Under the pieces are notes generated by a model that was not told where the DNA came from, made no database searches, and worked only from the letters and a program-made list of their open reading frames with translations. This document shows positions 1 through 64,000 of a stretch of DNA of 64,000 nt, in pieces (position 1 is the first letter of the stretch; each line of letters begins with the position of its first letter). Source of the stretch: Balneola sp. (lineage in GTDB: Bacteria; Bacteroidota; Rhodothermia; Balneolales; Balneolaceae); the NCBI GenBank assembly GCA_002694685.1, contig NZMW01000010.1:62001-126000 (forward strand), read 5' to 3'. Made by a program: the position numbers and the translations under genes.

Positions 1-1
1 T

Positions 2-238
2 GGAGGAACTGTTCACAAGTATCAACCCACTGAAAGTGAAATTGAATTTGCCAGAAGTGCTCTTTTTGCCTGCCCAGAAATCCCAGCCTATGCCAGGGTA
101 GATGTAATACTAGATAATGAGGGATATTTAGCGGTTTCAGAATTGGAGCTGGTAGAACCGGAGTTATGGTTCCGGTTGCATCCTGAATCAACGGCGTTGT
201 TGGCAGACGAAGTGATCAAGCGATTGCCAAAATCCTGA
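2..238 (+). CDS. ATP-grasp domain protein, C-terminal fragment
   Basis: Open reading frame entering from the left edge and ending at TGA 236-238, so only the last 78 residues are seen. The fragment has the end of an ATP-grasp fold: the 'ARVDVI' strand followed by 'ELELVEPELWF', the usual metal/ATP-binding Glu region in RimK/glutathione-synthetase-like carboxylate-amine ligases of unknown substrate, and a short tail ending 'KRLPKS'. The N-terminus, substrate domain and start are outside the window, so no reaction can be assigned. It converges with the DUF1499 gene, leaving only 8 bases between the two stops and no obvious terminator. Confidence 0.7.
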   Translation, partial: GGTVHKYQPTESEIEFARSALFACPEIPAYARVDVILDNEGYLAVSELELVEPELWFRLHPESTALLADEVIKRLPKS

Positions 239-246
239 TGAGAATC

Positions 247-987
247 TCAGTTCTGATATTCTTCAAAGTACGCTTTAATGCGTTTCGCATTCACTCCCAG
301 ATCACCCCGTCCTATTCTTGATTTTGAACGCACATCAATTGTACTTCCTGATGCGGCAGTATCTACCCGTATTACTACATCATCAATAAAACCGAACCAG
401 GCTAGTTTTTCAAAAGCCTCAATTCGCCCTTGCTCTCTGTTTTCTCCTACCAGCTTCCAAGGCATTTCACGAGCTGCTTCCAGTGCGCGGTCGTAAGCTT
501 CATCGTAGTTGAGGGCAACTTGCAGTGGTTCTAAGTTCGTATAGAATTCTTTTTGTGCTTCAGCTGTTTCCTCACCTGCATATTCTACCGGATTTGGTGC
601 GTCTTTTCTTAGCGGAGCAATAGCCACAAATTCTGGCGGATTTTCAGTATCTGTAGAAATATCATGTATTGGGGGGTAACCCTGCTGAACTTCACTATAC
701 CAATAACCAATATTTATGATCGCAAGTACAGCTAAAAACATTCCGGCCATTCCGGAAACTGCCATGTTTTGAGTCTTATTCTTCATTCGGAATAAGCCGA
801 TGCCCGCCAATATACCTCCAACTATTGCAGCTCCTGTCCCCCATGGGATAATGCTGAAGCCCGTACTAAAATGCCACCAACCCCACTGATAGCCATAGCC
901 GGAAAGTATAACTGCAAGTCCCCCTGCTATTGAAATACTTGTTCCCCATTTTATAAGACCTGTCCCTTTTTCTGCGGGTTCCGTCAT
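247..987 (-). CDS. DUF1499 family membrane protein
   Basis: A 246-residue protein with three predicted membrane segments in the first ~100 residues (about 11-30, 40-62 and 75-95) and a soluble DUF1499 domain at ~120-244 ('FVAIAPLRKDAP' start, 'IDVRSKSRIGRGDLGVNAKRI' core, the latter a family hallmark). DUF1499 has no established biochemical function; it is common in envelope proteins. The ATG at 985-987 is preceded on the minus strand by an AGGAG-like ribosome site, supporting this start. The gene stands alone, facing the ATP-grasp gene tail to tail. Confidence 0.85.
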   Translation of the reverse strand: MTEPAEKGTGLIKWGTSISIAGGLAVILSGYGYQWGWWHFSTGFSIIPWGTGAAIVGGILAGIGLFRMKNKTQNMAVSGMAGMFLAVLAIINIGYWYSEVQQGYPPIHDISTDTENPPEFVAIAPLRKDAPNPVEYAGEETAEAQKEFYTNLEPLQVALNYDEAYDRALEAAREMPWKLVGENREQGRIEAFEKLAWFGFIDDVVIRVDTAASGSTIDVRSKSRIGRGDLGVNAKRIKAYFEEYQN

Positions 988-1100
988 TTTTTATCTCCTA
1001 TTTTTTAGCTAATGCTCAGTTTTAATACATAAAAAAGGCTCTTAATCGTTCCAGCCGAACCTTTTACTACTCTTTGTTACAGCCGCCAAAATATATAGGC

Positions 1101-1124
1101 AAAAAAAATCCCGCCGAAGCGGGA
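1101..1124 (-). terminator. Rho-independent terminator of the ffh-adk operon
   Basis: Perfect 6-bp stem TCCCGC/GCGGGA (1109-1114, 1119-1124) with a CGAA tetraloop, followed on the minus strand by eight T residues (A run at 1101-1108). It lies 13 bases beyond the adk stop codon, as expected for the end of the leftward operon. Confidence 0.9.
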
Positions 1125-1136
1125 CAATCATTTTAA

Positions 1137-1691
1137 TCAGGAAAGCTGGTCGGTTATCCGCTCGAATATCTCATCAATGGACCCCATACCCTCTATTTTC
1201 TGCACCTTGTTTTGCTTTTGGTAGTGCTTCATAACTGGCTCAGTTTCATCATAATAAACCTTAAGCCTTGTTTTAACTTTCTCTTCTGTATCATCTGAAC
1301 GACCTTCACCTCTGGAGAGAATGCGCTTAATCAACTCTTCTTCCGGAACGGAAAGGAGGATAAAAGCATCGAGCGAATCATTGTTCTTCTCAAGGAAAGC
1401 ATCAAAAGCTTCCGCCTGTACAACTGTTCTCGGAAAGCCATCCAAAATATATCCATCCTGATACTTTTCTTTGGCAAGCTCATCAGCTACCAAGTCTACA
1501 ACGGTTTCATCAGGGACTAGCTCACCGGCGTCAAGAATTGACTTCACTTTAACGCCAAGGGGAGTTTTATTTTTAATTGCCGCCCGAAATATATCCCCGG
1601 TCGAAAGATGAGGGATGTTATACTCGTTTTGCAACAATTTTGCCTGTGTTCCTTTTCCCGCGCCCGGAGGGCCAAACAGAATAATATTCAT
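1137..1691 (-). CDS. adk: Adenylate kinase (short-LID type)
   Basis: Catalyses ATP + AMP = 2 ADP in the cytoplasm. The 184-residue product starts 'MNIILFGPPGAGKGTQ', the P-loop of the family, and carries the AMP-binding 'STGDIFRA' and 'DGFPRT' motifs and a short LID ('GRSDDTEE') without the zinc-binding cysteines. The reading frame is open 18 codons further upstream, but the family-typical N-terminus and P-loop position select the ATG at 1691. It is the last gene of the leftward ffh-rpsP-rimM-trmD-rplS-adk run, 111 bases after rplS, and is followed by a clear terminator. Confidence 0.95.
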   Translation of the reverse strand: MNIILFGPPGAGKGTQAKLLQNEYNIPHLSTGDIFRAAIKNKTPLGVKVKSILDAGELVPDETVVDLVADELAKEKYQDGYILDGFPRTVVQAEAFDAFLEKNNDSLDAFILLSVPEEELIKRILSRGEGRSDDTEEKVKTRLKVYYDETEPVMKHYQKQNKVQKIEGMGSIDEIFERITDQLS

Positions 1692-1802
1692 TCTTAAAAA
1701 AGCTTGGTTATCAATTATAAATAATTTACTTAGGCTAACAGACAATCATCCCAAGGCTTCAATGAAGCCAGTAGATTGCCTGCAATCAGCCGGTAAAAGT
1801 AT

Positions 1803-2153
1803 TTACTTCTTAACTTCTTTGTCTTTAATACGAGCTGCTTTACCACGAAGGTCGCGCAGATAGAATAATTTAGAACGTCTTACTTTTCCTTTTTTCTTCA
1901 CTTCAATTTGAGCGATGAAAGGAGAGTTCAGTGGGAAAACACGCTCTACACCAACATTACTACTGATTTTTCTTACAGTGAATGTTTTGTTAGGGCCGCT
2001 TCCACGCTCAGAAAGCACAACGCCTTCATATTGCTGAATACGTTCTTTTTCACCTTCTCGTACACGGTAATGTACGTTTACTGTATCTCCGGCAGTAAAC
2101 TGAGGAATGTCCTCATTTATCAGGCTTTGCTCTACAAGTTTTAACTTATCCAT
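1803..2153 (-). CDS. rplS: 50S ribosomal protein bL19
   Basis: A 116-residue bL19, a large-subunit protein at the interface with the small subunit. Recognisable stretches are '[18 protein letters not shown]', '[10 protein letters not shown]', '[18 protein letters not shown]' and the basic C-terminus '[17 protein letters not shown]'. The frame extends seven codons upstream, but the family begins at 'MDKLKLVEQ', so ATG 2153 is chosen. It follows trmD by 39 bases in the conserved rpsP-rimM-trmD-rplS order, which couples ribosomal proteins with ribosome maturation and tRNA modification. Confidence 0.96.
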
Positions 2154-2192
2154 GATTTCTAAATTTAACCCCAACCGCTGTTGAGATTGTTA

Positions 2193-2888
2193 TTAATGTT
2201 CTTTCTTAAATTTTTCGTACAAATCTTTTCTTCGTTCTTTAGTCCGTTTTTCTGACTGCTCCTGTTTCCAGTTTTCCACTTTCTTGTGGTCTCCGGAAAG
2301 CAACACATCAGGAACTTTTAATCCTTTGAATTCTGCCGGACGCGTATAAACCGGACCTTCCAGCAGTCCATCCTGAAATGAATCATTTAATGCGCTTCCT
2401 GCATCTCCCAACACACCGGGGAGTAGTCGCACAATGGCATCTGTTATCACCATTGCCGGGAGTTCGCCTCCTGAAAGCACATAATCACCAATGGAAAACT
2501 CTTTGGTAATGAGTTCATCTCGTATGCGCTGATCAACGCCTTTATAATGCCCGCATAGAATGATGATGTTTTCTTTGAGTGATAATGCATTTGCATCAGC
2601 CTGTTCAAAAACTTCACCATCGGGTGCAGTGAAAATGAGTTCATCATAATCACGTTCGGACTGGAGCTTTTCTATACAGCTAAAAATTGGCTGCGGAGTT
2701 AACACCATTCCGGGCTCGCCTCCGTAAGGGTAATCATCTATTTTTTTGTGCTTGTCTTCGGTGTAATCCCGAAGGTCGTGCACATGTATTTCAACCTGTT
2801 CTTTATCAACAGCCCGTTTCACAATACTGTGATTAAGCGGTCCATCCAATAAAGCAGGAACAGCGGATATGATATCAATTCTCATCAT
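2193..2888 (-). CDS. trmD: tRNA (guanine-N1)-methyltransferase TrmD
   Basis: SAM-dependent methylation of G37 in tRNAs. The 231-residue product carries the SPOUT trefoil-knot motifs, including '[12 protein letters not shown]', '[13 protein letters not shown]' and '[15 protein letters not shown]', and the C-terminal domain around '[11 protein letters not shown]'. Two consecutive ATGs are available; the outer one (2888) gives the classic ATGA overlap with the rimM stop and the inner (2885) gives the usual 'MRIDII' start. The overlap implies translational coupling with rimM. Confidence 0.96.
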
Positions 2889-3421
2889 ATACCCTCCAGT
2901 TCATCCAGGTTTTGGCAATAGATATTACCATCGCGGGTTTCTTTCACAAAATGATCAATGTATGGAATTAACCGGCTTCCCGAAGTAGTAGCTACTACTA
3001 ATATGGGGTGAGCCGGGTTGTTCATCACATCAACCACCAGTCCTATCGATTCTTCATCATCATAAACTTCATGATCTATGAGTGAATCTTCAGACTCTTC
3101 TTCCGCACTAACAAATGGCTCAGCATCTTCTGTTTCCAGAAAAATACTTTTCCCTTTTAGTGCTTCAGCGCCTGTGCGATCAGCGATATGGTCAAATTGT
3201 ACAAAGAACGAAATCTTGTTTCTTTTTCCTTCAACCCGCATATCAATAATGCGGGCAGGATAAAAGTCGCCACGTTCATTCCGCAAATACACAAGCTTTA
3301 GTGTCTCCACCTTTTGTGGATCATCGACATCAAAGAAAACTTTGACCTCGCCTTCAAGTCCATGGGAGCGTTCTACATGCCCCACCTGAACAAAGCCCGG
3401 TGTATTGGCGTCCTGATTCAT
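2885..3421 (-). CDS. rimM: Ribosome maturation factor RimM
   Basis: 16S processing factor that binds uS19 and matures the 30S head. The 178-residue product has the N-terminal RimM barrel ('[17 protein letters not shown]', ~12-30) and a C-terminal PRC-barrel ('[22 protein letters not shown]', ~114 on) ending with 'IPYIDHFVK'. An acidic linker with several Glu/Ser residues lies between the two barrels (~103-112). It sits 17 bases downstream of rpsP and overlaps trmD. Confidence 0.95.
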
Positions 3422-3438
3422 CGGCGCCGGATATTAAA

Positions 3439-4377
3439 TTATCCTTCTTGTTTACTTTCCCAGGCACGCTGAACCGTTACACGGTCTTCGTCTTCTGGTA
3501 CAAATCCTTTGAGGTCTGCAAGGTCAGTACTATCGATGTGATCAATAGCTTCTTTTGCAGTCATGTCCGTAGAAACTTGTCCTGATGTTTCTTCAGCTTC
3601 TTCTTCAGCTGGTTCTTCATCTTTGGTTTCTTCTTCGGACTCTTCAGCTTCCTCAGCTTTTTCTTCCTCAGGCTCGTCAGCAGATTCTTCTTCGGAATCT
3701 TCTTCTTCAGCAGGAGCTTCTTCTTTGGCTTCTGTTTCTTCTTCAGCCTCATCAGCAGCCGACTCTTCCTCAGCTTCCGCTTCAGTTGTATCTTCTGCTT
3801 CGGTTTCAGCTACTTCTTCTTTTGCTTCTTCAGAAGAATCATCAGAGTCAGCTTTTTCTAGCGCTTCTTCAATTTTATCTGCTTCTGACTTCGGAGCGTC
3901 ATCTTCCTTTTCTTCGGCTTCAGCAGCAGCTTTTTCTGCTTCTACTTCAGCAGCAGCTTGTTTCGCTTTCTTCTGAAGTTGCTCCTTGTATTCTCTTTCT
4001 TCAGCTGCAAGTACTTCTTTGTAATCTGCTTTACGGCTGGAAGCGTCTTCTTTTTTAGAATCTCTGTATTCTTTCCACTCAGCCAGAGCTGCTTCAACTT
4101 CTTCTTCGCTCTTGCCCCAGTTGATGAGGTGGCGCTTATAAAGAATGCCTTCGTGGCGAAGGATTTTGCGTACAGTATCGGTAGGCTGTGCACCGGAATC
4201 TAACCAGTAAAGAATACGCTCTTCGTTTATAACTACTTCTTTTTTCTCGGTTACGTTGTCATAACGTCCAACCTGCTCAACAATACGGCCATCGCGGGCT
4301 TCATGTCTTTCGGCTACTACAATATGCCAGATCGGTCGTTTCTTACGTCCTTTGCGTTGTAATCTGATTCTTAACAA
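3439..4377 (-). CDS. rpsP: 30S ribosomal protein bS16 with long acidic C-terminal extension
   Basis: The first ~85 residues are a normal bS16 ('MLRIRLQRKGRKKRPIWHIV', 'DGRIVEQVGRYDN', 'GAQPTDTVRKIL'), a small-subunit assembly protein. The usual family length is 80-110 residues, but this protein continues to 312. Residues ~85-150 look helical and charged, ~150-268 are almost wholly Glu/Ala/Asp/Ser, and the last ~43 residues return to an ordered-looking sequence ending 'EDEDRVTVQRAWESKQEG'. Long bS16 tails occur in Bacteroidota relatives; the function of the tail is unknown. Forty bases separate it from ffh upstream, in the same operon. Confidence 0.95.
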   Translation of the reverse strand: MLRIRLQRKGRKKRPIWHIVVAERHEARDGRIVEQVGRYDNVTEKKEVVINEERILYWLDSGAQPTDTVRKILRHEGILYKRHLINWGKSEEEVEAALAEWKEYRDSKKEDASSRKADYKEVLAAEEREYKEQLQKKAKQAAAEVEAEKAAAEAEEKEDDAPKSEADKIEEALEKADSDDSSEEAKEEVAETEAEDTTEAEAEEESAADEAEEETEAKEEAPAEEEDSEEESADEPEEEKAEEAEESEEETKDEEPAEEEAEETSGQVSTDMTAKEAIDHIDSTDLADLKGFVPEDEDRVTVQRAWESKQEG

Positions 4378-4416
4378 TGATGTTCTCCAATTATGTGTGT
4401 TTGATTATATAATTTC

Positions 4417-5757
4417 TTATCGGCCAATAGGCAGATTTTTCAGTCCTTGAAGAGCACGTCCGGCTTTACCCATTTTTGACATGGTCTTCATCATTTTTTT
4501 CATTTGATCGAACTGCTTCATGAGTTGATTGATCTCACGAACTGTGGTGCCAGATCCTTTTGCTATACGTCGTCTTCGACTTCCATTTAATAGCTCAGGT
4601 TCCTGGCGCTCCTCCGGCGTCATTGATAAGATTATAGCTTCAATCGGTTTGAATGCATCATCATCGATTTCGGTATCATCCAATGCTTTGCTGGCGCCGG
4701 GTATCATAGATACGAGATCAGAAAAGTCTCCCATTTTCTTGATCTTTTGAATTTGCTCGAGAAAGTCGTTCAGGTCGAATTTATCAGACCGTATTTTCTT
4801 TTGAAGTTTTTCAGCTTCTTTCTCGTCAAATTCTTTTTGAGCTTTTTCAACAAACGATACCACATCTCCCATGCCCAGAATACGCTGAGCCATTCGGTCG
4901 GGATAAAAAGGAGAGAGAGCTTCCAGCTTTTCGCCGGTACTCACAAATTTGATGGGCTTATTTACAACGGACTTGATAGATAGTGCAGCACCACCGCGGG
5001 TGTCACCATCCAGCTTGGTTAAAACCACGCCGTCGTAATTAATGCGTTCGTTAAATTCTTTGGCTGTATTAACAGCATCCTGTCCGGTCATAGAATCGAC
5101 TACAAACAGAATCTCATGAGGATTAACGGCTTTTTTAATTTCCGCTACCTCGTTCATCATCTCCTCATCTACATGTAAACGACCCGCGGTATCAATGATA
5201 ACCGTATCGAGTGCCAAACTTTTAGCCATGGAAACGGCTTCTTTGGCAACACGAACTGCATCTTTCTGCTCGATGGAATACACCGGAACATCAATTTGCG
5301 AAGCGAGTGTCTTAAGCTGGTCTACAGCAGCAGGGCGATAAACATCGGCGGCAGCAAGAAGAGGATTCCTTTTATGCTCCTGCTTTAAGTGTCGGGCTAA
5401 CTTACCAACAAAGGTTGTTTTACCCGAACCCTGAAGTCCGGCTATAAGAATTACTGTAGGGGGAGTTTGAGCCAGTGCGATATCGGCCTTTTCGCCACCA
5501 AATGTTTCAACCAGCTTATCGAACACAATTTTTGTGAACTGTTGGCCGGGATTAACACTGGTGAGTACATCGGAACCGAGCACCTGCTCTTTTACATCTT
5601 CGGTAAACTGGCGGGCAACCTCATAGTTAACATCAGCATCCAATAACGCGCGGCGAATTTCACGGACAGTCTCCGCTATATTCACATCGGTGATTCGAGC
5701 TTCTCCTTTCAGTGACTGAAAGGCTTTATCTAATTTTGAGGATAAATCTTCAAACAT
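4417..5757 (-). CDS. ffh: Signal recognition particle GTPase Ffh/SRP54
   Basis: Recognises signal peptides of nascent chains together with 4.5S RNA and delivers them to FtsY. The 446-residue protein has the N domain (1-~95), the G domain with P-loop 'GLQGSGKTT' (~107), 'DTAGRLHVDEEM', 'TKLDGDTRGG' and 'KFVSTGEKLE', and a Met-rich M domain ('MMKTMSKMGKAGRALQGLK') with the RNA-binding 'RRRRIAKGSGT' helix. Length is normal. It is the first gene of the leftward operon and has a recognisable promoter 40-70 bases upstream. Confidence 0.97.
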   Translation of the reverse strand: MFEDLSSKLDKAFQSLKGEARITDVNIAETVREIRRALLDADVNYEVARQFTEDVKEQVLGSDVLTSVNPGQQFTKIVFDKLVETFGGEKADIALAQTPPTVILIAGLQGSGKTTFVGKLARHLKQEHKRNPLLAAADVYRPAAVDQLKTLASQIDVPVYSIEQKDAVRVAKEAVSMAKSLALDTVIIDTAGRLHVDEEMMNEVAEIKKAVNPHEILFVVDSMTGQDAVNTAKEFNERINYDGVVLTKLDGDTRGGAALSIKSVVNKPIKFVSTGEKLEALSPFYPDRMAQRILGMGDVVSFVEKAQKEFDEKEAEKLQKKIRSDKFDLNDFLEQIQKIKKMGDFSDLVSMIPGASKALDDTEIDDDAFKPIEAIILSMTPEERQEPELLNGSRRRRIAKGSGTTVREINQLMKQFDQMKKMMKTMSKMGKAGRALQGLKNLPIGR

Positions 5758-5789
5758 TGTATTAACTGATTTTTCTCCGCCAATTACAG

Positions 5790-5841
5790 AGCCTGTAAAA
5801 ATACGGCATCTTTACAGGCTTATCAACAGTAATGTGGATAA
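5790..5841 (-). promoter_or_regulatory. ffh operon promoter with palindrome and paired DnaA-box-like sites
   Basis: On the minus strand, TTGATA (5826-5821) and TATTTT (5803-5798) are separated by 17 bases, a -35/-10-like pair that also approximates the Bacteroidota TTG-N20-TAnnTTTG layout, although the last box base is A. A perfect 10-bp inverted repeat AGCCTGTAAA/TTTACAGGCT (5790-5799, 5811-5820) straddles the -10. Two 9-mers matching DnaA boxes, TTATCAACA (5820-5828, plus) and TTATCCACA (5833-5841, minus), lie head to head, the first covering the -35. The sequence signals are direct; regulation by a repressor or DnaA is inference. Confidence 0.55.
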
Positions 5842-5859
5842 TTATTTTAATTGGTCTTT

Positions 5860-6185
5860 GAGGGGTGAAAGTTGGTCGGGTGATAGTTGATTTAGCTGCT
5901 CAACTTTTCCGGTGTTTGGCTACCTAAAGCCATCAGAGGCTGAGCCTAGCAAACTGGTTCCTTAGCAGAACTCATCTTCATCTGACGACTGTAGCTCGTC
6001 CGATGAATTTACAGGGCTTTCTCCACTGCTTCATTCGTCAGACCGCTCAGGCATTGTCTTCTAATTATCAAACTTCCCGAAGCGGTTGGACGAAGCACAC
6101 TTAGTTCAAGCGTCCGCTTGGACAAGCCTTTTTAGACACAAGCATGCTTAGCTTAAACCAACAGTGCATAAGTGGACACTTGTGC
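5860..6185. repeat. Intergenic palindromic repeat element, copy A
   Basis: Gene-free stretch between ffh and the DUF4398 lipoprotein, packed with hairpins: unit 1 at 5979-6005 (CATCTGACGA / TCGTCCGATG, 7-base loop), unit 2 at 6034-6094 (14-base arms TTCGTCAGACCGCT / AGCGGTTGGACGAA, two mismatches), unit 3 at 6104-6123 (GTTCAAGCG / CGCTTGGAC), and a related hairpin at 6166-6185. The same three units recur in a different order at 7700-7851. A left flank at 5860-5890 resembles the left arm of copy B. No coding sequence is seen here. Confidence 0.8.
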
Positions 6186-6308
6186 TATTTGTGAGAAACC
6201 CTAGGTTGGTTAAACCCCATTACCCCATCCTCCTTCCAATTCTCGGGAACAAATCTATCCCTTCCTTATTTAACTGTTTGAAATCTCTTCAAACAAATAT
6301 CGAAGGTC

Positions 6309-6677
6309 ATGAGAAAGTTAACTCTTATTGTTCCCTTAGCGGTACTTATTAGTGCCTGCGCAAGTACCAAACCCCCAAATGAAAAGCTTACCCAAGTTGA
6401 GGCATCCATTCAGCAAGCCGAACAAGTTGGTGCTGAAAATTATGCTCCGCTTGAAATCCGTGAAGCCCGAAAGAAATTGAACAAGGCTAGAGAGTTGGTC
6501 GGTAAAGAAAAGTATGAGAAAGCAAAACGCTCAGCCGATCGCGCTATGGTGGATGCAGAACTCGCCCAAATGAAATCCTTATCTGAAAAAGCACAAAAAG
6601 CGGTCAGAGAACTCCGGGAAAGTATTCGGGTGCTAAAAGAGGAAATTCAGAATAACATAGACAAAGAGAGAGACTAA
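6309..6677 (+). CDS. DUF4398 lipoprotein
   Basis: A 122-residue envelope protein with a lipoprotein signal peptide (lipobox ISAC, Cys17) followed by an all-helical DUF4398-type domain: a TPR-like pair 'APLEIREARKKLNKARELV' / 'EKYEKAKRSADRAMVDAELA' and a C-terminal coiled coil rich in Arg, Glu and Lys. The family is periplasmic and frequently sits beside OmpA-like proteins, as here: the next gene starts 2 bases after its stop and carries a similar helical region plus an OmpA domain. The pair is probably one transcription unit that links outer membrane and peptidoglycan (inference). Confidence 0.8.
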   Translation: MRKLTLIVPLAVLISACASTKPPNEKLTQVEASIQQAEQVGAENYAPLEIREARKKLNKARELVGKEKYEKAKRSADRAMVDAELAQMKSLSEKAQKAVRELRESIRVLKEEIQNNIDKERD

Positions 6678-6679
6678 CC

Positions 6680-7567
6680 ATGAAATTCTTTTCACTCAAA
6701 ATACCCCTATTAAGTATTGTTGTTACCGCCCTGCTAATTGGTTGCGGTGGACCACCTCAGAATAATCCTCTCCTTATGGAAGCAGAAAACTCATACAACC
6801 AAGCCGAAAATGATTCTCTTGTTGTGTTGAAAGCTCCCGTAGCTTTAAAAGAAGCGGAAGAAGCCCTTGAACAAAGCCAGCAAATTTGGAAAGAGGAAGG
6901 TGAAGACAAAGCCACATTGGTTGAACACTACGCTTACATCGCCCAGCAAAAAACGAAAGTCGCCAGGGAAACCGCAAAATTAAATGCCGCTCAGGATGAA
7001 GTGGAACAAGCAGAAGCCGAGCGTAAGCAAGTACTCATAGAAGCCCGAAAGGCAGAGGCTATTGCAGCAGAGCGCAGGGCGGAAAATGCACTCGAGCAAG
7101 TAAAGAAAGAACGTGCTGAAGCGGAAAAAGCTCGTCAGGAAGCCAGTGAATTAGCCAGTCGCCTTTCAGAAATGGAGGCTCGACAAAGTGAGCGAGGCAT
7201 GGTTCTTACTCTTGGTGATGTACTTTTTGATTTCAACAGCTCGAACCTAAAAGCCGGAGCTAATAAAGTTGTGAATGAGTTGGCGAACTTCCTTAAAGAA
7301 TATCCTCAGCGTTCTATTCAAATTGAAGGATTTACCGATAGTGTTGGGTCAGCCGAGTACAACAAGAATTTATCTCAGCGCAGGGCTGATGCATTACAGG
7401 ACGCCTTGGTAAACGCAGGAATTTCCAGCCGAAGAATTGAAACCATTGGCTATGGAGAAGAATACCCGGTAGCTACAAATATGAATGAAGCCGGCAGACA
7501 ACAAAATCGCCGGGTAGAGGTTATTATATCTAACGAGAATGGAGTAGTTACGCAACGTACGCAATAA
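6680..7567 (+). CDS. OmpA-family peptidoglycan-binding lipoprotein with DUF4398-like helices
   Basis: The 295-residue protein has a lipobox (LIGC, Cys22), helical DUF4398-like repeats at ~30-110, a long Glu/Ala/Arg coiled coil at ~110-175 and an OmpA C-terminal domain at ~178-285 ('GDVLFDFNSSNLK', 'IEGFTDSVGSAEYNKNLSQRRA', 'GYGEEYPVATN', 'NRRVEVII'). OmpA domains bind diaminopimelate in peptidoglycan non-covalently; the lipid anchor and coiled coil would make this a periplasm-spanning tether. It follows the DUF4398 lipoprotein by 2 bases and is ended by a clear terminator. Confidence 0.9.
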   Translation: MKFFSLKIPLLSIVVTALLIGCGGPPQNNPLLMEAENSYNQAENDSLVVLKAPVALKEAEEALEQSQQIWKEEGEDKATLVEHYAYIAQQKTKVARETAKLNAAQDEVEQAEAERKQVLIEARKAEAIAAERRAENALEQVKKERAEAEKARQEASELASRLSEMEARQSERGMVLTLGDVLFDFNSSNLKAGANKVVNELANFLKEYPQRSIQIEGFTDSVGSAEYNKNLSQRRADALQDALVNAGISSRRIETIGYGEEYPVATNMNEAGRQQNRRVEVIISNENGVVTQRTQ

Positions 7568-7587
7568 CTCCATACTCGAAGAGAGAC

Positions 7588-7621
7588 AGGGCGGAAGGTT
7601 GATCACTTTCGCCCTTTTTTT
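7588..7621 (+). terminator. Rho-independent terminator after the OmpA-like gene
   Basis: AGGGCG and CGCCCT arms (with a few extra pairs) around a 15-20 base loop, followed by a run of seven or more T residues, 21 bases after the stop of the OmpA-like lipoprotein. Confidence 0.8.
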
Positions 7622-7630
7622 ATGTTGATG

Positions 7631-7890
7631 AATGAGGGTTGAAAGTTAATAAGGTGACTTGGCCTTGAAACTATCCTCTTGATCTTACCCACCCACCTAG
7701 TTCAAGCGTCCGCTTGGACCAACCAAACTCATCTGACGACTACAGTTCGTCCGATGAATTTTTACGCATCGTATTTTTCATACCCTCTCATTCGTCAGAC
7801 CGCTAAAACATGCTCTCCTGATAAAACAGCTTGCCAAAGCGGTCGGACGAAACTTACTTATGTCACCCGCCTCAACTTTCAACTCTCATT
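7631..7890. repeat. Intergenic palindromic repeat element, copy B
   Basis: A 260-base element bounded by long imperfect inverted arms (7631-7658 and 7862-7890, sharing GAGGGTTGAAAGTT-like and GGTGAC blocks). Inside are the same three hairpins as copy A but with unit 3 moved in front: unit 3 at 7700-7719, unit 1 at 7730-7756, unit 2 at 7791-7804 / 7838-7851. Stem positions are kept while the unit 1 loop appears inverted (CTGTAGC in A, CTACAGT in B). It occupies most of the space upstream of the sigma factor and probably carries or flanks its promoter. Confidence 0.8.
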
Positions 7891-7954
7891 TATCACCTAT
7901 CAACTTTCATTTCTTTTAAAACTATCTTCCGGCTTTCCTCGTCTTTACTTCAGA

Positions 7955-8548
7955 ATGAACTCGGGACAACACGAACACATGGAAGACGCACAACTGGTAC
8001 ATGATTTTCGAGGTGGAAATCACCAAGCCTTTAACACGCTGGTAACGCGATGGCAAGATCGCATCCACCACTTTGCATACCGGTTTTTTGCGAGTTCTGA
8101 TGATGCCGCTGAGATCACCCAGAAAACATTCATCAAAGCATACCACAAGCTGGATACGCTGGATGATGTGACTAAATTTGGATCCTGGCTGTACACCATC
8201 GCCAATAATTTGTGTCTCGATGAATTGAAACGTGTGGGACGAAAACGAGCAACTTCTTATGAAACGCTCAAAGTCGCCCCGCAAACCGACACCGCCACTC
8301 CTGCCGATGGCGCGGTTCTCCGAAACGAAGGATTGGTATTGCTTCACAAAGCACTCCTTCAATTACCGGTTGACCAGCGAGTGGTGGTGATAATGAAAGA
8401 ATATGAAGGCCTGACCTTCAGAGAAATAGCTGGAATTTTGGACGAACCCGAAAACACAGTAAAGTCAAGATTGTATTACGGGTTGAGCGCCCTCAAAAAG
8501 ACGTTCGACTCCTGGAATATCAACAAAGAGGTGTTTGATTATGAATAA
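7955..8548 (+). CDS. ECF-family RNA polymerase sigma factor
   Basis: A 197-residue sigma-70-like factor. Region 2 lies at ~15-85 ('FNTLVTRWQDRIHHFAYRF', 'AAEITQKTFIKAYHKL', 'FGSWLYTIANNLCLDELKR') and region 4 at ~128-185 ('LLHKALLQLPVDQRVVV', 'LTFREIAGILDEPENTVKSRL', a helix-turn-helix for the -35). No regions 1 or 3, so it belongs to group 4 (ECF). The frame is open ~90 codons further upstream, but that extension translates repeat element B; ATG 7955 is the first start outside it, and ATG 7979 (MEDAQL) is an alternative. It overlaps the putative anti-sigma gene by 8 bases, typical of co-translated regulator pairs. Confidence 0.9.
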   Translation: MNSGQHEHMEDAQLVHDFRGGNHQAFNTLVTRWQDRIHHFAYRFFASSDDAAEITQKTFIKAYHKLDTLDDVTKFGSWLYTIANNLCLDELKRVGRKRATSYETLKVAPQTDTATPADGAVLRNEGLVLLHKALLQLPVDQRVVVIMKEYEGLTFREIAGILDEPENTVKSRLYYGLSALKKTFDSWNINKEVFDYE

Positions 8549-9221
8549 AGAAACTGCCCGATCGCTCTTCATGGATTATCTGTATGATGAACTTGAACAA
8601 GATCAACGAAACGAATTAGAACAATTTTTATCCCAAAACCCCGAACTAAAGAAAGAGCTGGATGAGTTGTCTGATGTACGCTCTATGATATCCCACCTTC
8701 CCGTTCAGGATCCAGCCGAGCAGCTGGTAATGCTGGAGCCGGATAAGACTGGATTCCAGGAATGGTGGAATGATTTCGTTGGTGGGTTACTTCCCCGAAA
8801 CGGATTTGCGCGTGCCAGCTTCGCCATGGCTTCACTCTTAGTGGTGTTTGTGGTTTTAGGGGCCTTCACAAAAATGAATATCACTGTTAATAATGGCGAG
8901 TTTAATCTGGCCTTTGGCGATAAGCAGGAAATTATCCAGCAGGGGTTTACTCCTCAGCAAGTAGAAATGCTGATCCGCCAGGTTAGAAAAGATAATGCAC
9001 TCATGATCTCGGATGCAGTACAAGCCGCCCAACAGCAACAGGAAAGCCAGTTTGAAAAAACGCTCATTAATTTCGCGGACTACATCGAGCAGCAGCGGCA
9101 GTCCGACCTTCAGATGATCAGCTCAGGATTATATGACATGGAAGAAACGTATTACGACCGGTTCAGACAAACCGACCAGGTATTAGGCGAACTCATACAA
9201 ACCGTAAGCACAGGAAATTAA
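8541..9221 (+). CDS. Putative membrane anti-sigma factor
   Basis: A 226-residue protein overlapping the ECF sigma gene. The N-terminal ~55 residues ('FMDYLYDELEQDQRNELEQFLSQNPELKKELDEL') have the pattern of anti-sigma N-terminal domains, but the zinc-binding HxxxCxxC motif is absent. One membrane segment lies at ~95-113 ('ASFAMASLLVVFVVLGAF'), followed by a Gln-rich helical periplasmic part. The start is ATG 8541; an upstream in-frame TTG is less likely. Function is inferred from position and architecture, not from a recognised family. Confidence 0.65.
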   Translation: MNKETARSLFMDYLYDELEQDQRNELEQFLSQNPELKKELDELSDVRSMISHLPVQDPAEQLVMLEPDKTGFQEWWNDFVGGLLPRNGFARASFAMASLLVVFVVLGAFTKMNITVNNGEFNLAFGDKQEIIQQGFTPQQVEMLIRQVRKDNALMISDAVQAAQQQQESQFEKTLINFADYIEQQRQSDLQMISSGLYDMEETYYDRFRQTDQVLGELIQTVSTGN

Positions 9222-9240
9222 CTTTATATAAGGACACATT

Positions 9241-10455
9241 ATGAAAACAATGAAACGAATACTTACTACAGGGCTGATGGCACTTATGCTGACCACCCTT
9301 TCTTTCGCCCAAGACTTTGATACCAACCGAATGAATCGGGACATCAAAATTATGGAGAATATCTTGGGTGAAATGTTTAAAACCCAATTGGTCACAACGG
9401 CCGGCTCCAAAAACACTGGCGGAACCGTTACCATAGGCGAAAGCAGCTATGCTTTCTTTGGCGGTAACTCCTCCGGCAATGTTAAAGGAACATACATCCC
9501 GGGTTACGGGGTAATCTTTATGATTCCATCGACAAGCAATCGGTTTATTGTACGTGGCAGTAATTCCAATTCAAACCAACAAGTAGTATTTCAGTATAGC
9601 TCTGACGACAAGAACTCTGACCGAAAAATTGATGAGGAATCAGTAAAAACCCGCATTGGGGAATTTCTGCAGGATTATGCATCCACCATTGGGCAGCTTA
9701 AGGCTGATGAAAGCATCCTGGTTATTTATGGATCTACCAATTCTAACACTGGAAGAGTTTCCGTATATAATTTACGGGGTGCTGTTGTAGATGCCCTGGG
9801 AGGCAATAGTGATGAGGAAGATCAGAATAAGCCCCTTCCTGCTATCTCAGTCTCTGCTAAGAAATCTGATTTAGACTCTTACCGGGCAGGACGGCTGAAT
9901 GCTGATGCTTTCCAAAACCGTCTTTCTGTCTCAACTTCTCAGGACAAAGAACGCCTCGACCTGAAAGTGCTTGGTAATATTTTCGGTACCGCTTTAGGAG
10001 AGGGCGATGGAAATGAGTTCCACTTGATAAACAGTAATTCACTTTCGTACATGTACTTGGAGAATTTTGGAGCGCTGTACTCTCTGAACTTACACCGGGG
10101 ACATGGATTCGGCACCGTATCCGCCCGGCTTTTCCCCACAAACTATAATGAACAAACACAGGCAGAAGTAAAGGTTAAGCTTGAAGAGCGCGAAAGAAAA
10201 CTCAGCGAGACCTTAGAAGAGGAATTTGACGCTATGGTTGCAAGAACCAAAGAGTTCATTATTGATTACGGCAGAACCCTTAGCTCGTTAAAAGATGATC
10301 AATACCTGATGGTCTCATTAAACATTTCCGAATCAAGTGACGTGGTTCCCGACCGTGTAGACTTTCAGGTGAAGAAATCCGTTTTCGACCAGCTTGATAA
10401 GGGGCAAATTTCCCGGGAAGCGGCATTAAATGCTGTAACCCTCACAGAATATTAA
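9241..10455 (+). CDS. Exported protein of unknown function (sigma-operon member)
   Basis: A 404-residue protein with a Sec signal peptide (~1-23, cleavage near 'SFAQ'). The rest is soluble with two similar halves: each has a glycine/serine-rich beta section followed by a helical section ending in a short 'LVIYG' or 'LMVSLNI' strand ('EFLQDYASTIGQLKADESILV' versus 'EFIIDYGRTLSSLKDDQYLMV'), which suggests an internal duplication. I do not recognise the family. It starts 19 bases after the anti-sigma gene with an AAGGA ribosome site, so it is likely the sigma factor's co-transcribed output gene. Confidence 0.7.
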   Translation: MKTMKRILTTGLMALMLTTLSFAQDFDTNRMNRDIKIMENILGEMFKTQLVTTAGSKNTGGTVTIGESSYAFFGGNSSGNVKGTYIPGYGVIFMIPSTSNRFIVRGSNSNSNQQVVFQYSSDDKNSDRKIDEESVKTRIGEFLQDYASTIGQLKADESILVIYGSTNSNTGRVSVYNLRGAVVDALGGNSDEEDQNKPLPAISVSAKKSDLDSYRAGRLNADAFQNRLSVSTSQDKERLDLKVLGNIFGTALGEGDGNEFHLINSNSLSYMYLENFGALYSLNLHRGHGFGTVSARLFPTNYNEQTQAEVKVKLEERERKLSETLEEEFDAMVARTKEFIIDYGRTLSSLKDDQYLMVSLNISESSDVVPDRVDFQVKKSVFDQLDKGQISREAALNAVTLTEY

Positions 10456-10476
10456 AGTGTAACTAATATCCTATCC

Positions 10477-10539
10477 AAAAAGCTGCCCTGGGTACCGGTT
10501 CATGATTTTCATCGATCCGTATTTGGGGTGGCTTTTTTT
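10477..10539 (+). terminator. Rho-independent terminator after the sigma operon
   Basis: Arms AAAAAGCTGCCC and GGGGTGGCTTTTT pair with a small bulge around a ~33-base loop and end in a T run (10533-10539), shortly after the stop of the exported protein gene. Confidence 0.65.
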
Positions 10540-10568
10540 ATACCACTGTATTTTTGTGTGCCCCCTTT

Positions 10569-10644
10569 GTTCAAACGTCCGCTTGGACGTTTTTTTCGTA
10601 CTTCATCGGTTGAATTAAACACCGCACAAGCGGGACGCTTGCGC
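10569..10644. repeat. Further copies of the repeat-element hairpins, one as terminator
   Basis: GTTCAAACGTCCGCTTGGAC at 10569-10588 is a variant of unit 3 of elements A and B. Its inner 8-bp stem AAACGTCC/GGACGTTT with GCTT loop (10573-10592) is followed by T residues to 10596, so this copy has the form of an intrinsic terminator. A second related hairpin, GCACAAGCG/CGCTTGCGC with GGA loop, follows at 10624-10644. Confidence 0.7.
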
Positions 10645-10654
10645 TAGTGCTGCG

Positions 10655-10680
10655 TAAGGGCGTATCGCAATACGCCCTTA
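10655..10680 (-). terminator. Perfect inverted repeat overlapping the aat stop codon
   Basis: TAAGGGCGTA / TACGCCCTTA with a six-base TCGCAA loop, perfect over 10 bp. The right arm includes the TAA stop codon of aat (10678-10680). It lacks a T tract, so it may pause transcription or protect the 3' end rather than act as a classic terminator. Confidence 0.5.
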
Positions 10681-11262
10681 CAAACTAAAGCTAGTAGCTT
10701 TTTTCAAGGCTCGTTCAAGCATTTCTTCATACTCTTCAGCTTCAATTTCAATACAGCCGAACTGAGCTAAGTGATCTGTATAGAACTGAGTATCCCAAAG
10801 CAGGAAGTTGTTTTTTTCTAAAATTTTGTGGCAGTAATATAAAGCTACCTTATCAGCCCACTTCTCTTTTTTGAACATGCTCTCCCCAAAGAAAGCAGCC
10901 TTTAATTTCACCCCATATAAACCACCCACCAGCTTTTCATCTTTATAGCATTCTACGCTGCAGGCATTTCCATACTGATTCAAAACATCATAGGAGTTGA
11001 TAATCAAGTCGTTAATCCAGGAAGTCTCCCGATTGGCACATTCTGTAACCACCTGCCGAAAGTTACTATTCACTCGTATTTCAAATCTTTCCTGCCTAAT
11101 AATTCGGGCAAGGTTATCTGAGGTGTGAAATTCACCAATAGGAATAATCCCCCGCTTTCGGGCTGAATACCAGTCCACTCCTTCTGCATCTTTACTTTTA
11201 GCCATCGGGAAGATTCCCTGGCTATATGCTTCAAGTAATCCTTCGGGTGGAAGTATTTTCAT
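10678..11262 (-). CDS. aat: Leucyl/phenylalanyl-tRNA-protein transferase
   Basis: Adds Leu or Phe from aminoacyl-tRNA to N-terminal Arg/Lys of proteins, marking them for ClpS/ClpAP degradation. The 194-residue product has the family opening 'PPEGLLEAYSQGIFPM', the 'WYSARKRGIIP' block, 'SWINDLIINSYDVLNQYGNACSVE' and 'LVGGLYGV' plus 'FFGESMF'. It is somewhat short relative to E. coli Aat but ends normally ('LWDTQFYTDHLAQFG'). It is a single gene; its stop codon lies inside a perfect hairpin, and its upstream side borders an intergenic inverted-repeat element. Confidence 0.93.
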   Translation of the reverse strand: MKILPPEGLLEAYSQGIFPMAKSKDAEGVDWYSARKRGIIPIGEFHTSDNLARIIRQERFEIRVNSNFRQVVTECANRETSWINDLIINSYDVLNQYGNACSVECYKDEKLVGGLYGVKLKAAFFGESMFKKEKWADKVALYYCHKILEKNNFLLWDTQFYTDHLAQFGCIEIEAEEYEEMLERALKKATSFSL

Positions 11263-11288
11263 TCGATTACTTTATTAATACAATTACT

Positions 11289-11437
11289 GTCATCGCGAGG
11301 AGTATCATTGCCGAGCTTCTAAATTTACAGCTTTTCAACGCGGCGATCTCCACGAACCACTTGGCATTTCGATTATGGAGATTGCTTCATCGTAAAATTA
11401 TTAGACTAATTAAGCTATCTATTCTCCTCGCAATGAC
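11289..11437. repeat. Intergenic inverted-repeat element (GTCATYGCGAGGAG arms)
   Basis: Outer arms GTCATCGCGAGGAG (11289-11302) and CTCCTCGCAATGAC (11424-11437) match at 13 of 14 pairs, and inner segments containing 'GCGATCTCCACGAA' and 'GGAGATTGCTTCATCG' are partly complementary. Fills the gap between aat and the metallopeptidase. The arm sequence resembles dispersed GTCATTGCGAGGAG repeats known from many bacterial genomes. Confidence 0.75.
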
Positions 11438-11445
11438 GATCAATC

Positions 11446-13854
11446 TTAAAATTCACAATAAAACAAAGCATCAGAACCAATTGGCGAGCCCGGAGGTGCT
11501 GACGGTGCATTTTCAATCTCGAAATCTTCTGGGTTAGTCAAGTACATCCCAATGGTATAAACCGCATACCGGCTGTCCGCATCATTTTTACCAGATAGCT
11601 TGGATTGAAGGTCGGTTAGTTTTTTATGGGTGATGGCTTTGGTTACAGGATTTGCATCTCGATCCGCTGCAAGAGCAATCATATTCTTCAACACCACATG
11701 GTTTACGACTCGTTGGATAGACCCAAGATATCCGCCCTGAGCTTTTTTGTCCCAGCTCGCTTTAATGAGTTCATCCAGAACAGTTTCTAAACTAAGGTTA
11801 TTATCACGAGCGCTATATTCTACCAATCGATTTGCTCGATCCGGATTCAGAATCAGACTTACCGGTACGTCGGCTGCCGTTTCTGCGATTCCTAAAGCAT
11901 CCAGCGCCGGGCCTGTATTTCCACTAAACAGTTCTCGTGAATACCCAAGCGTTGAAGGTCTTGGAGGAATAAGGCTCAACAGGTTTTCAGGAATAGCTAA
12001 AGTACTTGGCTCGATGGCCTTCAACATTTCAGCTAACGCTTTTTGCTGGGTTGATTTGTCGACAATTTTAGGGCCGGGAAGATTGTCGCCTTTTAGATTA
12101 TAGCTGTAATCAAGCCCACCAATCAGTTTCACGGTTCCTTCTAACTGATACCGATGAAAGAAATACATGGGCACCAAAGCGTCTTCAAGCTCGGCCATTG
12201 CCTGTCCTGATTTTAGATTAGCTTCTCCAAAATTCTCTAATGCTACTTTTCTGATTTCAAGAACTTTTGATAGTTGCGAAGCAGGATCAGAACCAAAATC
12301 CCAAAGATGCGCATCCGGGTGGGCTCCGCTTTGTGGGCGGGCATCGGCATCAGAAATAAATTTCAACCCAGAGTCGTAGGCTTCTCTTATAATTTCATTG
12401 AGGGCTTCTTTTTCGTTCGTGCCTTCGGGAAAATCCTGATAGCCATAATTAACTACGGCTTTATCCCACTCACCAATTCCAACATCATAAGGAGTTGAAA
12501 GGTCGATCTCTCCATTTACTAATTTCGGTTGAGGGTGTGGGTAATCCATCACAGAGGCATCATTTGTTACACTGGCAGCAAAGTTATGTGCAATACCAAT
12601 CGTATGCCCAATCTCATGAGCAGAAAGTTGGCGAATACGGGCCAGAGCCATTTCCTGCATGGCTGTATTCATCTCGTCATCTTGGTACGGGGCTAATAAA
12701 CCAACAGCTATTAAATAATCTTGACGAACCCTTAATGACCCCAATGAAACATGGCCCTTTATGATCTCTCCAGTTCGTGGGTCAGTAACCGAAGAACCAT
12801 AAGACCAACCGCGCGTTGACCGGTGGATCCACTGAATTACATTATATCGTACGTCCAATGGATGAGCATCTTCAGGAAGCACCTTCACAATAAAAGCATC
12901 CTTATATCCTGCCGCCTCAAATGCCTGATTCCACCAGCGGGCGCCATCAAGCAGGGCACTTCGAACCGGTTCTGGAGTTCCGTTATCCAGATAATAGACA
13001 ATCGGCTCTACCGGCTCACTCATTGCTGCTTCCGGATTCTTTTTCTCCAGTCGATGCCGGGCTATAAATCTTTTCGTTAGTGGCTGATTGATTGGTGTTC
13101 CGTAATCTTGATATGAAATTCCAAAAAACCCTGACCTTGGATCCGTTTCTCTTTTTTGATACCCATCATCCGGCAACTCCACAAATGAGTGGTGCTGACG
13201 AACCGTGATGGCATCCGAGCTGGGAGCCACGGATCGAAGATATCCACCGGCACCACTTCCGCCGAAGGTAAGGGTGGCTTCAAATTCTGTGTTTTTCGGG
13301 AAGTTCATGGTTCCCTCACTGTAAAGTGCGGATCGGCTTTTATCTAGACTAAAAGAGCCCTGCCCCATTCCCCTTAAGCGGTCAGAAACACCATGGGCAT
13401 CCCGCAGCAAGAAATCTGTTAGATCAATAAGTACTTTCCCATCTTCCTCTGCTTCTACTTTAAATCCCGCAATAATGGATGAAGCGAAAGCTTCACGAAC
13501 CGACTTTTTCTCCAGCTCATTGTCTGTTTCTGCCCGGAATCCATAGTTGGGTTGAACCATCAGCACTTTAGGTCCTCTTCTTTCAAAGTAAACTATCCGG
13601 GTATCCCCAAGCTGACCTCTATCCAAACCTATATCGTTGGATCCAATTCCAGCCGTAAGTGAATTCACATATATAAATTCCGTATCCAGCTTATCGATTT
13701 CTACCCAAATCTGATCCTTGGATTCATCAAAGTAGTAATCAAAATAGCCTTCTGTTTTAGTAAGCCCTTCTGTTTTTTCGGAAATGGTTGGGGTTTGTGC
13801 CGATACCTGATAGGTGAGCAACATCATCAGGATAATGGGGAATGCTTTTTTCAT
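11446..13854 (-). CDS. Secreted zinc-dependent metalloprotease (DUF5117/DUF4953 type)
   Basis: An 802-residue exported protein with a Sec signal peptide (1-~19, 'VSAQ'), N-terminal DUF5117-like region and a metzincin catalytic site 'HEIGHTIGIAH' (His413, Glu414, His417, His423) followed by a met-turn candidate 'SVMDYP'. The region after it ('YDVGIGEWDKAVVNYGY') is characteristic of the DUF4953 family, secreted peptidases common in Bacteroidota and relatives. No T9SS tail is seen; the C-terminus ends in a short Pro/Ser-rich stretch. Monocistronic, with ~340 gene-free bases upstream. Confidence 0.88.
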   Translation of the reverse strand: MKKAFPIILMMLLTYQVSAQTPTISEKTEGLTKTEGYFDYYFDESKDQIWVEIDKLDTEFIYVNSLTAGIGSNDIGLDRGQLGDTRIVYFERRGPKVLMVQPNYGFRAETDNELEKKSVREAFASSIIAGFKVEAEEDGKVLIDLTDFLLRDAHGVSDRLRGMGQGSFSLDKSRSALYSEGTMNFPKNTEFEATLTFGGSGAGGYLRSVAPSSDAITVRQHHSFVELPDDGYQKRETDPRSGFFGISYQDYGTPINQPLTKRFIARHRLEKKNPEAAMSEPVEPIVYYLDNGTPEPVRSALLDGARWWNQAFEAAGYKDAFIVKVLPEDAHPLDVRYNVIQWIHRSTRGWSYGSSVTDPRTGEIIKGHVSLGSLRVRQDYLIAVGLLAPYQDDEMNTAMQEMALARIRQLSAHEIGHTIGIAHNFAASVTNDASVMDYPHPQPKLVNGEIDLSTPYDVGIGEWDKAVVNYGYQDFPEGTNEKEALNEIIREAYDSGLKFISDADARPQSGAHPDAHLWDFGSDPASQLSKVLEIRKVALENFGEANLKSGQAMAELEDALVPMYFFHRYQLEGTVKLIGGLDYSYNLKGDNLPGPKIVDKSTQQKALAEMLKAIEPSTLAIPENLLSLIPPRPSTLGYSRELFSGNTGPALDALGIAETAADVPVSLILNPDRANRLVEYSARDNNLSLETVLDELIKASWDKKAQGGYLGSIQRVVNHVVLKNMIALAADRDANPVTKAITHKKLTDLQSKLSGKNDADSRYAVYTIGMYLTNPEDFEIENAPSAPPGSPIGSDALFYCEF

Positions 13855-14198
13855 GAATCCGGAATTTTATTTGAGTTGGATGAAGGTTCGCTAAATAACA
13901 GTTTTAGCTAAAATCTGAAAGAAGAGACGATAAGAAAAATGTTAAAGTTTAGGGGAGAACATTAGCTCTTTTTTTTTTGAGTTGAAATATATTGCAGAGC
14001 CCTCATGCTATTCCAAGCCCTATACTCCGACCTTTCTAAATCTCTCCTTCTCAAGGAGAGACTTATTCGTGCCTGGTAGTCGTACTTATACCGAGTTAAA
14101 GTGTAGAAACCTTATCAACGCGTCTTTCTCCTAATTGAAGGAAGCCAGTGCTGACCTCGAATGATCTAACATCTGCCGTGAGGAGTATTTGCAGTGAA
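13855..14198. other. Gene-free stretch with a short hairpin
   Basis: No coding sequence recognised. A 9-bp perfect hairpin TCTCTCCTT/AAGGAGAGA with CTC loop lies at 14041-14061, a form often seen as a dispersed intergenic palindrome. A T-rich run at ~13968-13979 lies upstream of the metalloprotease gene. Otherwise nothing stands out. Confidence 0.5.
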
Positions 14199-15554
14199 TC
14201 ACTCCTTCTTGCCGGTATACTCTTTGAACTCGCCGTTTTTCAGTTTAGTGAAATACTCTTTTGAAGCTTCGCGAACTTTTGGTGAGAGAAGCAGCGCAGA
14301 TATCATGGTTGGGATTGCCATCAAAGCAAACATTCCGTCAATCAGGTTTATCACAGCATCGAGTGAGGCAACGGCGCCAAAAATGATGGAAAACACATAG
14401 AAATAGTTATAGAGATTCTGCCTTTCAGCACCCAGTAAAAACCCTAAGCATTTTGTGCCATAGTATGAGTAAGAAAGCATGGAGCTCACACTGAAGGTCA
14501 GCACAGAAATAATTAGCAGATAGGTTCCAAAAGCGGGCAGAGCTTCATTAAAAGCATTTAGGGTAAGTGTGACCCCATTAGCCTCGGTAGATTGCCACAC
14601 ACCGGTTACCAAAATGGCAAGGGCTGTCATTGTACAAACCAGCAAGGTGTCGATAGCCGGCTCCATCATTGCAACCAATCCTTCCCGAACAGGCTCTTTG
14701 GTTTTGGAGGCTCCGTGAGCAAGAGATTCTGTACCGATTCCGGCTTCATTAGAAAAGGCAGCTCGCTGAACACCGATAATAATCAACTGGCCAATCGCTC
14801 CACCCATAACAGCTTTTCCGGTGAATGCATCGGTTACTATCAGCCCTAAGTAATAAGGAATGTCGCCAATATGAACGGCCAAAATGAACAGCACTGAAAC
14901 CACATAAATCACAACCATAGAAGGGACAAGCTTTGATGCTACTTTCCCAATTTTTGTAATCCCTCCAAAGATTACCAGTGAAACCAAGCCTACCAGTGCA
15001 ATTCCAGTAATCAGGTTTCCGGTGAAAGCAGCATCAGCCTCAACCCAGCCATTGGGGATATAAATAAAATCTCTTAAAATCTGAACCAGCTGGTTGGTTT
15101 GAAAAATCGGCAGCGGTCCAAACAATCCCGCTAAAGCAAATAAGTAAGCTAACGGCATCCATTTCTTTCCGAGCCCTTCCCGGATTACATACATCGGGCC
15201 ACCTTGTAATTTCCCCTGAGTATCTTTTCCTCGGTACATGATGGAAAGCGTGCAGGTGAAGTACTTTGTTGCCATACCTACAATCGCACTCATCCACATC
15301 CAGAATAATGCTCCGGGTCCCCCCATAAAAATAGCCACTGCTACCCCACTAATATTCCCCATCCCAACGGTGGAAGCGAGCGCGGTTGAAAGAGCTTCAA
15401 AGTGATTGATGTCTCCGGGATCATCCGGGTTATCATATTTACCACGCACCAAATCAATAGCGTGAAAGAAAAAGCGGAACGGCGTGAAGCCGGACGAGAT
15501 CAGAAAAAACAGTCCTCCACCAACTAGTAAAATGACCAGAGGATATCCCCACAT
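14199..15554 (-). CDS. Sodium:alanine (AGCS family) symporter
   Basis: Inner membrane Na+-coupled amino acid carrier. The product has about ten to eleven hydrophobic segments and AGCS hallmarks: 'TALASTVGMGNISGVAVAI', 'GGPGALFWMWMSA', 'KLQGGPMYVIREGLG' and 'AAFSNEAGIGTESLAHG'. From ATG 15554 it has 451 residues. Family members usually carry ~12-18 residues before the 'WG' that here follows the Met; the frame remains open upstream and encodes a plausible 'IEEFLAAFSSF' lead, but no ATG/GTG/TTG precedes it, only CTG 15596 or ATC, so the true start may be non-canonical. Confidence 0.92.
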   Translation of the reverse strand: MWGYPLVILLVGGGLFFLISSGFTPFRFFFHAIDLVRGKYDNPDDPGDINHFEALSTALASTVGMGNISGVAVAIFMGGPGALFWMWMSAIVGMATKYFTCTLSIMYRGKDTQGKLQGGPMYVIREGLGKKWMPLAYLFALAGLFGPLPIFQTNQLVQILRDFIYIPNGWVEADAAFTGNLITGIALVGLVSLVIFGGITKIGKVASKLVPSMVVIYVVSVLFILAVHIGDIPYYLGLIVTDAFTGKAVMGGAIGQLIIIGVQRAAFSNEAGIGTESLAHGASKTKEPVREGLVAMMEPAIDTLLVCTMTALAILVTGVWQSTEANGVTLTLNAFNEALPAFGTYLLIISVLTFSVSSMLSYSYYGTKCLGFLLGAERQNLYNYFYVFSIIFGAVASLDAVINLIDGMFALMAIPTMISALLLSPKVREASKEYFTKLKNGEFKEYTGKKE

Positions 15555-15744
15555 AAAGGATGAAAATGCTGCAAGAAATTCTTCGATGAGTACCAGAGTA
15601 TTGCCCGTTTATTAAATCTTAAGCATAGAAACTAATGAATAGACGGGTTAATTGTCGAAAGGCTTCAACTTTTTTTACCATTTTATTATTTCTTGTCTTA
15701 GCTTATGAAGCGTATTAAACAATTATTTACGCACTGCTTAAGAG

Positions 15745-17607
15745 ATGAATTACTTCAAGAAGAGCCTATCTGCCTTATTACTATTTGGTATCATTTTTAT
15801 TTCGGCCTGTCAAAATAGTACCGGCCCCAAACCTAACGCCCAGGCGGTTATAAGCGAGTTTGGTATTTCGGAACTACCCTCAGTCGACTTTTCAATCAAC
15901 CAAGAGGATAAAATAATTGAGGTAACTAATCTCGGTGCTATTGACCCAAGCACAGATTTGTCCTCCCTTACAGCTACATTTACACTTTCCGAAGGTGCTT
16001 ACATGATGGTGGGAACCATGCGCCAAACTTCAGGAGAAACGGTAAACGACTTTTCAGAGGGTGTTTTTTACACCATAATATCTGAAGATGAGACTCAGCA
16101 AGAGACCTATTTTGTCTACTTAAGTGAGCAGATTCCTCTCAATTATTTTCTAACAGAGGCGCCTGTCGTTGAACTTAACCCCACAGGAAGAAATCCTTTA
16201 TCAGCAGAGCTGCAGTTTACAACCCGAAAACGATCTTCTGTAACTATTACAGTTTTGGGAGAAATACCAATTGAACAAACTTACTCTAAACCATTATCTG
16301 AATATCAAATTCCTGTTTTGGGACTATATCCCGATACCCGAAACAGGATAGTTCTATCCATAGAAGATTCCGGAAACCGTAGCATCACTGATACCCTTAT
16401 TGCTGAAACTGCCGCTCTGCCCGACTTTCTTCCCACTCCTGAAATTAACGTTGTCAAAGAATCCAGAATGGAACCCGGAATGCATTTCAATGAGGTTCAT
16501 ATTGGCAATGCAGGGACCTTTAATTCACACCCCATTATTTTCGATAATAACGGCGACATCCGGTGGTATTTGGATTTAAGTGAATTTGACCGAATCACCT
16601 GGCCCATTCAGTTTAATGACAACGGTACTTTCTTTGCCGTTTTTGGGGTGACTATAATTGAATTCGATATGTTCGGAAATGAATTAAACCGGATAGTGGT
16701 GGAAGAAAACAACATGCATCATGAGGTCATTAAATTGCCTAATGGAAATTATGTGGTAGCTGTAAGCCGTGTTGGAATCACTATGATTAAAAATGGAGAA
16801 GAAATTGAAAGTGTTGAAGATTACATCATTGAAGTTGACCCCTCTGGCAATATTGTCACGGAGTGGGATATGGCTGAGATTTTAGATGTTAATCGAACCG
16901 ACCTTACAGACGGAGGCGTCGACTGGTTCCATATGAATGCCATTTGGCACGATGAAACCGACAACACCCTAATTATCTCAGGAAGAAACCAAGGAGTTGT
17001 AAAGGTAAATTGGCAGAATGAACTACAATGGATTTTGTCTCCTCATAAAGGCTGGGGTAAAGCCGGGCGCTATGAAAAAACAGCCGAAACCTCTCCCTTT
17101 TTACTAACTGCTGTAGATGATGCCGGCACTCCATATAGCGACGAGATTCAGCAAGGCACAGCCGAAAGTAACGAGTTCTCCTGGACCTGGGGTCAACATG
17201 CTCCCTTAGTTTTACCTAATGGTAATATTTTCATTTTTGATAATGGATTTAACCGCAATTTTGGTTCTGCATCAAACTACTCAATGGGAACAGAATATGA
17301 GGTTAACGAAGATGATATGACGATAAAACAGGTTTGGAGCTATGGAAAATCTAGACAAGATGCTTTTTATTCATCCATCATTAGTGATGTCGACTATTTG
17401 CCTGAAACTCAAAACCGGCTAATCATGCCCGGAGTTGTTCGGATGGGCGGTTCGAATCCCTATTCAAAAGTAGTGGAAGTGAGTTATCCGGATAAGGAAG
17501 TAATATTTGAGTCCACTTTATATTTCAAAAATCAACTTGTCGATGGGCAGGGTTGGGGCAATCTTGATATTACTTATCGTGCAGAACGGGTTTCTTTATA
17601 CCCTTAA
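15745..17607 (+). CDS. Arylsulfotransferase (ASST)-like lipoprotein
   Basis: A 620-residue lipoprotein (lipobox ISAC, Cys22). The N-terminal ~200 residues look like beta-sandwich domains, and ~240-620 match the ASST propeller: 'PIIFDNNGDIRWYLDL', 'MHHEVIKLPNGNYVV', 'DWFHMNAIWHDETDNTLIIS', 'QHAPLVLPNGNIFIFDNG'. ASST enzymes transfer sulfate between phenols through a catalytic His; the His of 'DWFHMN' is the best candidate here. Which sulfate donors or acceptors are used cannot be told. The gene stands alone, convergent with the DinB gene 6 bases away. Confidence 0.85.
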   Translation: MNYFKKSLSALLLFGIIFISACQNSTGPKPNAQAVISEFGISELPSVDFSINQEDKIIEVTNLGAIDPSTDLSSLTATFTLSEGAYMMVGTMRQTSGETVNDFSEGVFYTIISEDETQQETYFVYLSEQIPLNYFLTEAPVVELNPTGRNPLSAELQFTTRKRSSVTITVLGEIPIEQTYSKPLSEYQIPVLGLYPDTRNRIVLSIEDSGNRSITDTLIAETAALPDFLPTPEINVVKESRMEPGMHFNEVHIGNAGTFNSHPIIFDNNGDIRWYLDLSEFDRITWPIQFNDNGTFFAVFGVTIIEFDMFGNELNRIVVEENNMHHEVIKLPNGNYVVAVSRVGITMIKNGEEIESVEDYIIEVDPSGNIVTEWDMAEILDVNRTDLTDGGVDWFHMNAIWHDETDNTLIISGRNQGVVKVNWQNELQWILSPHKGWGKAGRYEKTAETSPFLLTAVDDAGTPYSDEIQQGTAESNEFSWTWGQHAPLVLPNGNIFIFDNGFNRNFGSASNYSMGTEYEVNEDDMTIKQVWSYGKSRQDAFYSSIISDVDYLPETQNRLIMPGVVRMGGSNPYSKVVEVSYPDKEVIFESTLYFKNQLVDGQGWGNLDITYRAERVSLYP

Positions 17608-17613
17608 AAGTTC

Positions 17614-18057
17614 TTAGTTCTCCCTCGTAAAAAAGATAAAGTCTGTGCCCGGGGGTGTCGCTCTATCGGCTCTCAACATTTTAGCGATCTGTGCCCGATG
17701 ATGCTGTCCATGAATGATCAGGTGCATCAAAATATCACTCACTTTACTTTCATGAGCTACTCCTTTCGAGTTCTCATAGCTGATCACTTCTTCCTGCCTG
17801 TCTATTAAACCCTTCAACTTGCTCGGGTGGTTTTTTATGAGCTTTTCCATCTCTGATGAGTCAAATGAAGGCCAGATTCCAAAGGTTACTTTTTCTCCGG
17901 TAATTCTGCTCATCCAAACAGCTTGGGTTGCAAGTAAATGAGAAAACATAGCCTCTATTTCAGCACGGACTTCATCTTCCTCTACCGCTTGAAATGCTTC
18001 GTATATCTTTTGATTAGCCCACTGGTCGTAGGAAATTAGCCTTTCGAAATTCATCAT
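17614..18057 (-). CDS. DinB family protein
   Basis: A 147-residue four-helix protein of the DinB/YfiT superfamily. Metal-ligand positions are visible as His in 'MFSHLLATQAVWMSRI' and two His in 'HLIIHGQHHRAQI', the three-His pattern of the family. Such proteins include thiol S-transferases (bacillithiol, mycothiol), but many have no known role. Its ATG overlaps the stop of the marC-like gene by 4 bases (ATGA), so the two are co-translated. Confidence 0.85.
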   Translation of the reverse strand: MMNFERLISYDQWANQKIYEAFQAVEEDEVRAEIEAMFSHLLATQAVWMSRITGEKVTFGIWPSFDSSEMEKLIKNHPSKLKGLIDRQEEVISYENSKGVAHESKVSDILMHLIIHGQHHRAQIAKMLRADRATPPGTDFIFFTREN

Positions 18058-18728
18058 CCAATCCCAAAAAACTTAGAAATGCCATTTATCACAAATTGTA
18101 CCCCAATGGATAAGGCGATGAAACCCATCATTCGGGTAATAACCGTCATCCCGGTCTTGCCAATATATTTAACCAGCGCCGGTGCTACTCTTAAAATCCC
18201 GTAGGCGACCAACGCGGTCATAAACACAGCAGCTCCATGCACCAGATAATCTGTAACCCCCTGAGCATCAGAACCGAAGCCAATTACAACGGCGATACTA
18301 CCAGGGCCCGACAGCAAAGGAAGAGCAAGCGGGCTAAATGATATATCCTCTTTTTCCATCGCCGCTTCCTGATCTTTTTTAGTCAGCTTTCTGCCACCAT
18401 TATCGGGGCTTAACATTGAGAAACCGGCGCGAACAATTACCAGTCCACCCGCAATTTGTATTCCCGGAAGGCTGATTCCAAAAAAACTAAGGATATACGT
18501 TCCGACCAGCAAGAACGTAATGAGCACAAAGAACATATACGTCGTAGCCTTTCGTGCAATCTTTATCTTTTCGTTGTCTGTATTCCCCTCCACCAGCGAA
18601 ATGTAAACGGGCATGGCGGCAAATGGGTTTACAACAGAAAAAAGTGATGAAAAGCTGGCAAAAAACAATCCTGCAATACTCATAAACACTGTCGAAAAAG
18701 GTAATATGTCTCTAAAAAAATCTTCCAT
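18054..18728 (-). CDS. MarC family integral membrane protein
   Basis: A 224-residue protein with six predicted membrane segments, of the MarC/UPF0056 family: 'FSVVNPFAAMPVYISL' near the N-terminus, 'GGLVIVRAGFSML' and 'LALPLLSGPGSIAVVIGFG' in the second half. The family has two similar halves, each with a conserved NP/GPG region. Despite its name the family has no proven role in multidrug resistance. First gene of a two-gene unit with the DinB protein. Confidence 0.9.
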   Translation of the reverse strand: MEDFFRDILPFSTVFMSIAGLFFASFSSLFSVVNPFAAMPVYISLVEGNTDNEKIKIARKATTYMFFVLITFLLVGTYILSFFGISLPGIQIAGGLVIVRAGFSMLSPDNGGRKLTKKDQEAAMEKEDISFSPLALPLLSGPGSIAVVIGFGSDAQGVTDYLVHGAAVFMTALVAYGILRVAPALVKYIGKTGMTVITRMMGFIALSIGVQFVINGISKFFGIG

Positions 18729-18850
18729 GATGGATCAAAGATACGGACCTTTTTACCAATTATTAGATTGAGTTTTTGCTTTAAACAAAGCTTAACTTTT
18801 AAATCATTTATATTATTTTATTTTCTGTTCCACTTAACTCACTAACAACT

Positions 18851-19324
18851 ATGAGCACAGCACAACTTACTGCGTACGACCAACTGCTCGCCGCAGCCGA
18901 AGGCATTTTAGAAAGAGATGTTACCCGTAATGAAAAGCTTTTTGCAATCTGTGAACTCCTCGCAGATGAAATCAACACCTTTAATTGGGTTGGCTTTTAC
19001 CTGCCAGACCCTGATGGAAAAGAAGAGCTTGTGCTTGGACCATTTGTGGGGCCTTCAACAGATCACACCCGCATTCCTTATGGCAGAGGCATTTGTGGAC
19101 AGGTTGCATTGAACCATGAGACTTTTGTATCACAAGATGTTCACAGTGAGGATAATTACCTTGCTTGCAGCGTTGATGTTAAGTCTGAGATCGTAGTCCC
19201 CATTATGAAAGGAGATGAATTTGTTGGACAAATGGATATCGACTCCAACACGAAAAACTCTATCACCAAAGAGCAGCGAGAACTTTTGGAAGAAATTTGC
19301 GCCCTCCTTACTGACGAATTTTAA
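18851..19324 (+). CDS. GAF-domain protein, free methionine-(R)-sulfoxide reductase type
   Basis: The 157-residue single GAF domain is of the fRMsr type, which reduces free Met-R-sulfoxide. It contains 'FNWVGFYL', 'GPFVGPSTDHTRIPYGRGICGQV', 'SQDVHSEDNYLACSVDVKSEIVVPI' and 'GQMDIDS'. Of the three cysteines in the E. coli enzyme (84, 94, 118), equivalents of 94 ('GICG') and 118 ('LACS') are present, while the first position is Asp/His-like ('STDH'). The remaining Cys pair could still cycle through a disulfide. It is a single gene transcribed towards mscS. Confidence 0.85.
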   Translation: MSTAQLTAYDQLLAAAEGILERDVTRNEKLFAICELLADEINTFNWVGFYLPDPDGKEELVLGPFVGPSTDHTRIPYGRGICGQVALNHETFVSQDVHSEDNYLACSVDVKSEIVVPIMKGDEFVGQMDIDSNTKNSITKEQRELLEEICALLTDEF

Positions 19325-19397
19325 CCTTTCTTTAGAATTCCCCGCCCGCTCATACCCAAGCTTTGGGTGAAAGTGCCGGGAACCGTTGTTCATAGAA

Positions 19398-19428
19398 TTT
19401 GAGGAAGGTTGAAAATAACTTCCTCAAA
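19398..19428. terminator. Bidirectional terminator-like hairpin between fRMsr and mscS genes
   Basis: Perfect 10-bp stem TTTGAGGAAG/CTTCCTCAAA with an 11-base loop, A/T on both outer sides, lying between two convergent genes. Position and form suit termination in both directions. Confidence 0.6.
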
Positions 19429-19458
19429 ATCCCAAAAAAGAGATGGCGGGAGTTTGTT

Positions 19459-20310
19459 TTACTCTGAACTCATCTTAACACTCACAGGGAGCATATCTAC
19501 CGCAGTAGTCACGTTAGAGCTAAACGTAAATCCGTTTTTAGCTAAAGCTTGATGGCATGCATTCATTATTTGTGATCGGGCCTCGGCCAATCCCGGACCT
19601 TCAACAAATGTATTTATCCAAAAGAAGACTTCTAACTCAACATAACTTGGTGTAAACCCTGAAACCTGAATATTTACACTGGGTTCAGTTAGTGAAAGAG
19701 GGTTTTCTTGCACCTTGGCTAATAATAATTCTCTTGCCTTTTGCAGATCATCACCGTAATCAATTCCAATTTTAAAACTACCTCTTCTAAGCCCATCTCG
19801 TGTGAAGTTATGAAGGGCATTTTTATATATTGTTGCACTCGGTATAAAGATATCACACCCATCTGCCGTTCTAATGTGTACATCTCTGATCTCAATTCTC
19901 TTTACCACTCCCCTTATACCATTGCTCTCTATTAAATCACCAACATCAAAAGAACGGCTTATAGAAAGGAAAAGCCCGGCCAGTAAATTTTCACCAATTT
20001 CCCGGAAAGCAAAACCTAATACCACAGCTACAACTCCGCCTGCTGCAAGGAAACTAGTCGCTACTTGTGTAAGCCCAACAAAGTTTAAAGCTATTACTAA
20101 TCCTAGAACGTTAAACGCCCACCGGATGAGTCTCTTAATAAGCCGAGTTTGCTTAACGGCCTTACCCCTGTCGTTACCTAATATTTTGCCCACACCATTA
20201 CTGGCCAATTGCCCAATAATAACTAGCAACACAAACGTTACTATAGCTGCTAAAATTTGAGGGGCTGTAGATATTATTCTTTCAACCAGTAGATCAAAGC
20301 TTTCCTGCAT
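19459..20310 (-). CDS. MscS-family mechanosensitive ion channel
   Basis: A 283-residue small-conductance channel: three membrane helices (~18-40, 58-80, 88-118), with the pore-lining third helix 'FLAAGGVVAVVLGFAFREIGENL' rich in Gly/Ala, then the beta domain 'FDVGDLIESNGIRGVVKRIEIRDVHIRTADG' and a cytoplasmic vestibule ending 'FTFSSNVTTAVD'. It releases solutes on hypo-osmotic shock. Length is that of E. coli MscS. It is monocistronic. Confidence 0.92.
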   Translation of the reverse strand: MQESFDLLVERIISTAPQILAAIVTFVLLVIIGQLASNGVGKILGNDRGKAVKQTRLIKRLIRWAFNVLGLVIALNFVGLTQVATSFLAAGGVVAVVLGFAFREIGENLLAGLFLSISRSFDVGDLIESNGIRGVVKRIEIRDVHIRTADGCDIFIPSATIYKNALHNFTRDGLRRGSFKIGIDYGDDLQKARELLLAKVQENPLSLTEPSVNIQVSGFTPSYVELEVFFWINTFVEGPGLAEARSQIMNACHQALAKNGFTFSSNVTTAVDMLPVSVKMSSE

Positions 20311-20377
20311 GTATAGCTATATTTCTTAGAATGTATTTTGAAATATAGTACTCATACCCCGGATTAAAAAAACAACC

Positions 20378-20794
20378 CTATAAAGAAACTATTTGTGTTC
20401 CAACATGTACCCTATCAAGGGCATAAACAGCAATTGCTTTAATTTCCTTTGTAATAGCTTTGCCGTTTTCGTTTTCCTTTTGCTCTAAAAGCAGAACCCC
20501 GTTTCCACCAAGGTCTTTAGCTTCTTTTTTAAGCATCTCTATTACTTCTTCTGAAGAACTATCATCACCGGTTTCTTTTATTTCTACCGTAGCCAATTCA
20601 AAATATTCGCCTTCTATTTCAGACGAGTTATTGTAAACCATGATGTCCATCTCAGTCTCTGGAAGTACTCCAAATACATCTGATTGGACAAGGTCTTTAA
20701 TGTGGGTGTTGGTAGACTGATGAGTTGATGAACTACAGGCTGAAGTGATTACTCCGATTATTAACAACGCTAAAACTATTTTTAATTTTTCCAT
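20378..20794 (-). CDS. Small lipoprotein of unknown function
   Basis: A 138-residue protein with lipobox 'ITSAC' (Cys20). After a Ser/Thr-rich linker there is a compact alpha/beta domain: 'MDIMVYNNSSEIEGEYFELATVEI', a helix 'SSEEVIEMLKKEAKDLGGNGVLLLEQ' and a final strand 'AIAVYALDR'. The strand-helix-strand layout and 'AKDLGGNGVLLL' resemble the small envelope lipoprotein domains of DUF4156 and related heavy-metal-binding-like folds, but I cannot place it in a family. The ATG at 20794 has an AGGAG ribosome site. Confidence 0.7.
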   Translation of the reverse strand: MEKLKIVLALLIIGVITSACSSSTHQSTNTHIKDLVQSDVFGVLPETEMDIMVYNNSSEIEGEYFELATVEIKETGDDSSSEEVIEMLKKEAKDLGGNGVLLLEQKENENGKAITKEIKAIAVYALDRVHVGTQIVSL

Positions 20795-20896
20795 CTCTTG
20801 CTCCTTTTATTTATTTGAGATGGAACCCAGTACGCCTTACTCCCTCTTTAGTTGCATTTTTACGGGCTTAAAAAAGATCATTCAAGAATTTTATTA

Positions 20897-21577
20897 CTAA
20901 TTTAAAGACCTTAATTCTGAAATATGCAGGTTTACGCTATGATTAGCTCGCAGACCAAAAATCCCGTCGCTTTTAATTTCTGAAGATGGAACTGAAGTAA
21001 CCTCCTCACTATTTATGTAAAACCTAACCAGCTCTTCATCTACTTTCACCATCAGCGAATTAAGCACTGATGATTCCTCTTTATTCTCATACTTCAAAAT
21101 TGCATCGCTTTCTGTCCAGCCCTGTACTACCCCGGTTTCTTCCCCGCTTCTGGTCTTAATCAAAAACTCTCCGGTGTTTCTAAGTAAAAAGTAGGCGTAT
21201 TCCTGATTATCATCCTGCAGGTTAGCCCCTCCCCAAAAAATTCCATAGCCCTCCCGGTTTCTTTCACCCGGATCAAAAAAGTGAATTTCTGTTTCTATGC
21301 TAAAAGAGCCGGAAGCAGTGTTGGCAGAATGATAAAAGATACCGGCCGGCCCTGTTGTTATGTGCCAGCCCGGGGTCATGTTCACAAAGTAGATGTCTGA
21401 TGAATCCGGCTGTGAGCCTATTATAACATCTTCCATTTCATGGTCTAGCCGAACCTCCCAGCCTTCCGGAACCTCAAAGTTTACACCCTGAGGATTATTG
21501 GGGTCAGGCCGTTCCTGAGCCACTGCTGTTGAAGTAATTAAAAGTATCCCAAGAACCGCTTTAAAAAGTGCCCTCAT
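20897..21577 (-). CDS. Secreted concanavalin-like jelly-roll protein (DUF1080-like)
   Basis: From the Met at 21577 the protein has 226 residues with a signal peptide ('LGILLITSTAVAQE'); an in-frame ATG four codons upstream (21589) is also possible. The mature part looks like a concanavalin/LamG jelly roll ('FSIETEIHFFD', 'GIFWGG', 'EYAYFLLRNTGEFLIKTR', 'GIFGLRANHSVNLHISEL'), the fold of DUF1080 (3-keto-disaccharide hydrolase) proteins. The DUF1080 link is a guess supported by the neighbouring sugar isomerase, GMC oxidoreductase and small subunit. It follows the sugar isomerase gene on the same strand, ~75 bases downstream. Confidence 0.65.
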   Translation of the reverse strand: MRALFKAVLGILLITSTAVAQERPDPNNPQGVNFEVPEGWEVRLDHEMEDVIIGSQPDSSDIYFVNMTPGWHITTGPAGIFYHSANTASGSFSIETEIHFFDPGERNREGYGIFWGGANLQDDNQEYAYFLLRNTGEFLIKTRSGEETGVVQGWTESDAILKYENKEESSVLNSLMVKVDEELVRFYINSEEVTSVPSSEIKSDGIFGLRANHSVNLHISELRSLN

Positions 21578-21663
21578 ATCTTTCCCCATAAATAATTATT
21601 TAACTAACCTGTCAGATTATACGATAAATAGAGGTAATGCGGAAATGGGCAAATAAACCGTGG

Positions 21664-22530
21664 CTAAAGACTACATATTTCTACTCCCTCTTTTAAAGAC
21701 TTGAATACATCTTCATTTGCTGGTATAAATTCCTGGGCTACATATCCATCAAAACCTGTTTCAGCAATGGCTTCCATTATCGCTCTGTAGTTCAGTTCCT
21801 GGGTTTCATCTATTTCATTCCTTCCCGGAACTCCTCCTGTATGATAATGGGCAATGTACTCTGCATTATCCCTGATCGTCCGGATTACATCTCCTTCCAT
21901 TATTTGCATGTGGTAGATATCATAGAGAAGCCTAAAATTATCAAGCCCTAGTTTTTCTGCCAACTTCACTCCCCACTCAGTGTGGTCACATTGATAATCT
22001 TTGTGGTCTACTTTGGAATTCAAGAGTTCCATACAGAGTGTCAGCCCATATTCTTGAGCCTTTTTTACGACCGGCTCTAAACCCACAGCGCAGTTTTCAA
22101 GCCCTTGTTCATCATCAAGACCTTTTCGGTTTCCGGAAAAACAAATCACTTTCTCTAATCCTGCATCTGCTACTTTCGGAAATAACTCGAAGTACTCTTT
22201 TTTAAGCTTTTCATGAATTGAAGGGTCATTAAATCCATCCGTTAAACTCAGCGGCACACTATTCGCCATTGCACATGTTAACCCATATTTCTGAACCGTC
22301 TCATATTGATCTGGGTTTAACAATTCGATCGACTCAATTCCTATATCTACCGCAACTTCACAAAGCTCTTCCAAACTCTTCCCACTATATGGCCATCTGC
22401 ACACAGAATGTTTGTACGCCTGTTTATAAGAAGATCTTTTTTTTGCCGCAGCTATTGAAGGCAACCCAAATGTGCCCGCAAAAGTTAGCCCAGCCATTCC
22501 TTTTAGAGCATTTTTTCGAGATATCTTCAT
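21664..22530 (-). CDS. Tat-exported hydroxypyruvate isomerase-like sugar isomerase
   Basis: A 288-residue protein with a Tat-like leader ('ISRKNALKGMAGLTFAGTFG', with RK rather than RR) and a TIM barrel of the xylose isomerase-like/Hyi family. Metal and substrate residues appear in 'LCMELLNSKVDH', 'NFRLLYDIYHMQIMEGD', 'IAHYHTGGVPGRNEI' and 'YVAQEFIP'. True Hyi interconverts hydroxypyruvate and tartronate semialdehyde, but exported members more often belong to sugar-acid or 3-keto-sugar routes. It is divergent from the GMC gene across a 100-base gap, and transcribed with the jelly-roll protein. Confidence 0.85.
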   Translation of the reverse strand: MKISRKNALKGMAGLTFAGTFGLPSIAAAKKRSSYKQAYKHSVCRWPYSGKSLEELCEVAVDIGIESIELLNPDQYETVQKYGLTCAMANSVPLSLTDGFNDPSIHEKLKKEYFELFPKVADAGLEKVICFSGNRKGLDDEQGLENCAVGLEPVVKKAQEYGLTLCMELLNSKVDHKDYQCDHTEWGVKLAEKLGLDNFRLLYDIYHMQIMEGDVIRTIRDNAEYIAHYHTGGVPGRNEIDETQELNYRAIMEAIAETGFDGYVAQEFIPANEDVFKSLKEGVEICSL

Positions 22531-22598
22531 TTTATACAGGGTTTGTTCAGATTATTCAACTGGGTTAAATCAATTAAAGTGAGAATAGTTTTTTTTTA

Positions 22599-22618
22599 TT
22601 AGGTTACCAAAAACCTAA
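22599..22618. promoter_or_regulatory. Hairpin just upstream of the GMC gene
   Basis: TTAGGTT/AACCTAA with a six-base ACCAAA loop, 12 bases before the GMC start codon and inside the divergent control region. It could be an operator or a leader hairpin that affects translation; nothing in the sequence identifies a regulator. Confidence 0.4.
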
Positions 22619-22630
22619 CCGATCTTTGTT

Positions 22631-24328
22631 ATGAATCTGAATCTCAAGTCTAAAAAAGAAAACACCTACGACGCTATTGTTGTAGGAAGCGGAATAAGTG
22701 GCGGATGGGCTGCTAAAGAACTCACAGAAAAAGGCCTTAACACCCTGATGCTTGAGCGGGGCAGGCAGGTTGAACACATAAAAGATTACCCTACCCACTC
22801 AACACCGCCTTGGGAATTGAAGTACAACAATCGGGTTCCTCGAGAAGAGATGAAGCACTACGAGAAACAAAAACGTCCCGGTTATAATATCAGACAGTCT
22901 ACTAAACACTGGTGGGTTAAAGATACGGAACACCCTTACACGGAAGAGAAGCGGTTTGACTGGATTCGAGGATACCATGTTGGCGGACGTTCCATTATGT
23001 GGGGGCGTCAGTCTTATCGGCTTAGTGAAATGGATTTTGAGGCAAACCTCAAAGATGGAATTGGTGTAGACTGGCCAATCCGGTATGCAGATATTGCACC
23101 GTGGTACGATCATGTAGAACGCCATATCGGAGTGAGCGGACGTAACGAAGGTCTTCCTCAACTTCCTGACGGTCAATTTCTTCCCCCCATGGAGTTCAAC
23201 TGTGTAGAGAAAGAGTTAAAAAAGCGGATTGAGTCCAAGTTTAATGACCGAATGATGACTATTGGCAGAACGGCTAATCTCTCTACTTCTCATAAAGGGC
23301 GGGCCGGATGTCAATATCGCAATATGTGTATGCAGGGATGCCCTTACAGCGCCTATTTCAGCACTCAGTCTTCTACACTGCCCCCTGCAATGGCAACAGG
23401 AAAACTAACTTTGCGCCCGGATTCTGTTGTAACAGAAGTCCTTTACGATCCGGAAACGCAAAAAGCTACTGGCGTTAGAATACTTGATACAGAAACCCGG
23501 GAGTACAAAGAGTATTACTCTAAAATCGTCTTCCTTAATGCTTCTACTGTAGGCAGTACCTGGATTCTTTTAAACTCAAAAGAACACTTCGCGAACGGCA
23601 TGGGAAATGCCTCTGGTGAATTAGGCCGCAATATGATGGACCATCACCTGAATGTTGGAGCCGCTGGCACGGTCGAAGGATTTGAAGATATTTATTATCA
23701 CGGCAAGCGCCCTAATGGAATTTATATTCCAAGATTTAGAAACATTACTGAAAAACATCCTGACTTCATCCGGGGATATGGGTATCAGGGTGGAGCAAGC
23801 CGAAATGGCTGGAAAAAAACCGTAGCTGAACTGAGTATTGGTGAAGACTTAAAGAATGAGGTTAATGAGCCCGGCCCATGGGAATTTGGCATGGGAGGCT
23901 TTGGTGAGTGGCTTCCTTATCATGATAATAAGATGTATCTCACAAACAAGGTTGTTGACAAATTTGGGCTTCCAACAGTGGTATTTGATGTCGCCGCTTT
24001 CGAAAATGAATATAAGATGCGGGATGATATGGCCGACTCGGCTGCAGAAATCCTTGAAGCCGCGGGTTTAAAAAACGTTCGCAAATGGAAAGACGACCCT
24101 AACCCCGGGTTAGGAATTCATGAGATGGGAACCGCACGAATGGGAAGAGATCCAAAAACATCCGTTTTAAATAAATGGAATCAGGTTCATGAGGTTAAAA
24201 ATGTATTTGTTACTGACGGAGCCTGCATGACTTCTGCAGGATGCCAAAATCCATCACTTACCTACATGGCGCTAACAGCCAGAGCAGCCGACCATGCTGT
24301 TGAAGAACTTAAAAAAGGAAACTTGTAA
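22631..24328 (+). CDS. GMC-family FAD-dependent sugar oxidoreductase
   Basis: A 565-residue flavoprotein oxidising a sugar or sugar alcohol hydroxyl. The FAD Rossmann motif is 'VVGSGISGGWAAKEL' near the N-terminus; 'HVGGRSIMWGRQSYRL', 'MMDHHLNVG' and the C-terminal 'GIHEMGTARMG' with 'GCQNPSLTYMALTARA' are family blocks. A cysteine trio at Cys227, Cys233 and Cys237 ('CQYRNMCMQGC') resembles the Fe-S ligand region of the FAD glucose dehydrogenase catalytic subunit. It has no signal peptide of its own; the next gene encodes a Tat-type partner that could carry it out. The genes are 2 bases apart. Confidence 0.88.
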   Translation: MNLNLKSKKENTYDAIVVGSGISGGWAAKELTEKGLNTLMLERGRQVEHIKDYPTHSTPPWELKYNNRVPREEMKHYEKQKRPGYNIRQSTKHWWVKDTEHPYTEEKRFDWIRGYHVGGRSIMWGRQSYRLSEMDFEANLKDGIGVDWPIRYADIAPWYDHVERHIGVSGRNEGLPQLPDGQFLPPMEFNCVEKELKKRIESKFNDRMMTIGRTANLSTSHKGRAGCQYRNMCMQGCPYSAYFSTQSSTLPPAMATGKLTLRPDSVVTEVLYDPETQKATGVRILDTETREYKEYYSKIVFLNASTVGSTWILLNSKEHFANGMGNASGELGRNMMDHHLNVGAAGTVEGFEDIYYHGKRPNGIYIPRFRNITEKHPDFIRGYGYQGGASRNGWKKTVAELSIGEDLKNEVNEPGPWEFGMGGFGEWLPYHDNKMYLTNKVVDKFGLPTVVFDVAAFENEYKMRDDMADSAAEILEAAGLKNVRKWKDDPNPGLGIHEMGTARMGRDPKTSVLNKWNQVHEVKNVFVTDGACMTSAGCQNPSLTYMALTARAADHAVEELKKGNL

Positions 24329-24330
24329 TC

Positions 24331-24921
24331 ATGAACTCTGAAGAAAAAAAACTTATTTCAAGACGGGAAGCTCTTAAAAAAGCTGCTCTGGCTTTTGGAG
24401 GAATACTTTCAACTCCGGCAGCATTAACGCTTCTTGCAAACTGTAGTGGCCCCCGAACTTCAACCAACCGTTTTACAGATGCTCAACGCGCCACAGTTGA
24501 AACTGTTGGAGATATTATTATCCCAGATACTGACACCGCTGGAGCTACTAAATCAGGAGCTGTTCGAATCTTTGAAGATGTGCTTTTTGATGTGCTTGAA
24601 AAAGATCGCTCAGAACAATTCTTAACGGCCCTTGGTGAATTTGAAGAACAAGCGAAATCTGACCTTGGAGTATCATTTATTTCAGCAAGCGCTGAGCAGC
24701 AGAAAAACTATATTCAGAAAATACACGACGAAGTATTTGGTGGAAATATCGACTGGGATGCTCCTAGGCCCTTTATTTGGGAAATGAAGCAAGCGATGCT
24801 AAATAGCTATTTTGCAACCGAAGTCGGCATGACTCAGGTGATGCAATATCAGATGGTGCCCGGTTATTTTAATGGCTGTATGCCTTTTGATGAAGCCGGA
24901 GGGAAAGTCTGGGCGGGTTAA
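24331..24921 (+). CDS. Gluconate 2-dehydrogenase subunit 3 family protein (Tat carrier subunit)
   Basis: A 196-residue protein with a classic Tat signal ('ISRREALKKAALAFGG') followed by the subunit-3 domain ('FTDAQRATVETVGDIIIPDTDTAGA', 'FEDVLFDVLEKD', 'AEQQKNYIQKIHDEV', 'MVPGYFNGCMPFD'). In the FAD glucose dehydrogenase and LacA/LacC-type glycoside dehydrogenases the equivalent small subunit drags the cofactor-loaded GMC subunit through the Tat pore. It begins 2 bases after the GMC stop, so the two are co-expressed. No cytochrome gene lies next to them, so the electron acceptor is unknown. Confidence 0.88.
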   Translation: MNSEEKKLISRREALKKAALAFGGILSTPAALTLLANCSGPRTSTNRFTDAQRATVETVGDIIIPDTDTAGATKSGAVRIFEDVLFDVLEKDRSEQFLTALGEFEEQAKSDLGVSFISASAEQQKNYIQKIHDEVFGGNIDWDAPRPFIWEMKQAMLNSYFATEVGMTQVMQYQMVPGYFNGCMPFDEAGGKVWAG

Positions 24922-24931
24922 AACTTAGCGT

Positions 24932-25690
24932 TTACAACCAATCCACTATTTCTTCTTTTTTCTCCACCTCTACATACTTTTCAAATATTTCGTGGAGGCT
25001 GGAGTCTTTTTGTAGCTCTTTCCGGCTTACCGAATCAAGATAGGCTTTGATTGATCCTTTATGTAGAATGGCGATGTCATCGCATAGGTTTTCGACAACT
25101 TCCAGAATATGGCTGGTCACAATGATGGTGACGCCCTTCGCCTTAAGCTTCCTGATTACGGTTTTCATCCGTTCGATAGAAATAACATCTACCGCTTCAA
25201 AGGGTTCATCAAGCAGAAGTAATTTTGGTTCAACCAAAACAGACGTGACAAAAGCCAGCTTCTTACGGCTTCCAGACGACAGCTTATTCACTTTAATTTT
25301 GGCAAAGTCTTTAATATCAAAATAGTCCATCAGGGAGTAGGCCTTCTCTATCAATCCCTCCTTATTTACCTCATAGATTTCGCAAACATACTCGATGAAC
25401 TCCACACTGCTGAATTGCTCAAACAGTAACGGCGGCTGTAATACTGCTGCCGTTATTTTTTTTATCTCGAGTTCGTTTTTAGGCACGAGCTTCATTCCGT
25501 GGATTGAAATCTCGCCTCCTTCAAAACTAAGCAGGCCCGTCAGGATGCCGATTAGTGTACTCTTTCCCGCACCATTGGGACCGATCAACCCAAACACTGT
25601 TCCCTTGGGAATATCCAGGTTAAGGCTTTTGAGCACCGGCGTTTCTTCGTAGCTCTTATCCAGATTTTTTATTTCTACAGCTCGCTCCAT
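24932..25690 (-). CDS. ABC transporter ATP-binding protein
   Basis: A 252-residue ATPase with Walker A 'GPNGAGKST' (~40), Q-loop region 'AVLQPPLLFEQ', signature 'LSSGSRKKLAF' (in place of LSGGQ), Walker B 'LLLLDEPFEAVD' and H-loop 'VTSHILEV'. It is the single-domain form paired with separate permeases (ABC-2-like), likely an export or lipid/osmolyte system. It starts inside the 3' end of the permease gene (16-base overlap) and is probably co-translated. Confidence 0.9.
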   Translation of the reverse strand: MERAVEIKNLDKSYEETPVLKSLNLDIPKGTVFGLIGPNGAGKSTLIGILTGLLSFEGGEISIHGMKLVPKNELEIKKITAAVLQPPLLFEQFSSVEFIEYVCEIYEVNKEGLIEKAYSLMDYFDIKDFAKIKVNKLSSGSRKKLAFVTSVLVEPKLLLLDEPFEAVDVISIERMKTVIRKLKAKGVTIIVTSHILEVVENLCDDIAILHKGSIKAYLDSVSRKELQKDSSLHEIFEKYVEVEKKEEIVDWL

Positions 25691-27225
25691 AATCTCATCA
25701 ACACTCGATTTTTAAACAGGTTAACTAATACATCCATATGTCGCCACAAATATATTGCCATAATCACAATTACTGTACTCATAATGGTCAGCCGATACCA
25801 CTCCAACCCATTCAAAGGGACAAATACAAGGTAGCCCATCGAAAATATCAGAAATGAAATAGCGAAGGTTACCTTCTGCGGGATAATAGGATGTTTATAA
25901 CTAAAGGATGAATACGTCGCTTTTTGATACTGGAAGTAAGAGCTCCACACAAAAAGCAGCATAAACATTAAAAAGAAAAACGTGTTCGCTACAAAGATCT
26001 GTATCGGTGAGCCAATTTCAGGGATTACCAGCAGTTCAAATACTGTAATCAGATAAAAGACTAAAAGTGGCAATAGAACAACTCCCAGAAAGCGCTCTTT
26101 AAGCTGCTTTTCTAGATTAATAGGAAATTGGAGATGCAATAGAAATTCCCGGTTTTCATATCCATACATATTCGCCATACCCATAGCCAGTAGCGCAACA
26201 GGAATACCAGCCAGGATGGTAGGAATCAGGATGGTTTTAGCCATTTCAAACTCTACATTAAGAAGCAGCGGGACATACACAATAGGAATTACTGTAAGAG
26301 TCAATACTTGAAGCCTGTTGTATGGGTGCTTCATTACGTAGAAATAATACTTTCCTGCATTCCGCCCCATCACCTTTCTTAAAAATACCCATAGCTTACT
26401 GCTTTCCTCTTCGGCCTTCTTTAATCCAGGGTTTAACAGGCCTTCTTTAGTTTTGTTGAAGTGATCAATCACAGTCAACCCAATCAATATTACCGCAAAA
26501 AAGAAAATGATAGATGCATTCAGCCAGCCATAATCTTTTGTGACCGTTTGTATAAGCATTCCACCGGGTAGCCAGGAAAGAAACGCATTTACGGTTTCAA
26601 CCTGTGGAATAAGTTCAGCAAAGATGCGACGGGAATTTGAAGCGAATAGCGATACTAATTGAAACAATCCAAAAACCAAAAATAGAAATCCAACCACTAC
26701 AGCTATAAATCGTTTTTCAACAACTCGAATAAACCGATGCTTTATGGAGTAAATGAGTACGTAATTTAATGCAACCGCCGCAATGGCCACAAAAGCCTGA
26801 TACACTGAGCGTACCTGAATCAGCAAGAAAACTAACCAGGTTAAGTTGTAGATGATATTAACCGGATGGCAAAACCCAATGATGGTCAGGTATTTAGCTA
26901 ATCGTTTTAATGGGAAACCAAAGCCCAGAAGCTTCCGGTTTTCTTCAATATTCATTAACCGCATATTGGTGAATGAGAAGTGCATAATCCAATACGCATT
27001 TCCAAACACGAGCAGTATGAAGGTGTAAATATCCGGCGTAAGCCAAGGGAGCTGCATTTGCATCCATGGGTCACTATCCATCAGCACGACTACTAATGCA
27101 GTACCTGCCAGATTCACCAGCATGATCCCCAAAAACATGATATAACCGATTGTCAGCAGCAGCTGAAATCGATTCAGGTTGGAGATGAAGATCCTCCAGT
27201 TTAATGTGAGTAGCCGGTAGAACAA
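25675..27225 (-). CDS. Multi-spanning membrane protein, probable ABC permease
   Basis: A 516-residue integral membrane protein with roughly ten to twelve hydrophobic helices in two blocks (residues ~20-300 and ~320-500) joined by a short charged linker ('KTKEGLLNPGLKKAEEESSK'). No named permease motif is obvious, but it overlaps the ABC ATPase gene downstream by 16 bases, the usual sign of a partner. Substrate and direction are unknown; polytopic proteins with this arrangement are often ABC-2-like exporters. Confidence 0.65.
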   Translation of the reverse strand: MFYRLLTLNWRIFISNLNRFQLLLTIGYIMFLGIMLVNLAGTALVVVLMDSDPWMQMQLPWLTPDIYTFILLVFGNAYWIMHFSFTNMRLMNIEENRKLLGFGFPLKRLAKYLTIIGFCHPVNIIYNLTWLVFLLIQVRSVYQAFVAIAAVALNYVLIYSIKHRFIRVVEKRFIAVVVGFLFLVFGLFQLVSLFASNSRRIFAELIPQVETVNAFLSWLPGGMLIQTVTKDYGWLNASIIFFFAVILIGLTVIDHFNKTKEGLLNPGLKKAEEESSKLWVFLRKVMGRNAGKYYFYVMKHPYNRLQVLTLTVIPIVYVPLLLNVEFEMAKTILIPTILAGIPVALLAMGMANMYGYENREFLLHLQFPINLEKQLKERFLGVVLLPLLVFYLITVFELLVIPEIGSPIQIFVANTFFFLMFMLLFVWSSYFQYQKATYSSFSYKHPIIPQKVTFAISFLIFSMGYLVFVPLNGLEWYRLTIMSTVIVIMAIYLWRHMDVLVNLFKNRVLMRLWSEL

Positions 27226-27337
27226 GGGTTGATTTTATTCGGGTGAAATATGGATGCCCATTATAAAGGTATCGTCCTGATTTTACTATTTGAAAGTTTT
27301 AAACATATAAAGCTGTCTTAAAAAGAGATGTTCTGAA

Positions 27338-30154
27338 CTATGCTCCTTCCAAATAATCTTTTAAAAACTTACCGGTATAACTGCCCTCTTGTTCCATGAT
27401 ATCTTCCGGAGTTCCCTCAGCCACAATTTGACCTCCCCCAAATCCACCTTCTGGACCAATATCTATTACCCAGTCCGCACATTTAATAATATCGAGATTG
27501 TGCTCAATAATAATAACAGAGTGCCCCAGCTGAACGAGTTCATTGAAAGAATCCAGTAGCTTCGCTACATCTTCAAAGTGAAGGCCTGTTGTTGGCTCAT
27601 CAAAGAAATAGAGCGTGTGATCAGTTGATGTCTTTGACAAGAACTTTGCCAGTTTTACTCGCTGAGCCTCTCCACCTGAAAGCGTGGTAGCACTTTGACC
27701 GAGTTGCAGATACCCAAGCCCGACATCTTCCAGTGGCTGCAGCTTATTGATGATGGTATTCTCATCCACAAAAAACTCGATAGCCTCAGAAACCGGCATC
27801 TCTAACACATTGTGAATATTTTTTCCGCGATACTTAACGTTGAGTACGTCTTTGCGGAACCGGGTTCCATTACAAACTTCACAGGTGAGTTCAATGTCAG
27901 CCATAAACTGCATTTCAATTCGCTGAACTCCTTCTCCCTGGCAGTTTTCACACCTACCGCCGGGTACGTTAAATGAAAAGTGCCCCGGAGTATATCCCAT
28001 GATTTTTGCCTGCTTGGTATTTGAAAACAGATCCCGAATACCGTCAAAAGCTTTGGTGTAGGTCGCAGGGTTTGAGCGGGAAGAGCGACCGATCGGACTT
28101 TGATCCACCATTTCAACCCCATGAACAGCCGCCATTCCAGACAGATCAGAAAAACGGCCTACTTTATCATTGTAAGAGCCAATATGTTTTTGAATGCCCG
28201 CATATAAAGTATCATGCACAAGCGTTGATTTACCGGAGCCGGATACTCCCGTAACCACGGTCATCATTCCTAAAGGGAAGTCCACATCTACCATTTTCAA
28301 GTTATGTTCCGAAGCGCCTTCCAGTGAAATTACTTTACCGCTCCCTTTCCTTCTTTTTTTAGGAACCGGGATTTCTTTTCGCCCACTCAGGAATTTTCCG
28401 GTCAGCGTATCGGCTTTCAGCAGTTTTTCTACCGGCCCCTGGAAAACAACTTCACCACCATGGGTTCCAGCAAAAGGACCGATGTCGATTATATTATCTG
28501 CAGCCTTGATCATTTCCGGATCATGTTCTACAACTAACACAGTGTTTCCAATATCGCGTAGTGATTCCAGAATTTTTATCAGACGATCATTATCTCTGGG
28601 ATGAAGGCCTATCGTGGGCTCATCGAGTACATACAGACTTCCAATTAGTGAACTCCCGAGAGCATTCGCCAAGCTGATTCGCTGGGATTCTCCCCCGCTC
28701 AACGTATTTGCAAGCCGATCTAAGGTGAGGTAATCAAGGCCAACTTCATCCAGATATTTCAGGCGCTTCCTGATTTCATACAAAATTTGTCCTGCCACGC
28801 CCTCTTCAAACTCGGTAAGCTCGAGGTCTTCAAAATACTTCCGGGCATGACCTATAGTTAACTCAGAAACTTCGCCAACATGCAGGTCTCCAACTTTAAC
28901 ATACAGGGCATCTTTTCTCACCCGGTAGCCCTCGCATTCCGGGCAGCGACTATATCCACGATAGCGCGAATAAAGCACCCGCATATGAACTTTATAAGAC
29001 TGATTCTTAATCTGATCGAAAAACTTCCAAATACCAATATATTCATCCTTCCCTTTCCAGATTACATCCTTCACTTCTTTTGGGAGGTCGGCGTAGGCCG
29101 TATCGATGGAATACTTTTCGCGGGCACAAACTTTAATCAGGTCACGCAAGTGCATGCTGAACTTCTGGGAATCAAACGGGGCAATCGTACCGTTCCGTAT
29201 TGTTTTTTGGTACTCCGGAATAACAAGATCTTCATCAATCCCTGACACCTTACCGATCCCTTCGCAATTATCGCAAGCTCCAAATGGATTGTTGAACGAA
29301 AACATTTGAGGTGTAGGCTCTGTGAATTCAATCCCGTCCATCTCGAACCGTTCGCTGAACGAAAGCTCTTCTCCATCCTTCATTTTAATGGAACAGCGTC
29401 CCTGTCCTTCCTGAAAAGCTGTCTCCAATGAATCTGCAATTCGGGTTCGGGTGCTCTCATCATCTTTTAAAACCAGCCGGTCAATAAGCACGCGATGCTT
29501 ATCGGCTTTGAATTTTTTGATGTTGACCTCATCTGTGGTAAGGTCAATCATGCTTTCGTCATCAACCTTTAAGAGTCTTGTCAGTCCTTTTTCCTTCAGA
29601 ACTTTTAGCTCTTCATCCAGCTTCTTTTTATCGTGCTTTGGGATGGGATGTACTACATAGAACCTTTCCCCTTCTTTCTGACTTTCGAATAGCTTTTTGA
29701 TGGCTGTTCTCGGAGAGTCCTTTTTTACTCGCTCGCCGGAAACGGGCGAAATAGTTTTTCCTATTCGGGCAAACAGTAACCGGACATAATCATAAATCTC
29801 GGTAGTGGTACCAACGGTAGATCTTGGATTGGATGAAGTTGTTTTCTGCTGAATGGCCATGGCAGGTGAAATTCCCTGCATGAAATCGACATCCGGCTTA
29901 TCCATACGCTCTAAAAACTGCCGGGCATAACTAGACAGACTTTCTACGTAGCGCCGCTGACCTTCTGCATAAATAGTGTCAAAGGCGAGGCTGGATTTTC
30001 CTGAACCGGACACTCCGGTAACAACGGTAAGCTTGTTGCGTGGAATCTCTACATCAATCTCTTTGAGATTATGAGTTCTGGCCCCCTTTATAATTATCGG
30101 GCGTTCTTCTTCCTGTTCCTTCGCTTCTTTTGTTGCCGTTTTTGTCGTGGACAT
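27338..30154 (-). CDS. uvrA: Excinuclease ABC subunit A
   Basis: Damage-recognition ATPase of nucleotide excision repair. The 938-residue product has two ABC modules with Walker A '[14 protein letters not shown]' and '[14 protein letters not shown]', signature '[13 protein letters not shown]' and '[13 protein letters not shown]', and four-Cys zinc modules: 'CDNC' with 'CPEC' in the first half and 'CENC' with 'CEVC' in the second. The frame opens four codons earlier at a TTG, but the ATG at 30154 ('MSTTK') is preferred. uvrB lies 21 kb away, so the two are not linked. Confidence 0.96.
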
Positions 30155-30199
30155 ATTTGCTATCAATCCTGAATTTTATCGAACCCTGAATATACACAT

Positions 30200-30220
30200 T
30201 TGTTGGCAGTGTGCCGACAA
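30200..30220. promoter_or_regulatory. Inverted repeat upstream of uvrA
   Basis: TTGTTGGCA/TGCCGACAA, 8 of 9 pairs with a 3-base loop, 46 bases before the uvrA start. It has the size and placement of a repressor operator, possibly LexA-like, but no lexA gene or second site is present in the window to test that. Confidence 0.35.
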
Positions 30221-30231
30221 CATCACCAAAC

Positions 30232-30262
30232 AAAAAAAGCGAGAGATTCTATCCCTCGCTTT
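30232..30262 (-). terminator. Rho-independent terminator of the DUF4097 gene
   Basis: AAAGCGAG/CTCGCTTT stem with a short loop and, on the minus strand, a T run (A run 30232-30238) after the hairpin. It lies 30 bases beyond the DUF4097 stop, in the space between that gene and uvrA. Confidence 0.8.
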
Positions 30263-30291
30263 CTAAACTAATCTGAGTTTTGAAGTGCCCT

Positions 30292-31239
30292 TTACAAATA
30301 TTCTACCCTCACCGATCCGCCACTTGTTTTAGCTTCAATAAGGGTTCCTCCTCCATTCATAACGCCGCTAATTTCATCCTTTTCAGCCTGCCCGCTAAAG
30401 TTGTTCAGTTTCACATATACCCTGTTTCCATCTAAATCTAAATTGTAGCCGTTCTCTTCAGGTACAGTTACGGTTATGCTTCCACCGCTCGTTCTCAGCT
30501 CGATATATTCAGCCGGTGCTAACACCTCCGCAGTTATAGAGCCGCCGCTGGTGCGTGCATCAATATTTCCTTGCATGCCTTTCAGGCGAATACTTCCGCC
30601 GCTCGTCCGGGCATCAAGATTGCCAACTAAGGTCTCAGCACGAATGGTGCCACCACTGGTGTTCGCCTCAACGTTTCCTTGTATTTCCGTCATATTGATA
30701 CTGCCGCCAGAGGTTTTGAGTACCATTTCACCTCTAATTCCCTCTGTTGTAATACTTCCCCCGCTTGTTCTGAGCTCTTGCGTGCCATCCATATTTTTAG
30801 CGGTTAAACTGCCGCCACTTGTTCTAAGTCGTGTTCTGGTTTCCCTGGGTGTATAAACGACAAAAGATATGGAGTAGCTACTATTCCAGTTCCATCCCCT
30901 TTTATTTTTACGGTCTACTATCGCCCTTATGGTATTACCATCTTTGGAGATGTCAATTTCATAATCATCCAGATCTGCTTCACCTTTTTCAACATAATCT
31001 CCTTTTTTGCGGACATACATTTCAACAACAACTTCATCCTGATTGGAGCCAATTACTGAAATGCTTCCACCTGACGTTTCAACCTGAAGGTTAACATCGC
31101 CGGAAACATTAAAATTGTTAATCAAGTAAGCGTCGCTGCTCGACTGTGCATACACGTGTAAACCGGTTGACAAAAGAAAAGCAGCCATCAATAAAGCTGC
31201 CCGCCCGGTTTTATTTAAATATTTAATCATTGAACCCAT
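30292..31239 (-). CDS. Exported DUF4097 beta-solenoid protein
   Basis: From ATG 31239 the protein has 315 residues with a signal peptide (ending near 'HVYAQ') and a repeated beta-solenoid: nine 'TSGGS/T' motifs recur every ~17-20 residues, e.g. 'RTSGGSITTE', 'KTSGGSINMT', 'RTSGGSIRLK', 'RTSGGSITVT'. The family (putative auto-adhesin) is often near ECF sigma/anti-sigma or envelope stress genes, but function is unproven. The frame extends 9 codons upstream to GTG codons; ATG 31239 with a GGAGAA site is better, and ATG 31230 is also possible. A terminator follows. Confidence 0.85.
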   Translation of the reverse strand: MGSMIKYLNKTGRAALLMAAFLLSTGLHVYAQSSSDAYLINNFNVSGDVNLQVETSGGSISVIGSNQDEVVVEMYVRKKGDYVEKGEADLDDYEIDISKDGNTIRAIVDRKNKRGWNWNSSYSISFVVYTPRETRTRLRTSGGSLTAKNMDGTQELRTSGGSITTEGIRGEMVLKTSGGSINMTEIQGNVEANTSGGTIRAETLVGNLDARTSGGSIRLKGMQGNIDARTSGGSITAEVLAPAEYIELRTSGGSITVTVPEENGYNLDLDGNRVYVKLNNFSGQAEKDEISGVMNGGGTLIEAKTSGGSVRVEYL

Positions 31240-31364
31240 ATTTTCTCCATTAGTTTTTCTCACCACTCTTGTTACACGAATGATTTATAAAGTAGTTACA
31301 TTTTTACATGGTGTGGCATTGTTAACAATTGATTAAATTTGCCCGCCTAAACATCTGGAGTCTT

Positions 31365-32219
31365 ATGAAATTACCTTTCATTTTAGCGAAACGCTTTGTA
31401 GCAGGAGAATCCTTCACGGAGTCCATCCCCAAAGCAAAAGAATTAAATAAAAAAGACCTGAAGCTCACGCTCGACCTCTTGGGCGAGAATGTTGACGACC
31501 GCCAAAAAGCTTCTGATACAGCTGATGCCTACATCCGGCTTCTTGACGGAATTAAGGAGCATGGATTAATCAGCAGTATTTCCATCAAGCTAACTATGAT
31601 GGGTTTAGATATTGACCATGACTTCACCCGAGAAAATTTATTTAAACTACTCGATGTCGCTCAAAAGCATGATCAGTTTGTGCGCATTGATATGGAAGGT
31701 TCAGACAATACCCAGATTACCCTCGACATCTTTAAAGAAGCTCATGAAAAGTATGGCAGCAAGCACATCGGGACTGTAATACAGTCTATGCTATACCGAA
31801 GTAAAGATGACATTATTGAGCTGGCAGAAATGGGTGCAGACATTCGCCTGGTGAAAGGAGCTTACGGGGAGTCTTCAAAAATTGCCCTCCAGAATATGCC
31901 GGCTATCAGGGAGGCTTTTAAAGAGTCCGCTAAAGTTTTACTAGAGAAAACTGCTTTCCCGCGTTTTGGAACACACGATGACGAGCTCATAAACTGGCTT
32001 AAAGAGTATGCCGCTGAAAATAATCTTCCTAAAGACAGCTTTGAATTTCAGATGCTCTATGGTCTGCGGGAAGAAACAATGGTCGAGCTTTCTGATGAAG
32101 GTTATTCTGCCCGTGTTTATGTTCCCTTTGGCACTGACTGGTTCCCTTATTTTACCCGGCGCCTCGCTGAGCGTAAAGAAAATATATGGTTCGTTTTAAG
32201 TACCATGTTTAAGAAGTAA
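31365..32219 (+). CDS. Monofunctional proline dehydrogenase family protein
   Basis: A 284-residue TIM barrel flavoenzyme of the bacterial PRODH type, first step of proline to glutamate conversion (proline to P5C, electrons to the quinone pool). Family marks are 'ISSISIKLTMMGLD', 'FVRIDMEGSD', 'IGTVIQSMLYRS', 'DIRLVKGAYGE', 'FEFQMLYGLRE' and the substrate-binding 'YFTRRLAERKEN'. The frame starts at an upstream TTG, but ATG 31365 gives the usual short N-terminus. No P5C dehydrogenase gene is adjacent. Confidence 0.93.
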   Translation: MKLPFILAKRFVAGESFTESIPKAKELNKKDLKLTLDLLGENVDDRQKASDTADAYIRLLDGIKEHGLISSISIKLTMMGLDIDHDFTRENLFKLLDVAQKHDQFVRIDMEGSDNTQITLDIFKEAHEKYGSKHIGTVIQSMLYRSKDDIIELAEMGADIRLVKGAYGESSKIALQNMPAIREAFKESAKVLLEKTAFPRFGTHDDELINWLKEYAAENNLPKDSFEFQMLYGLREETMVELSDEGYSARVYVPFGTDWFPYFTRRLAERKENIWFVLSTMFKK

Positions 32220-32227
32220 GTTACAAA

Positions 32228-32290
32228 GTGTGAGAGTGTTAAGGTGTTTGGGTAAAGCGTAAACACCTTAACACTTCAACACCTTCACAC
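32228..32290. repeat. Long perfect inverted repeat between PRODH and DoxX genes
   Basis: AGTGTTAAGGTGTTT (32235-32249) and its perfect complement (32261-32275), 15 bp, around an 11-base loop, with outer GTGTGA/TCACAC arms (32228-32233, 32285-32290). It could terminate or stabilise transcripts from the proline dehydrogenase gene. Similar simple-sequence inverted repeats occur near 40.6 kb. Confidence 0.75.
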
Positions 32291-32306
32291 CCTAATACTT
32301 TTACCC

Positions 32307-32684
32307 ATGTCTTTCCTTTTTGACCCGGCCGTACACCGATATATTATTGGCGGGATATTTATCCTAGCGGGATTACTCCACTTTTTAAAGCCCGGAATGT
32401 ATATCGGCATTATGCCCGATTATATTCCTTACCACAAAGCGATGGTTCTGATAAGTGGCGTAGCTGAAATGCTGGGAGGGCTTGGCATCATGATTTCACC
32501 CTACCGTGTATATGCTGCTGTTGGCCTCATTCTTTTGTTACTCGCCGTTTTCCCGGCTAATATCGATATGGCTTTGAAGGGATATAAAAATCACGGACTC
32601 ACCGTCTATACCTGGGTTTTATTGGGCCGTCTTCCTCTTCAATTTCTGCTGATATACTGGGTTTATTGGGCCGGCATAAAGTGA
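32307..32684 (+). CDS. DoxX-like small membrane protein
   Basis: A 125-residue protein with four hydrophobic helices (~9-27, 42-62, 67-85, 100-122) in the DoxX/DoxD-like pattern: 'GGIFILAGLLHFLKP', 'SGVAEMLGGLGIM', 'LPLQFLLIYWVYWAG'. DoxX proteins are variously linked to thiosulfate:quinone reduction or oxidative stress, but most small members have no assigned role. It sits between a repeat hairpin and the membrane peptidase gene. Confidence 0.8.
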   Translation: MSFLFDPAVHRYIIGGIFILAGLLHFLKPGMYIGIMPDYIPYHKAMVLISGVAEMLGGLGIMISPYRVYAAVGLILLLLAVFPANIDMALKGYKNHGLTVYTWVLLGRLPLQFLLIYWVYWAGIK

Positions 32685-32749
32685 TTAGTGACTAAGTAAA
32701 AGTTTTTGATACCTTACTTACATACAAAAATCACCCCTACATAATCCCG

Positions 32750-34885
32750 TTGCTGAAAAAGTATTCCCCATATATTCTCCCCATTGTTATAGGAAGCACT
32801 CTGCTTTTTATCCCGCTATTGAGAGACCTCCATTTTGAGTCAGCCATGCTTGCAGCAATAATTGGTTGTTTTTGGGGAGGAATTCACGCCTCAAAGAAAT
32901 CAGCTAGCCAGGATTTTTTCTATGCAATTCGAGTTCTCGGCTTTCTTTATCTATCAGCTATTCCTCTTTTTATTTCCTCGGTTATCTTAGGGTGCCTTAC
33001 TATAGATGGGCTTGGTTTTTGGATTTTCATCCCACTTCCAAGTGTATTTTTTGGAACGGCTACCGGCCGACTTATCAGAAAATTTAGTTTGCCTTGGCCA
33101 AAATTATTAACCGTTTTCGTGCTGTTATTTTGTGCTATTGGGGTTTGGCTTTTCGAGATGCTGAACTATCCGCAAGTTTACTTTTATAATCATGTTTGGG
33201 GAGTTTGGCCCGGACCTATTTATGATGAAGCCGTACAGCTTACCGGTTCTTTTTTCTACTTCCGCTGGCTTACTTTTTTGTGGATACTGCTCCTCTGGCT
33301 CCTTCCTGACTGGAGTTCTACTCTTCAGAAAAAACTAATAACCGGGCTTGCTCTTGTGAGCTTGTTATTCAGCTATATGAATTTAGATGAAGCCGGAATT
33401 ATTAGCCCTCGAGAATCTATTCAGGCTCAGCTTGGCGGCCATCATCAAACCAAGCATTTTGATTACTATTTCCCGGAGGATTTTTATTCTGAAGAAGAAA
33501 TTAACTTTTGGGCTGCCCGGCATGAATTTCACTTTGAGCAAATTATAAAGCAGTTAGATTTGAAATGGCCTAAAGGAAGGAAAATAGAAAGCTATCTGTA
33601 CGCCCATGCATGGCAAAAGAAAGAAATAACCGGCGCTAAGTTTACCAGCTATGTGCCCATTTGGCTGGAACAGGATCAACTGCACATTGCCAAGCAACAA
33701 CTGGATGGTGTATTAAAACATGAACTTGTTCATGTCATTTCCAAGCAATTTGGGAACGGCCTCTTTAACGGAAGCTGGAGTATTGGGTTGATCGAAGGCC
33801 TTGCTGAAGGAATTGCTAAAGATGCGTCTTCCCGCTCTACCCTTCATCAGATTGTAGCCGCAGAATCCCCGTATCCATCCTCTGATAAAATGAAAGATGC
33901 CCTCTCCTTTTCAGGGTTTTATGGAAGCGCCGGCGCTATCAGCTACACCACGGCAGGGTCGTTTGTAGAATATTTACTGGATACTTATCCACCTGATTTT
34001 TTCAAGACTTCCTACCCATCCGGAAGTTTAGTTGATTCGAACTATCCTTCTTTTGATGAAATAATTTCTGAGTGGCATCAAACATTGGATCAGACCCCGC
34101 TTGATTCGGTGGATCAACAAGTTTCTGAGTTTGTTTTTGCTCAGCGTTCTTTATTTCAAAAAAAATGTCCTCATTCTATTACTCAAGAATTACAGCTTTG
34201 GGATCGTTATCAATTTCAGTTAGCCGACCTGGACACCACGGGTGCTTATGAAACGCTGGACCAACTCTACAAAAGAGATTCACAAAACAGCTTAGTTAAA
34301 GACGCTTGGGTTCGGTCTCAGCTCTTACAGGGAAATTATGAAGAGGCCACAAATGCAATCACCCCAAAAGACAGTTTGTTGACCCTGCAAGTTCTTAAAG
34401 CAGATGCCCTTTATTTATCTGATAATAAATCACAAGCTTTTCAGCTTTTAGAATCTTTGAGCTCGCGTATCATCGATAATCCTGCACGAACATTCCGCTA
34501 CACTCTGGAGCTTAGGGAAGACTCGACCCAATGGAGCAACCGTCTACAGCGCAGATACTTAAACCAACTCCCTGACAGTGTTCTTTTTGAAAGCTTAAAC
34601 CTTCCGAACCAAATGTTGAGCCTGAATAAAGCACTTCAAGGGAACCATAATTCAGAGATTGTTTTGTATGCAACGCTTCTTCAGGACCACTCACCCAAGG
34701 ATGACTGGTTTGATATCTATGAACAGACTATACAACAACTACCTTTATTGGGGTATTTCGATTTAACCGAAAACTGGATAGCATTAGCCGAACCGCTAAA
34801 CCTCCGGCTAAGGTACATGGAGCGACTGGGAGAGCAACAAGAATGGGTCGCTTTCTTAAAGTCTAACCAAGGGGTTGCAGATTAG
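32750..34885 (+). CDS. Polytopic membrane protein with zinc-peptidase HExxH site
   Basis: A 711-residue protein from a TTG start (32750); no nearby ATG fits. Residues 1-~215 contain about seven membrane helices; the rest is largely soluble. A gluzincin-like site is seen at His324-Glu325-x-x-His328 ('HELVHVI'), followed by Glu349 and Glu353 ('EGLAEG') in the position of a third ligand. Residues ~450-700 are Leu/Gln-rich helices resembling TPR-like repeats. I know of no named family; a surface-exposed membrane peptidase is the reading. The M23/barrel gene follows after 42 bases. Confidence 0.75.
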   Translation: MLKKYSPYILPIVIGSTLLFIPLLRDLHFESAMLAAIIGCFWGGIHASKKSASQDFFYAIRVLGFLYLSAIPLFISSVILGCLTIDGLGFWIFIPLPSVFFGTATGRLIRKFSLPWPKLLTVFVLLFCAIGVWLFEMLNYPQVYFYNHVWGVWPGPIYDEAVQLTGSFFYFRWLTFLWILLLWLLPDWSSTLQKKLITGLALVSLLFSYMNLDEAGIISPRESIQAQLGGHHQTKHFDYYFPEDFYSEEEINFWAARHEFHFEQIIKQLDLKWPKGRKIESYLYAHAWQKKEITGAKFTSYVPIWLEQDQLHIAKQQLDGVLKHELVHVISKQFGNGLFNGSWSIGLIEGLAEGIAKDASSRSTLHQIVAAESPYPSSDKMKDALSFSGFYGSAGAISYTTAGSFVEYLLDTYPPDFFKTSYPSGSLVDSNYPSFDEIISEWHQTLDQTPLDSVDQQVSEFVFAQRSLFQKKCPHSITQELQLWDRYQFQLADLDTTGAYETLDQLYKRDSQNSLVKDAWVRSQLLQGNYEEATNAITPKDSLLTLQVLKADALYLSDNKSQAFQLLESLSSRIIDNPARTFRYTLELREDSTQWSNRLQRRYLNQLPDSVLFESLNLPNQMLSLNKALQGNHNSEIVLYATLLQDHSPKDDWFDIYEQTIQQLPLLGYFDLTENWIALAEPLNLRLRYMERLGEQQEWVAFLKSNQGVAD

Positions 34886-34927
34886 AGATTTTATATTCAA
34901 GTTTAAGGAAACAAAAAAGCTGGGTAG

Positions 34928-36019
34928 ATGGGTTACATAAGCAGATCATTTTTTTCGATAGCAGGAGTGTTGGTTATAAGTATTTTTATTTCCCTTTTGC
35001 CTGCTACAGGGTTTTCTCAAGACTGGCGCTTATCGGGAAGTTACAATATCGAAAGTGTTGGGTTTAATTATGTTCCTAACCGCACCTATAACGGAAGTGT
35101 TGGCGCTGCTTCAAAAGGAATCCTTGAATTAGAACTTGAGCGCTATCTTTTATATCGGCTGTATATTGCTGGGAAAGCTGAAGTTTTATTACACAACCAA
35201 CAAGACCTTTTTATCGGCGGGCCGGTGAACTATAATCAGTTTAACCTTGGTGCCATTGCCGGACTTCAGTGGCCTAAGTTTGGGATTTATGGTGGTGTGA
35301 AAACAGGCTCGGTTTGGAATTTTAATATCCATGCTTCCAACGCGAGTGGTGATGAATTCTGGGTAAAACCGGTTGATAATGCTGACCGCCTTACCACCTC
35401 ATTTACCGGGGGCATAAAATATTACCTGCTTAATTTCTTGCGACTCAAAGCAGAAATCACCCAAACACATAATCTTCCACAGAATATAGTCCCTCAAAAT
35501 AGCTTCACCGAAAACCCGGCTTTTCGATCTTTTGATTTTAACCCTATTTCCTTTTCAGTTGGAATTTCAATCAGCATCCCATGGAATAAACCATCACGCC
35601 CCAAAGGAAGTAACACCAAGTTGCCTCCATTAATGAACCTTTCATCCGTCAACTTTGACAAGCCGATGAAGGACACCTTTGTCACTTCAAAGTTCGGCCC
35701 ACGCTGGAGAAGCACGCACAAAGGCGTTGATTTAGATGCTAATCTGCGTGACAACATCTATGCTGCCGAAAAAGGGATTGTCGTAAAGGCCGGCAAAGGA
35801 AGTGGTTACGGTAAAATGGTTCGTATCAAACATGCCGGAGGCTTTGAAACGGTGTATGCCCACATGAGCAGAATCCGGGTTAAAGAAGGCGACCGCGTAA
35901 GCAAAGGACAGTTGGTTGGCAAAGCAGGAAATACCGGAACGTCAACGGGAGTTCATCTTCACTTTGAGATCCTTAAAGATGGTAAAGCTGTGAACCCTCA
36001 ATCTTATGTTCGGTTTTAA
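34928..36019 (+). CDS. Outer-membrane barrel-like domain fused to M23 (LytM) peptidase
   Basis: A 363-residue exported protein. After a signal peptide (~1-30, ending 'GFSQ'), residues 31-~225 look like amphipathic beta strands of an outer membrane barrel ('LEVERYLLYRLYIAGKAEVLL'-like alternation, 'NAEITQTHN'). Residues ~255-363 are a LytM/M23 domain with zinc ligands His264 and Asp268 ('HKGVDLDA'), plus 'YAHMSRIRVKEGD' and His343/His345 ('HLHFE'). M23 domains cut peptidoglycan cross-links; the fused barrel is unusual. It follows the HExxH membrane protein by 42 bases. Confidence 0.8.
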   Translation: MGYISRSFFSIAGVLVISIFISLLPATGFSQDWRLSGSYNIESVGFNYVPNRTYNGSVGAASKGILELELERYLLYRLYIAGKAEVLLHNQQDLFIGGPVNYNQFNLGAIAGLQWPKFGIYGGVKTGSVWNFNIHASNASGDEFWVKPVDNADRLTTSFTGGIKYYLLNFLRLKAEITQTHNLPQNIVPQNSFTENPAFRSFDFNPISFSVGISISIPWNKPSRPKGSNTKLPPLMNLSSVNFDKPMKDTFVTSKFGPRWRSTHKGVDLDANLRDNIYAAEKGIVVKAGKGSGYGKMVRIKHAGGFETVYAHMSRIRVKEGDRVSKGQLVGKAGNTGTSTGVHLHFEILKDGKAVNPQSYVRF

Positions 36020-36064
36020 GGTTCTTTTTTCTGATTTTCTATCTGAATTCAAGCCTTATTACTT

Positions 36065-36490
36065 ATGAAAAAGACATTACTCTTATCCCTATTCCTTGCT
36101 ATCGCCTTTAGCTTACAAGCTCAAGAAGCAGACTCAACCGCTCAGCAACCTCAAACTTTTGAGTATGAATGGGCCGGTGAAAAAATAATGATGCAGAAAT
36201 ACTTCATCGTGTTTTTGAAGAGTGGTCCGGAAAGGAGTCAGACTGAAGCAGAAGCCATGAAACTGCAGGAACAGCACCTCGCTTACCTTGGCGGTCTTTA
36301 TGAGAAGGGCATCATAAACCTGAATGGGCCTACAGATGGGACGGGTGATATTAGAGGGTTTTCCGTTTATAATGTCGCCAACATCGAAAAAGCCCGCGAG
36401 CTGGCCAATAACGATCCCATGGTTAAAGCCGGAAGGCTGGAAGTAGAAGTTCATCCCTGGTGGCTGGCAAAAGGCTCGGGAGTGAAGTAG
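36065..36490 (+). CDS. Exported YCII-like protein
   Basis: A 141-residue protein with a signal peptide (1-~19, ends 'LQAQ') and a YciI/DGPF-like domain in residues ~40-135 ('MQKYFIVFLKSGPERSQTEAEAMKLQEQHLAYLGGL', 'GPTDGTGDIRGFSVY', 'ARELANNDPMVKAGRLEVEVHPWW'). YCII proteins are small ferredoxin-like enzymes or binding proteins of mostly unknown function; an exported one is uncommon. Probably co-transcribed with the M23 gene 45 bases upstream. Confidence 0.8.
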   Translation: MKKTLLLSLFLAIAFSLQAQEADSTAQQPQTFEYEWAGEKIMMQKYFIVFLKSGPERSQTEAEAMKLQEQHLAYLGGLYEKGIINLNGPTDGTGDIRGFSVYNVANIEKARELANNDPMVKAGRLEVEVHPWWLAKGSGVK

Positions 36491-36536
36491 GGTTTACTTT
36501 TCTTTAATCAGAGCGATGGATGTCTTGTTGGGGTAT

Positions 36537-36687
36537 TTTTATTTAGTTAAACCATTTATTCTCGTCACGTTGCTCCGCTGCGTGATGCCAATACGAGGCT
36601 CCGCCTCAACCCGGGGTTCCGCAGCAGAGTGGCGGAACCAGTAGAATGGAGATATTGTCTGGGTTTATTATTTAGTTATACCACTTA
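36537..36687. repeat. Triple-hairpin palindromic element with flanking direct repeats
   Basis: Between the YCII gene and the PD40 gene. Hairpins: CGTCACG/CGTGATG-type arms (36563-36587), GAGGC-TCC-GCCTC (36595-36607) and GGTTCCGC/GCGGAACC (36615-36639). The block is bounded by near-identical 19-mers, TATTTAGTTAAACCATTTA (36540-36558) and TATTTAGTTATACCACTTA (36669-36687 approx.), matching at 16 of 19 bases. Looks like an inserted dispersed repeat. Confidence 0.65.
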
Positions 36688-37622
36688 TAACTACCACCGG
36701 TAGGCTTAAATGGATCGAGTTCAATATGGATGAGTTCGTACTCCCCGTCTGAAAATTTATAAAACCTACTTTGATCAGCGGCCTTCTCATATCCCGATGC
36801 TCGAATATATAAAATGGTGCCATCTTTACTCCATTGTACTCCTCCAGACGTTCTAAAGTCTGGTAGTATAATCTTATGGCTGTCCGTTTCGGAATCATAT
36901 AAATAAGCTTGTACTCCACCTACGGCAGTTTGGTAAGAAATAAATCGACCATCAGGGCTCCATTTAGGTTCAACTGCATTTCCTGTTTCGGTAATTCTGG
37001 TCAACCTACCACTTTCCAATTCAATGGTATAAATATCTCGATAGTACCCTGATCTTACAGAATCGGCATAAGCTGCTTTGGTAGAGAATGCCAATTTCGA
37101 CCCGTCAGGACTCCAGGCAGGGTCCCATGCACCCCAGCTGTTATTAACATTGGTTACAGAGTCGGCTTCAAAATCATACACTCGTATACTACTGTACCCT
37201 GATTCAAAAGCTATTTTTGAACCATCGGGGCTCCATACCGGATGACGTCCCGTATAAGGAAGTCCAATCTCATTGTCGTTTATTTTCATGGGTCTTTTAT
37301 TGGACCCGTCTGCATTCATTAAATAGATAGATGAGGAATGCACTGAAGATTTCTTGGAAGTAGTAAATACAATCTTAGATCCGTCTGGACTCCAGGATGG
37401 CTCAAAAGCTGAATTCTTATTAAAATTAGTCAGCTTCTTTAGACCAGATCCATCCGTATTCATTTTATAGATTTGGGTTCCAGCATTGCCATTGGCATTT
37501 TCAATTTTTGAAAAGACAATTTTTCCGGGGATCTCAGGCTTTGGGTTATTGTCATCAAGCAGATCACATCCCGAAATAATACAGGCAAAACTAATGGTAA
37601 ATAAAAAAGTTCGTATGGTCAT
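36672..37622 (-). CDS. TolB-like PD40 beta-propeller lipoprotein
   Basis: A 316-residue protein with lipobox 'IISGC' (Cys18 or 19) and at least five PD40/WD40-like repeats marked by 'SWSPDGSKI' and similar ('PSWSPDGSKIVFTT', 'PVWSPDGSKIAFES', 'PAWSPDGSKLAFST', 'PKWSPDGRFISYQT', 'VQWSKDGTILYI'). The propeller resembles TolB C-terminal domains and other surface recognition lipoproteins; what it binds is unknown. Stand-alone gene with a ~260-base upstream gap holding a repeat. Confidence 0.85.
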   Translation of the reverse strand: MTIRTFLFTISFACIISGCDLLDDNNPKPEIPGKIVFSKIENANGNAGTQIYKMNTDGSGLKKLTNFNKNSAFEPSWSPDGSKIVFTTSKKSSVHSSSIYLMNADGSNKRPMKINDNEIGLPYTGRHPVWSPDGSKIAFESGYSSIRVYDFEADSVTNVNNSWGAWDPAWSPDGSKLAFSTKAAYADSVRSGYYRDIYTIELESGRLTRITETGNAVEPKWSPDGRFISYQTAVGGVQAYLYDSETDSHKIILPDFRTSGGVQWSKDGTILYIRASGYEKAADQSRFYKFSDGEYELIHIELDPFKPTGGSYKWYN

Positions 37623-37751
37623 TTGTTCTCTTAACTACTTATTTCTTGTTAAGCTATTTATACTATAGAACTAACACAAGACTGATTTGGTCTATTTTTT
37701 TCAGCCCCTCCCTTTTCTTACTTTATCATGAGTTTAGATAAGGTCACTAAA

Positions 37752-37814
37752 GTTGTCATCCTGAGCGCTTAAAAGCTATACTAAACACATTTTTTGAACG
37801 CGAAGGGTGACAAC
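37752..37814. repeat. Intergenic inverted repeat of the GTCATCCTGAGC type
   Basis: Imperfect arms GTTGTCATCCTGAGCG (37752-37767) and CGCGAAGGGTGACAAC (37799-37814). This is a recognised kind of dispersed palindrome in Bacteroidota-like genomes. It lies between the PD40 lipoprotein gene and the nitroreductase gene; no coding region is present in this gap. Confidence 0.6.
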
Positions 37815-37882
37815 CAAAGATTAATTTTATCTCAAACTAACAGTACTTTAAGTAAACTCAATTAAAAACAAATATCCTCCCC

Positions 37883-38551
37883 ATGCGCGAAGCCATCTTT
37901 GTCCCGCTCGAATCCTACAGTGAACTTCCTGAAGAGGAAATGAAAAAGCGAGCTTCTGATTTTTATGAGCTGGTTAAAAAGCGCCGAACGGTTCGGGATT
38001 TCAGTGACCGCCCGGTACCCAAAGAAATTATTGAGAATTGCCTGCTTGCTGCGGGAACCGCCCCCAATGGCGCCAACAAACAGCCCTGGCATTTTGTGGC
38101 CGTTTCAGACCCTGAGATTAAAAAGACGATTCGCATAGAAGCTGAGAAAGAGGAGCATGAGTTTTATAATCGCCGCGCGCCGGAAGACTGGCTCGATGAC
38201 CTCCGCCCTTTTGGTACCGATGAAAACAAGCCCTTCCTCGAAAAAGCCCCCTATCTGATTGGAATCTTCGCCCAAAGTTATAAGCTGGATGAAGACGGGG
38301 AAAAAGAGAAACATTACTATGTGAAAGAATCAGTCGGTATTGCGACTGGAATCCTGATCACCGCCCTGCATAATGCCGGTTTGGCTACGTTAACTCACAC
38401 CCCAAGTCCTATGGGTTTTCTGAATGAAATTATGGGCCGGCCATCACATGAAAAGCCATTCTTGTTATTGGTGGTGGGCTATCCTGAAGAAGGAACAAAG
38501 GTTCCGGATATTTCGAAAAAGTCGCTGGATGAGATTTCTACTTTTATTTAA
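37883..38551 (+). CDS. Nitroreductase family protein
   Basis: A 222-residue FMN-dependent NAD(P)H oxidoreductase of the nitroreductase fold. FMN contacts are seen as '[13 protein letters not shown]' (Arg-Arg-x-Val-Arg), '[16 protein letters not shown]' and the C-terminal '[10 protein letters not shown]'. Family members reduce nitroaromatics, quinones or flavin; the natural substrate here is not indicated. Length is typical. Single gene preceded by a repeat-containing gap. Confidence 0.9.
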
Positions 38552-38637
38552 CCTATCTAGATCTAGTCATTTCGCGGCGAATGCCCGAAACCTGGATGGT
38601 TTTCAGACATCAAATTATAGTTTATATCAACATTTAG

Positions 38638-38657
38638 ATTCCTGCCTACGCAGGAAT
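38638..38657. repeat. Small hairpin of the ATTCCTGC/GCAGGAAT type
   Basis: ATTCCTGC-CTAC-GCAGGAAT, a perfect 8-bp stem with a 4-base loop, 20 bases before the TlpA start. A common dispersed palindrome; here it lies in the leader of the thioredoxin gene. Confidence 0.55.
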
Positions 38658-38677
38658 GACCATTAAAACATTATTCC

Positions 38678-39286
38678 TTGAGTAAAGATAAGAGCACATC
38701 AAAAAAAACCTCCACCTTCAAAAAAGAGCTCCTTCAATGGGGGCTTATTTTTTTGGTGGGAGCTATTCTGTATGGAACCGGTTATCACACCGAAGTGATC
38801 GGGAAGCTTCAGAGCGTGATTTTATATACCGGCCTTTTTCAACCGGATGTTGAGGAATCCATTCAGCATGGAAATCTGGCTGATTACGATATGCCTTTAC
38901 TTACTATAAATGGCGAGCGCACTTCTCTTTCTGAATTCGAAGGCAAAACTATTTTTCTAAATTTCTGGGCGACCTGGTGTCCGCCTTGTATCGCCGAGAT
39001 GCCCAACATTCAAGCTCTTTATGATGGGATTGACGATGACGACATTGTCTTTGTAATGGCCTCTTTAGATCGCGATCCTCAGAAAGCCTGGGACTTCACC
39101 AAGCGAAAAGAGTTCACTTTTCCTGTTTACTCGGTTATCAGAAAGCCGAGAATTTATGACACCTCTATGGTTCCTACGACCTATGTTATTTCTCCTGATG
39201 GAACCATTGTTATGATGCATGCGGGAATGGCTAAATACAACACCGATGATTTCAGGGCTTTTCTCACCGGCTTTTCTGATCAATAA
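38678..39286 (+). CDS. TlpA-like thiol-disulfide oxidoreductase
   Basis: A 202-residue membrane-anchored thioredoxin from a TTG start (38678; the frame is closed by TGA just upstream). One membrane helix near the N-terminus ('LLQWGLIFLVGAILYG', ~15-32) and a periplasmic thioredoxin domain with catalytic 'WCPPC' in 'NFWATWCPPCIAEMPN', and a cis-Pro region 'MVPTTYVIS'. TlpA/ResA-type proteins keep periplasmic cysteines reduced, for example for cytochrome c maturation. A lone gene. Confidence 0.88.
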   Translation: MSKDKSTSKKTSTFKKELLQWGLIFLVGAILYGTGYHTEVIGKLQSVILYTGLFQPDVEESIQHGNLADYDMPLLTINGERTSLSEFEGKTIFLNFWATWCPPCIAEMPNIQALYDGIDDDDIVFVMASLDRDPQKAWDFTKRKEFTFPVYSVIRKPRIYDTSMVPTTYVISPDGTIVMMHAGMAKYNTDDFRAFLTGFSDQ

Positions 39287-39532
39287 ACCGTCTAATGGAA
39301 CGCGGACGACACTGACAATTCAGATAGTCGCTGATGAATTTCATTAAATCCCCAACAATTCAATTTATCTGCCAGAGTTAACCAAAACACCTTTTTTAAT
39401 GACATCGAAATTAAAAAAACGTACCTTGGCGATGGTCTTTTAAGGCTATAAATTTTATTTAAAACAACTCTCTGGAACAAAGGTCCTTCATGGCATCCCG
39501 CTGGTCTTTGTTCAGGATGACAAATCAAAAGT
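39287..39532. repeat. Intergenic region with GAACAAAG/CTTTGTTC palindrome
   Basis: Gap between the TlpA and VOC genes. GAACAAAG (39475-39482) and CTTTGTTC (39506-39513) form an 8-bp perfect arm pair with complementary extension in between. No coding sequence, RNA or promoter was recognised in the remainder. Confidence 0.5.
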
Positions 39533-40594
39533 ATGGAAAAAGTTATCTCCGGCATTCAGCAAATCGGAATCGGCATTCCTGATGTTCACAAAGCTACAGA
39601 TTGGTATCGCCGAAATTTTGGTATGGATATCAAAGTTTTTGAAGACGCCGCTACGGCTGAGCTTATGCTTCCTTATACAGGCGGTAAGCCCCATGACCGA
39701 ACTGCTATTCTCGCCCTGAACATGAAGGGCGGTGGCGGTTTTGAGATCTGGCAATACACCAGTCGCGAGCCCCAGCCTGCAGATTTTGATCTAATGATGG
39801 GAGATCTGGGTATTAACTGTGGAAAGATTAAGTCGATTAATGTCCCGGGAACTTACGATGAGATGGAAGCAGCCGGACTGGATATCCTAACTCCGCTGGA
39901 GAAAAACCCGGCCGGCGACTACAACTTTTTTGTTAAGGACTTATATGGAAATATCTGGCAGGTAGTAAAAGGTCTCGATTTCTTCAAAAAGAAAACGCCG
40001 TCATCTACCGGCGGTGTGGTTGGCGCTGTGATCGGCTCCACAAATATTGAAAAAGCGAAGACGCTATATTCTGATGTTCTGGGCTACGATGAAGTCGTTT
40101 TTGATATGACGGCTACTCATGCTGATTACGAAGGTCTGCCGGGTGGAGATCATAAATTTCGCCGTGTGCTGCTTCGGCATTCTGAGCCTCGGCAAGGTGG
40201 CTTTAGTAAGATGTTTGGCCCTACTGAAATCGAACTCATTGAGGTTTTGGGAAGAAAACCCCGCAAGCTTTTTGAAGATCGTTACTGGGGAGATTTGGGA
40301 TTCATTCACCTTTGCTTTGACGTACAGGGCATGGACGCTTTAAAAGAAGACCTGGAAGAAAATGGCTTCCCCTTTACCGTAGATTCTGCAGATAGCTTTG
40401 ATATGGGCGAAGCTGCTGGTCGGTTTACTTATGTTGAAGATCCTGACGGAACACTTATTGAGTTTGTTGAAACTCATAAAGTCCCCATTATGAAAAAAAT
40501 AGGTTGGTACATTGATATGACTAAACGTGATCCAAAAAAGAACCTTCCCAACTGGATGATTTCTGCTCTTCGCTTTAGCCGAATGAAGGATTGA
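39533..40594 (+). CDS. Two-domain VOC (vicinal oxygen chelate) family protein
   Basis: A 353-residue protein with two successive glyoxalase/dioxygenase-type domains: residues ~7-147 ('IQQIGIGIPDVHKATDWYRRNFGM', 'NFFVKDLYGNIWQVVKGLD') and ~159-310 ('GGVVGAVIGSTNIEKAKTLY', 'LGFIHLCFDVQGMDALKEDL', 'FTYVEDPDGTLIEFVET'). Metal-binding His/Glu positions are plausible in each domain. VOC proteins include glyoxalase I, dioxygenases and fosfomycin-resistance enzymes; no substrate is indicated. Single gene followed by a hairpin. Confidence 0.82.
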   Translation: MEKVISGIQQIGIGIPDVHKATDWYRRNFGMDIKVFEDAATAELMLPYTGGKPHDRTAILALNMKGGGGFEIWQYTSREPQPADFDLMMGDLGINCGKIKSINVPGTYDEMEAAGLDILTPLEKNPAGDYNFFVKDLYGNIWQVVKGLDFFKKKTPSSTGGVVGAVIGSTNIEKAKTLYSDVLGYDEVVFDMTATHADYEGLPGGDHKFRRVLLRHSEPRQGGFSKMFGPTEIELIEVLGRKPRKLFEDRYWGDLGFIHLCFDVQGMDALKEDLEENGFPFTVDSADSFDMGEAAGRFTYVEDPDGTLIEFVETHKVPIMKKIGWYIDMTKRDPKKNLPNWMISALRFSRMKD

Positions 40595-40614
40595 AAGTGA
40601 TTTGGTGATAGAGT

Positions 40615-40661
40615 GATAAAGTGATGAGTGATGAAATCGTAAATCACCATATCACTTTATC
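40615..40661. repeat. Inverted repeat between convergent VOC and T9SS genes
   Basis: GATAAAGTGAT / ATCACTTTATC (40615-40625, 40651-40661), perfect 11-bp arms with a 25-base loop of similar repetitive sequence. It separates two convergent genes and may end transcription from both sides. Confidence 0.6.
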
Positions 40662-40675
40662 ACCATATTACTTGA

Positions 40676-42796
40676 TCACTTAATCAACATCATTTTGCGG
40701 GTTTCTACAAAGCTTCCTGCTTGTATTCGGTAGATATACATCCCGCTTGATAATGCGGAGGCATCGAATGTGACGGTCTGGACTCCTGATGCCGTTTTCC
40801 CATTCACCAAAGAAGCCACTTCTTGCCCAAGCATATTATACACCTTAAGGCTCACATCGCTTGCTTTCGGTAAATTGAAACTAATGTTTGTTGTCGGGTT
40901 GAATGGGTTGGGATAGTTTTGTGAAAGACTGAATTGATTGGGGTTGAAATCACCTTCTTCATTGCTCACCGAAGTACCATCATTTTCCGAATCAACATTC
41001 GCAAAGTAAACTACCACCTCAGAGCTTCCGTTTTTATTGGTAGCTGTGTATGTCATCGGGCCTGGATTTTCCTCGTCAACGATCCACCAGAACTTTCTTG
41101 TTTCTGGATCAAAAGTTGCCGAAGCCGGTTTGTTCATTACTGAAACCTCCGGGATACTTAAATCCAGATTCACTGCACTTATAAAAAATGAAAGAGTGTC
41201 TCCAACCGAGAAAGGAATAGGGCCGTCATTAAATACTCCTGGATAATTACCCCCCACGTTAACACTTCGAGTTCCGCCATTGGTTATTACATCAAAGTAT
41301 GTGCTCTGGTTCATATAACCATCATCAAAAAATGCCCTTGGGTAAGCTCTGTAATATTGTATTACCATTTCTTGGATGTTGATATCCCATCTCAGAGTAA
41401 CATAAACCTGGGTTCCATCTTCCAGTGAGCGATAATCGTTACCACCTCCATTTGTCGTATCTCCTGAAGCGTTCAGGTTATAACTCCGATCTCCGATGCT
41501 TGTACCGTCTTCATTGAACAGCCTCTTAAAGACCCCTGTCTTATACATTTCTCCGGTTAAGAAATCGATGCTAAAGGTTTCTCGCAACACCATTTGATAC
41601 GTTTCACCAAAGAGCATGTACTGTGAAGTTGAATATGAGCTTAATACCAATTCGCCATTGTCTAATCGAAATATTCTTATCTCTGTTTGATTTCCGGCTT
41701 CATCATAATCAAATTCCGTTTTACTGATGGGGTCATCAATGACAGGGCCTCCTTCATTGTTTAGGCTATCAGGATAGACGCTGTAAAGGATTAATGAGTC
41801 AACCAACGTTTCATCATTCGGGTTCTGAAAGGTCTTATACAATCCGGTAGCTACCCATTGAGAATCTGTCCAGGTATATTGACGCCCCTCAATCACATTA
41901 TTGTTATACATATAGTAAACACTATCACGCCCTATGAGCTGATCTTTATTATTATCCCATTGTTTGGAAACCTGATAAATAGTCCTTCTTCCATCTCCAA
42001 ACTTAGTGTAGCTATAGCTCCAGCTAAAAGTAGATCCATCAAAGCCATATGAGCGATAAGAACTCAACTCATAATTTTCGTTAGAAATATTTCTTTGTTC
42101 CGATTCCGGATAATATTCCATGTTCTCAGGGTTGTACCTTTCCTCAATGCGTAATGTGTCCCACCCCTGCTCATTTTGATAACTCAATAGGTGAGCATAT
42201 TTAACCCACCCTTCTTCAGTATCATAGTTTTCTGAATATGTCTCGTAGTCAGCTCCCCGTGATGGTTCACCTACAAAAGCCGTTCTTAAACCATAGTATG
42301 GTGTTCTGCTCCCATAATTAAAGTAGAGTGTTTCGGTTGTGTCATTACCCGAATCATAAGCCTTACTATACATGAACCTTTCTGGAAATAACGCCATACT
42401 ATCCTGGTTCCAATTGTAGGCCTCATCGCTAATTAAGTAAGAGCCCGATTCTATCAAGCCCTCAGTCCAGCGCCAGCCAAGAGAAGACGGACGATACATA
42501 GAATCATTAGGGGCTTTGTACTCTTCAAATCTCCAGGAGGTATCTGGATTATTCAGAAAGACACCTTTCTTTCGCAACTGATTAAACTCCTTCATGAAGT
42601 TTCTTTTTTCCTGAACTCCAGCATTCAGTAGTAACAGATCTGCTTTTTTTGTTTGTGGAGAAACCTGATAAATAAATGCTTTATGTGACAAATCCAGATA
42701 CTGATTATTTATCTGCTTCTGAATATCCACCTGTTGTGCCGAAGCTGCTATGCTGAAACCTAAAAAACCTATTAGTAGTAGCTGTATTTTTTTCAT
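40676..42796 (-). CDS. Large exported protein with T9SS type A sorting domain
   Basis: A 706-residue protein: signal peptide (~1-20, ends 'AASAQ'), about 500 residues of repetitive Tyr/Ser/Asp-rich beta sequence, a short cadherin-like region ('[27 protein letters not shown]', ~570-600) and a C-terminal T9SS signal from ~625 ('[14 protein letters not shown]', '[10 protein letters not shown]', 'SSGMYIYRI', 'ETRKMMLIK'). It is exported through type IX secretion and may be anchored or released at the surface. Last gene of a same-strand block with a response regulator, histidine kinase and metalloprotease. Confidence 0.85.
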
Positions 42797-42906
42797 TGTA
42801 TATCTGATTCTTTTAATAATGAAGCCTGCATGAGCTACAGGAATACATCAAATTTCAAATATTCATCAACTAACTGTTATCGCCCGAACGGAGTATTTTT
42901 CTACCT

Positions 42907-43578
42907 CTACTTCACAACGTTTCGCCTTAACGCTAACCGCACAGCAGCAGCCCGTGAATTCACCTGCATCTTTTTGTAGATGTTTTTGATGTGCGTTTTC
43001 ACCGTCCACGGACTCAGGATAACATCTTCTGCTATCTCTTTATTGGATTTTCCCTCAATAACATGCTCGAGAATTCGAATTTCTGCCGGCGTTAAATCGA
43101 AAGGCACTACTTCCGGTTCTTTCTTTTTTTGTGTAGGATCTTTTCTTAGCCCCGAAACTAAACTCATAAGTTTTCTGGCAATAGATGGTGATATTGGAGA
43201 CCCGCCTTTTTTAACATCCTTAATCGACTGAACTACCTCTTCAATCGGTTCATCTTTTAATAAGTATCCCGTGGCACCAACCTGAATGGATTCAAATATT
43301 CGCTCATCGTCCTCAAAAACCGTAAACATGATGATGTCAATGTCTTGATGCTTTTCTTTGATCTGAAAGGTTGCCTCGATCCCCGAAAGCCCAGGCAATT
43401 CAATATCCATAAGCAGGACGTCAGGAAGCTCTTCTGCCTTATCAAGATATTTTATACAGAGCTCAGCATCTTCTACCGCAAAAACCAGATCAATCTCATC
43501 GTAAAAGGAAAGCAGCTCGGAAAGGCGCTTCCTAAAAATGCTGTGATCTTCAATAATGGCAACTTTTATCTTTTCCAT
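42907..43578 (-). CDS. NarL/LuxR-type response regulator
   Basis: A 223-residue transcription factor. The receiver domain (1-~125) has the acidic pair Glu10/Asp11, phospho-acceptor Asp58 ('VLLMDIELPG') and 'GATGYLLKDE'. A linker with 'DPTQKKKEPEVV' precedes a C-terminal HTH_LuxR domain ('LTPAEIRILEHVIEGKSNKEIAEDVILSPWTVKTHIKNIYKKM'). It sits 82 bases after the gene for the sensor kinase whose HisKA_3 domain pairs with such regulators, so the two are very likely cognate. Confidence 0.93.
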   Translation of the reverse strand: MEKIKVAIIEDHSIFRKRLSELLSFYDEIDLVFAVEDAELCIKYLDKAEELPDVLLMDIELPGLSGIEATFQIKEKHQDIDIIMFTVFEDDERIFESIQVGATGYLLKDEPIEEVVQSIKDVKKGGSPISPSIARKLMSLVSGLRKDPTQKKKEPEVVPFDLTPAEIRILEHVIEGKSNKEIAEDVILSPWTVKTHIKNIYKKMQVNSRAAAVRLALRRNVVK

Positions 43579-43660
43579 TCCCGAATATTTATGCTAATCG
43601 TGTTCGTTGACTTTCAAAATGCTTCTTTTTTTGATTAAGCATATCCCCTGAATTTGGTAT

Positions 43661-46600
43661 TTATAAATTGAAAGAGAGCTTTATTTCTGTTCCATTTTTT
43701 TTATCCATGTCTAAGGTTCCTCCCAGCTCTTCTGCTCTTTTTCGCATATTCCCCAAACCATAGCCCCCATTTAATGCCTGTCCGTTTTCCTTAAAGGTCC
43801 CATCATCTTTTATGCATACCTTCAGCGACCCATTATTTCTACTGAAATGTATATCAAGATTTTCTGCACCTGCATACTTCAGTGTGTTTTGAGCCGCTTC
43901 CTGGATGATCCTGAAAACATTCAATGCCTGGGTTGAGCTCAGTGTTACTTTGTCCTCTACTTCCTGGTGGTAATGAACCTGCAACTCATCACACAACGCA
44001 CTTTGAGACTTGAAGTATTTCTTTAGGTGATCAACAAAACCTTCCAGGTCTAAACTGTTCTGATTAAGCGCCCAAATGGTTTCTCGTAACTGCTTGATGG
44101 TAACATTGGCGTCTCCTCGCAGCGAGTTCATTAGCTCTGCTGAGCGGGCCGTGTTCTTCTTTTCATTATATTTTTCAATCAGTGTTAATCCAGATATTAT
44201 ATTCGCTAACTGAGCTCCTACATGATCATGAAGATCCCGGGAAATTCGCTCCCTTTCGTTTCTAAGTCTATTTTCAACTTCCATTTTACGAATTTGCTCG
44301 CGGAGCCTTCTCTGTGAAATATGCCTGATTCCTACAACCAACAAAACAAGCCCTGTCAACCCTGAAAGAGAGCGAAACCACCAGGTCTGCCACCAAGGAG
44401 GCGTAATATTTACTGCGAGCTGTATTCCCTCTTCATTCCATACACCATAGCTATTCGCAGCTTTTACCCTGAAATTATATTCCCCTGGCTCAAGATTTGG
44501 ATAGTCCGCGAAGGTTCGGTTTCCTGCTTCCACCCATTGCTCGTCCACACCCACCATTTTATAGGCGTACTTATTCTGCTGCGGTTTCTCGTAATCCAAA
44601 GCAGCAAACTCAAAAGAAAGAAAGTTTTTGTTGTATGGAAGAATAAGCTCCTTTTCAAATACGCTGCTCGTATCGGTATTATAAGGTTCATTAAATAGCC
44701 GAATACCAGTAAGCTGAACAACCGGTTCTTTCTTATTCGTGGTAAGCTCTTCTGTATCAAGAATATTAAAGCCGCCAATCCCCCCAAAAACAACTCTCTC
44801 ATCTGACAGTCTTAAGTAGGCGCCGGTATTAAATTCTTTATTCTGAATGCCATCCTCTTCAGTAAAAGCAGTAAAACTTAGTGTTGGTGTATGCAGCCTG
44901 GCTAATCCATTGTTTGTGCTAATCCAGATGAAGTCTGGATCAACATCAGGGAGAATGCCATAGGTGCTGTTATTTGAAAGCCCTTGTTCCGTACCAAACC
45001 TTCTAAACTCATTTTTTATGGGATTCCACCGTGTTATTCCGCCCCCATAGGTTGCAAACCAAAAAGTGCTGTCGTTTTGATGATAAATACTGCGCCCATC
45101 GTTAAATGAAACCGAATTGGAGTTTGATGGATCATGTCGAAAAACAGAAATTCTTCCAAACTGACCTTCTTGTACTTCAATTTTTGTAAAGCCATTTTCC
45201 ATAGTTGCCAGCCATATACCTCCATCTCTATCTTCATAGATTCGGCGAATTTTCTCTCCGCCTATTACATTTTCCCCGCCTGTATTGCTATTAAAATGAG
45301 TAACATTAACCGGTTCATTTTCGAGCAAGCCTACCGGATTTTTCACTAGCTGAAGGCCATCCCCCTCATATCCAACCCACATCCACCCTCTGCTATCTAT
45401 AAATACCTGATGAATTAGATATGAGTTTATGAAGCTATTCTCCGGGTTGAAGTTACGAGCCGATCCTTCAGGCTTTCCTTCTCCATTGATCGGAATATAG
45501 AATAACCCATTCGTTACCGTTACTACCCATAACCCGTTTTCACTTCTTTCCAGTGACCAGATTTGGTTTTCAATCAGCTCTTTTGGGAGCCCTTGGAAAC
45601 GTTCTGTATTTACTGCTTCTTCATTCCAAAATCGGATTCCTTCAGCGCCGGCAAACCAAATACCTTTTCCCTGTTCCTCTTCCAGCGCCAGAATAAATGG
45701 AGCTCCCATTTCAGGATTCGTATCTTCGTTAACTAGCTTTATTGCGGTTTGTTCTTCAAGCCTTACAAAGCCCTGTCCCCAGCTATAGCTCCATATCCCA
45801 CCTTGTGGATCATGATATAATGCTGTTGGTGAAAAATCTTTACTCCCAGTCTTCAATTCCTGATAACTTCGCTCACCCGTATTTTTGTTAATAAATTGAA
45901 GCCCTTTTTCCTCAGATGTGCCAATCAGGTATTCCTCTTTTTCCACATATAGCTGTTGATTATGTTCAGAGGCCATACCACTTTCTAATGATTGAATAAT
46001 GCTTTCTGAAAGCAGCTCTTTTGGAACTTTCTGGTTGCCAGAGTTTTGGCTATACACCCAAATTTGGTTTAGCTCATCAACGATTACTCTTGACAGGTTT
46101 TGAACATTCTCACCTTTAAACTGATCAACCCTTTCTGCTGTTAAAACCCTTTTTTGCGGATTTGATTTGTATGCCTCAACCTCTTCTGATGGAATATGAT
46201 ACAGACCGGTAAAAGACGCTCCTAAAAAACTTCCATCTTTAAATTCTACAACTGCATTTGGGCTGTAGAGTTCTATGCCGGTCTTTTTATCCTTTATTTC
46301 AACCCCTCGGAAGCTCCCTTTATCCGGGTCAAATAATCCAAATGCCTGAGCTCCTATTGACGCCCAGAAAGCTCCCTCACGATCCTTCATAAAAAGGTAG
46401 ATGGGCGCGCTTGGAAATCCGTTTCTTATTTTTTCACTGTATTGGTAACGGGCAAACTTCTCGGTTCTAGGGTTGAATTTATTAATGCCTCCATCCCTTG
46501 TTCCAACCCAAATAGTCCCATCATCATCAACTAAAATCCCGTGAATGAAATTATCAGAAATGCTTGTACTGTCAGACGAATTATGCCTATAGGTCTTCAC

Positions 46601-46804
46601 TGACTTTCCGTCAAATCGGTTTAACCCATCAATGGTGCCAACCCACAGAAATCCACTTTTATCCAGAGCCAGATTTGTTACCGTATTATGAGATAAGCCA
46701 ATGTTTTGAGCATTATACTGTGTAACGCTAAAATGATAGGGCTGACTATTAGCAAGCCCTGCCCACAAAACCCCAAAAACAATGAATCCTATTACCCTAA
46801 CCAA
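43661..46804 (-). CDS. Propeller-sensor histidine kinase (Reg_prop/Y_Y_Y, HisKA_3)
   Basis: A 1047-residue membrane sensor. A signal peptide ends near 'ANSQ'; two seven-bladed Reg_prop propellers follow (~25-720; repeated 'SGFLWVGTIDGLNRFD', 'GTIWVGTRDGGINKF', 'GGIWLATMENGF'), then a Y_Y_Y beta-sandwich ('YKMVGVDEQWVEAGNRTFADYPNLEPGEYNFRV', ~745-800), one membrane helix (~812-832), a HisKA_3 helix pair with His859 ('RDLHDHVG') and a HATPase domain ('IIQEAAQNTLKYA', 'GGYGLGNMRKRAEELGG'). The periplasmic propellers sense an extracellular ligand, often a carbohydrate in this class; here the ligand is unknown. Confidence 0.93.
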   Translation of the reverse strand: MVRVIGFIVFGVLWAGLANSQPYHFSVTQYNAQNIGLSHNTVTNLALDKSGFLWVGTIDGLNRFDGKSVKTYRHNSSDSTSISDNFIHGILVDDDGTIWVGTRDGGINKFNPRTEKFARYQYSEKIRNGFPSAPIYLFMKDREGAFWASIGAQAFGLFDPDKGSFRGVEIKDKKTGIELYSPNAVVEFKDGSFLGASFTGLYHIPSEEVEAYKSNPQKRVLTAERVDQFKGENVQNLSRVIVDELNQIWVYSQNSGNQKVPKELLSESIIQSLESGMASEHNQQLYVEKEEYLIGTSEEKGLQFINKNTGERSYQELKTGSKDFSPTALYHDPQGGIWSYSWGQGFVRLEEQTAIKLVNEDTNPEMGAPFILALEEEQGKGIWFAGAEGIRFWNEEAVNTERFQGLPKELIENQIWSLERSENGLWVVTVTNGLFYIPINGEGKPEGSARNFNPENSFINSYLIHQVFIDSRGWMWVGYEGDGLQLVKNPVGLLENEPVNVTHFNSNTGGENVIGGEKIRRIYEDRDGGIWLATMENGFTKIEVQEGQFGRISVFRHDPSNSNSVSFNDGRSIYHQNDSTFWFATYGGGITRWNPIKNEFRRFGTEQGLSNNSTYGILPDVDPDFIWISTNNGLARLHTPTLSFTAFTEEDGIQNKEFNTGAYLRLSDERVVFGGIGGFNILDTEELTTNKKEPVVQLTGIRLFNEPYNTDTSSVFEKELILPYNKNFLSFEFAALDYEKPQQNKYAYKMVGVDEQWVEAGNRTFADYPNLEPGEYNFRVKAANSYGVWNEEGIQLAVNITPPWWQTWWFRSLSGLTGLVLLVVGIRHISQRRLREQIRKMEVENRLRNERERISRDLHDHVGAQLANIISGLTLIEKYNEKKNTARSAELMNSLRGDANVTIKQLRETIWALNQNSLDLEGFVDHLKKYFKSQSALCDELQVHYHQEVEDKVTLSSTQALNVFRIIQEAAQNTLKYAGAENLDIHFSRNNGSLKVCIKDDGTFKENGQALNGGYGLGNMRKRAEELGGTLDMDKKNGTEIKLSFNL

Positions 46805-46887
46805 AAAACCTCTGCTAGTTACCCTTTGAGGTAATATCTATAATTTTTAGGGCTTTTAAATGATCATAATAAAAATTTAACGTACCC

Positions 46888-47415
46888 TTATTGACCCTCT
46901 CTGTCAGGTACTAAAGGCTCACTGCCCTGCAGCACATCCATTTCTTCTTTCAGCATTTCCTGAACATAGTGTGCTCCCGCAACAGAATCATACCCTACTC
47001 TGTAGCGAACTTTTTGCTTGTATAAATCCATGATGCCCGTCAGTTGTCCGTCCCGAAGGAGTAATGACGCTAAACCCGTTCCCTGATCTTCAATGTTTGC
47101 AGAAATAGAAGTGATTCCCGGAATCGTTTGCTGTACACGGCGAACCTGAAGATTAAATTCTTCGCCTCCTTCTTCTTTACGAATAACAAATGAGCCTCCT
47201 TTTTTGATTGAGTTTACCACATTCATATCTACTTCAATCAATTCTTTATCAGTGGAAAGGCTGTCTGAGTTCTTGATGGGCTGATTTTCCATCTGCTCAT
47301 TTTCTGCTAATGCCTGAGGCTGTTCCGCGCTTTTCTTTTCTTCACCGCAGCTAATCATAGTGACCATTCCGGTAACCAATACTGCCAGCAAAAACACTCT
47401 TTTTGAATTTCTCAT
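46888..47415 (-). CDS. Lipoprotein resembling a stand-alone M12-type peptidase prodomain
   Basis: A 175-residue lipoprotein (lipobox 'MISC', Cys23) with an acidic linker followed by a compact domain ('SFVIRKEEGGEEFNLQVRRVQQTIPGITSISANI', 'LLLRDGQLTGIMDLYKQKVRYRVGYDSVAGAHYVQEM'). Its layout and short motifs ('GITS', 'GxLxGxxxxxxxxYxVgxd') resemble the propeptide region of the adjacent metalloprotease ('AGITSYMATEL', 'YGDGTLIGLYH'). The gene begins 2 bases after the protease stop. A role as inhibitor or folding partner is inference; it is not a known family to me. Confidence 0.7.
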   Translation of the reverse strand: MRNSKRVFLLAVLVTGMVTMISCGEEKKSAEQPQALAENEQMENQPIKNSDSLSTDKELIEVDMNVVNSIKKGGSFVIRKEEGGEEFNLQVRRVQQTIPGITSISANIEDQGTGLASLLLRDGQLTGIMDLYKQKVRYRVGYDSVAGAHYVQEMLKEEMDVLQGSEPLVPDREGQ

Positions 47416-47417
47416 AG

Positions 47418-50117
47418 TTATTTAATTAGCGCCATTTTCTTGGTTAACGTTGTTGTTCCGGCTTGAAGGCGATATACATAGATTCCGCTAGCCAGGTTTG
47501 CTGCGTCAAAGTTAACCTCATAATCTCCGGCTCCCTTATTCTCATTCATCAGAGTCGCAACTTTTTGCCCCTGCATATTAAAGATCTCAATCTGCACTTC
47601 TCCTGCCTGCTTCAGAGTATAGTTTATGGTGGTAGTCGGGTTGAATGGGTTTGGATAGTTTTGCCCAAGAGTGACGGCCTCAGGTGTTGTTGCCATTTCA
47701 TTCGAAACAACATCATTAACAGATAGCGTTACAGGAACCTCGATAACTCTGTTTTCGGGATCGTTTGTTCTAACAACAAGGGTCGTTTCGTAGGTTCCGG
47801 CGGTCAAGCCTGTTGAATTGAAATTGAGCGTTGCTTCATTAGTCTCTTCCTCAAACGCAACACCGCTCATATTTTCTACTGATAGCCATCTGTAGGGTGT
47901 GTTTAGCTGCTTCAGCTCAAAATTATCTACATCAATCCGGGTTCCTGATGTTGCCTCATTACGCTGAAGCACACGCATCTCGCTTGGAGTTTTGCCATTC
48001 AAGAATCCCGCTTCATAAATTGGAGTTCCATTCAGGTAATACTCTATAACTTCATCTTCAACATTATATACAATTTTGAGTGTGTTGTAGGTATTTGGCG
48101 GGACCACAGCGTTTGTCCCAAAGAACTGTAGTTGATCGTTTTCACCTAAATCTGCAGCAAAAATGGTTCCCTCGCTAATAATTACTCCACTTGAAAACTC
48201 TCCGTTTTCTCCATCAAAGAAGTAAAAGTCATAGACTTCAGAATTAACCTCTACCCCGGAAATGGAAAAGTCTACACTTAGTTCATAGTTGCCAAAAGGC
48301 TGGTACCCAAAAAATGGTGCTGAAATAAATTGTGTGTTACTAGTCCCGTCATGAGTTATTCGAAGGTTTCGGTTTCCATCACTACCACTGCCTGAAACGA
48401 TCTCAAATGGTGATCCGCTTAAAACAGTCCAGTTGTCATAGCCGGAAAACTCTCCTGTTGGGAAGTTTTCAAAAGAGGTGCTGTATAAAACTTCTTCTGT
48501 CTTTAAGCCCTTTCTAGCTTTTTCACTGTGGAATGAGTGGTTTGCAGGAATACCAATGGTGTTTTCCATAAGCTCCGGCTGCATTGTCTTTAATCCAGCT
48601 TTTGCCCTTGTTTTATTAACAGTAGCGCCGGGAAAATCAAAGTCTATATCCCACACAAGACCGCTCTCCCCTCCATTTGAAATACTGAACGGTACGCTGA
48701 TTTCGTCTTCCCTGTTAATCGTTACTTCTATTTCATCAGTAGAAACAGAAACTACCGGGGAATCAACAATGGAAGGCCTATATCCTGCTATCGTTCTTTT
48801 GACCTGCTTTAGTGTTAAGGTGGCGTCTTCAGGAGTGTTTCTGTTGCTAGTTCCTACACTAGCCCCATCAAACATCAAAACCGGACTTGAAAATATGGGT
48901 GCCTCCAATTGCCCTGCATCACTATATGCCATAACCGTAACAAAGTTCTCTGCCGCATTTTGAAACCCAACTGAATAATGGAATAAGGCTCCACTTTCAG
49001 ATGCCGCTGCACTTTGCTGGGTTCTTGAGTGTGAATTACCCATGTTGTGCCCGATCTCATGCACAAGCGTATAATTAGTTGCCACCTGCTGAACTCTATT
49101 CACGGAAAAACTTCTTAAAGGAGCTCCGGACACACTATTTAACACCCAGGCAATTCCTCCTGTATTTGGTTCGCTCATTATAAGAGCCATGAGATCTACC
49201 CCATACTCTTCCCTCAGGTCATGAACCTCTTCCATATAGCCGATGTAGTCTGTGTCATCTTCTCCAAAAGAAGGGTTATCGCGATCTTGGGTAAATCTTC
49301 TTAAATGATCTCCTGCCGAAATATCCTCATCATTATCTCCGCGGTATGCGGTTTTGTGGATGTGAGCTACTCTTAGCTCGATTCCTGTTTCACTATTATC
49401 CAGAGCTGTTTGAGAGAGATTAATGGATTGAGCAAGGATAAAATCTATGTTCCCAAAGGCTGAACTTTCTGCCCAAACCTCAGCAGAATCGGTATAAACA
49501 AGCATTATATCGATAGAAATACTGTCGTCCACGGATGCATAAACCGGAGCTACCATCGCGCCACTTTCGGCATCTGAAATAGATTTTTTTCTGTTGTCTG
49601 AAAACCTGCTTTTAAGGTTGGGTATAGCCTCAAGGTTTTCATTTTCATGAACAGCACAAGATTCTGTGGTTCCCAGTATCGATTTATTCCGGGTCAGAAA
49701 TGCTTTGCCTATTTCTTGGTCTTCAGCAATCATCACGGCGCTCGAGTGGGATTCATGGTATAAACCAATCAAAGTGCCATCACCATAAGAGAAAGTGAAC
49801 TTATTGTCTGGCTTGCCTAACTCCGTTGCCATATAAGAAGTGATTCCCGCCCGATAATTCTTTTGGCGATCTATTCTGAAAAGAGCCGTCTTGTTTTGTC
49901 CGGTTTCCATTTCAAAGATGGCGCCTTTTTTAAAATCAGCGCTCTCTAAGGCAGAGCTATTTAGGGTAAAGAACGTTTTGTCACTTTGATTTGCTTCCGC
50001 TTTGTTCAGGGAAACTTCATCTAAAGAGTTAATTTTTAATGGTGTGCTTTCCTGCGCTTTAACAACCGTTGAAAAGGTCAGGAACGCAATGATAGCTACT
50101 GCTAATAGTTTTTTCAT
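47418..50117 (-). CDS. Secreted reprolysin-like metalloprotease with T9SS sorting domain
   Basis: An 899-residue metzincin: signal peptide (1-~21, 'VVKAQ'), a propeptide-like region (~30-180), catalytic domain with zinc motif 'HEIGHNMGNSH' (His353, His357, His363; Glu354) and met-turn 'VMAYSD', a beta-rich region with Ig-like and LamG-like segments (~470-800) and a T9SS tail ('[14 protein letters not shown]', 'GIYVYRLQAGTTTLTKKMALIK'). It cleaves peptide bonds outside the cell after export by type IX secretion. It begins the same-strand block that continues with the prodomain-like lipoprotein, kinase and regulator. Confidence 0.9.
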   Translation of the reverse strand: MKKLLAVAIIAFLTFSTVVKAQESTPLKINSLDEVSLNKAEANQSDKTFFTLNSSALESADFKKGAIFEMETGQNKTALFRIDRQKNYRAGITSYMATELGKPDNKFTFSYGDGTLIGLYHESHSSAVMIAEDQEIGKAFLTRNKSILGTTESCAVHENENLEAIPNLKSRFSDNRKKSISDAESGAMVAPVYASVDDSISIDIMLVYTDSAEVWAESSAFGNIDFILAQSINLSQTALDNSETGIELRVAHIHKTAYRGDNDEDISAGDHLRRFTQDRDNPSFGEDDTDYIGYMEEVHDLREEYGVDLMALIMSEPNTGGIAWVLNSVSGAPLRSFSVNRVQQVATNYTLVHEIGHNMGNSHSRTQQSAAASESGALFHYSVGFQNAAENFVTVMAYSDAGQLEAPIFSSPVLMFDGASVGTSNRNTPEDATLTLKQVKRTIAGYRPSIVDSPVVSVSTDEIEVTINREDEISVPFSISNGGESGLVWDIDFDFPGATVNKTRAKAGLKTMQPELMENTIGIPANHSFHSEKARKGLKTEEVLYSTSFENFPTGEFSGYDNWTVLSGSPFEIVSGSGSDGNRNLRITHDGTSNTQFISAPFFGYQPFGNYELSVDFSISGVEVNSEVYDFYFFDGENGEFSSGVIISEGTIFAADLGENDQLQFFGTNAVVPPNTYNTLKIVYNVEDEVIEYYLNGTPIYEAGFLNGKTPSEMRVLQRNEATSGTRIDVDNFELKQLNTPYRWLSVENMSGVAFEEETNEATLNFNSTGLTAGTYETTLVVRTNDPENRVIEVPVTLSVNDVVSNEMATTPEAVTLGQNYPNPFNPTTTINYTLKQAGEVQIEIFNMQGQKVATLMNENKGAGDYEVNFDAANLASGIYVYRLQAGTTTLTKKMALIK

Positions 50118-50179
50118 CTCTTCTCTGCTAATAGATTTATTTTGTACAATATTGTAAATAATAAGGACTAATTCTTCCT

Positions 50180-51313
50180 CTAGGCAAAACGGTCTGCCAG
50201 CCGATTAATTAGATAACCACTTTCAGTGAGCGCCTGAGTTGCAAATTTTCCAAAGAAGTCTGTAACTCCTTCAAACTCTTTAATAAACCCTTCGCGGTCA
50301 TTTTGTTCCACCATTTTTACCAGCTTTTTGTGGTGCTCAAAGAACTTTAACAACAGATCCCGGCGCTCTTTATTGGCAAATACAATATCAGCATAAAGTT
50401 CTGCATCCTGAGCGAAGATTCGGCCGGTCATCATTAATTCAGCGCGGTAAATTGGGGAGGAGTAATCCAGCATATCCGTGGGTTTCAAGTCAAACTCTTC
50501 CATAAAAGAACCATGCAAAAGAGCCACAAAGTGACGTAAGCCCTGAACCAGGTGCATCACATGGTCATGTTTTTGGGGATCTGCTTCAATTACACGCATG
50601 CCCCATAATTCACATTGCTCCATAAACCATTTTGCGTTTTCTCCATCCCGGGCATTACAAAATACCATCAGCTGTTTGGAAAGGTTTTGAACATCCGGAC
50701 CATGCATAGGGTGAAGCCCAACTACCGGGCCGTTATGCGCCGCTAACATTGCATCAATTGGGTTAGATTTGTTGCTGGTGAAATCCGCAAGAATGGTCTC
50801 TTTCTTAAGGCGCCCGCTCAGTCTTTCGATCACGCTTTCTGTAACATTGATAGGAACCGTTACAATTACCATATCCAACTTGGGAGATATTTCCTCAAGC
50901 TCGTGCCAGTTTTTCTTGTCGATGGAGTAGGTTTCATGTCCGGATTGATCTGCTATCCGTTTGTACAGCTTGCCCATCCCTCCTTCACCTCCAACAAATA
51001 GAATATGTTTAGGAGATTCAGTAGCTATAGGAAAAGTCTCTTGTGATTGAGTTGCTCTGGAAGCAGTCATAATCATTCTTAAAAAATCTTCCGCCCAGTC
51101 AGGATCAATACCTTTAGTTTTCGCAAGATCTTTAAATGCTTTTGACTTCTCTTCTTCGCGCGCCGGCACAAAAACCGGTAGCTGATTCTCAACTTTTCGC
51201 TTAATTACATCCCGAACAATATCCCCCCGCTCTGAAAGCAAGTCCAGAATTTGCTCGTCAATTTCATCTATACGCTTACGGGGCGACTCTAAATCTTTAT
51301 GCCGATGAGACAT
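50180..51313 (-). CDS. tyrA: Fused chorismate mutase-prephenate dehydrogenase
   Basis: Cytosolic enzyme for tyrosine synthesis, 377 residues. The N-terminal AroQ-type chorismate mutase (~8-90) shows 'RIDEIDEQILDLLSERGDIV' and 'PVFVPAREEEK'; the C-terminal prephenate dehydrogenase (~105-360) has the NAD site 'ILFVGGEGGMGKLYKRIADQ', then 'VPINVTESVIERL', 'FTSNKSNPIDAMLAAH' and 'GLHPMHGPDV'. The fusion is the T-protein type. No ACT domain is visible, so feedback must use another part. Divergent from uvrB across a palindromic gap. Confidence 0.93.
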   Translation of the reverse strand: MSHRHKDLESPRKRIDEIDEQILDLLSERGDIVRDVIKRKVENQLPVFVPAREEEKSKAFKDLAKTKGIDPDWAEDFLRMIMTASRATQSQETFPIATESPKHILFVGGEGGMGKLYKRIADQSGHETYSIDKKNWHELEEISPKLDMVIVTVPINVTESVIERLSGRLKKETILADFTSNKSNPIDAMLAAHNGPVVGLHPMHGPDVQNLSKQLMVFCNARDGENAKWFMEQCELWGMRVIEADPQKHDHVMHLVQGLRHFVALLHGSFMEEFDLKPTDMLDYSSPIYRAELMMTGRIFAQDAELYADIVFANKERRDLLLKFFEHHKKLVKMVEQNDREGFIKEFEGVTDFFGKFATQALTESGYLINRLADRFA

Positions 51314-51331
51314 CTGTATTTGGTTTTATTA

Positions 51332-51477
51332 GCCACAAAATCGCTAAATCACAAAATGTTTTGGCTAGGCTGAAGCTTGAATCAGCGGTTCTCTCCGCTA
51401 ATCAGCCTTTTGAGTTCAATGAACTTCTTTAAACACTATAATTTCAAATCTTTTTCGTGTTTTAGCGATTTTGTGGC
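51332..51477. repeat. Long palindromic element between tyrA and uvrB
   Basis: A 17-bp perfect inverted repeat, GCCACAAAATCGCTAAA (51332-51348) and its complement (51461-51477), with a 112-base interior that folds into smaller hairpins (AGCGG-TTCTCT-CCGCT and GAGTTCA-type). It fills most of the gap between two divergent genes. No coding sequence found. Arms as long as this with a ~110-base interior fit a small non-coding mobile or folding element. Confidence 0.75.
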
Positions 51478-51522
51478 ATTAATTTTTCTGTGTTCTTGTT
51501 TCCTAAGTTACGTTACAGTTTG

Positions 51523-51530
51523 TACCTTTG
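51523..51530 (+). promoter_or_regulatory. Possible uvrB -7 promoter box
   Basis: TACCTTTG matches the Bacteroidota TAnnTTTG -7 consensus and lies 10 bases before the uvrB ATG, giving a very short leader. A TTG lies upstream at 51496, but spacing of 24 bases is longer than usual. Confidence 0.35.
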
Positions 51531-51540
51531 AAAGGCATAT

Positions 51541-53592
51541 ATGTCCCAATTTAAACTTCACTCACCTTACGAACCCGCAGGCGATCAGCCTAGTGCCATA
51601 GCTGAACTTACAGAAGGCCTCAATGCGGGAGATAAATTTCAAACTTTGCTGGGAATAACCGGCTCCGGTAAAACGCGTACCGTTGCCAACGTTATTGAAA
51701 ATGTGGAGAAACCCACCCTGGTAATGAGTCATAATAAAACGCTGGCCGCTCAGCTCTATCGGGAGCTTAGTGACTTTTTCCCCGAGAATCGTGTAGAGTT
51801 TTTTATCTCTTACTATGACTATTATCAGCCGGAAGCCTACCTCTCTACACAGGATAAATTCATTGAAAAAGATCTTTCTATCAATGAAGAAATCCAGCGA
51901 CTGAGGCTTCGGGCGACAAGCTCTTTACTCTCCGGGCGACGGGATGTAATCATTGTTTCTTCAGTGAGTTGTATTTACGGTATTGGCTCACCTTCTGAAT
52001 ATGAGAAATTAATTTTGACCCTGAATAAAGGTCAGGAGATTCCGCGCAATACTATTTTGTATGATTTGGTGGACCTTCATTATAACCGAAATGACCTGGA
52101 CTTTAAGCGAGGGACTTTCCGGGTTCGGGGTGATGTGATAGATGTCTATCCGGCCTATTCTGACGAAGGACTTCGAATTACACAGTGGGGGGATGAAATT
52201 GAATCCCTTCAGCTTTTTGATGTAAACGATGGAACTGTTCATGACTCTGTGGATGAGTTTCGGGTTTATCCTGCTTCACATTATGTGACTTCTAAGGCTA
52301 GACTTGAACAATCCATTGAGCAAATTCGAGAAGAATTAGAGTGGCGAAGAAAAGTCCTCGTGGATGAAGAAAAATTTCTGGAAGCTAAACGCATAGAGCA
52401 GCGCACCCTTTTTGATATTGAGATGATTCAGGAAATCGGATACTGCTCTGGGATCGAAAACTACTCCCGATATTTAAGTGCCCGAAAGCCCGGCGAACGC
52501 CCCTACTGTTTGCTCGATTATTTCCCGGATGATTTTTTGGTGGTTGTAGATGAAAGTCACCAAACTATTCCCCAAATTTCAGCTATGTACGGCGGAGATC
52601 GCTCTCGAAAAGTCGAATTGGTTGAACACGGGTTCCGACTACCTTCCGCGCTTGATAACCGTCCACTTACATTTGATGAGTGGGAAGGTTTAGTAAATCA
52701 GGCCATTTTTGTAAGTGCTACACCCAGTGATTATGAACTGGAAAAGTCCGGCGGTGTTTATACCGAACAAATTATTCGACCAACCGGGTTGATGGAACCC
52801 GAGATTGAAATCCGCCCGCTGGATAACCAGGTGGATGATTTATTGAGTGAAATTCAGGAAAAAGTTAAAAAGAAAGAACGGGTTCTGGTTATTACTTTAA
52901 CCAAACGGCTTAGTGAAGAGCTCAGTGAATACCTTAAAAACCTTGGCATCAGCGCGGCATATATGCATAGCGAGTTAAATGCCCTTGAAAGAATCGAAGT
53001 TTTATATAAATTCCGCCGCGGAGATTTCGATGTTCTCGTTGGAATTAACCTGTTGCGTGAGGGGATTGATATTCCTGAGCTGAGTTTAGTTGCTATTATG
53101 GATGCCGACAAGGAAGGCTTTCTTAGATCAGAAACATCATTGTTTCAGATTGTAGGGCGCGCCGCCCGAAATGTTGGCGGAAAAGCCATTTTGTATGCAA
53201 ACAAAATGACGAAAAGCATCCAAAAGGTAGTAGATGAAACCGAGCGCCGGCGCAAAGTTCAGGAAGAGTATAATGAGAAACATGGAATCACTCCTGAAAC
53301 CATTAAGAAGGAATTGAAGCCTTTGGTTGACCCGGCATTGATATCTAACAAAAGCTTTGATTTTGCTCAGGGTGACGACGATGCGAGCGAAGAAGCGCTT
53401 GAAATTGTTAAAGTTGCTGAGGATGGCATTCAGTATAAAGCCAGTCCGGCGATGAAAGAAGTCACCTTTGAAAGCAAAGACAAGTTAATTGAACATCTCC
53501 GGGAAACCATGATTCATGCTGCCAAAAACATGGAGTTTGAGGAGGCGGCCCGAATCAGGGACCAAATCGGACAATTAGAACAAGAATTATAG
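51541..53592 (+). CDS. uvrB: Excinuclease ABC subunit B
   Basis: Helicase-like DNA-damage verifier that recruits UvrC. The 683-residue product has Walker A 'GITGSGKT' (~38), the beta-hairpin segment 'YYDYYQPEAY', Walker B-like 'VVDESHQTIPQ', 'REGIDIPELSLVAIMDADKEGFLRS' and 'QIVGRAARN', and a C-terminal UVR motif ('EFEEAARIRDQIGQLEQEL'-type). Residues ~601-616 ('ISNKSFDFAQGDDDAS') form an insert in the linker before the UVR domain; see findings. The methyltransferase gene follows after 6 bases. Confidence 0.96.
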   Translation: MSQFKLHSPYEPAGDQPSAIAELTEGLNAGDKFQTLLGITGSGKTRTVANVIENVEKPTLVMSHNKTLAAQLYRELSDFFPENRVEFFISYYDYYQPEAYLSTQDKFIEKDLSINEEIQRLRLRATSSLLSGRRDVIIVSSVSCIYGIGSPSEYEKLILTLNKGQEIPRNTILYDLVDLHYNRNDLDFKRGTFRVRGDVIDVYPAYSDEGLRITQWGDEIESLQLFDVNDGTVHDSVDEFRVYPASHYVTSKARLEQSIEQIREELEWRRKVLVDEEKFLEAKRIEQRTLFDIEMIQEIGYCSGIENYSRYLSARKPGERPYCLLDYFPDDFLVVVDESHQTIPQISAMYGGDRSRKVELVEHGFRLPSALDNRPLTFDEWEGLVNQAIFVSATPSDYELEKSGGVYTEQIIRPTGLMEPEIEIRPLDNQVDDLLSEIQEKVKKKERVLVITLTKRLSEELSEYLKNLGISAAYMHSELNALERIEVLYKFRRGDFDVLVGINLLREGIDIPELSLVAIMDADKEGFLRSETSLFQIVGRAARNVGGKAILYANKMTKSIQKVVDETERRRKVQEEYNEKHGITPETIKKELKPLVDPALISNKSFDFAQGDDDASEEALEIVKVAEDGIQYKASPAMKEVTFESKDKLIEHLRETMIHAAKNMEFEEAARIRDQIGQLEQEL

Positions 53593-53598
53593 TTTACC

Positions 53599-54156
53599 AT
53601 GAAGAATACTATTACATTTTTGAAATCATTCGCAACGGATAAAGATGTTGCTTCTATTACGCCATCTTCTCAATACTGTGTGCGTAAGCTTTGCGAGCAT
53701 ATTGATTTCAAGGCCACCAAAACAATTGTAGAATATGGTGGCGGGACCGGGGTATTCACTAAGCATTTCTTAAAGAAAATGAGTCCTGATGCTCAGCTTT
53801 TTGTGTTTGAAACCAACGACAATTTTATAAACACGCTTTCTAAAATTGACGACGACAGACTTACTATTTTCCCTGACAGTGTTGAAAATATAATGTCTTT
53901 GATGCCGGAAGAACTGATTGGCAATGTTGATCATGTAGTTTCCGGTATTCCCTTCTCTTTCTTTGACTGGGATATGAAAATCGACATCCTGAATAAAACT
54001 AAAGAAGTGCTCCACGAGAACGGATCTTTCTTAGCCTATCAAACATCCGGGCATCTAAAAAAGCCGCTTACCGAAGTATTTGATAACTACACGACTGACT
54101 TCTGCTGGAAGAACATCCCGCCGTATTTTATTTATGAGTCGGTGAATGAGCTATAG
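53599..54156 (+). CDS. Class I SAM-dependent methyltransferase (PmtA/rRNA-type)
   Basis: A 185-residue Rossmann methyltransferase with SAM motif I 'IVEYGGGTGVFTKHFL' (~43), 'FVFETNDNF', and a post-IV strand 'DHVVSGIPFSFF'. Sequences of this shape are phospholipid N-methyltransferase-like or KsgA-like; substrate not determined. Its 3' end (encoding 'YFIYESV') is copied as an exact 22-base direct repeat 1.5 kb downstream, where the original codons seem to continue into 'IK' and a stop. The present tail ends 'NEL'. Six bases separate it from uvrB. Confidence 0.78.
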   Translation: MKNTITFLKSFATDKDVASITPSSQYCVRKLCEHIDFKATKTIVEYGGGTGVFTKHFLKKMSPDAQLFVFETNDNFINTLSKIDDDRLTIFPDSVENIMSLMPEELIGNVDHVVSGIPFSFFDWDMKIDILNKTKEVLHENGSFLAYQTSGHLKKPLTEVFDNYTTDFCWKNIPPYFIYESVNEL

Positions 54157-54257
54157 TTCAAAAGTATCTAGATGCTATTCTTTTCATATAATTATTAGTT
54201 CTTGCTTCATTTTTATTAACATAAATAACACCCTTTTAAAGGATTTCATTTAGCTTT

Positions 54258-55448
54258 TTACCATTCCGGGTCTATTTTTGTAAAGATTAAATATGGGTTA
54301 TCATTCTTGTCAATTTCCTTTTCAAAAGCTACCAAAGAAGGGTTTTTTTGTTTTAAGCTAGACCACTCGGATCCCTTCTTTTTCTTATTTGAAATATATT
54401 CTACAAGGGATGTAGATTGTTGAAACCACACCAAAGTATCTCCTTTTATTTGAATCGGCCGTCGCATCATTGGACCTAATCCTATATCATCTTTAAGCTT
54501 AATGTTACTTGTGTGAAGCATTTTGTTTTCTTTATTAGATGCAAACACATAGTTATGATTTCTTTTATATCTATATGTAAAAAATGAAAAATCTTCAGCT
54601 TCATAATAGTTTGATATATTATTAGCGTACTCTTCTAATAGTTTAATTCTCTCTATAACATTTTCTTTCTCTTCAAAAAAACTCTCCGGTAATTCTTTTT
54701 CTCCAAAATCTATTTTTTTGATTTTTTTAAATTTTTCTTTGTCATAGCTATAGATAATATAATCTGATGGGGCTGTAAAAAATACTTTATCATTAAATAC
54801 AGAAAAGTTTGTAGGCAAATTGTAATGGTAATCTATTAGGTCAGGATCAATATCAATACTCTCCTCTCTTATATTAAAATCATTATCTGTTATCAGCATG
54901 TTATGGCTATCATCCATTGAGTTTGTTAAAACATTATTCATAAAGATTAAATAACCACTTTCAATTTTTTTAAATCTACTTAACCGATGTTTGAAAGTTT
55001 TTTCCTCAATGTATTCTCCATTGTTTGAATTATAGTATATAAACTTACTTCCACCGGTATCATATATAATAATTTGATTGTTTTTTAGATCAACATCAAA
55101 ATCGTTGGGACTCATAAATTCTCCTGGTCCTCTACCATAATTTGATATATCAAATAATAATCTCCCCTCTTCATTATATACATACAGTGCTAATGATTGC
55201 TCTGCATCCAATACATATATTTTGTTGTTCTTCAATAAAACTTTCTCTATCTGACCGATATAATTTCCGCCTTCTTCAGATAGCTTTAGATACTTTACAT
55301 TAGATATTATTGAACTTGTATTTACAAATTCAGTTTTTTCAGGATTAATTTCTGTCGCCTCAATTTTTGACCCCTTCTTTTTCTTTTCTGTATCGGAGCA
55401 TCCAAATATTAGGAAAAAAGTTAACAGTGTTAGTATAATTTTGTCCAT
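54258..55448 (-). CDS. 6-bladed beta-propeller lipoprotein
   Basis: A 396-residue lipoprotein (lipobox 'IFGC', Cys17) of the Bacteroidota 6-bladed propeller type: 'ISNVKYLKLSEEGGNYIGQIEKVLLKNNKIYVLD' start, 'LFDISNYGRGPGEFMSPNDFDVD' (the GxGPGEF turn is characteristic), and successive propeller strands to the end. AT-rich codon use and poly-Lys/Asn/Ile composition differ from neighbours, consistent with recent acquisition. Such genes are often near small secreted peptides and surface signalling, as the ORF upstream suggests. Confidence 0.8.
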   Translation of the reverse strand: MDKIILTLLTFFLIFGCSDTEKKKKGSKIEATEINPEKTEFVNTSSIISNVKYLKLSEEGGNYIGQIEKVLLKNNKIYVLDAEQSLALYVYNEEGRLLFDISNYGRGPGEFMSPNDFDVDLKNNQIIIYDTGGSKFIYYNSNNGEYIEEKTFKHRLSRFKKIESGYLIFMNNVLTNSMDDSHNMLITDNDFNIREESIDIDPDLIDYHYNLPTNFSVFNDKVFFTAPSDYIIYSYDKEKFKKIKKIDFGEKELPESFFEEKENVIERIKLLEEYANNISNYYEAEDFSFFTYRYKRNHNYVFASNKENKMLHTSNIKLKDDIGLGPMMRRPIQIKGDTLVWFQQSTSLVEYISNKKKKGSEWSSLKQKNPSLVAFEKEIDKNDNPYLIFTKIDPEW

Positions 55449-55501
55449 AAGATCTACTTTAAAGAGTCAGTCTTTAGATTATGCTTTCTTTCTGATAGGA
55501 C

Positions 55502-55591
55502 CTACCATTCCTCTGGGTCAACAGGCATTTCATCATAGGTGTATTGGTTTTCTGCTTCACATGTACCAGCTCCATATATACACCTAATCAC
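55502..55591 (-). CDS. Tiny Cys-containing peptide ORF (possible truncated propeptide)
   Basis: A 29-codon frame on the same strand and directly upstream of the propeller lipoprotein, starting at a GTG (55591): it encodes a Cys/Gly segment 'RCIYGAGTC' followed by an acidic tail ending 'DEMPVDPEEW'. The two-Cys Gly-rich segment followed by a variable tail resembles C-termini of NVEALA-like small natural product precursors found beside 6-bladed propeller genes in Bacteroidota. Upstream the frame is closed by a stop, so the leader may be lost or frameshifted. No ribosome site was seen. Confidence 0.3.
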   Translation of the reverse strand: MIRCIYGAGTCEAENQYTYDEMPVDPEEW

Positions 55592-55662
55592 GATTTAGCC
55601 TGATTCATACTATAGAACCCCAGTATATTTTATTTATGAGTCGGTGATTAAGTAGGGTTACT

Positions 55663-56112
55663 TTACTCTGGCTTCTTGCCCAGTTTTTTGCATAAAGAAC
55701 CCAGCTGTTCTTTTTCTTTATTACTGAGGCAGCTAAACTCTTCCTTAATTTTCCCGAGGTGCTGTGGGAAAAAGTCTTCAATATATGATCGCCCTTTTTT
55801 TGTTAACGAGATAATTACAGCCCTGCGATCATTGGGGTCTGTTTTCTTTTCAACCATTCCACTCTTCTGAAGGTTATCAATCACCAGCGTGATATTTCCT
55901 CCACTTTTTAACAACTTCTGCCCTAATTCTCTTTGATTAAGAGGACCTAAATGAAGTAAGGCCTCCAGAGTGCCAAACTGACTCACCGTTAGATTTGCTT
56001 CAGAGAGGTGGCGAGACAACCTCCCGTTCATACTTTCGGTGGCACGCATTAACTTAATAAATGCATTCAGGGTTGATTTATCTTCTTCCGATCCTTCGTA
56101 ATGCGTTCCCAT
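55663..56112 (-). CDS. MarR family transcriptional regulator
   Basis: A 149-residue winged-helix regulator: dimer helices, the helix-turn-helix 'NLTVSQFGTLEALLHLGPLNQRELGQKLLKSGGNITLVIDNLQKSG' (~40-88) and wing 'DPNDRRAVIISLTKKGRSYIE' (DxRxxxxxLTxxG signature). MarR proteins are usually repressors released by small phenolic or oxidised ligands; the target is unknown. It follows the xth gene by ~55 bases on the same strand, with the repeat-bounded segment directly downstream. Confidence 0.9.
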   Translation of the reverse strand: MGTHYEGSEEDKSTLNAFIKLMRATESMNGRLSRHLSEANLTVSQFGTLEALLHLGPLNQRELGQKLLKSGGNITLVIDNLQKSGMVEKKTDPNDRRAVIISLTKKGRSYIEDFFPQHLGKIKEEFSCLSNKEKEQLGSLCKKLGKKPE

Positions 56113-56167
56113 ACAATCCTTTATCTATTCTATTACCTAAAACTTCAACCAAAAAAGCTTCGTTCAC

Positions 56168-56935
56168 TCACACTTCATAAGTGATGCTAACCGGAGCATG
56201 ATCTGAAATATCCCACTTTTTTTCTATTTCAGCCACTTTTGCTTTTTCGGCTAAGGCACTGGTTGCCAAATGATAATCAATTCTCCACCCTTTATTTCGA
56301 TCTTTTGAGGCCGCCCGATAACTCCACCAGCTATATAAGTCTTCTTTCTCGGGGTGAAGTTGACGAAATACATCATGGTAGCCAACTTCCAGAAATTCCG
56401 TCACCCACTTCCTTTCCTCCGGTAAAAAGCCAGACGTTTTATGCTGCTTGCTGGGATTATGAATATCAATTTCAGTGTGGCAAATATTAAAGTCTCCACA
56501 AAAAACTGCGGGCTTTTCTCCTTCAACAACCTTTTTTCCAAAGCGGATGAAGTTATCCAAGAAATCCATTTTCATATCCTGGCGAATGTCACCTGTTGTT
56601 CCACTGGGGGCATAAATACTGAATACCCGGTAGTTTTCAAATTCAGCCATAATCACACGGCCTTCTTTGTCTATCCAATCTACTCCGAGACCTTGCTCAA
56701 CTTTAATAGGCTTTTCTTTTGAGTAAATTGCTACTCCTGAATACCCCTTTTTCTCAGCGATGTGGTAGGATTCGTGATAGCCGAGTTCTTTAATCTCTTC
56801 TGGAACCTGCTCTTCAAGCGCGCGAAGCTCCTGAATACAAATAACATCGGGATTACTCTCTTCAACCCAGTCTATAAAACCTTTTCGATGTGCCGCCCTT
56901 ATTCCATTTACGTTGTACGAGCTGATCTTTGTCAA
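56168..56935 (-). CDS. xth: Exodeoxyribonuclease III / AP endonuclease
   Basis: Base-excision repair enzyme that cuts abasic sites and trims 3' ends. The 255-residue product has the family's catalytic blocks: 'KISSYNVNGIRAA' (Asn), 'VICIQELRA' (Glu), 'SIYAPSG', 'FCGDFNICH' (Asp-Asn), 'RIDYHLAT' and 'KWDISDHAPVSI' (Asp-His). Length fits. It lies 6 bases after tyrS in the leftward yqeY-cvpA-tyrS-xth group. Confidence 0.95.
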   Translation of the reverse strand: MTKISSYNVNGIRAAHRKGFIDWVEESNPDVICIQELRALEEQVPEEIKELGYHESYHIAEKKGYSGVAIYSKEKPIKVEQGLGVDWIDKEGRVIMAEFENYRVFSIYAPSGTTGDIRQDMKMDFLDNFIRFGKKVVEGEKPAVFCGDFNICHTEIDIHNPSKQHKTSGFLPEERKWVTEFLEVGYHDVFRQLHPEKEDLYSWWSYRAASKDRNKGWRIDYHLATSALAEKAKVAEIEKKWDISDHAPVSITYEV

Positions 56936-56941
56936 AATGGG

Positions 56942-58156
56942 TTACTTGGCTTTAAGAATTCCGAAATTTCTCTTTCCAACTTTCAGGGAAAATTCATCCC
57001 CGTCAGAAAAGGTAATAGAGTGATTTTTGTCCGTGACTTTCTTGTCGTCAATACTAACACCACCCTGTTTAATCATGCGCTTAGTTTCTCCGTTACTTGG
57101 AGAAAAGCCGGTTTCAGCAACAATATCGAGCAGGCGAATTTCTTCTCCGGTTTCAAAATAGAATTCCGGTGCGTCGTCCGGCACTTCCTTGTTGATGACC
57201 GTTTGCTCGAAGTGGTTCTTTGCTCCTTTAGCAGCTTCCTCACCGTGATACATACGGACAATAGTGAACGCTAAATCATGTTTGGCATTTCTTGGATCGG
57301 TTTTAATCTTTTCTTTAATAGCCGGAAGTTCTGCAGTATCCACATCTGTAACTAACTCAAAATAGGTGTAAATCAAGTCATCCGGAATGGACAGGGATTT
57401 GCCATACATATCATTTGGCGCTTCGTTAATCCCGATGTAATTATCGTATGATTTGGACATTTTTGCCGAACCGTCGGTTCCCACCAACAGTGGCATCATC
57501 AAACAAACCTGAGGCTCTTGTCCATCTTCTTTTTGAAGCTGACGGCCTACCAAAAGGTTAAACTTCTGGTCGGTTCCGCCAAGCTCTACATCTGATTTCA
57601 GGTAAACGGAATCTTGTCCCTGAGCCAGTGGATATAAAAATTCGTGCAAAGAAATCGGCTCATTGCCTTCAAAGCGTTTTGAAAAATCATCCCGCTCAAT
57701 CATTCGGGCAACCGTCAGTTTAGATGACAGCTTAATCACGTCCATGAAATCCATTTCGCCCAACCAATCGTTGTTGTTGGTCAATGTGAGTTTACTTTCA
57801 TCCAGAATGCTATTAGCCTGTTCAATGTAGGTTTTGGCATTCTCTTTTACTTCTTCCAGCGTCAATGGTGGACGCGTTTTATTTTGGCCGGTTGGGTCGC
57901 CAATCATCGCCGTAAAACCACCAATAATCAAAATAACTTCATGCCCTAAATCCTGAAATTGTCTCATCTTCCTCAGGATAACGGAATGACCTAAATGGAG
58001 ATCTGGACGAGTCGGATCAACCCCAAGCTTTATCTTAAGCGGCTTATTCTCTTTTCTTGATTTCTTAAGCTTCTCAACAAGTTCTTCTTCCGGAACAATC
58101 TCTGTGGTTCCTCGACGAATAATTTCAAGTTGTTCCTCTACAGGTAAAAATGACAT
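56942..58156 (-). CDS. tyrS: Tyrosine-tRNA ligase
   Basis: Charges tRNA-Tyr in the cytoplasm. The 404-residue product shows the class I sites '[14 protein letters not shown]' (HIGH-like), '[18 protein letters not shown]', and '[10 protein letters not shown]' (KMSKS), and a C-terminal S4 RNA-binding domain ('[23 protein letters not shown]'). The 'GDPTG' plus long insert are those of the TyrRZ type. It follows the cvpA gene with no gap and is followed by xth after 6 bases. Confidence 0.96.
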
Positions 58157-58726
58157 CTAATTATCTGAGTTATCGTTTAAAAATGGAATGTTTTCTAATG
58201 GGTTATGATCGCTGATATTAGCTTTCAGCGTTTCTGTATAATTTTCAGCTCCCGGATAGACTAAAGCTACTCCGTTGTAAGTCAATGGAGCCAAGTAAAT
58301 TACGTAGGGGTATAAATAGGAATCATTTCTAGCTTGTTCACCAGGTACATTAAAGCCGGCTAAAAGCAGAAGCACGGCACTAACCACCAATCCACTTTTC
58401 AAGGCTCCAAAAGTCGCTCCTAAAATCCGATTCACCATGCTAAGCTTTACGGCTTTCAGTAGTTCCTTGGTGGCATATGCTAATAGAGCTACTAAACCAA
58501 TGGTTCCTATAAATAGAATAGCTCCAGAAACAAAGGGCACAAAAGATGCTCCCTCTTCAAAAAGGGGTGCAACCATTCCGGTAAAGGCATCCAGGTAGTT
58601 AAAGGTGAGGAAAACAGCCAGAATAATAGCTACAATATTGAGCACTTCTTTTACCAATCCATTCACTGCACCTTTGTAGCCAAAGTATAGAATAGGTGTG
58701 GCAATAATCAGATCCAGGATCAGCAT
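58157..58726 (-). CDS. CvpA family membrane protein
   Basis: A 189-residue inner membrane protein with four hydrophobic helices (~2-18, 25-45, 62-82, 100-125) of the CvpA type ('DLIIATPILYFGYKGAVNGLVKEV', 'NRILGATFGALKSGLVVSAVLLLL'). CvpA is linked to colicin V production and stress tolerance in E. coli; its molecular role is unclear. It is 3 bases after the yqeY gene and abuts tyrS, so it is in one operon. Confidence 0.85.
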   Translation of the reverse strand: MLILDLIIATPILYFGYKGAVNGLVKEVLNIVAIILAVFLTFNYLDAFTGMVAPLFEEGASFVPFVSGAILFIGTIGLVALLAYATKELLKAVKLSMVNRILGATFGALKSGLVVSAVLLLLAGFNVPGEQARNDSYLYPYVIYLAPLTYNGVALVYPGAENYTETLKANISDHNPLENIPFLNDNSDN

Positions 58727-58729
58727 TCG

Positions 58730-59188
58730 TTATCCCCCGAGCTCCTCTTTTACAACCCGGCTCACCATAGAACCATCGGCTTTTCCTTTCAGCTGCCCCA
58801 TAAGTGGGCCCATTACTTTCCCCATATCCTGGATACCGGAAGCGCCAAGAGCTTTTATTTTATCCTGAACGATTTTTCGAACGTCATCCTCGTCCATCAT
58901 TTCAGGAAGGTACTCTTCAATAATCTTAAGCTCCTCTTTTTCTTTCTCGGCTAAATCTTCACGACCACCTTCTTCAAACTGATCAATGGATTCTTTTCTT
59001 TGTTTGGCTGCTTTCATTAGCACTTCTACAGCCTGCTCATCATTAAGCTCTGCCTCTCCATCCTTTCGCTCACTGATTTCCTTTTCCATCAGTTTTGCTT
59101 TTAAAGATCTCAGCACCTGAAGGCGGTCTTTAGCCTTAGCCTTCATAGCTTCCTTGATGTCCGAAATAATTTGTTCTTTTATTGTCAT
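58730..59188 (-). CDS. GatB/YqeY domain protein
   Basis: A 152-residue helical protein with the YqeY C-terminal-type domain: 'MTIKEQIISDIKEAMKAKAKDRLQVLRSLKAKLMEKE', 'QFEEGGREDLAEKEKEEL', 'EYLPEMMDEDDVRKIV', 'MGKVMGPLMGQLKGKADGSMVSRVVKEEL'. It is like the tail of GatB but its own role is unproven, perhaps tRNA-dependent amidation or quality control. ATG 59188 is preferred over the longer frame because it has a GGAGG ribosome site 6 bases upstream and gives the family length. Confidence 0.88.
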   Translation of the reverse strand: MTIKEQIISDIKEAMKAKAKDRLQVLRSLKAKLMEKEISERKDGEAELNDEQAVEVLMKAAKQRKESIDQFEEGGREDLAEKEKEELKIIEEYLPEMMDEDDVRKIVQDKIKALGASGIQDMGKVMGPLMGQLKGKADGSMVSRVVKEELGG

Positions 59189-59213
59189 GATTTCCTCCGT
59201 AGCTGAAAATAAC

Positions 59214-59251
59214 CAAAAAAAAAGGTTACACAATCAAAATTGCGTAACCTT
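59214..59251 (-). terminator. Rho-independent terminator of the rpmB operon
   Basis: AAGGTTACACAAT/ATTGCGTAACCTT (12 of 13 pairs, CAAA loop) at 59222-59251 with a long A run to its left, which is a T run on the minus strand. It lies 24 bases beyond the stop of the DUF4295 gene. Confidence 0.85.
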
Positions 59252-59274
59252 ATATATTCCTTATGAATGAATTA

Positions 59275-59445
59275 TCAGGATCTATTTTCTTTGATGTATT
59301 CATTAACATTTTCCTGATCCATCATCACCTCTTTGTAGGCATACTTTCCTTTATCATTCTTGGTAGAAATGATAACCTTTGCCATTTTGCGGTGAGCCGC
59401 TTTCGCTTGTAGTGCTTCTTGTCCAAATGATTGCTTCTTAGCCAT
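59275..59445 (-). CDS. DUF4295 family small protein
   Basis: A 56-residue basic protein beginning 'MAKKQSFGQEALQAKAAHRK' and ending 'MMDQENVNEYIKENRS'. DUF4295 proteins occur right after rpmB and rpmG in Bacteroidota-related genomes, as here (rpmG stop 8 bases upstream), and are probably ribosome-associated; no function is proven. Too short for many ORF searches; supported by operon position, composition and the terminator just after its stop. Confidence 0.85.
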   Translation of the reverse strand: MAKKQSFGQEALQAKAAHRKMAKVIISTKNDKGKYAYKEVMMDQENVNEYIKENRS

Positions 59446-59453
59446 AACTCTGG

Positions 59454-59618
59454 TTATTTAATTTCTTTGTGAACAGTATGTTTACGAAGAACCGGATTGT
59501 ATTTTTTCAGTTCAAGTCTATCGGTAGTTGTTCTTCGGTTTTTAGTAGTAACGTAACGAGATGAACCGGGTTTTTCGGTGCATTCTAAGATTACCTGAAC
59601 TCTGCTTCCTTTTGCCAT
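59454..59618 (-). CDS. rpmG: 50S ribosomal protein bL33
   Basis: The 54-residue bL33 reads '[20 protein letters not shown]' then '[27 protein letters not shown]', which is the family signature. It has one Cys (Cys13), so lacks the four-Cys zinc site, the C-minus type. It lies 4 bases after rpmB and 8 bases before DUF4295. Confidence 0.95.
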
Positions 59619-59622
59619 AATT

Positions 59623-59868
59623 CTATACGTCTTTTATAAGAGTTCCTTTTTTCCGCGCGTCTTTCAATACTGCAGAAATTCCCTTCTTGTTAATTGTTCT
59701 TACAGTTTTCGCAGAAACTTTGAGTGTTACCCATTTGTCTTCTTCGGGTACGTAAAAACGACGCTTTTGTAAATTCAATTCAAAGCGATGTTTCGTTTTA
59801 TTATTCGACTTAGAAGAACGGTATCCGTTCAAAGCTCCTTTTCCAGTAATATCGTCTTTTCGCGACAT
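59623..59868 (-). CDS. rpmB: 50S ribosomal protein bL28
   Basis: An 81-residue bL28: '[26 protein letters not shown]' and '[18 protein letters not shown]' are family blocks. The frame is open a further 22 codons, but that stretch covers the promoter and the family begins at '[11 protein letters not shown]', so ATG 59868 is chosen. First gene of the leftward rpmB-rpmG-DUF4295 operon, divergent from gyrB. Confidence 0.95.
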
Positions 59869-59903
59869 TGTTAATTCGGTTAATTCATAATGAAAATAGA
59901 CAC

Positions 59904-59934
59904 CAAAGATAGAGGTATAATCATCAAAGTTCAA
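59904..59934 (-). promoter_or_regulatory. rpmB promoter (Bacteroidota-type)
   Basis: On the minus strand: TTG at 59934-59932 (within TTGAAC) and TATCTTTG at 59911-59904, spacing 20 bases from TTG to the box. This matches the TTG-N19/20-TAnnTTTG consensus of Bacteroidota sigma factors exactly and sits ~36 bases before the rpmB ATG. Confidence 0.7.
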
Positions 59935-59977
59935 CGGCAGCTGGTATGAAAATTCTAATTATTAACATTTTCTCGAA

Positions 59978-59986
59978 TTATCCACA
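59978..59986 (+). promoter_or_regulatory. DnaA box in the rpmB-gyrB divergent region
   Basis: TTATCCACA, identical to the consensus high-affinity DnaA box. Single site, ~150 bases before gyrB. A chance hit or a regulatory site; no cluster of boxes that would indicate an origin was seen. Confidence 0.4.
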
Positions 59987-60064
59987 TTTCCGATCGCTTT
60001 TCTCTTGCTGAATTTCACCCCAGAAGCGACAGCTCTAATATTTTCAATAAAAACCCTTCCTTTT

Positions 60065-60093
60065 TTTGATTTTGCCCGCGCAAGCTATATTTT
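60065..60093 (+). promoter_or_regulatory. Possible gyrB promoter
   Basis: TTTG (60065-60068) and TATATTTT (60086-60093) with 17 bases between them, about 45 bases before the gyrB start. The -7-like box has the TAnnTTT core but lacks the terminal G, so it is a tentative call. Confidence 0.35.
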
Positions 60094-60116
60094 CAGGCGT
60101 TAACAAACTCATCTAA

Positions 60117-62075
<1,959 letters not shown>

Positions 62076-62120
62076 TCCAATTAATCTGAATACAGACTAA
62101 CCTTTTTTACTACCTGATTT

Positions 62121-64000
62121 ATGGCCAGAGAAAAAATTATACCTATTACTATAGAAGACGAAATGCAGTCTTCCTACATCGATTATTCGATGTCGGTTAT
62201 TGTATCCAGGGCTCTTCCTGATGTTAGAGATGGCTTAAAGCCTGTTCACCGACGTGCACTTTACGGAATGAACGACCTGGGGATGTATCATAATCGTAAC
62301 TACAAGAAAAGTGCCCGTATTGTTGGTGAGGTTCTTGGTAAGTACCACCCTCACGGTGATACTGCTGTTTATGATTCCATTGTTCGAATGGTTCAGGATT
62401 TTTCGCTTCGCTACCCACTCGTTGACGGTCAGGGAAACTTTGGCTCCATTGACGGTGATAGCGCGGCTGCTATGCGTTATACTGAAGTCCGCATGGATCG
62501 CCTTTCAGAAGAACTTCTTTCTGACATCAACAAAGAAACGGTTGACTACCAGCCTAACTTTGATGATACCCTTGAAGAGCCAACCGTTCTTCCAAGTATG
62601 TTGCCGAATCTCCTGCTAAATGGAGCTTCCGGTATCGCTGTTGGTATGGCGACTAATATGGCTCCACATAATATGACGGAAGTCATTGACGGAGTTACCG
62701 CCTATATCGACAATCCGGATATCGAAATTAAGGCACTAATGGAACACATTACGGCTCCTGATTTCCCTACTGCTGGTATTATTTATGGATATGAAGGTGT
62801 TAAAAACGCTTATGAAACGGGTCGTGGTAAAGTAACGCTCCGTGCACGTGCCAATACTGAAGAGCTTCGTGGTAATCGTGAGCAAATCGTTATTACTGAG
62901 ATTCCTTATCAGGTTAATAAAAGCACGCTTATTCAGAAAATTGCCTCTCTTGTAAATGATGAGAAGATTACTGAAATCTCAGAGGTTCGTGATGAGTCTG
63001 ACAGAGAAGGAATTCGCGTTGTCATTATTTTGAAGCGATCTGCAAATGCAGGCGTTGTACTTAATCAATTATATAAGTACACCCAGATGCAGACTACTTT
63101 TGGTATTATCAACCTCGCCCTTGTAAAAGGCAGGCCAAAAGTAATGGATCTCAAAGAGCTGATTTATCACTTTGTAGAGCACAGAGTTGATATTATCATC
63201 CGACGTACCATGTATGACCTGGATCAAGCGGAAGCTCGGGCGCATATTCTTGAAGGTCTTAAAATTGCTCTTGATAACCTGGATGAAGTTATTAAAACCA
63301 TTCGGGCATCTAATAATCCTTCAGAAGCTAACATTGAACTTCGTAAGAAGTTTGCCCTTACAGATATTCAGGCTAAGGCAATCCTGGACATGCGCTTACA
63401 AAAGCTTACCGGCTTAGAGCGTGAAAAGATTGATGGTGAATACAGAGAGATTATTGACAAAATTTCTGATTATCGCGAAATCTTATCTAACCGTGACAAG
63501 CAAACATCTATTATTAAGGAAGAGCTTGCAGATCTAAAAAAACGATATGGCGATGGGCGAAGAACTCAGGTAGTTCACTCTGCTGACGACTTCAACATCG
63601 AAGACATGATCGCGAATGAAGATGTCGTTGTGACTATTTCCAACAAAGGGTTTATAAAACGCATGCCCGTAAGTGGATATCGCCGACAGCGCCGTGGTGG
63701 AAAAGGAATGAAAGGCACCACAACCCGCGATGAGGAATATGTAGAACATTTATTCGTAGCCACAACCCACAACTATATTCTATTCTTTACAGAGAAAGGA
63801 ATGTGTTACTGGTTGAAGGTTTATGAAATACCAGAAGGAGGTCGACTCGCAAGAGGTCGTGCTATTGTCAACCTTATCGAATTAGATAAGGATGATGCCA
63901 TTAAAGCCTTTGTTCCGGTCAAAACCCTTGAAGATGAAGAGTACATTAACGAACACTCTATCATCATGGCCACAAAAGATGGGCAGGTTAAGAAAACTAC
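62121..64000 (+). CDS. gyrA: DNA gyrase subunit A (3' end outside window)
   Basis: Strand-cutting gyrase subunit, truncated by the window edge after ~626 residues. The N-terminal '[20 protein letters not shown]' and '[21 protein letters not shown]' open the family; the quinolone-determining region is '[17 protein letters not shown]' with Thr81 and Asp85 in place of E. coli Ser83 and Asp87, and catalytic Tyr120 lies in '[11 protein letters not shown]'. The first C-terminal blades begin near the edge ('[28 protein letters not shown]'). It forms a gyrB-gyrA pair; start ATG 62121. Confidence 0.96.

Follow-up and report, generated by a model that had tools for sequence, protein, structure and literature searches.

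An AT-rich insert at the 3' end of a Balneola methyltransferase gene and similar displaced gene ends in the genus

The 22-bp repeat and the methyltransferase gene end

The stretch of Balneola sp. DNA analyzed here, a 64-kb window, contains an exact 22-base sequence twice, once inside the 3' end of a methyltransferase gene and once beyond an AT-rich segment that follows it. This raises the question of how the segment came to lie at the gene end, and why the gene stayed intact. The repeat, TATTTTATTTATGAGTCGGTGA, occurs on the plus strand at 54124-54145 and 55626-55647, and searches of window and genome confirm these positions as given by an earlier, sequence-only reading. Further matches with up to three mismatches are absent from the window (shuffled sequences give 0), and at the same tolerance the 22-mer is confined to these two places in the whole 3.95-Mb genome. 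Including the 3' side, the copies match over 27 nt at 93%. The 22-mer ties for the longest exact repeat in the 64 kb, the other one being a REP-like intergenic repeat. REP-like palindromic repeats, TAGTTCAAGCGTCCGCTTGGAC and TCATTCGTCAGACCGCT, also flank a two-gene lipoprotein/OmpA-type locus (window 5995-7860).

Copy 1 lies within the functional end of an intact gene (53599-54156, plus strand) for a class I SAM-dependent methyltransferase-like protein of 185 aa, which has weak Pfam matches to RrnaAD and Methyltransf_12 and orthologs in 42 other genomes. In the frame of this gene, copy 1 reads YFIYESVNEL* and copy 2 reads YFIYESVIK*. The site is empty in the congeners G001 and G007, where the methyltransferase ends in YFIYESVKD* and about 50 bp separate it from the stop codon of a convergent marR gene. 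The gap between the two genes measures 4 bp in G015, which belongs to a different genus of the family. Therefore, copy 2 represents the native gene end and the arrangement in the window is an insertion. The MarR-family regulator (55663-56112, minus strand) is the immediate neighbor of the methyltransferase in the ancestral, empty arrangement. Judged by reading frame and empty-site comparison, the native last 30 bp of the methyltransferase (55626-55655, plus strand), which include copy 2, were pushed 1.5 kb downstream by the insert, and the 3' end of the gene was replaced. The sequence-only reading had described the second copy as the original gene end displaced by AT-rich DNA and the insertion as one that leaves the gene intact, and both descriptions hold. 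It had also predicted relatives in which the methyltransferase ends in VIK and runs into the marR region. The run into marR was found in G001 and G007, where the ending is VKD. Like copy 1, the methyltransferases of other congeners end in VN..., so that VNEL* could be a natural methyltransferase end. Compared with congeners (about 75% nucleotide identity), the gene has no mosaic identity pattern.

The insert, its cargo and the gap in relatives

The insert between the repeats (54146-55625, 1480 bp) has a GC content of 29.5% compared to 42% in contig and genome, a value equally low in 0.3% of contig windows of the same size. Its only intact gene (54258-55448, minus strand) encodes a six-bladed beta-propeller protein of 396 aa with the domain DUF5128 (PF17170; 141 bits against a gathering cut-off of 22.9, E=5e-41) and a lipoprotein-type N-terminus (LIFGC). 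The closest propeller homologs are 26-29% identical and come from another genus of the family and from a more distant family. Directly upstream of the propeller gene sits the remnant of a small cysteine-containing peptide gene (55502-55591, minus strand, 29 codons), which has lost its 5' part at the insert edge. Complete relatives of it, small genes for secreted cysteine-rich peptides, lie directly upstream of several other DUF5128 propellers (L039, L052, L054, L060, L157, L158). This recurrence suggests a peptide-propeller pair, and by its gene content the insert resembles part of a peptide-propeller operon, one edge of which is imprecise. At L157 (603-1048 and 3719-4170; G375), a peptide-propeller-MauE-like module is bordered on either side by an AraC-type regulator gene, and the 5' parts of these two genes share 94% identity over 199 bp.

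The idea that the propeller genes form a mobile family was rejected, as only one of the 13 DUF5128 genes of the genome, that of the window, has flanking repeats of at least 15 bp. Two propeller copies on contigs C6 and C13 of the same genome (G000; L045 and L046) were likewise discarded as a mobile propeller case because they belong to a larger identical stretch (at least 3366 bp including the propeller gene, 100% identical), which reflects either a large duplication of recent date or an effect of the assembly.

Recombinase-like genes are absent from the insert and from 46.9-59.2 kb, in line with the sequence-only reading, and the insert has neither the terminal inverted repeats nor the transposase ORF of a transposon or insertion sequence. 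Among 92 Balneolaceae genomes, the insert has no DNA relative beyond chance-level matches of 24-46 bp, and its ends are not homologous to any relative. The plasmid collection gave one remote match, the phage collection none, and Rfam none.

In several congeners the gap between methyltransferase and marR holds other DNA, namely a gene for a 1051-aa type IX-secreted protein in G005 and one for a DUF308-like membrane protein in G002, G004, G006 and G008, with an additional DUF5128 propeller, unrelated to that of the window, in G006. None of this other cargo (G002-G006, G008), a search for which the sequence-only reading had suggested, is flanked by repeats. A site-specific hotspot was rejected for this reason, and the gap looks permissive rather than targeted. 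An insertion-tolerant gap between convergent genes explains the differing cargo between species without a target site.

Displaced gene ends elsewhere in the genus

Unique direct-repeat pairs were searched for in about 1.6 Mb, comprising 618 kb and 620 kb from two contigs of this genome and 380 kb of the congener G002. The scan revealed three further recombinase-free inserts of about 1.2-2.1 kb, in which the insert follows an intact gene and a copy of this gene's 3' end lies displaced on the far side. In the same genome, a 51-bp 3' end of an MFS transporter gene is displaced by 1.24 kb (L087, L088; G000:C10:240545-241832), and the insert contains a DUF3078 gene; a second DUF3078 gene elsewhere in the genome is 35% identical. 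Also in this genome, an acyl-CoA dehydrogenase gene has its final 247 bp repeated (92%) 2.3 kb downstream (L141; G000:C4:315133-317702). Here the insert carries a Wzi-like capsule gene, and the displaced end adjoins a polysaccharide chain-length-type gene. In G002, a 3' end of about 120 bp of an EamA transporter gene is displaced (L060, 776-890 and 2956-3276), and the insert encodes a cysteine-containing peptide, a DUF5128 propeller and a 161-aa protein. An IS3-type transposase gene abuts this displaced EamA end.

The paired ends at these three loci differ by 28 synonymous and 15 non-synonymous substitutions. Neutral decay of a dead copy predicts a synonymous share of 26%, compared to the 28 of 43 observed (P=5.7e-8). 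This makes the two ends of each pair orthologous alleles of separate lineages, one having been imported, in keeping with the uptake of homologous DNA.

A protein-level scan recovers these orphan 3' ends and yields one candidate orphan 5' end in G002. Hence, a strict 3' polarity was rejected; displacement of 3' ends is dominant, not exclusive. The repeats at C4:604547 and at G002 C40:228900 were discarded as displaced ends since they are paralogs, and a 27-bp repeat at L063 because it looks like an intergenic repeat.

An 8.4-kb island in the same genome (L078; G000:C10:3838-12410) encodes two type IX-secreted proteins, one of 1324 aa with beta-propeller repeats and a 1022-aa subtilase, and is flanked by a repeat of about 127 bp that corresponds to the 3' tail of a tRNA-Arg gene and its terminator. 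The island contains no integrase, and ARAGORN calls no complete tRNA there. It looks like a classical decayed genomic island.

Origin of the insert

The window insert may be the product of homology-anchored recombination with imported DNA, in the course of which the gene end was displaced; we assign this reading a probability of about 0.5. A foreign AT-rich fragment joined to a methyltransferase 3' end would enter the chromosome, guided on one side by homology within the methyltransferase tail or upstream of it. The other side would be closed by an illegitimate join, unless the fragment was circularized and a single crossover brought it in. The gene would then be completed by the imported tail (VNEL*), while the final 30 bp of the recipient (VIK*) would stay beyond the insert as a scar. 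The insertion with its polarity, the empty site in relatives and the lack of a recombinase are established, and so is the same architecture at three other genes, where the copies are diverged alleles. This recurrence and the variable repeat length point to homology-anchored recombination that leaves the old gene end behind, and we infer, less firmly, that the window event took the same route as the other three loci. The peptide gene cut at the insert edge is expected from an imprecise edge, and upstream of copy 2 there is no alignable homology, as in homology-facilitated illegitimate recombination (HFIR).

Comparable events have been described. In E. coli, a single crossover integrates circularized fragments that bear a gene end, leaving part of the target gene duplicated, and duplications of the lacZ end were observed experimentally (PMC3240628). 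Such single-crossover events and HFIR resemble the window in the insert of 1-2 kb, the lack of a recombinase and the gene end that is duplicated or left behind, whereas the window event is natural and the matchable native end comprises just 22 bp. Rhs C-terminal tips are displaced via circular intermediates (PMC2935791), and modules of the type VI secretion system (T6SS) displace older genes (PMC5361080). In both, as proposed for the window, the gene is completed by an imported 3' end while its former end becomes a downstream orphan; in the window, however, the displaced tail belongs to a housekeeping-type gene and the cargo is an unrelated propeller instead of a new toxin tip.

Several observations weigh against the import. 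The methyltransferase end provides the one homologous side, yet the shared stretch of 22 bp (27 at 93%) is identical and thus carries no allele signal, in a gene that lacks a mosaic pattern. Moreover, 22 bp is short for a RecA-dependent single crossover and fits an att core just as well, or else a long duplication of the target site. A donor carrying the insert was found neither among the 92 family genomes nor in the homolog search. Published homology-facilitated events mostly delete recipient DNA, which also counts against this reading.

It is possible, if doubtful, that the insert is instead a decayed or passive site-specific element similar to a cis-mobilizable element (CIME), in which the 22-mer is the att core, the element supplied the tail, and the integrase acted in trans or was lost. 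Direct repeats resembling attL and attR at a gene 3' end, a gene that stays intact and the absence of integrase and transfer genes agree with this, as does the repeat length, which falls inside the 8-60 bp range given for att sites of tyrosine recombinases (PMC5704250). The genome encodes 11 tyrosine recombinases elsewhere, and the integrase-free island flanked by the tRNA-Arg tail shows that such remnants occur here. In contrast, the 22-mer, for which the sequence-only reading had suggested a search, was found neither in the rest of the genome nor in viral contigs and marks no other insert there. The insert consists of one gene plus a gene truncated at its edge and contains no recombinase remnant; no related element occupies the gap in ten related genomes. 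At the other gene-end scars, the repeats are of very different length and represent diverged alleles rather than fixed att cores. Specific support is thus lacking for a passive cassette moved in trans, as had been proposed. Extended to the family, as a Balneolaceae class of recombinase-free cassettes that mostly carry genes for exported or outer-membrane proteins, sit at gene 3' ends with a replacement tail and use a recombinase in trans, the idea is quite improbable.

A rather unlikely origin is the capture of a foreign fragment, either at a staggered break or through an unknown transposase, the 22 bp being a target-site duplication; NEL* would then be insert sequence read to the first stop codon. 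The 22-mers are identical although congeners differ here synonymously, so that both may stem from one chromosome; the insert ends lack homology to any relative, and it is not improbable that a stop would occur by chance after three codons. However, 22 bp is long for a transposition duplication, terminal inverted repeats are missing, and this origin would leave unexplained why the gene-end copies at the three other loci have diverged. A slight chance falls to an assembly artifact or an unknown cause.

The insertion clearly exemplifies an already known type of recombination scar and indicates no new kind of element. It means that single surface-protein genes can be added beside housekeeping genes without mobile-element machinery, leaving a displaced gene tail behind. 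That such scars recur within one genus and carry diverged alleles provides a simple way to detect such imports.
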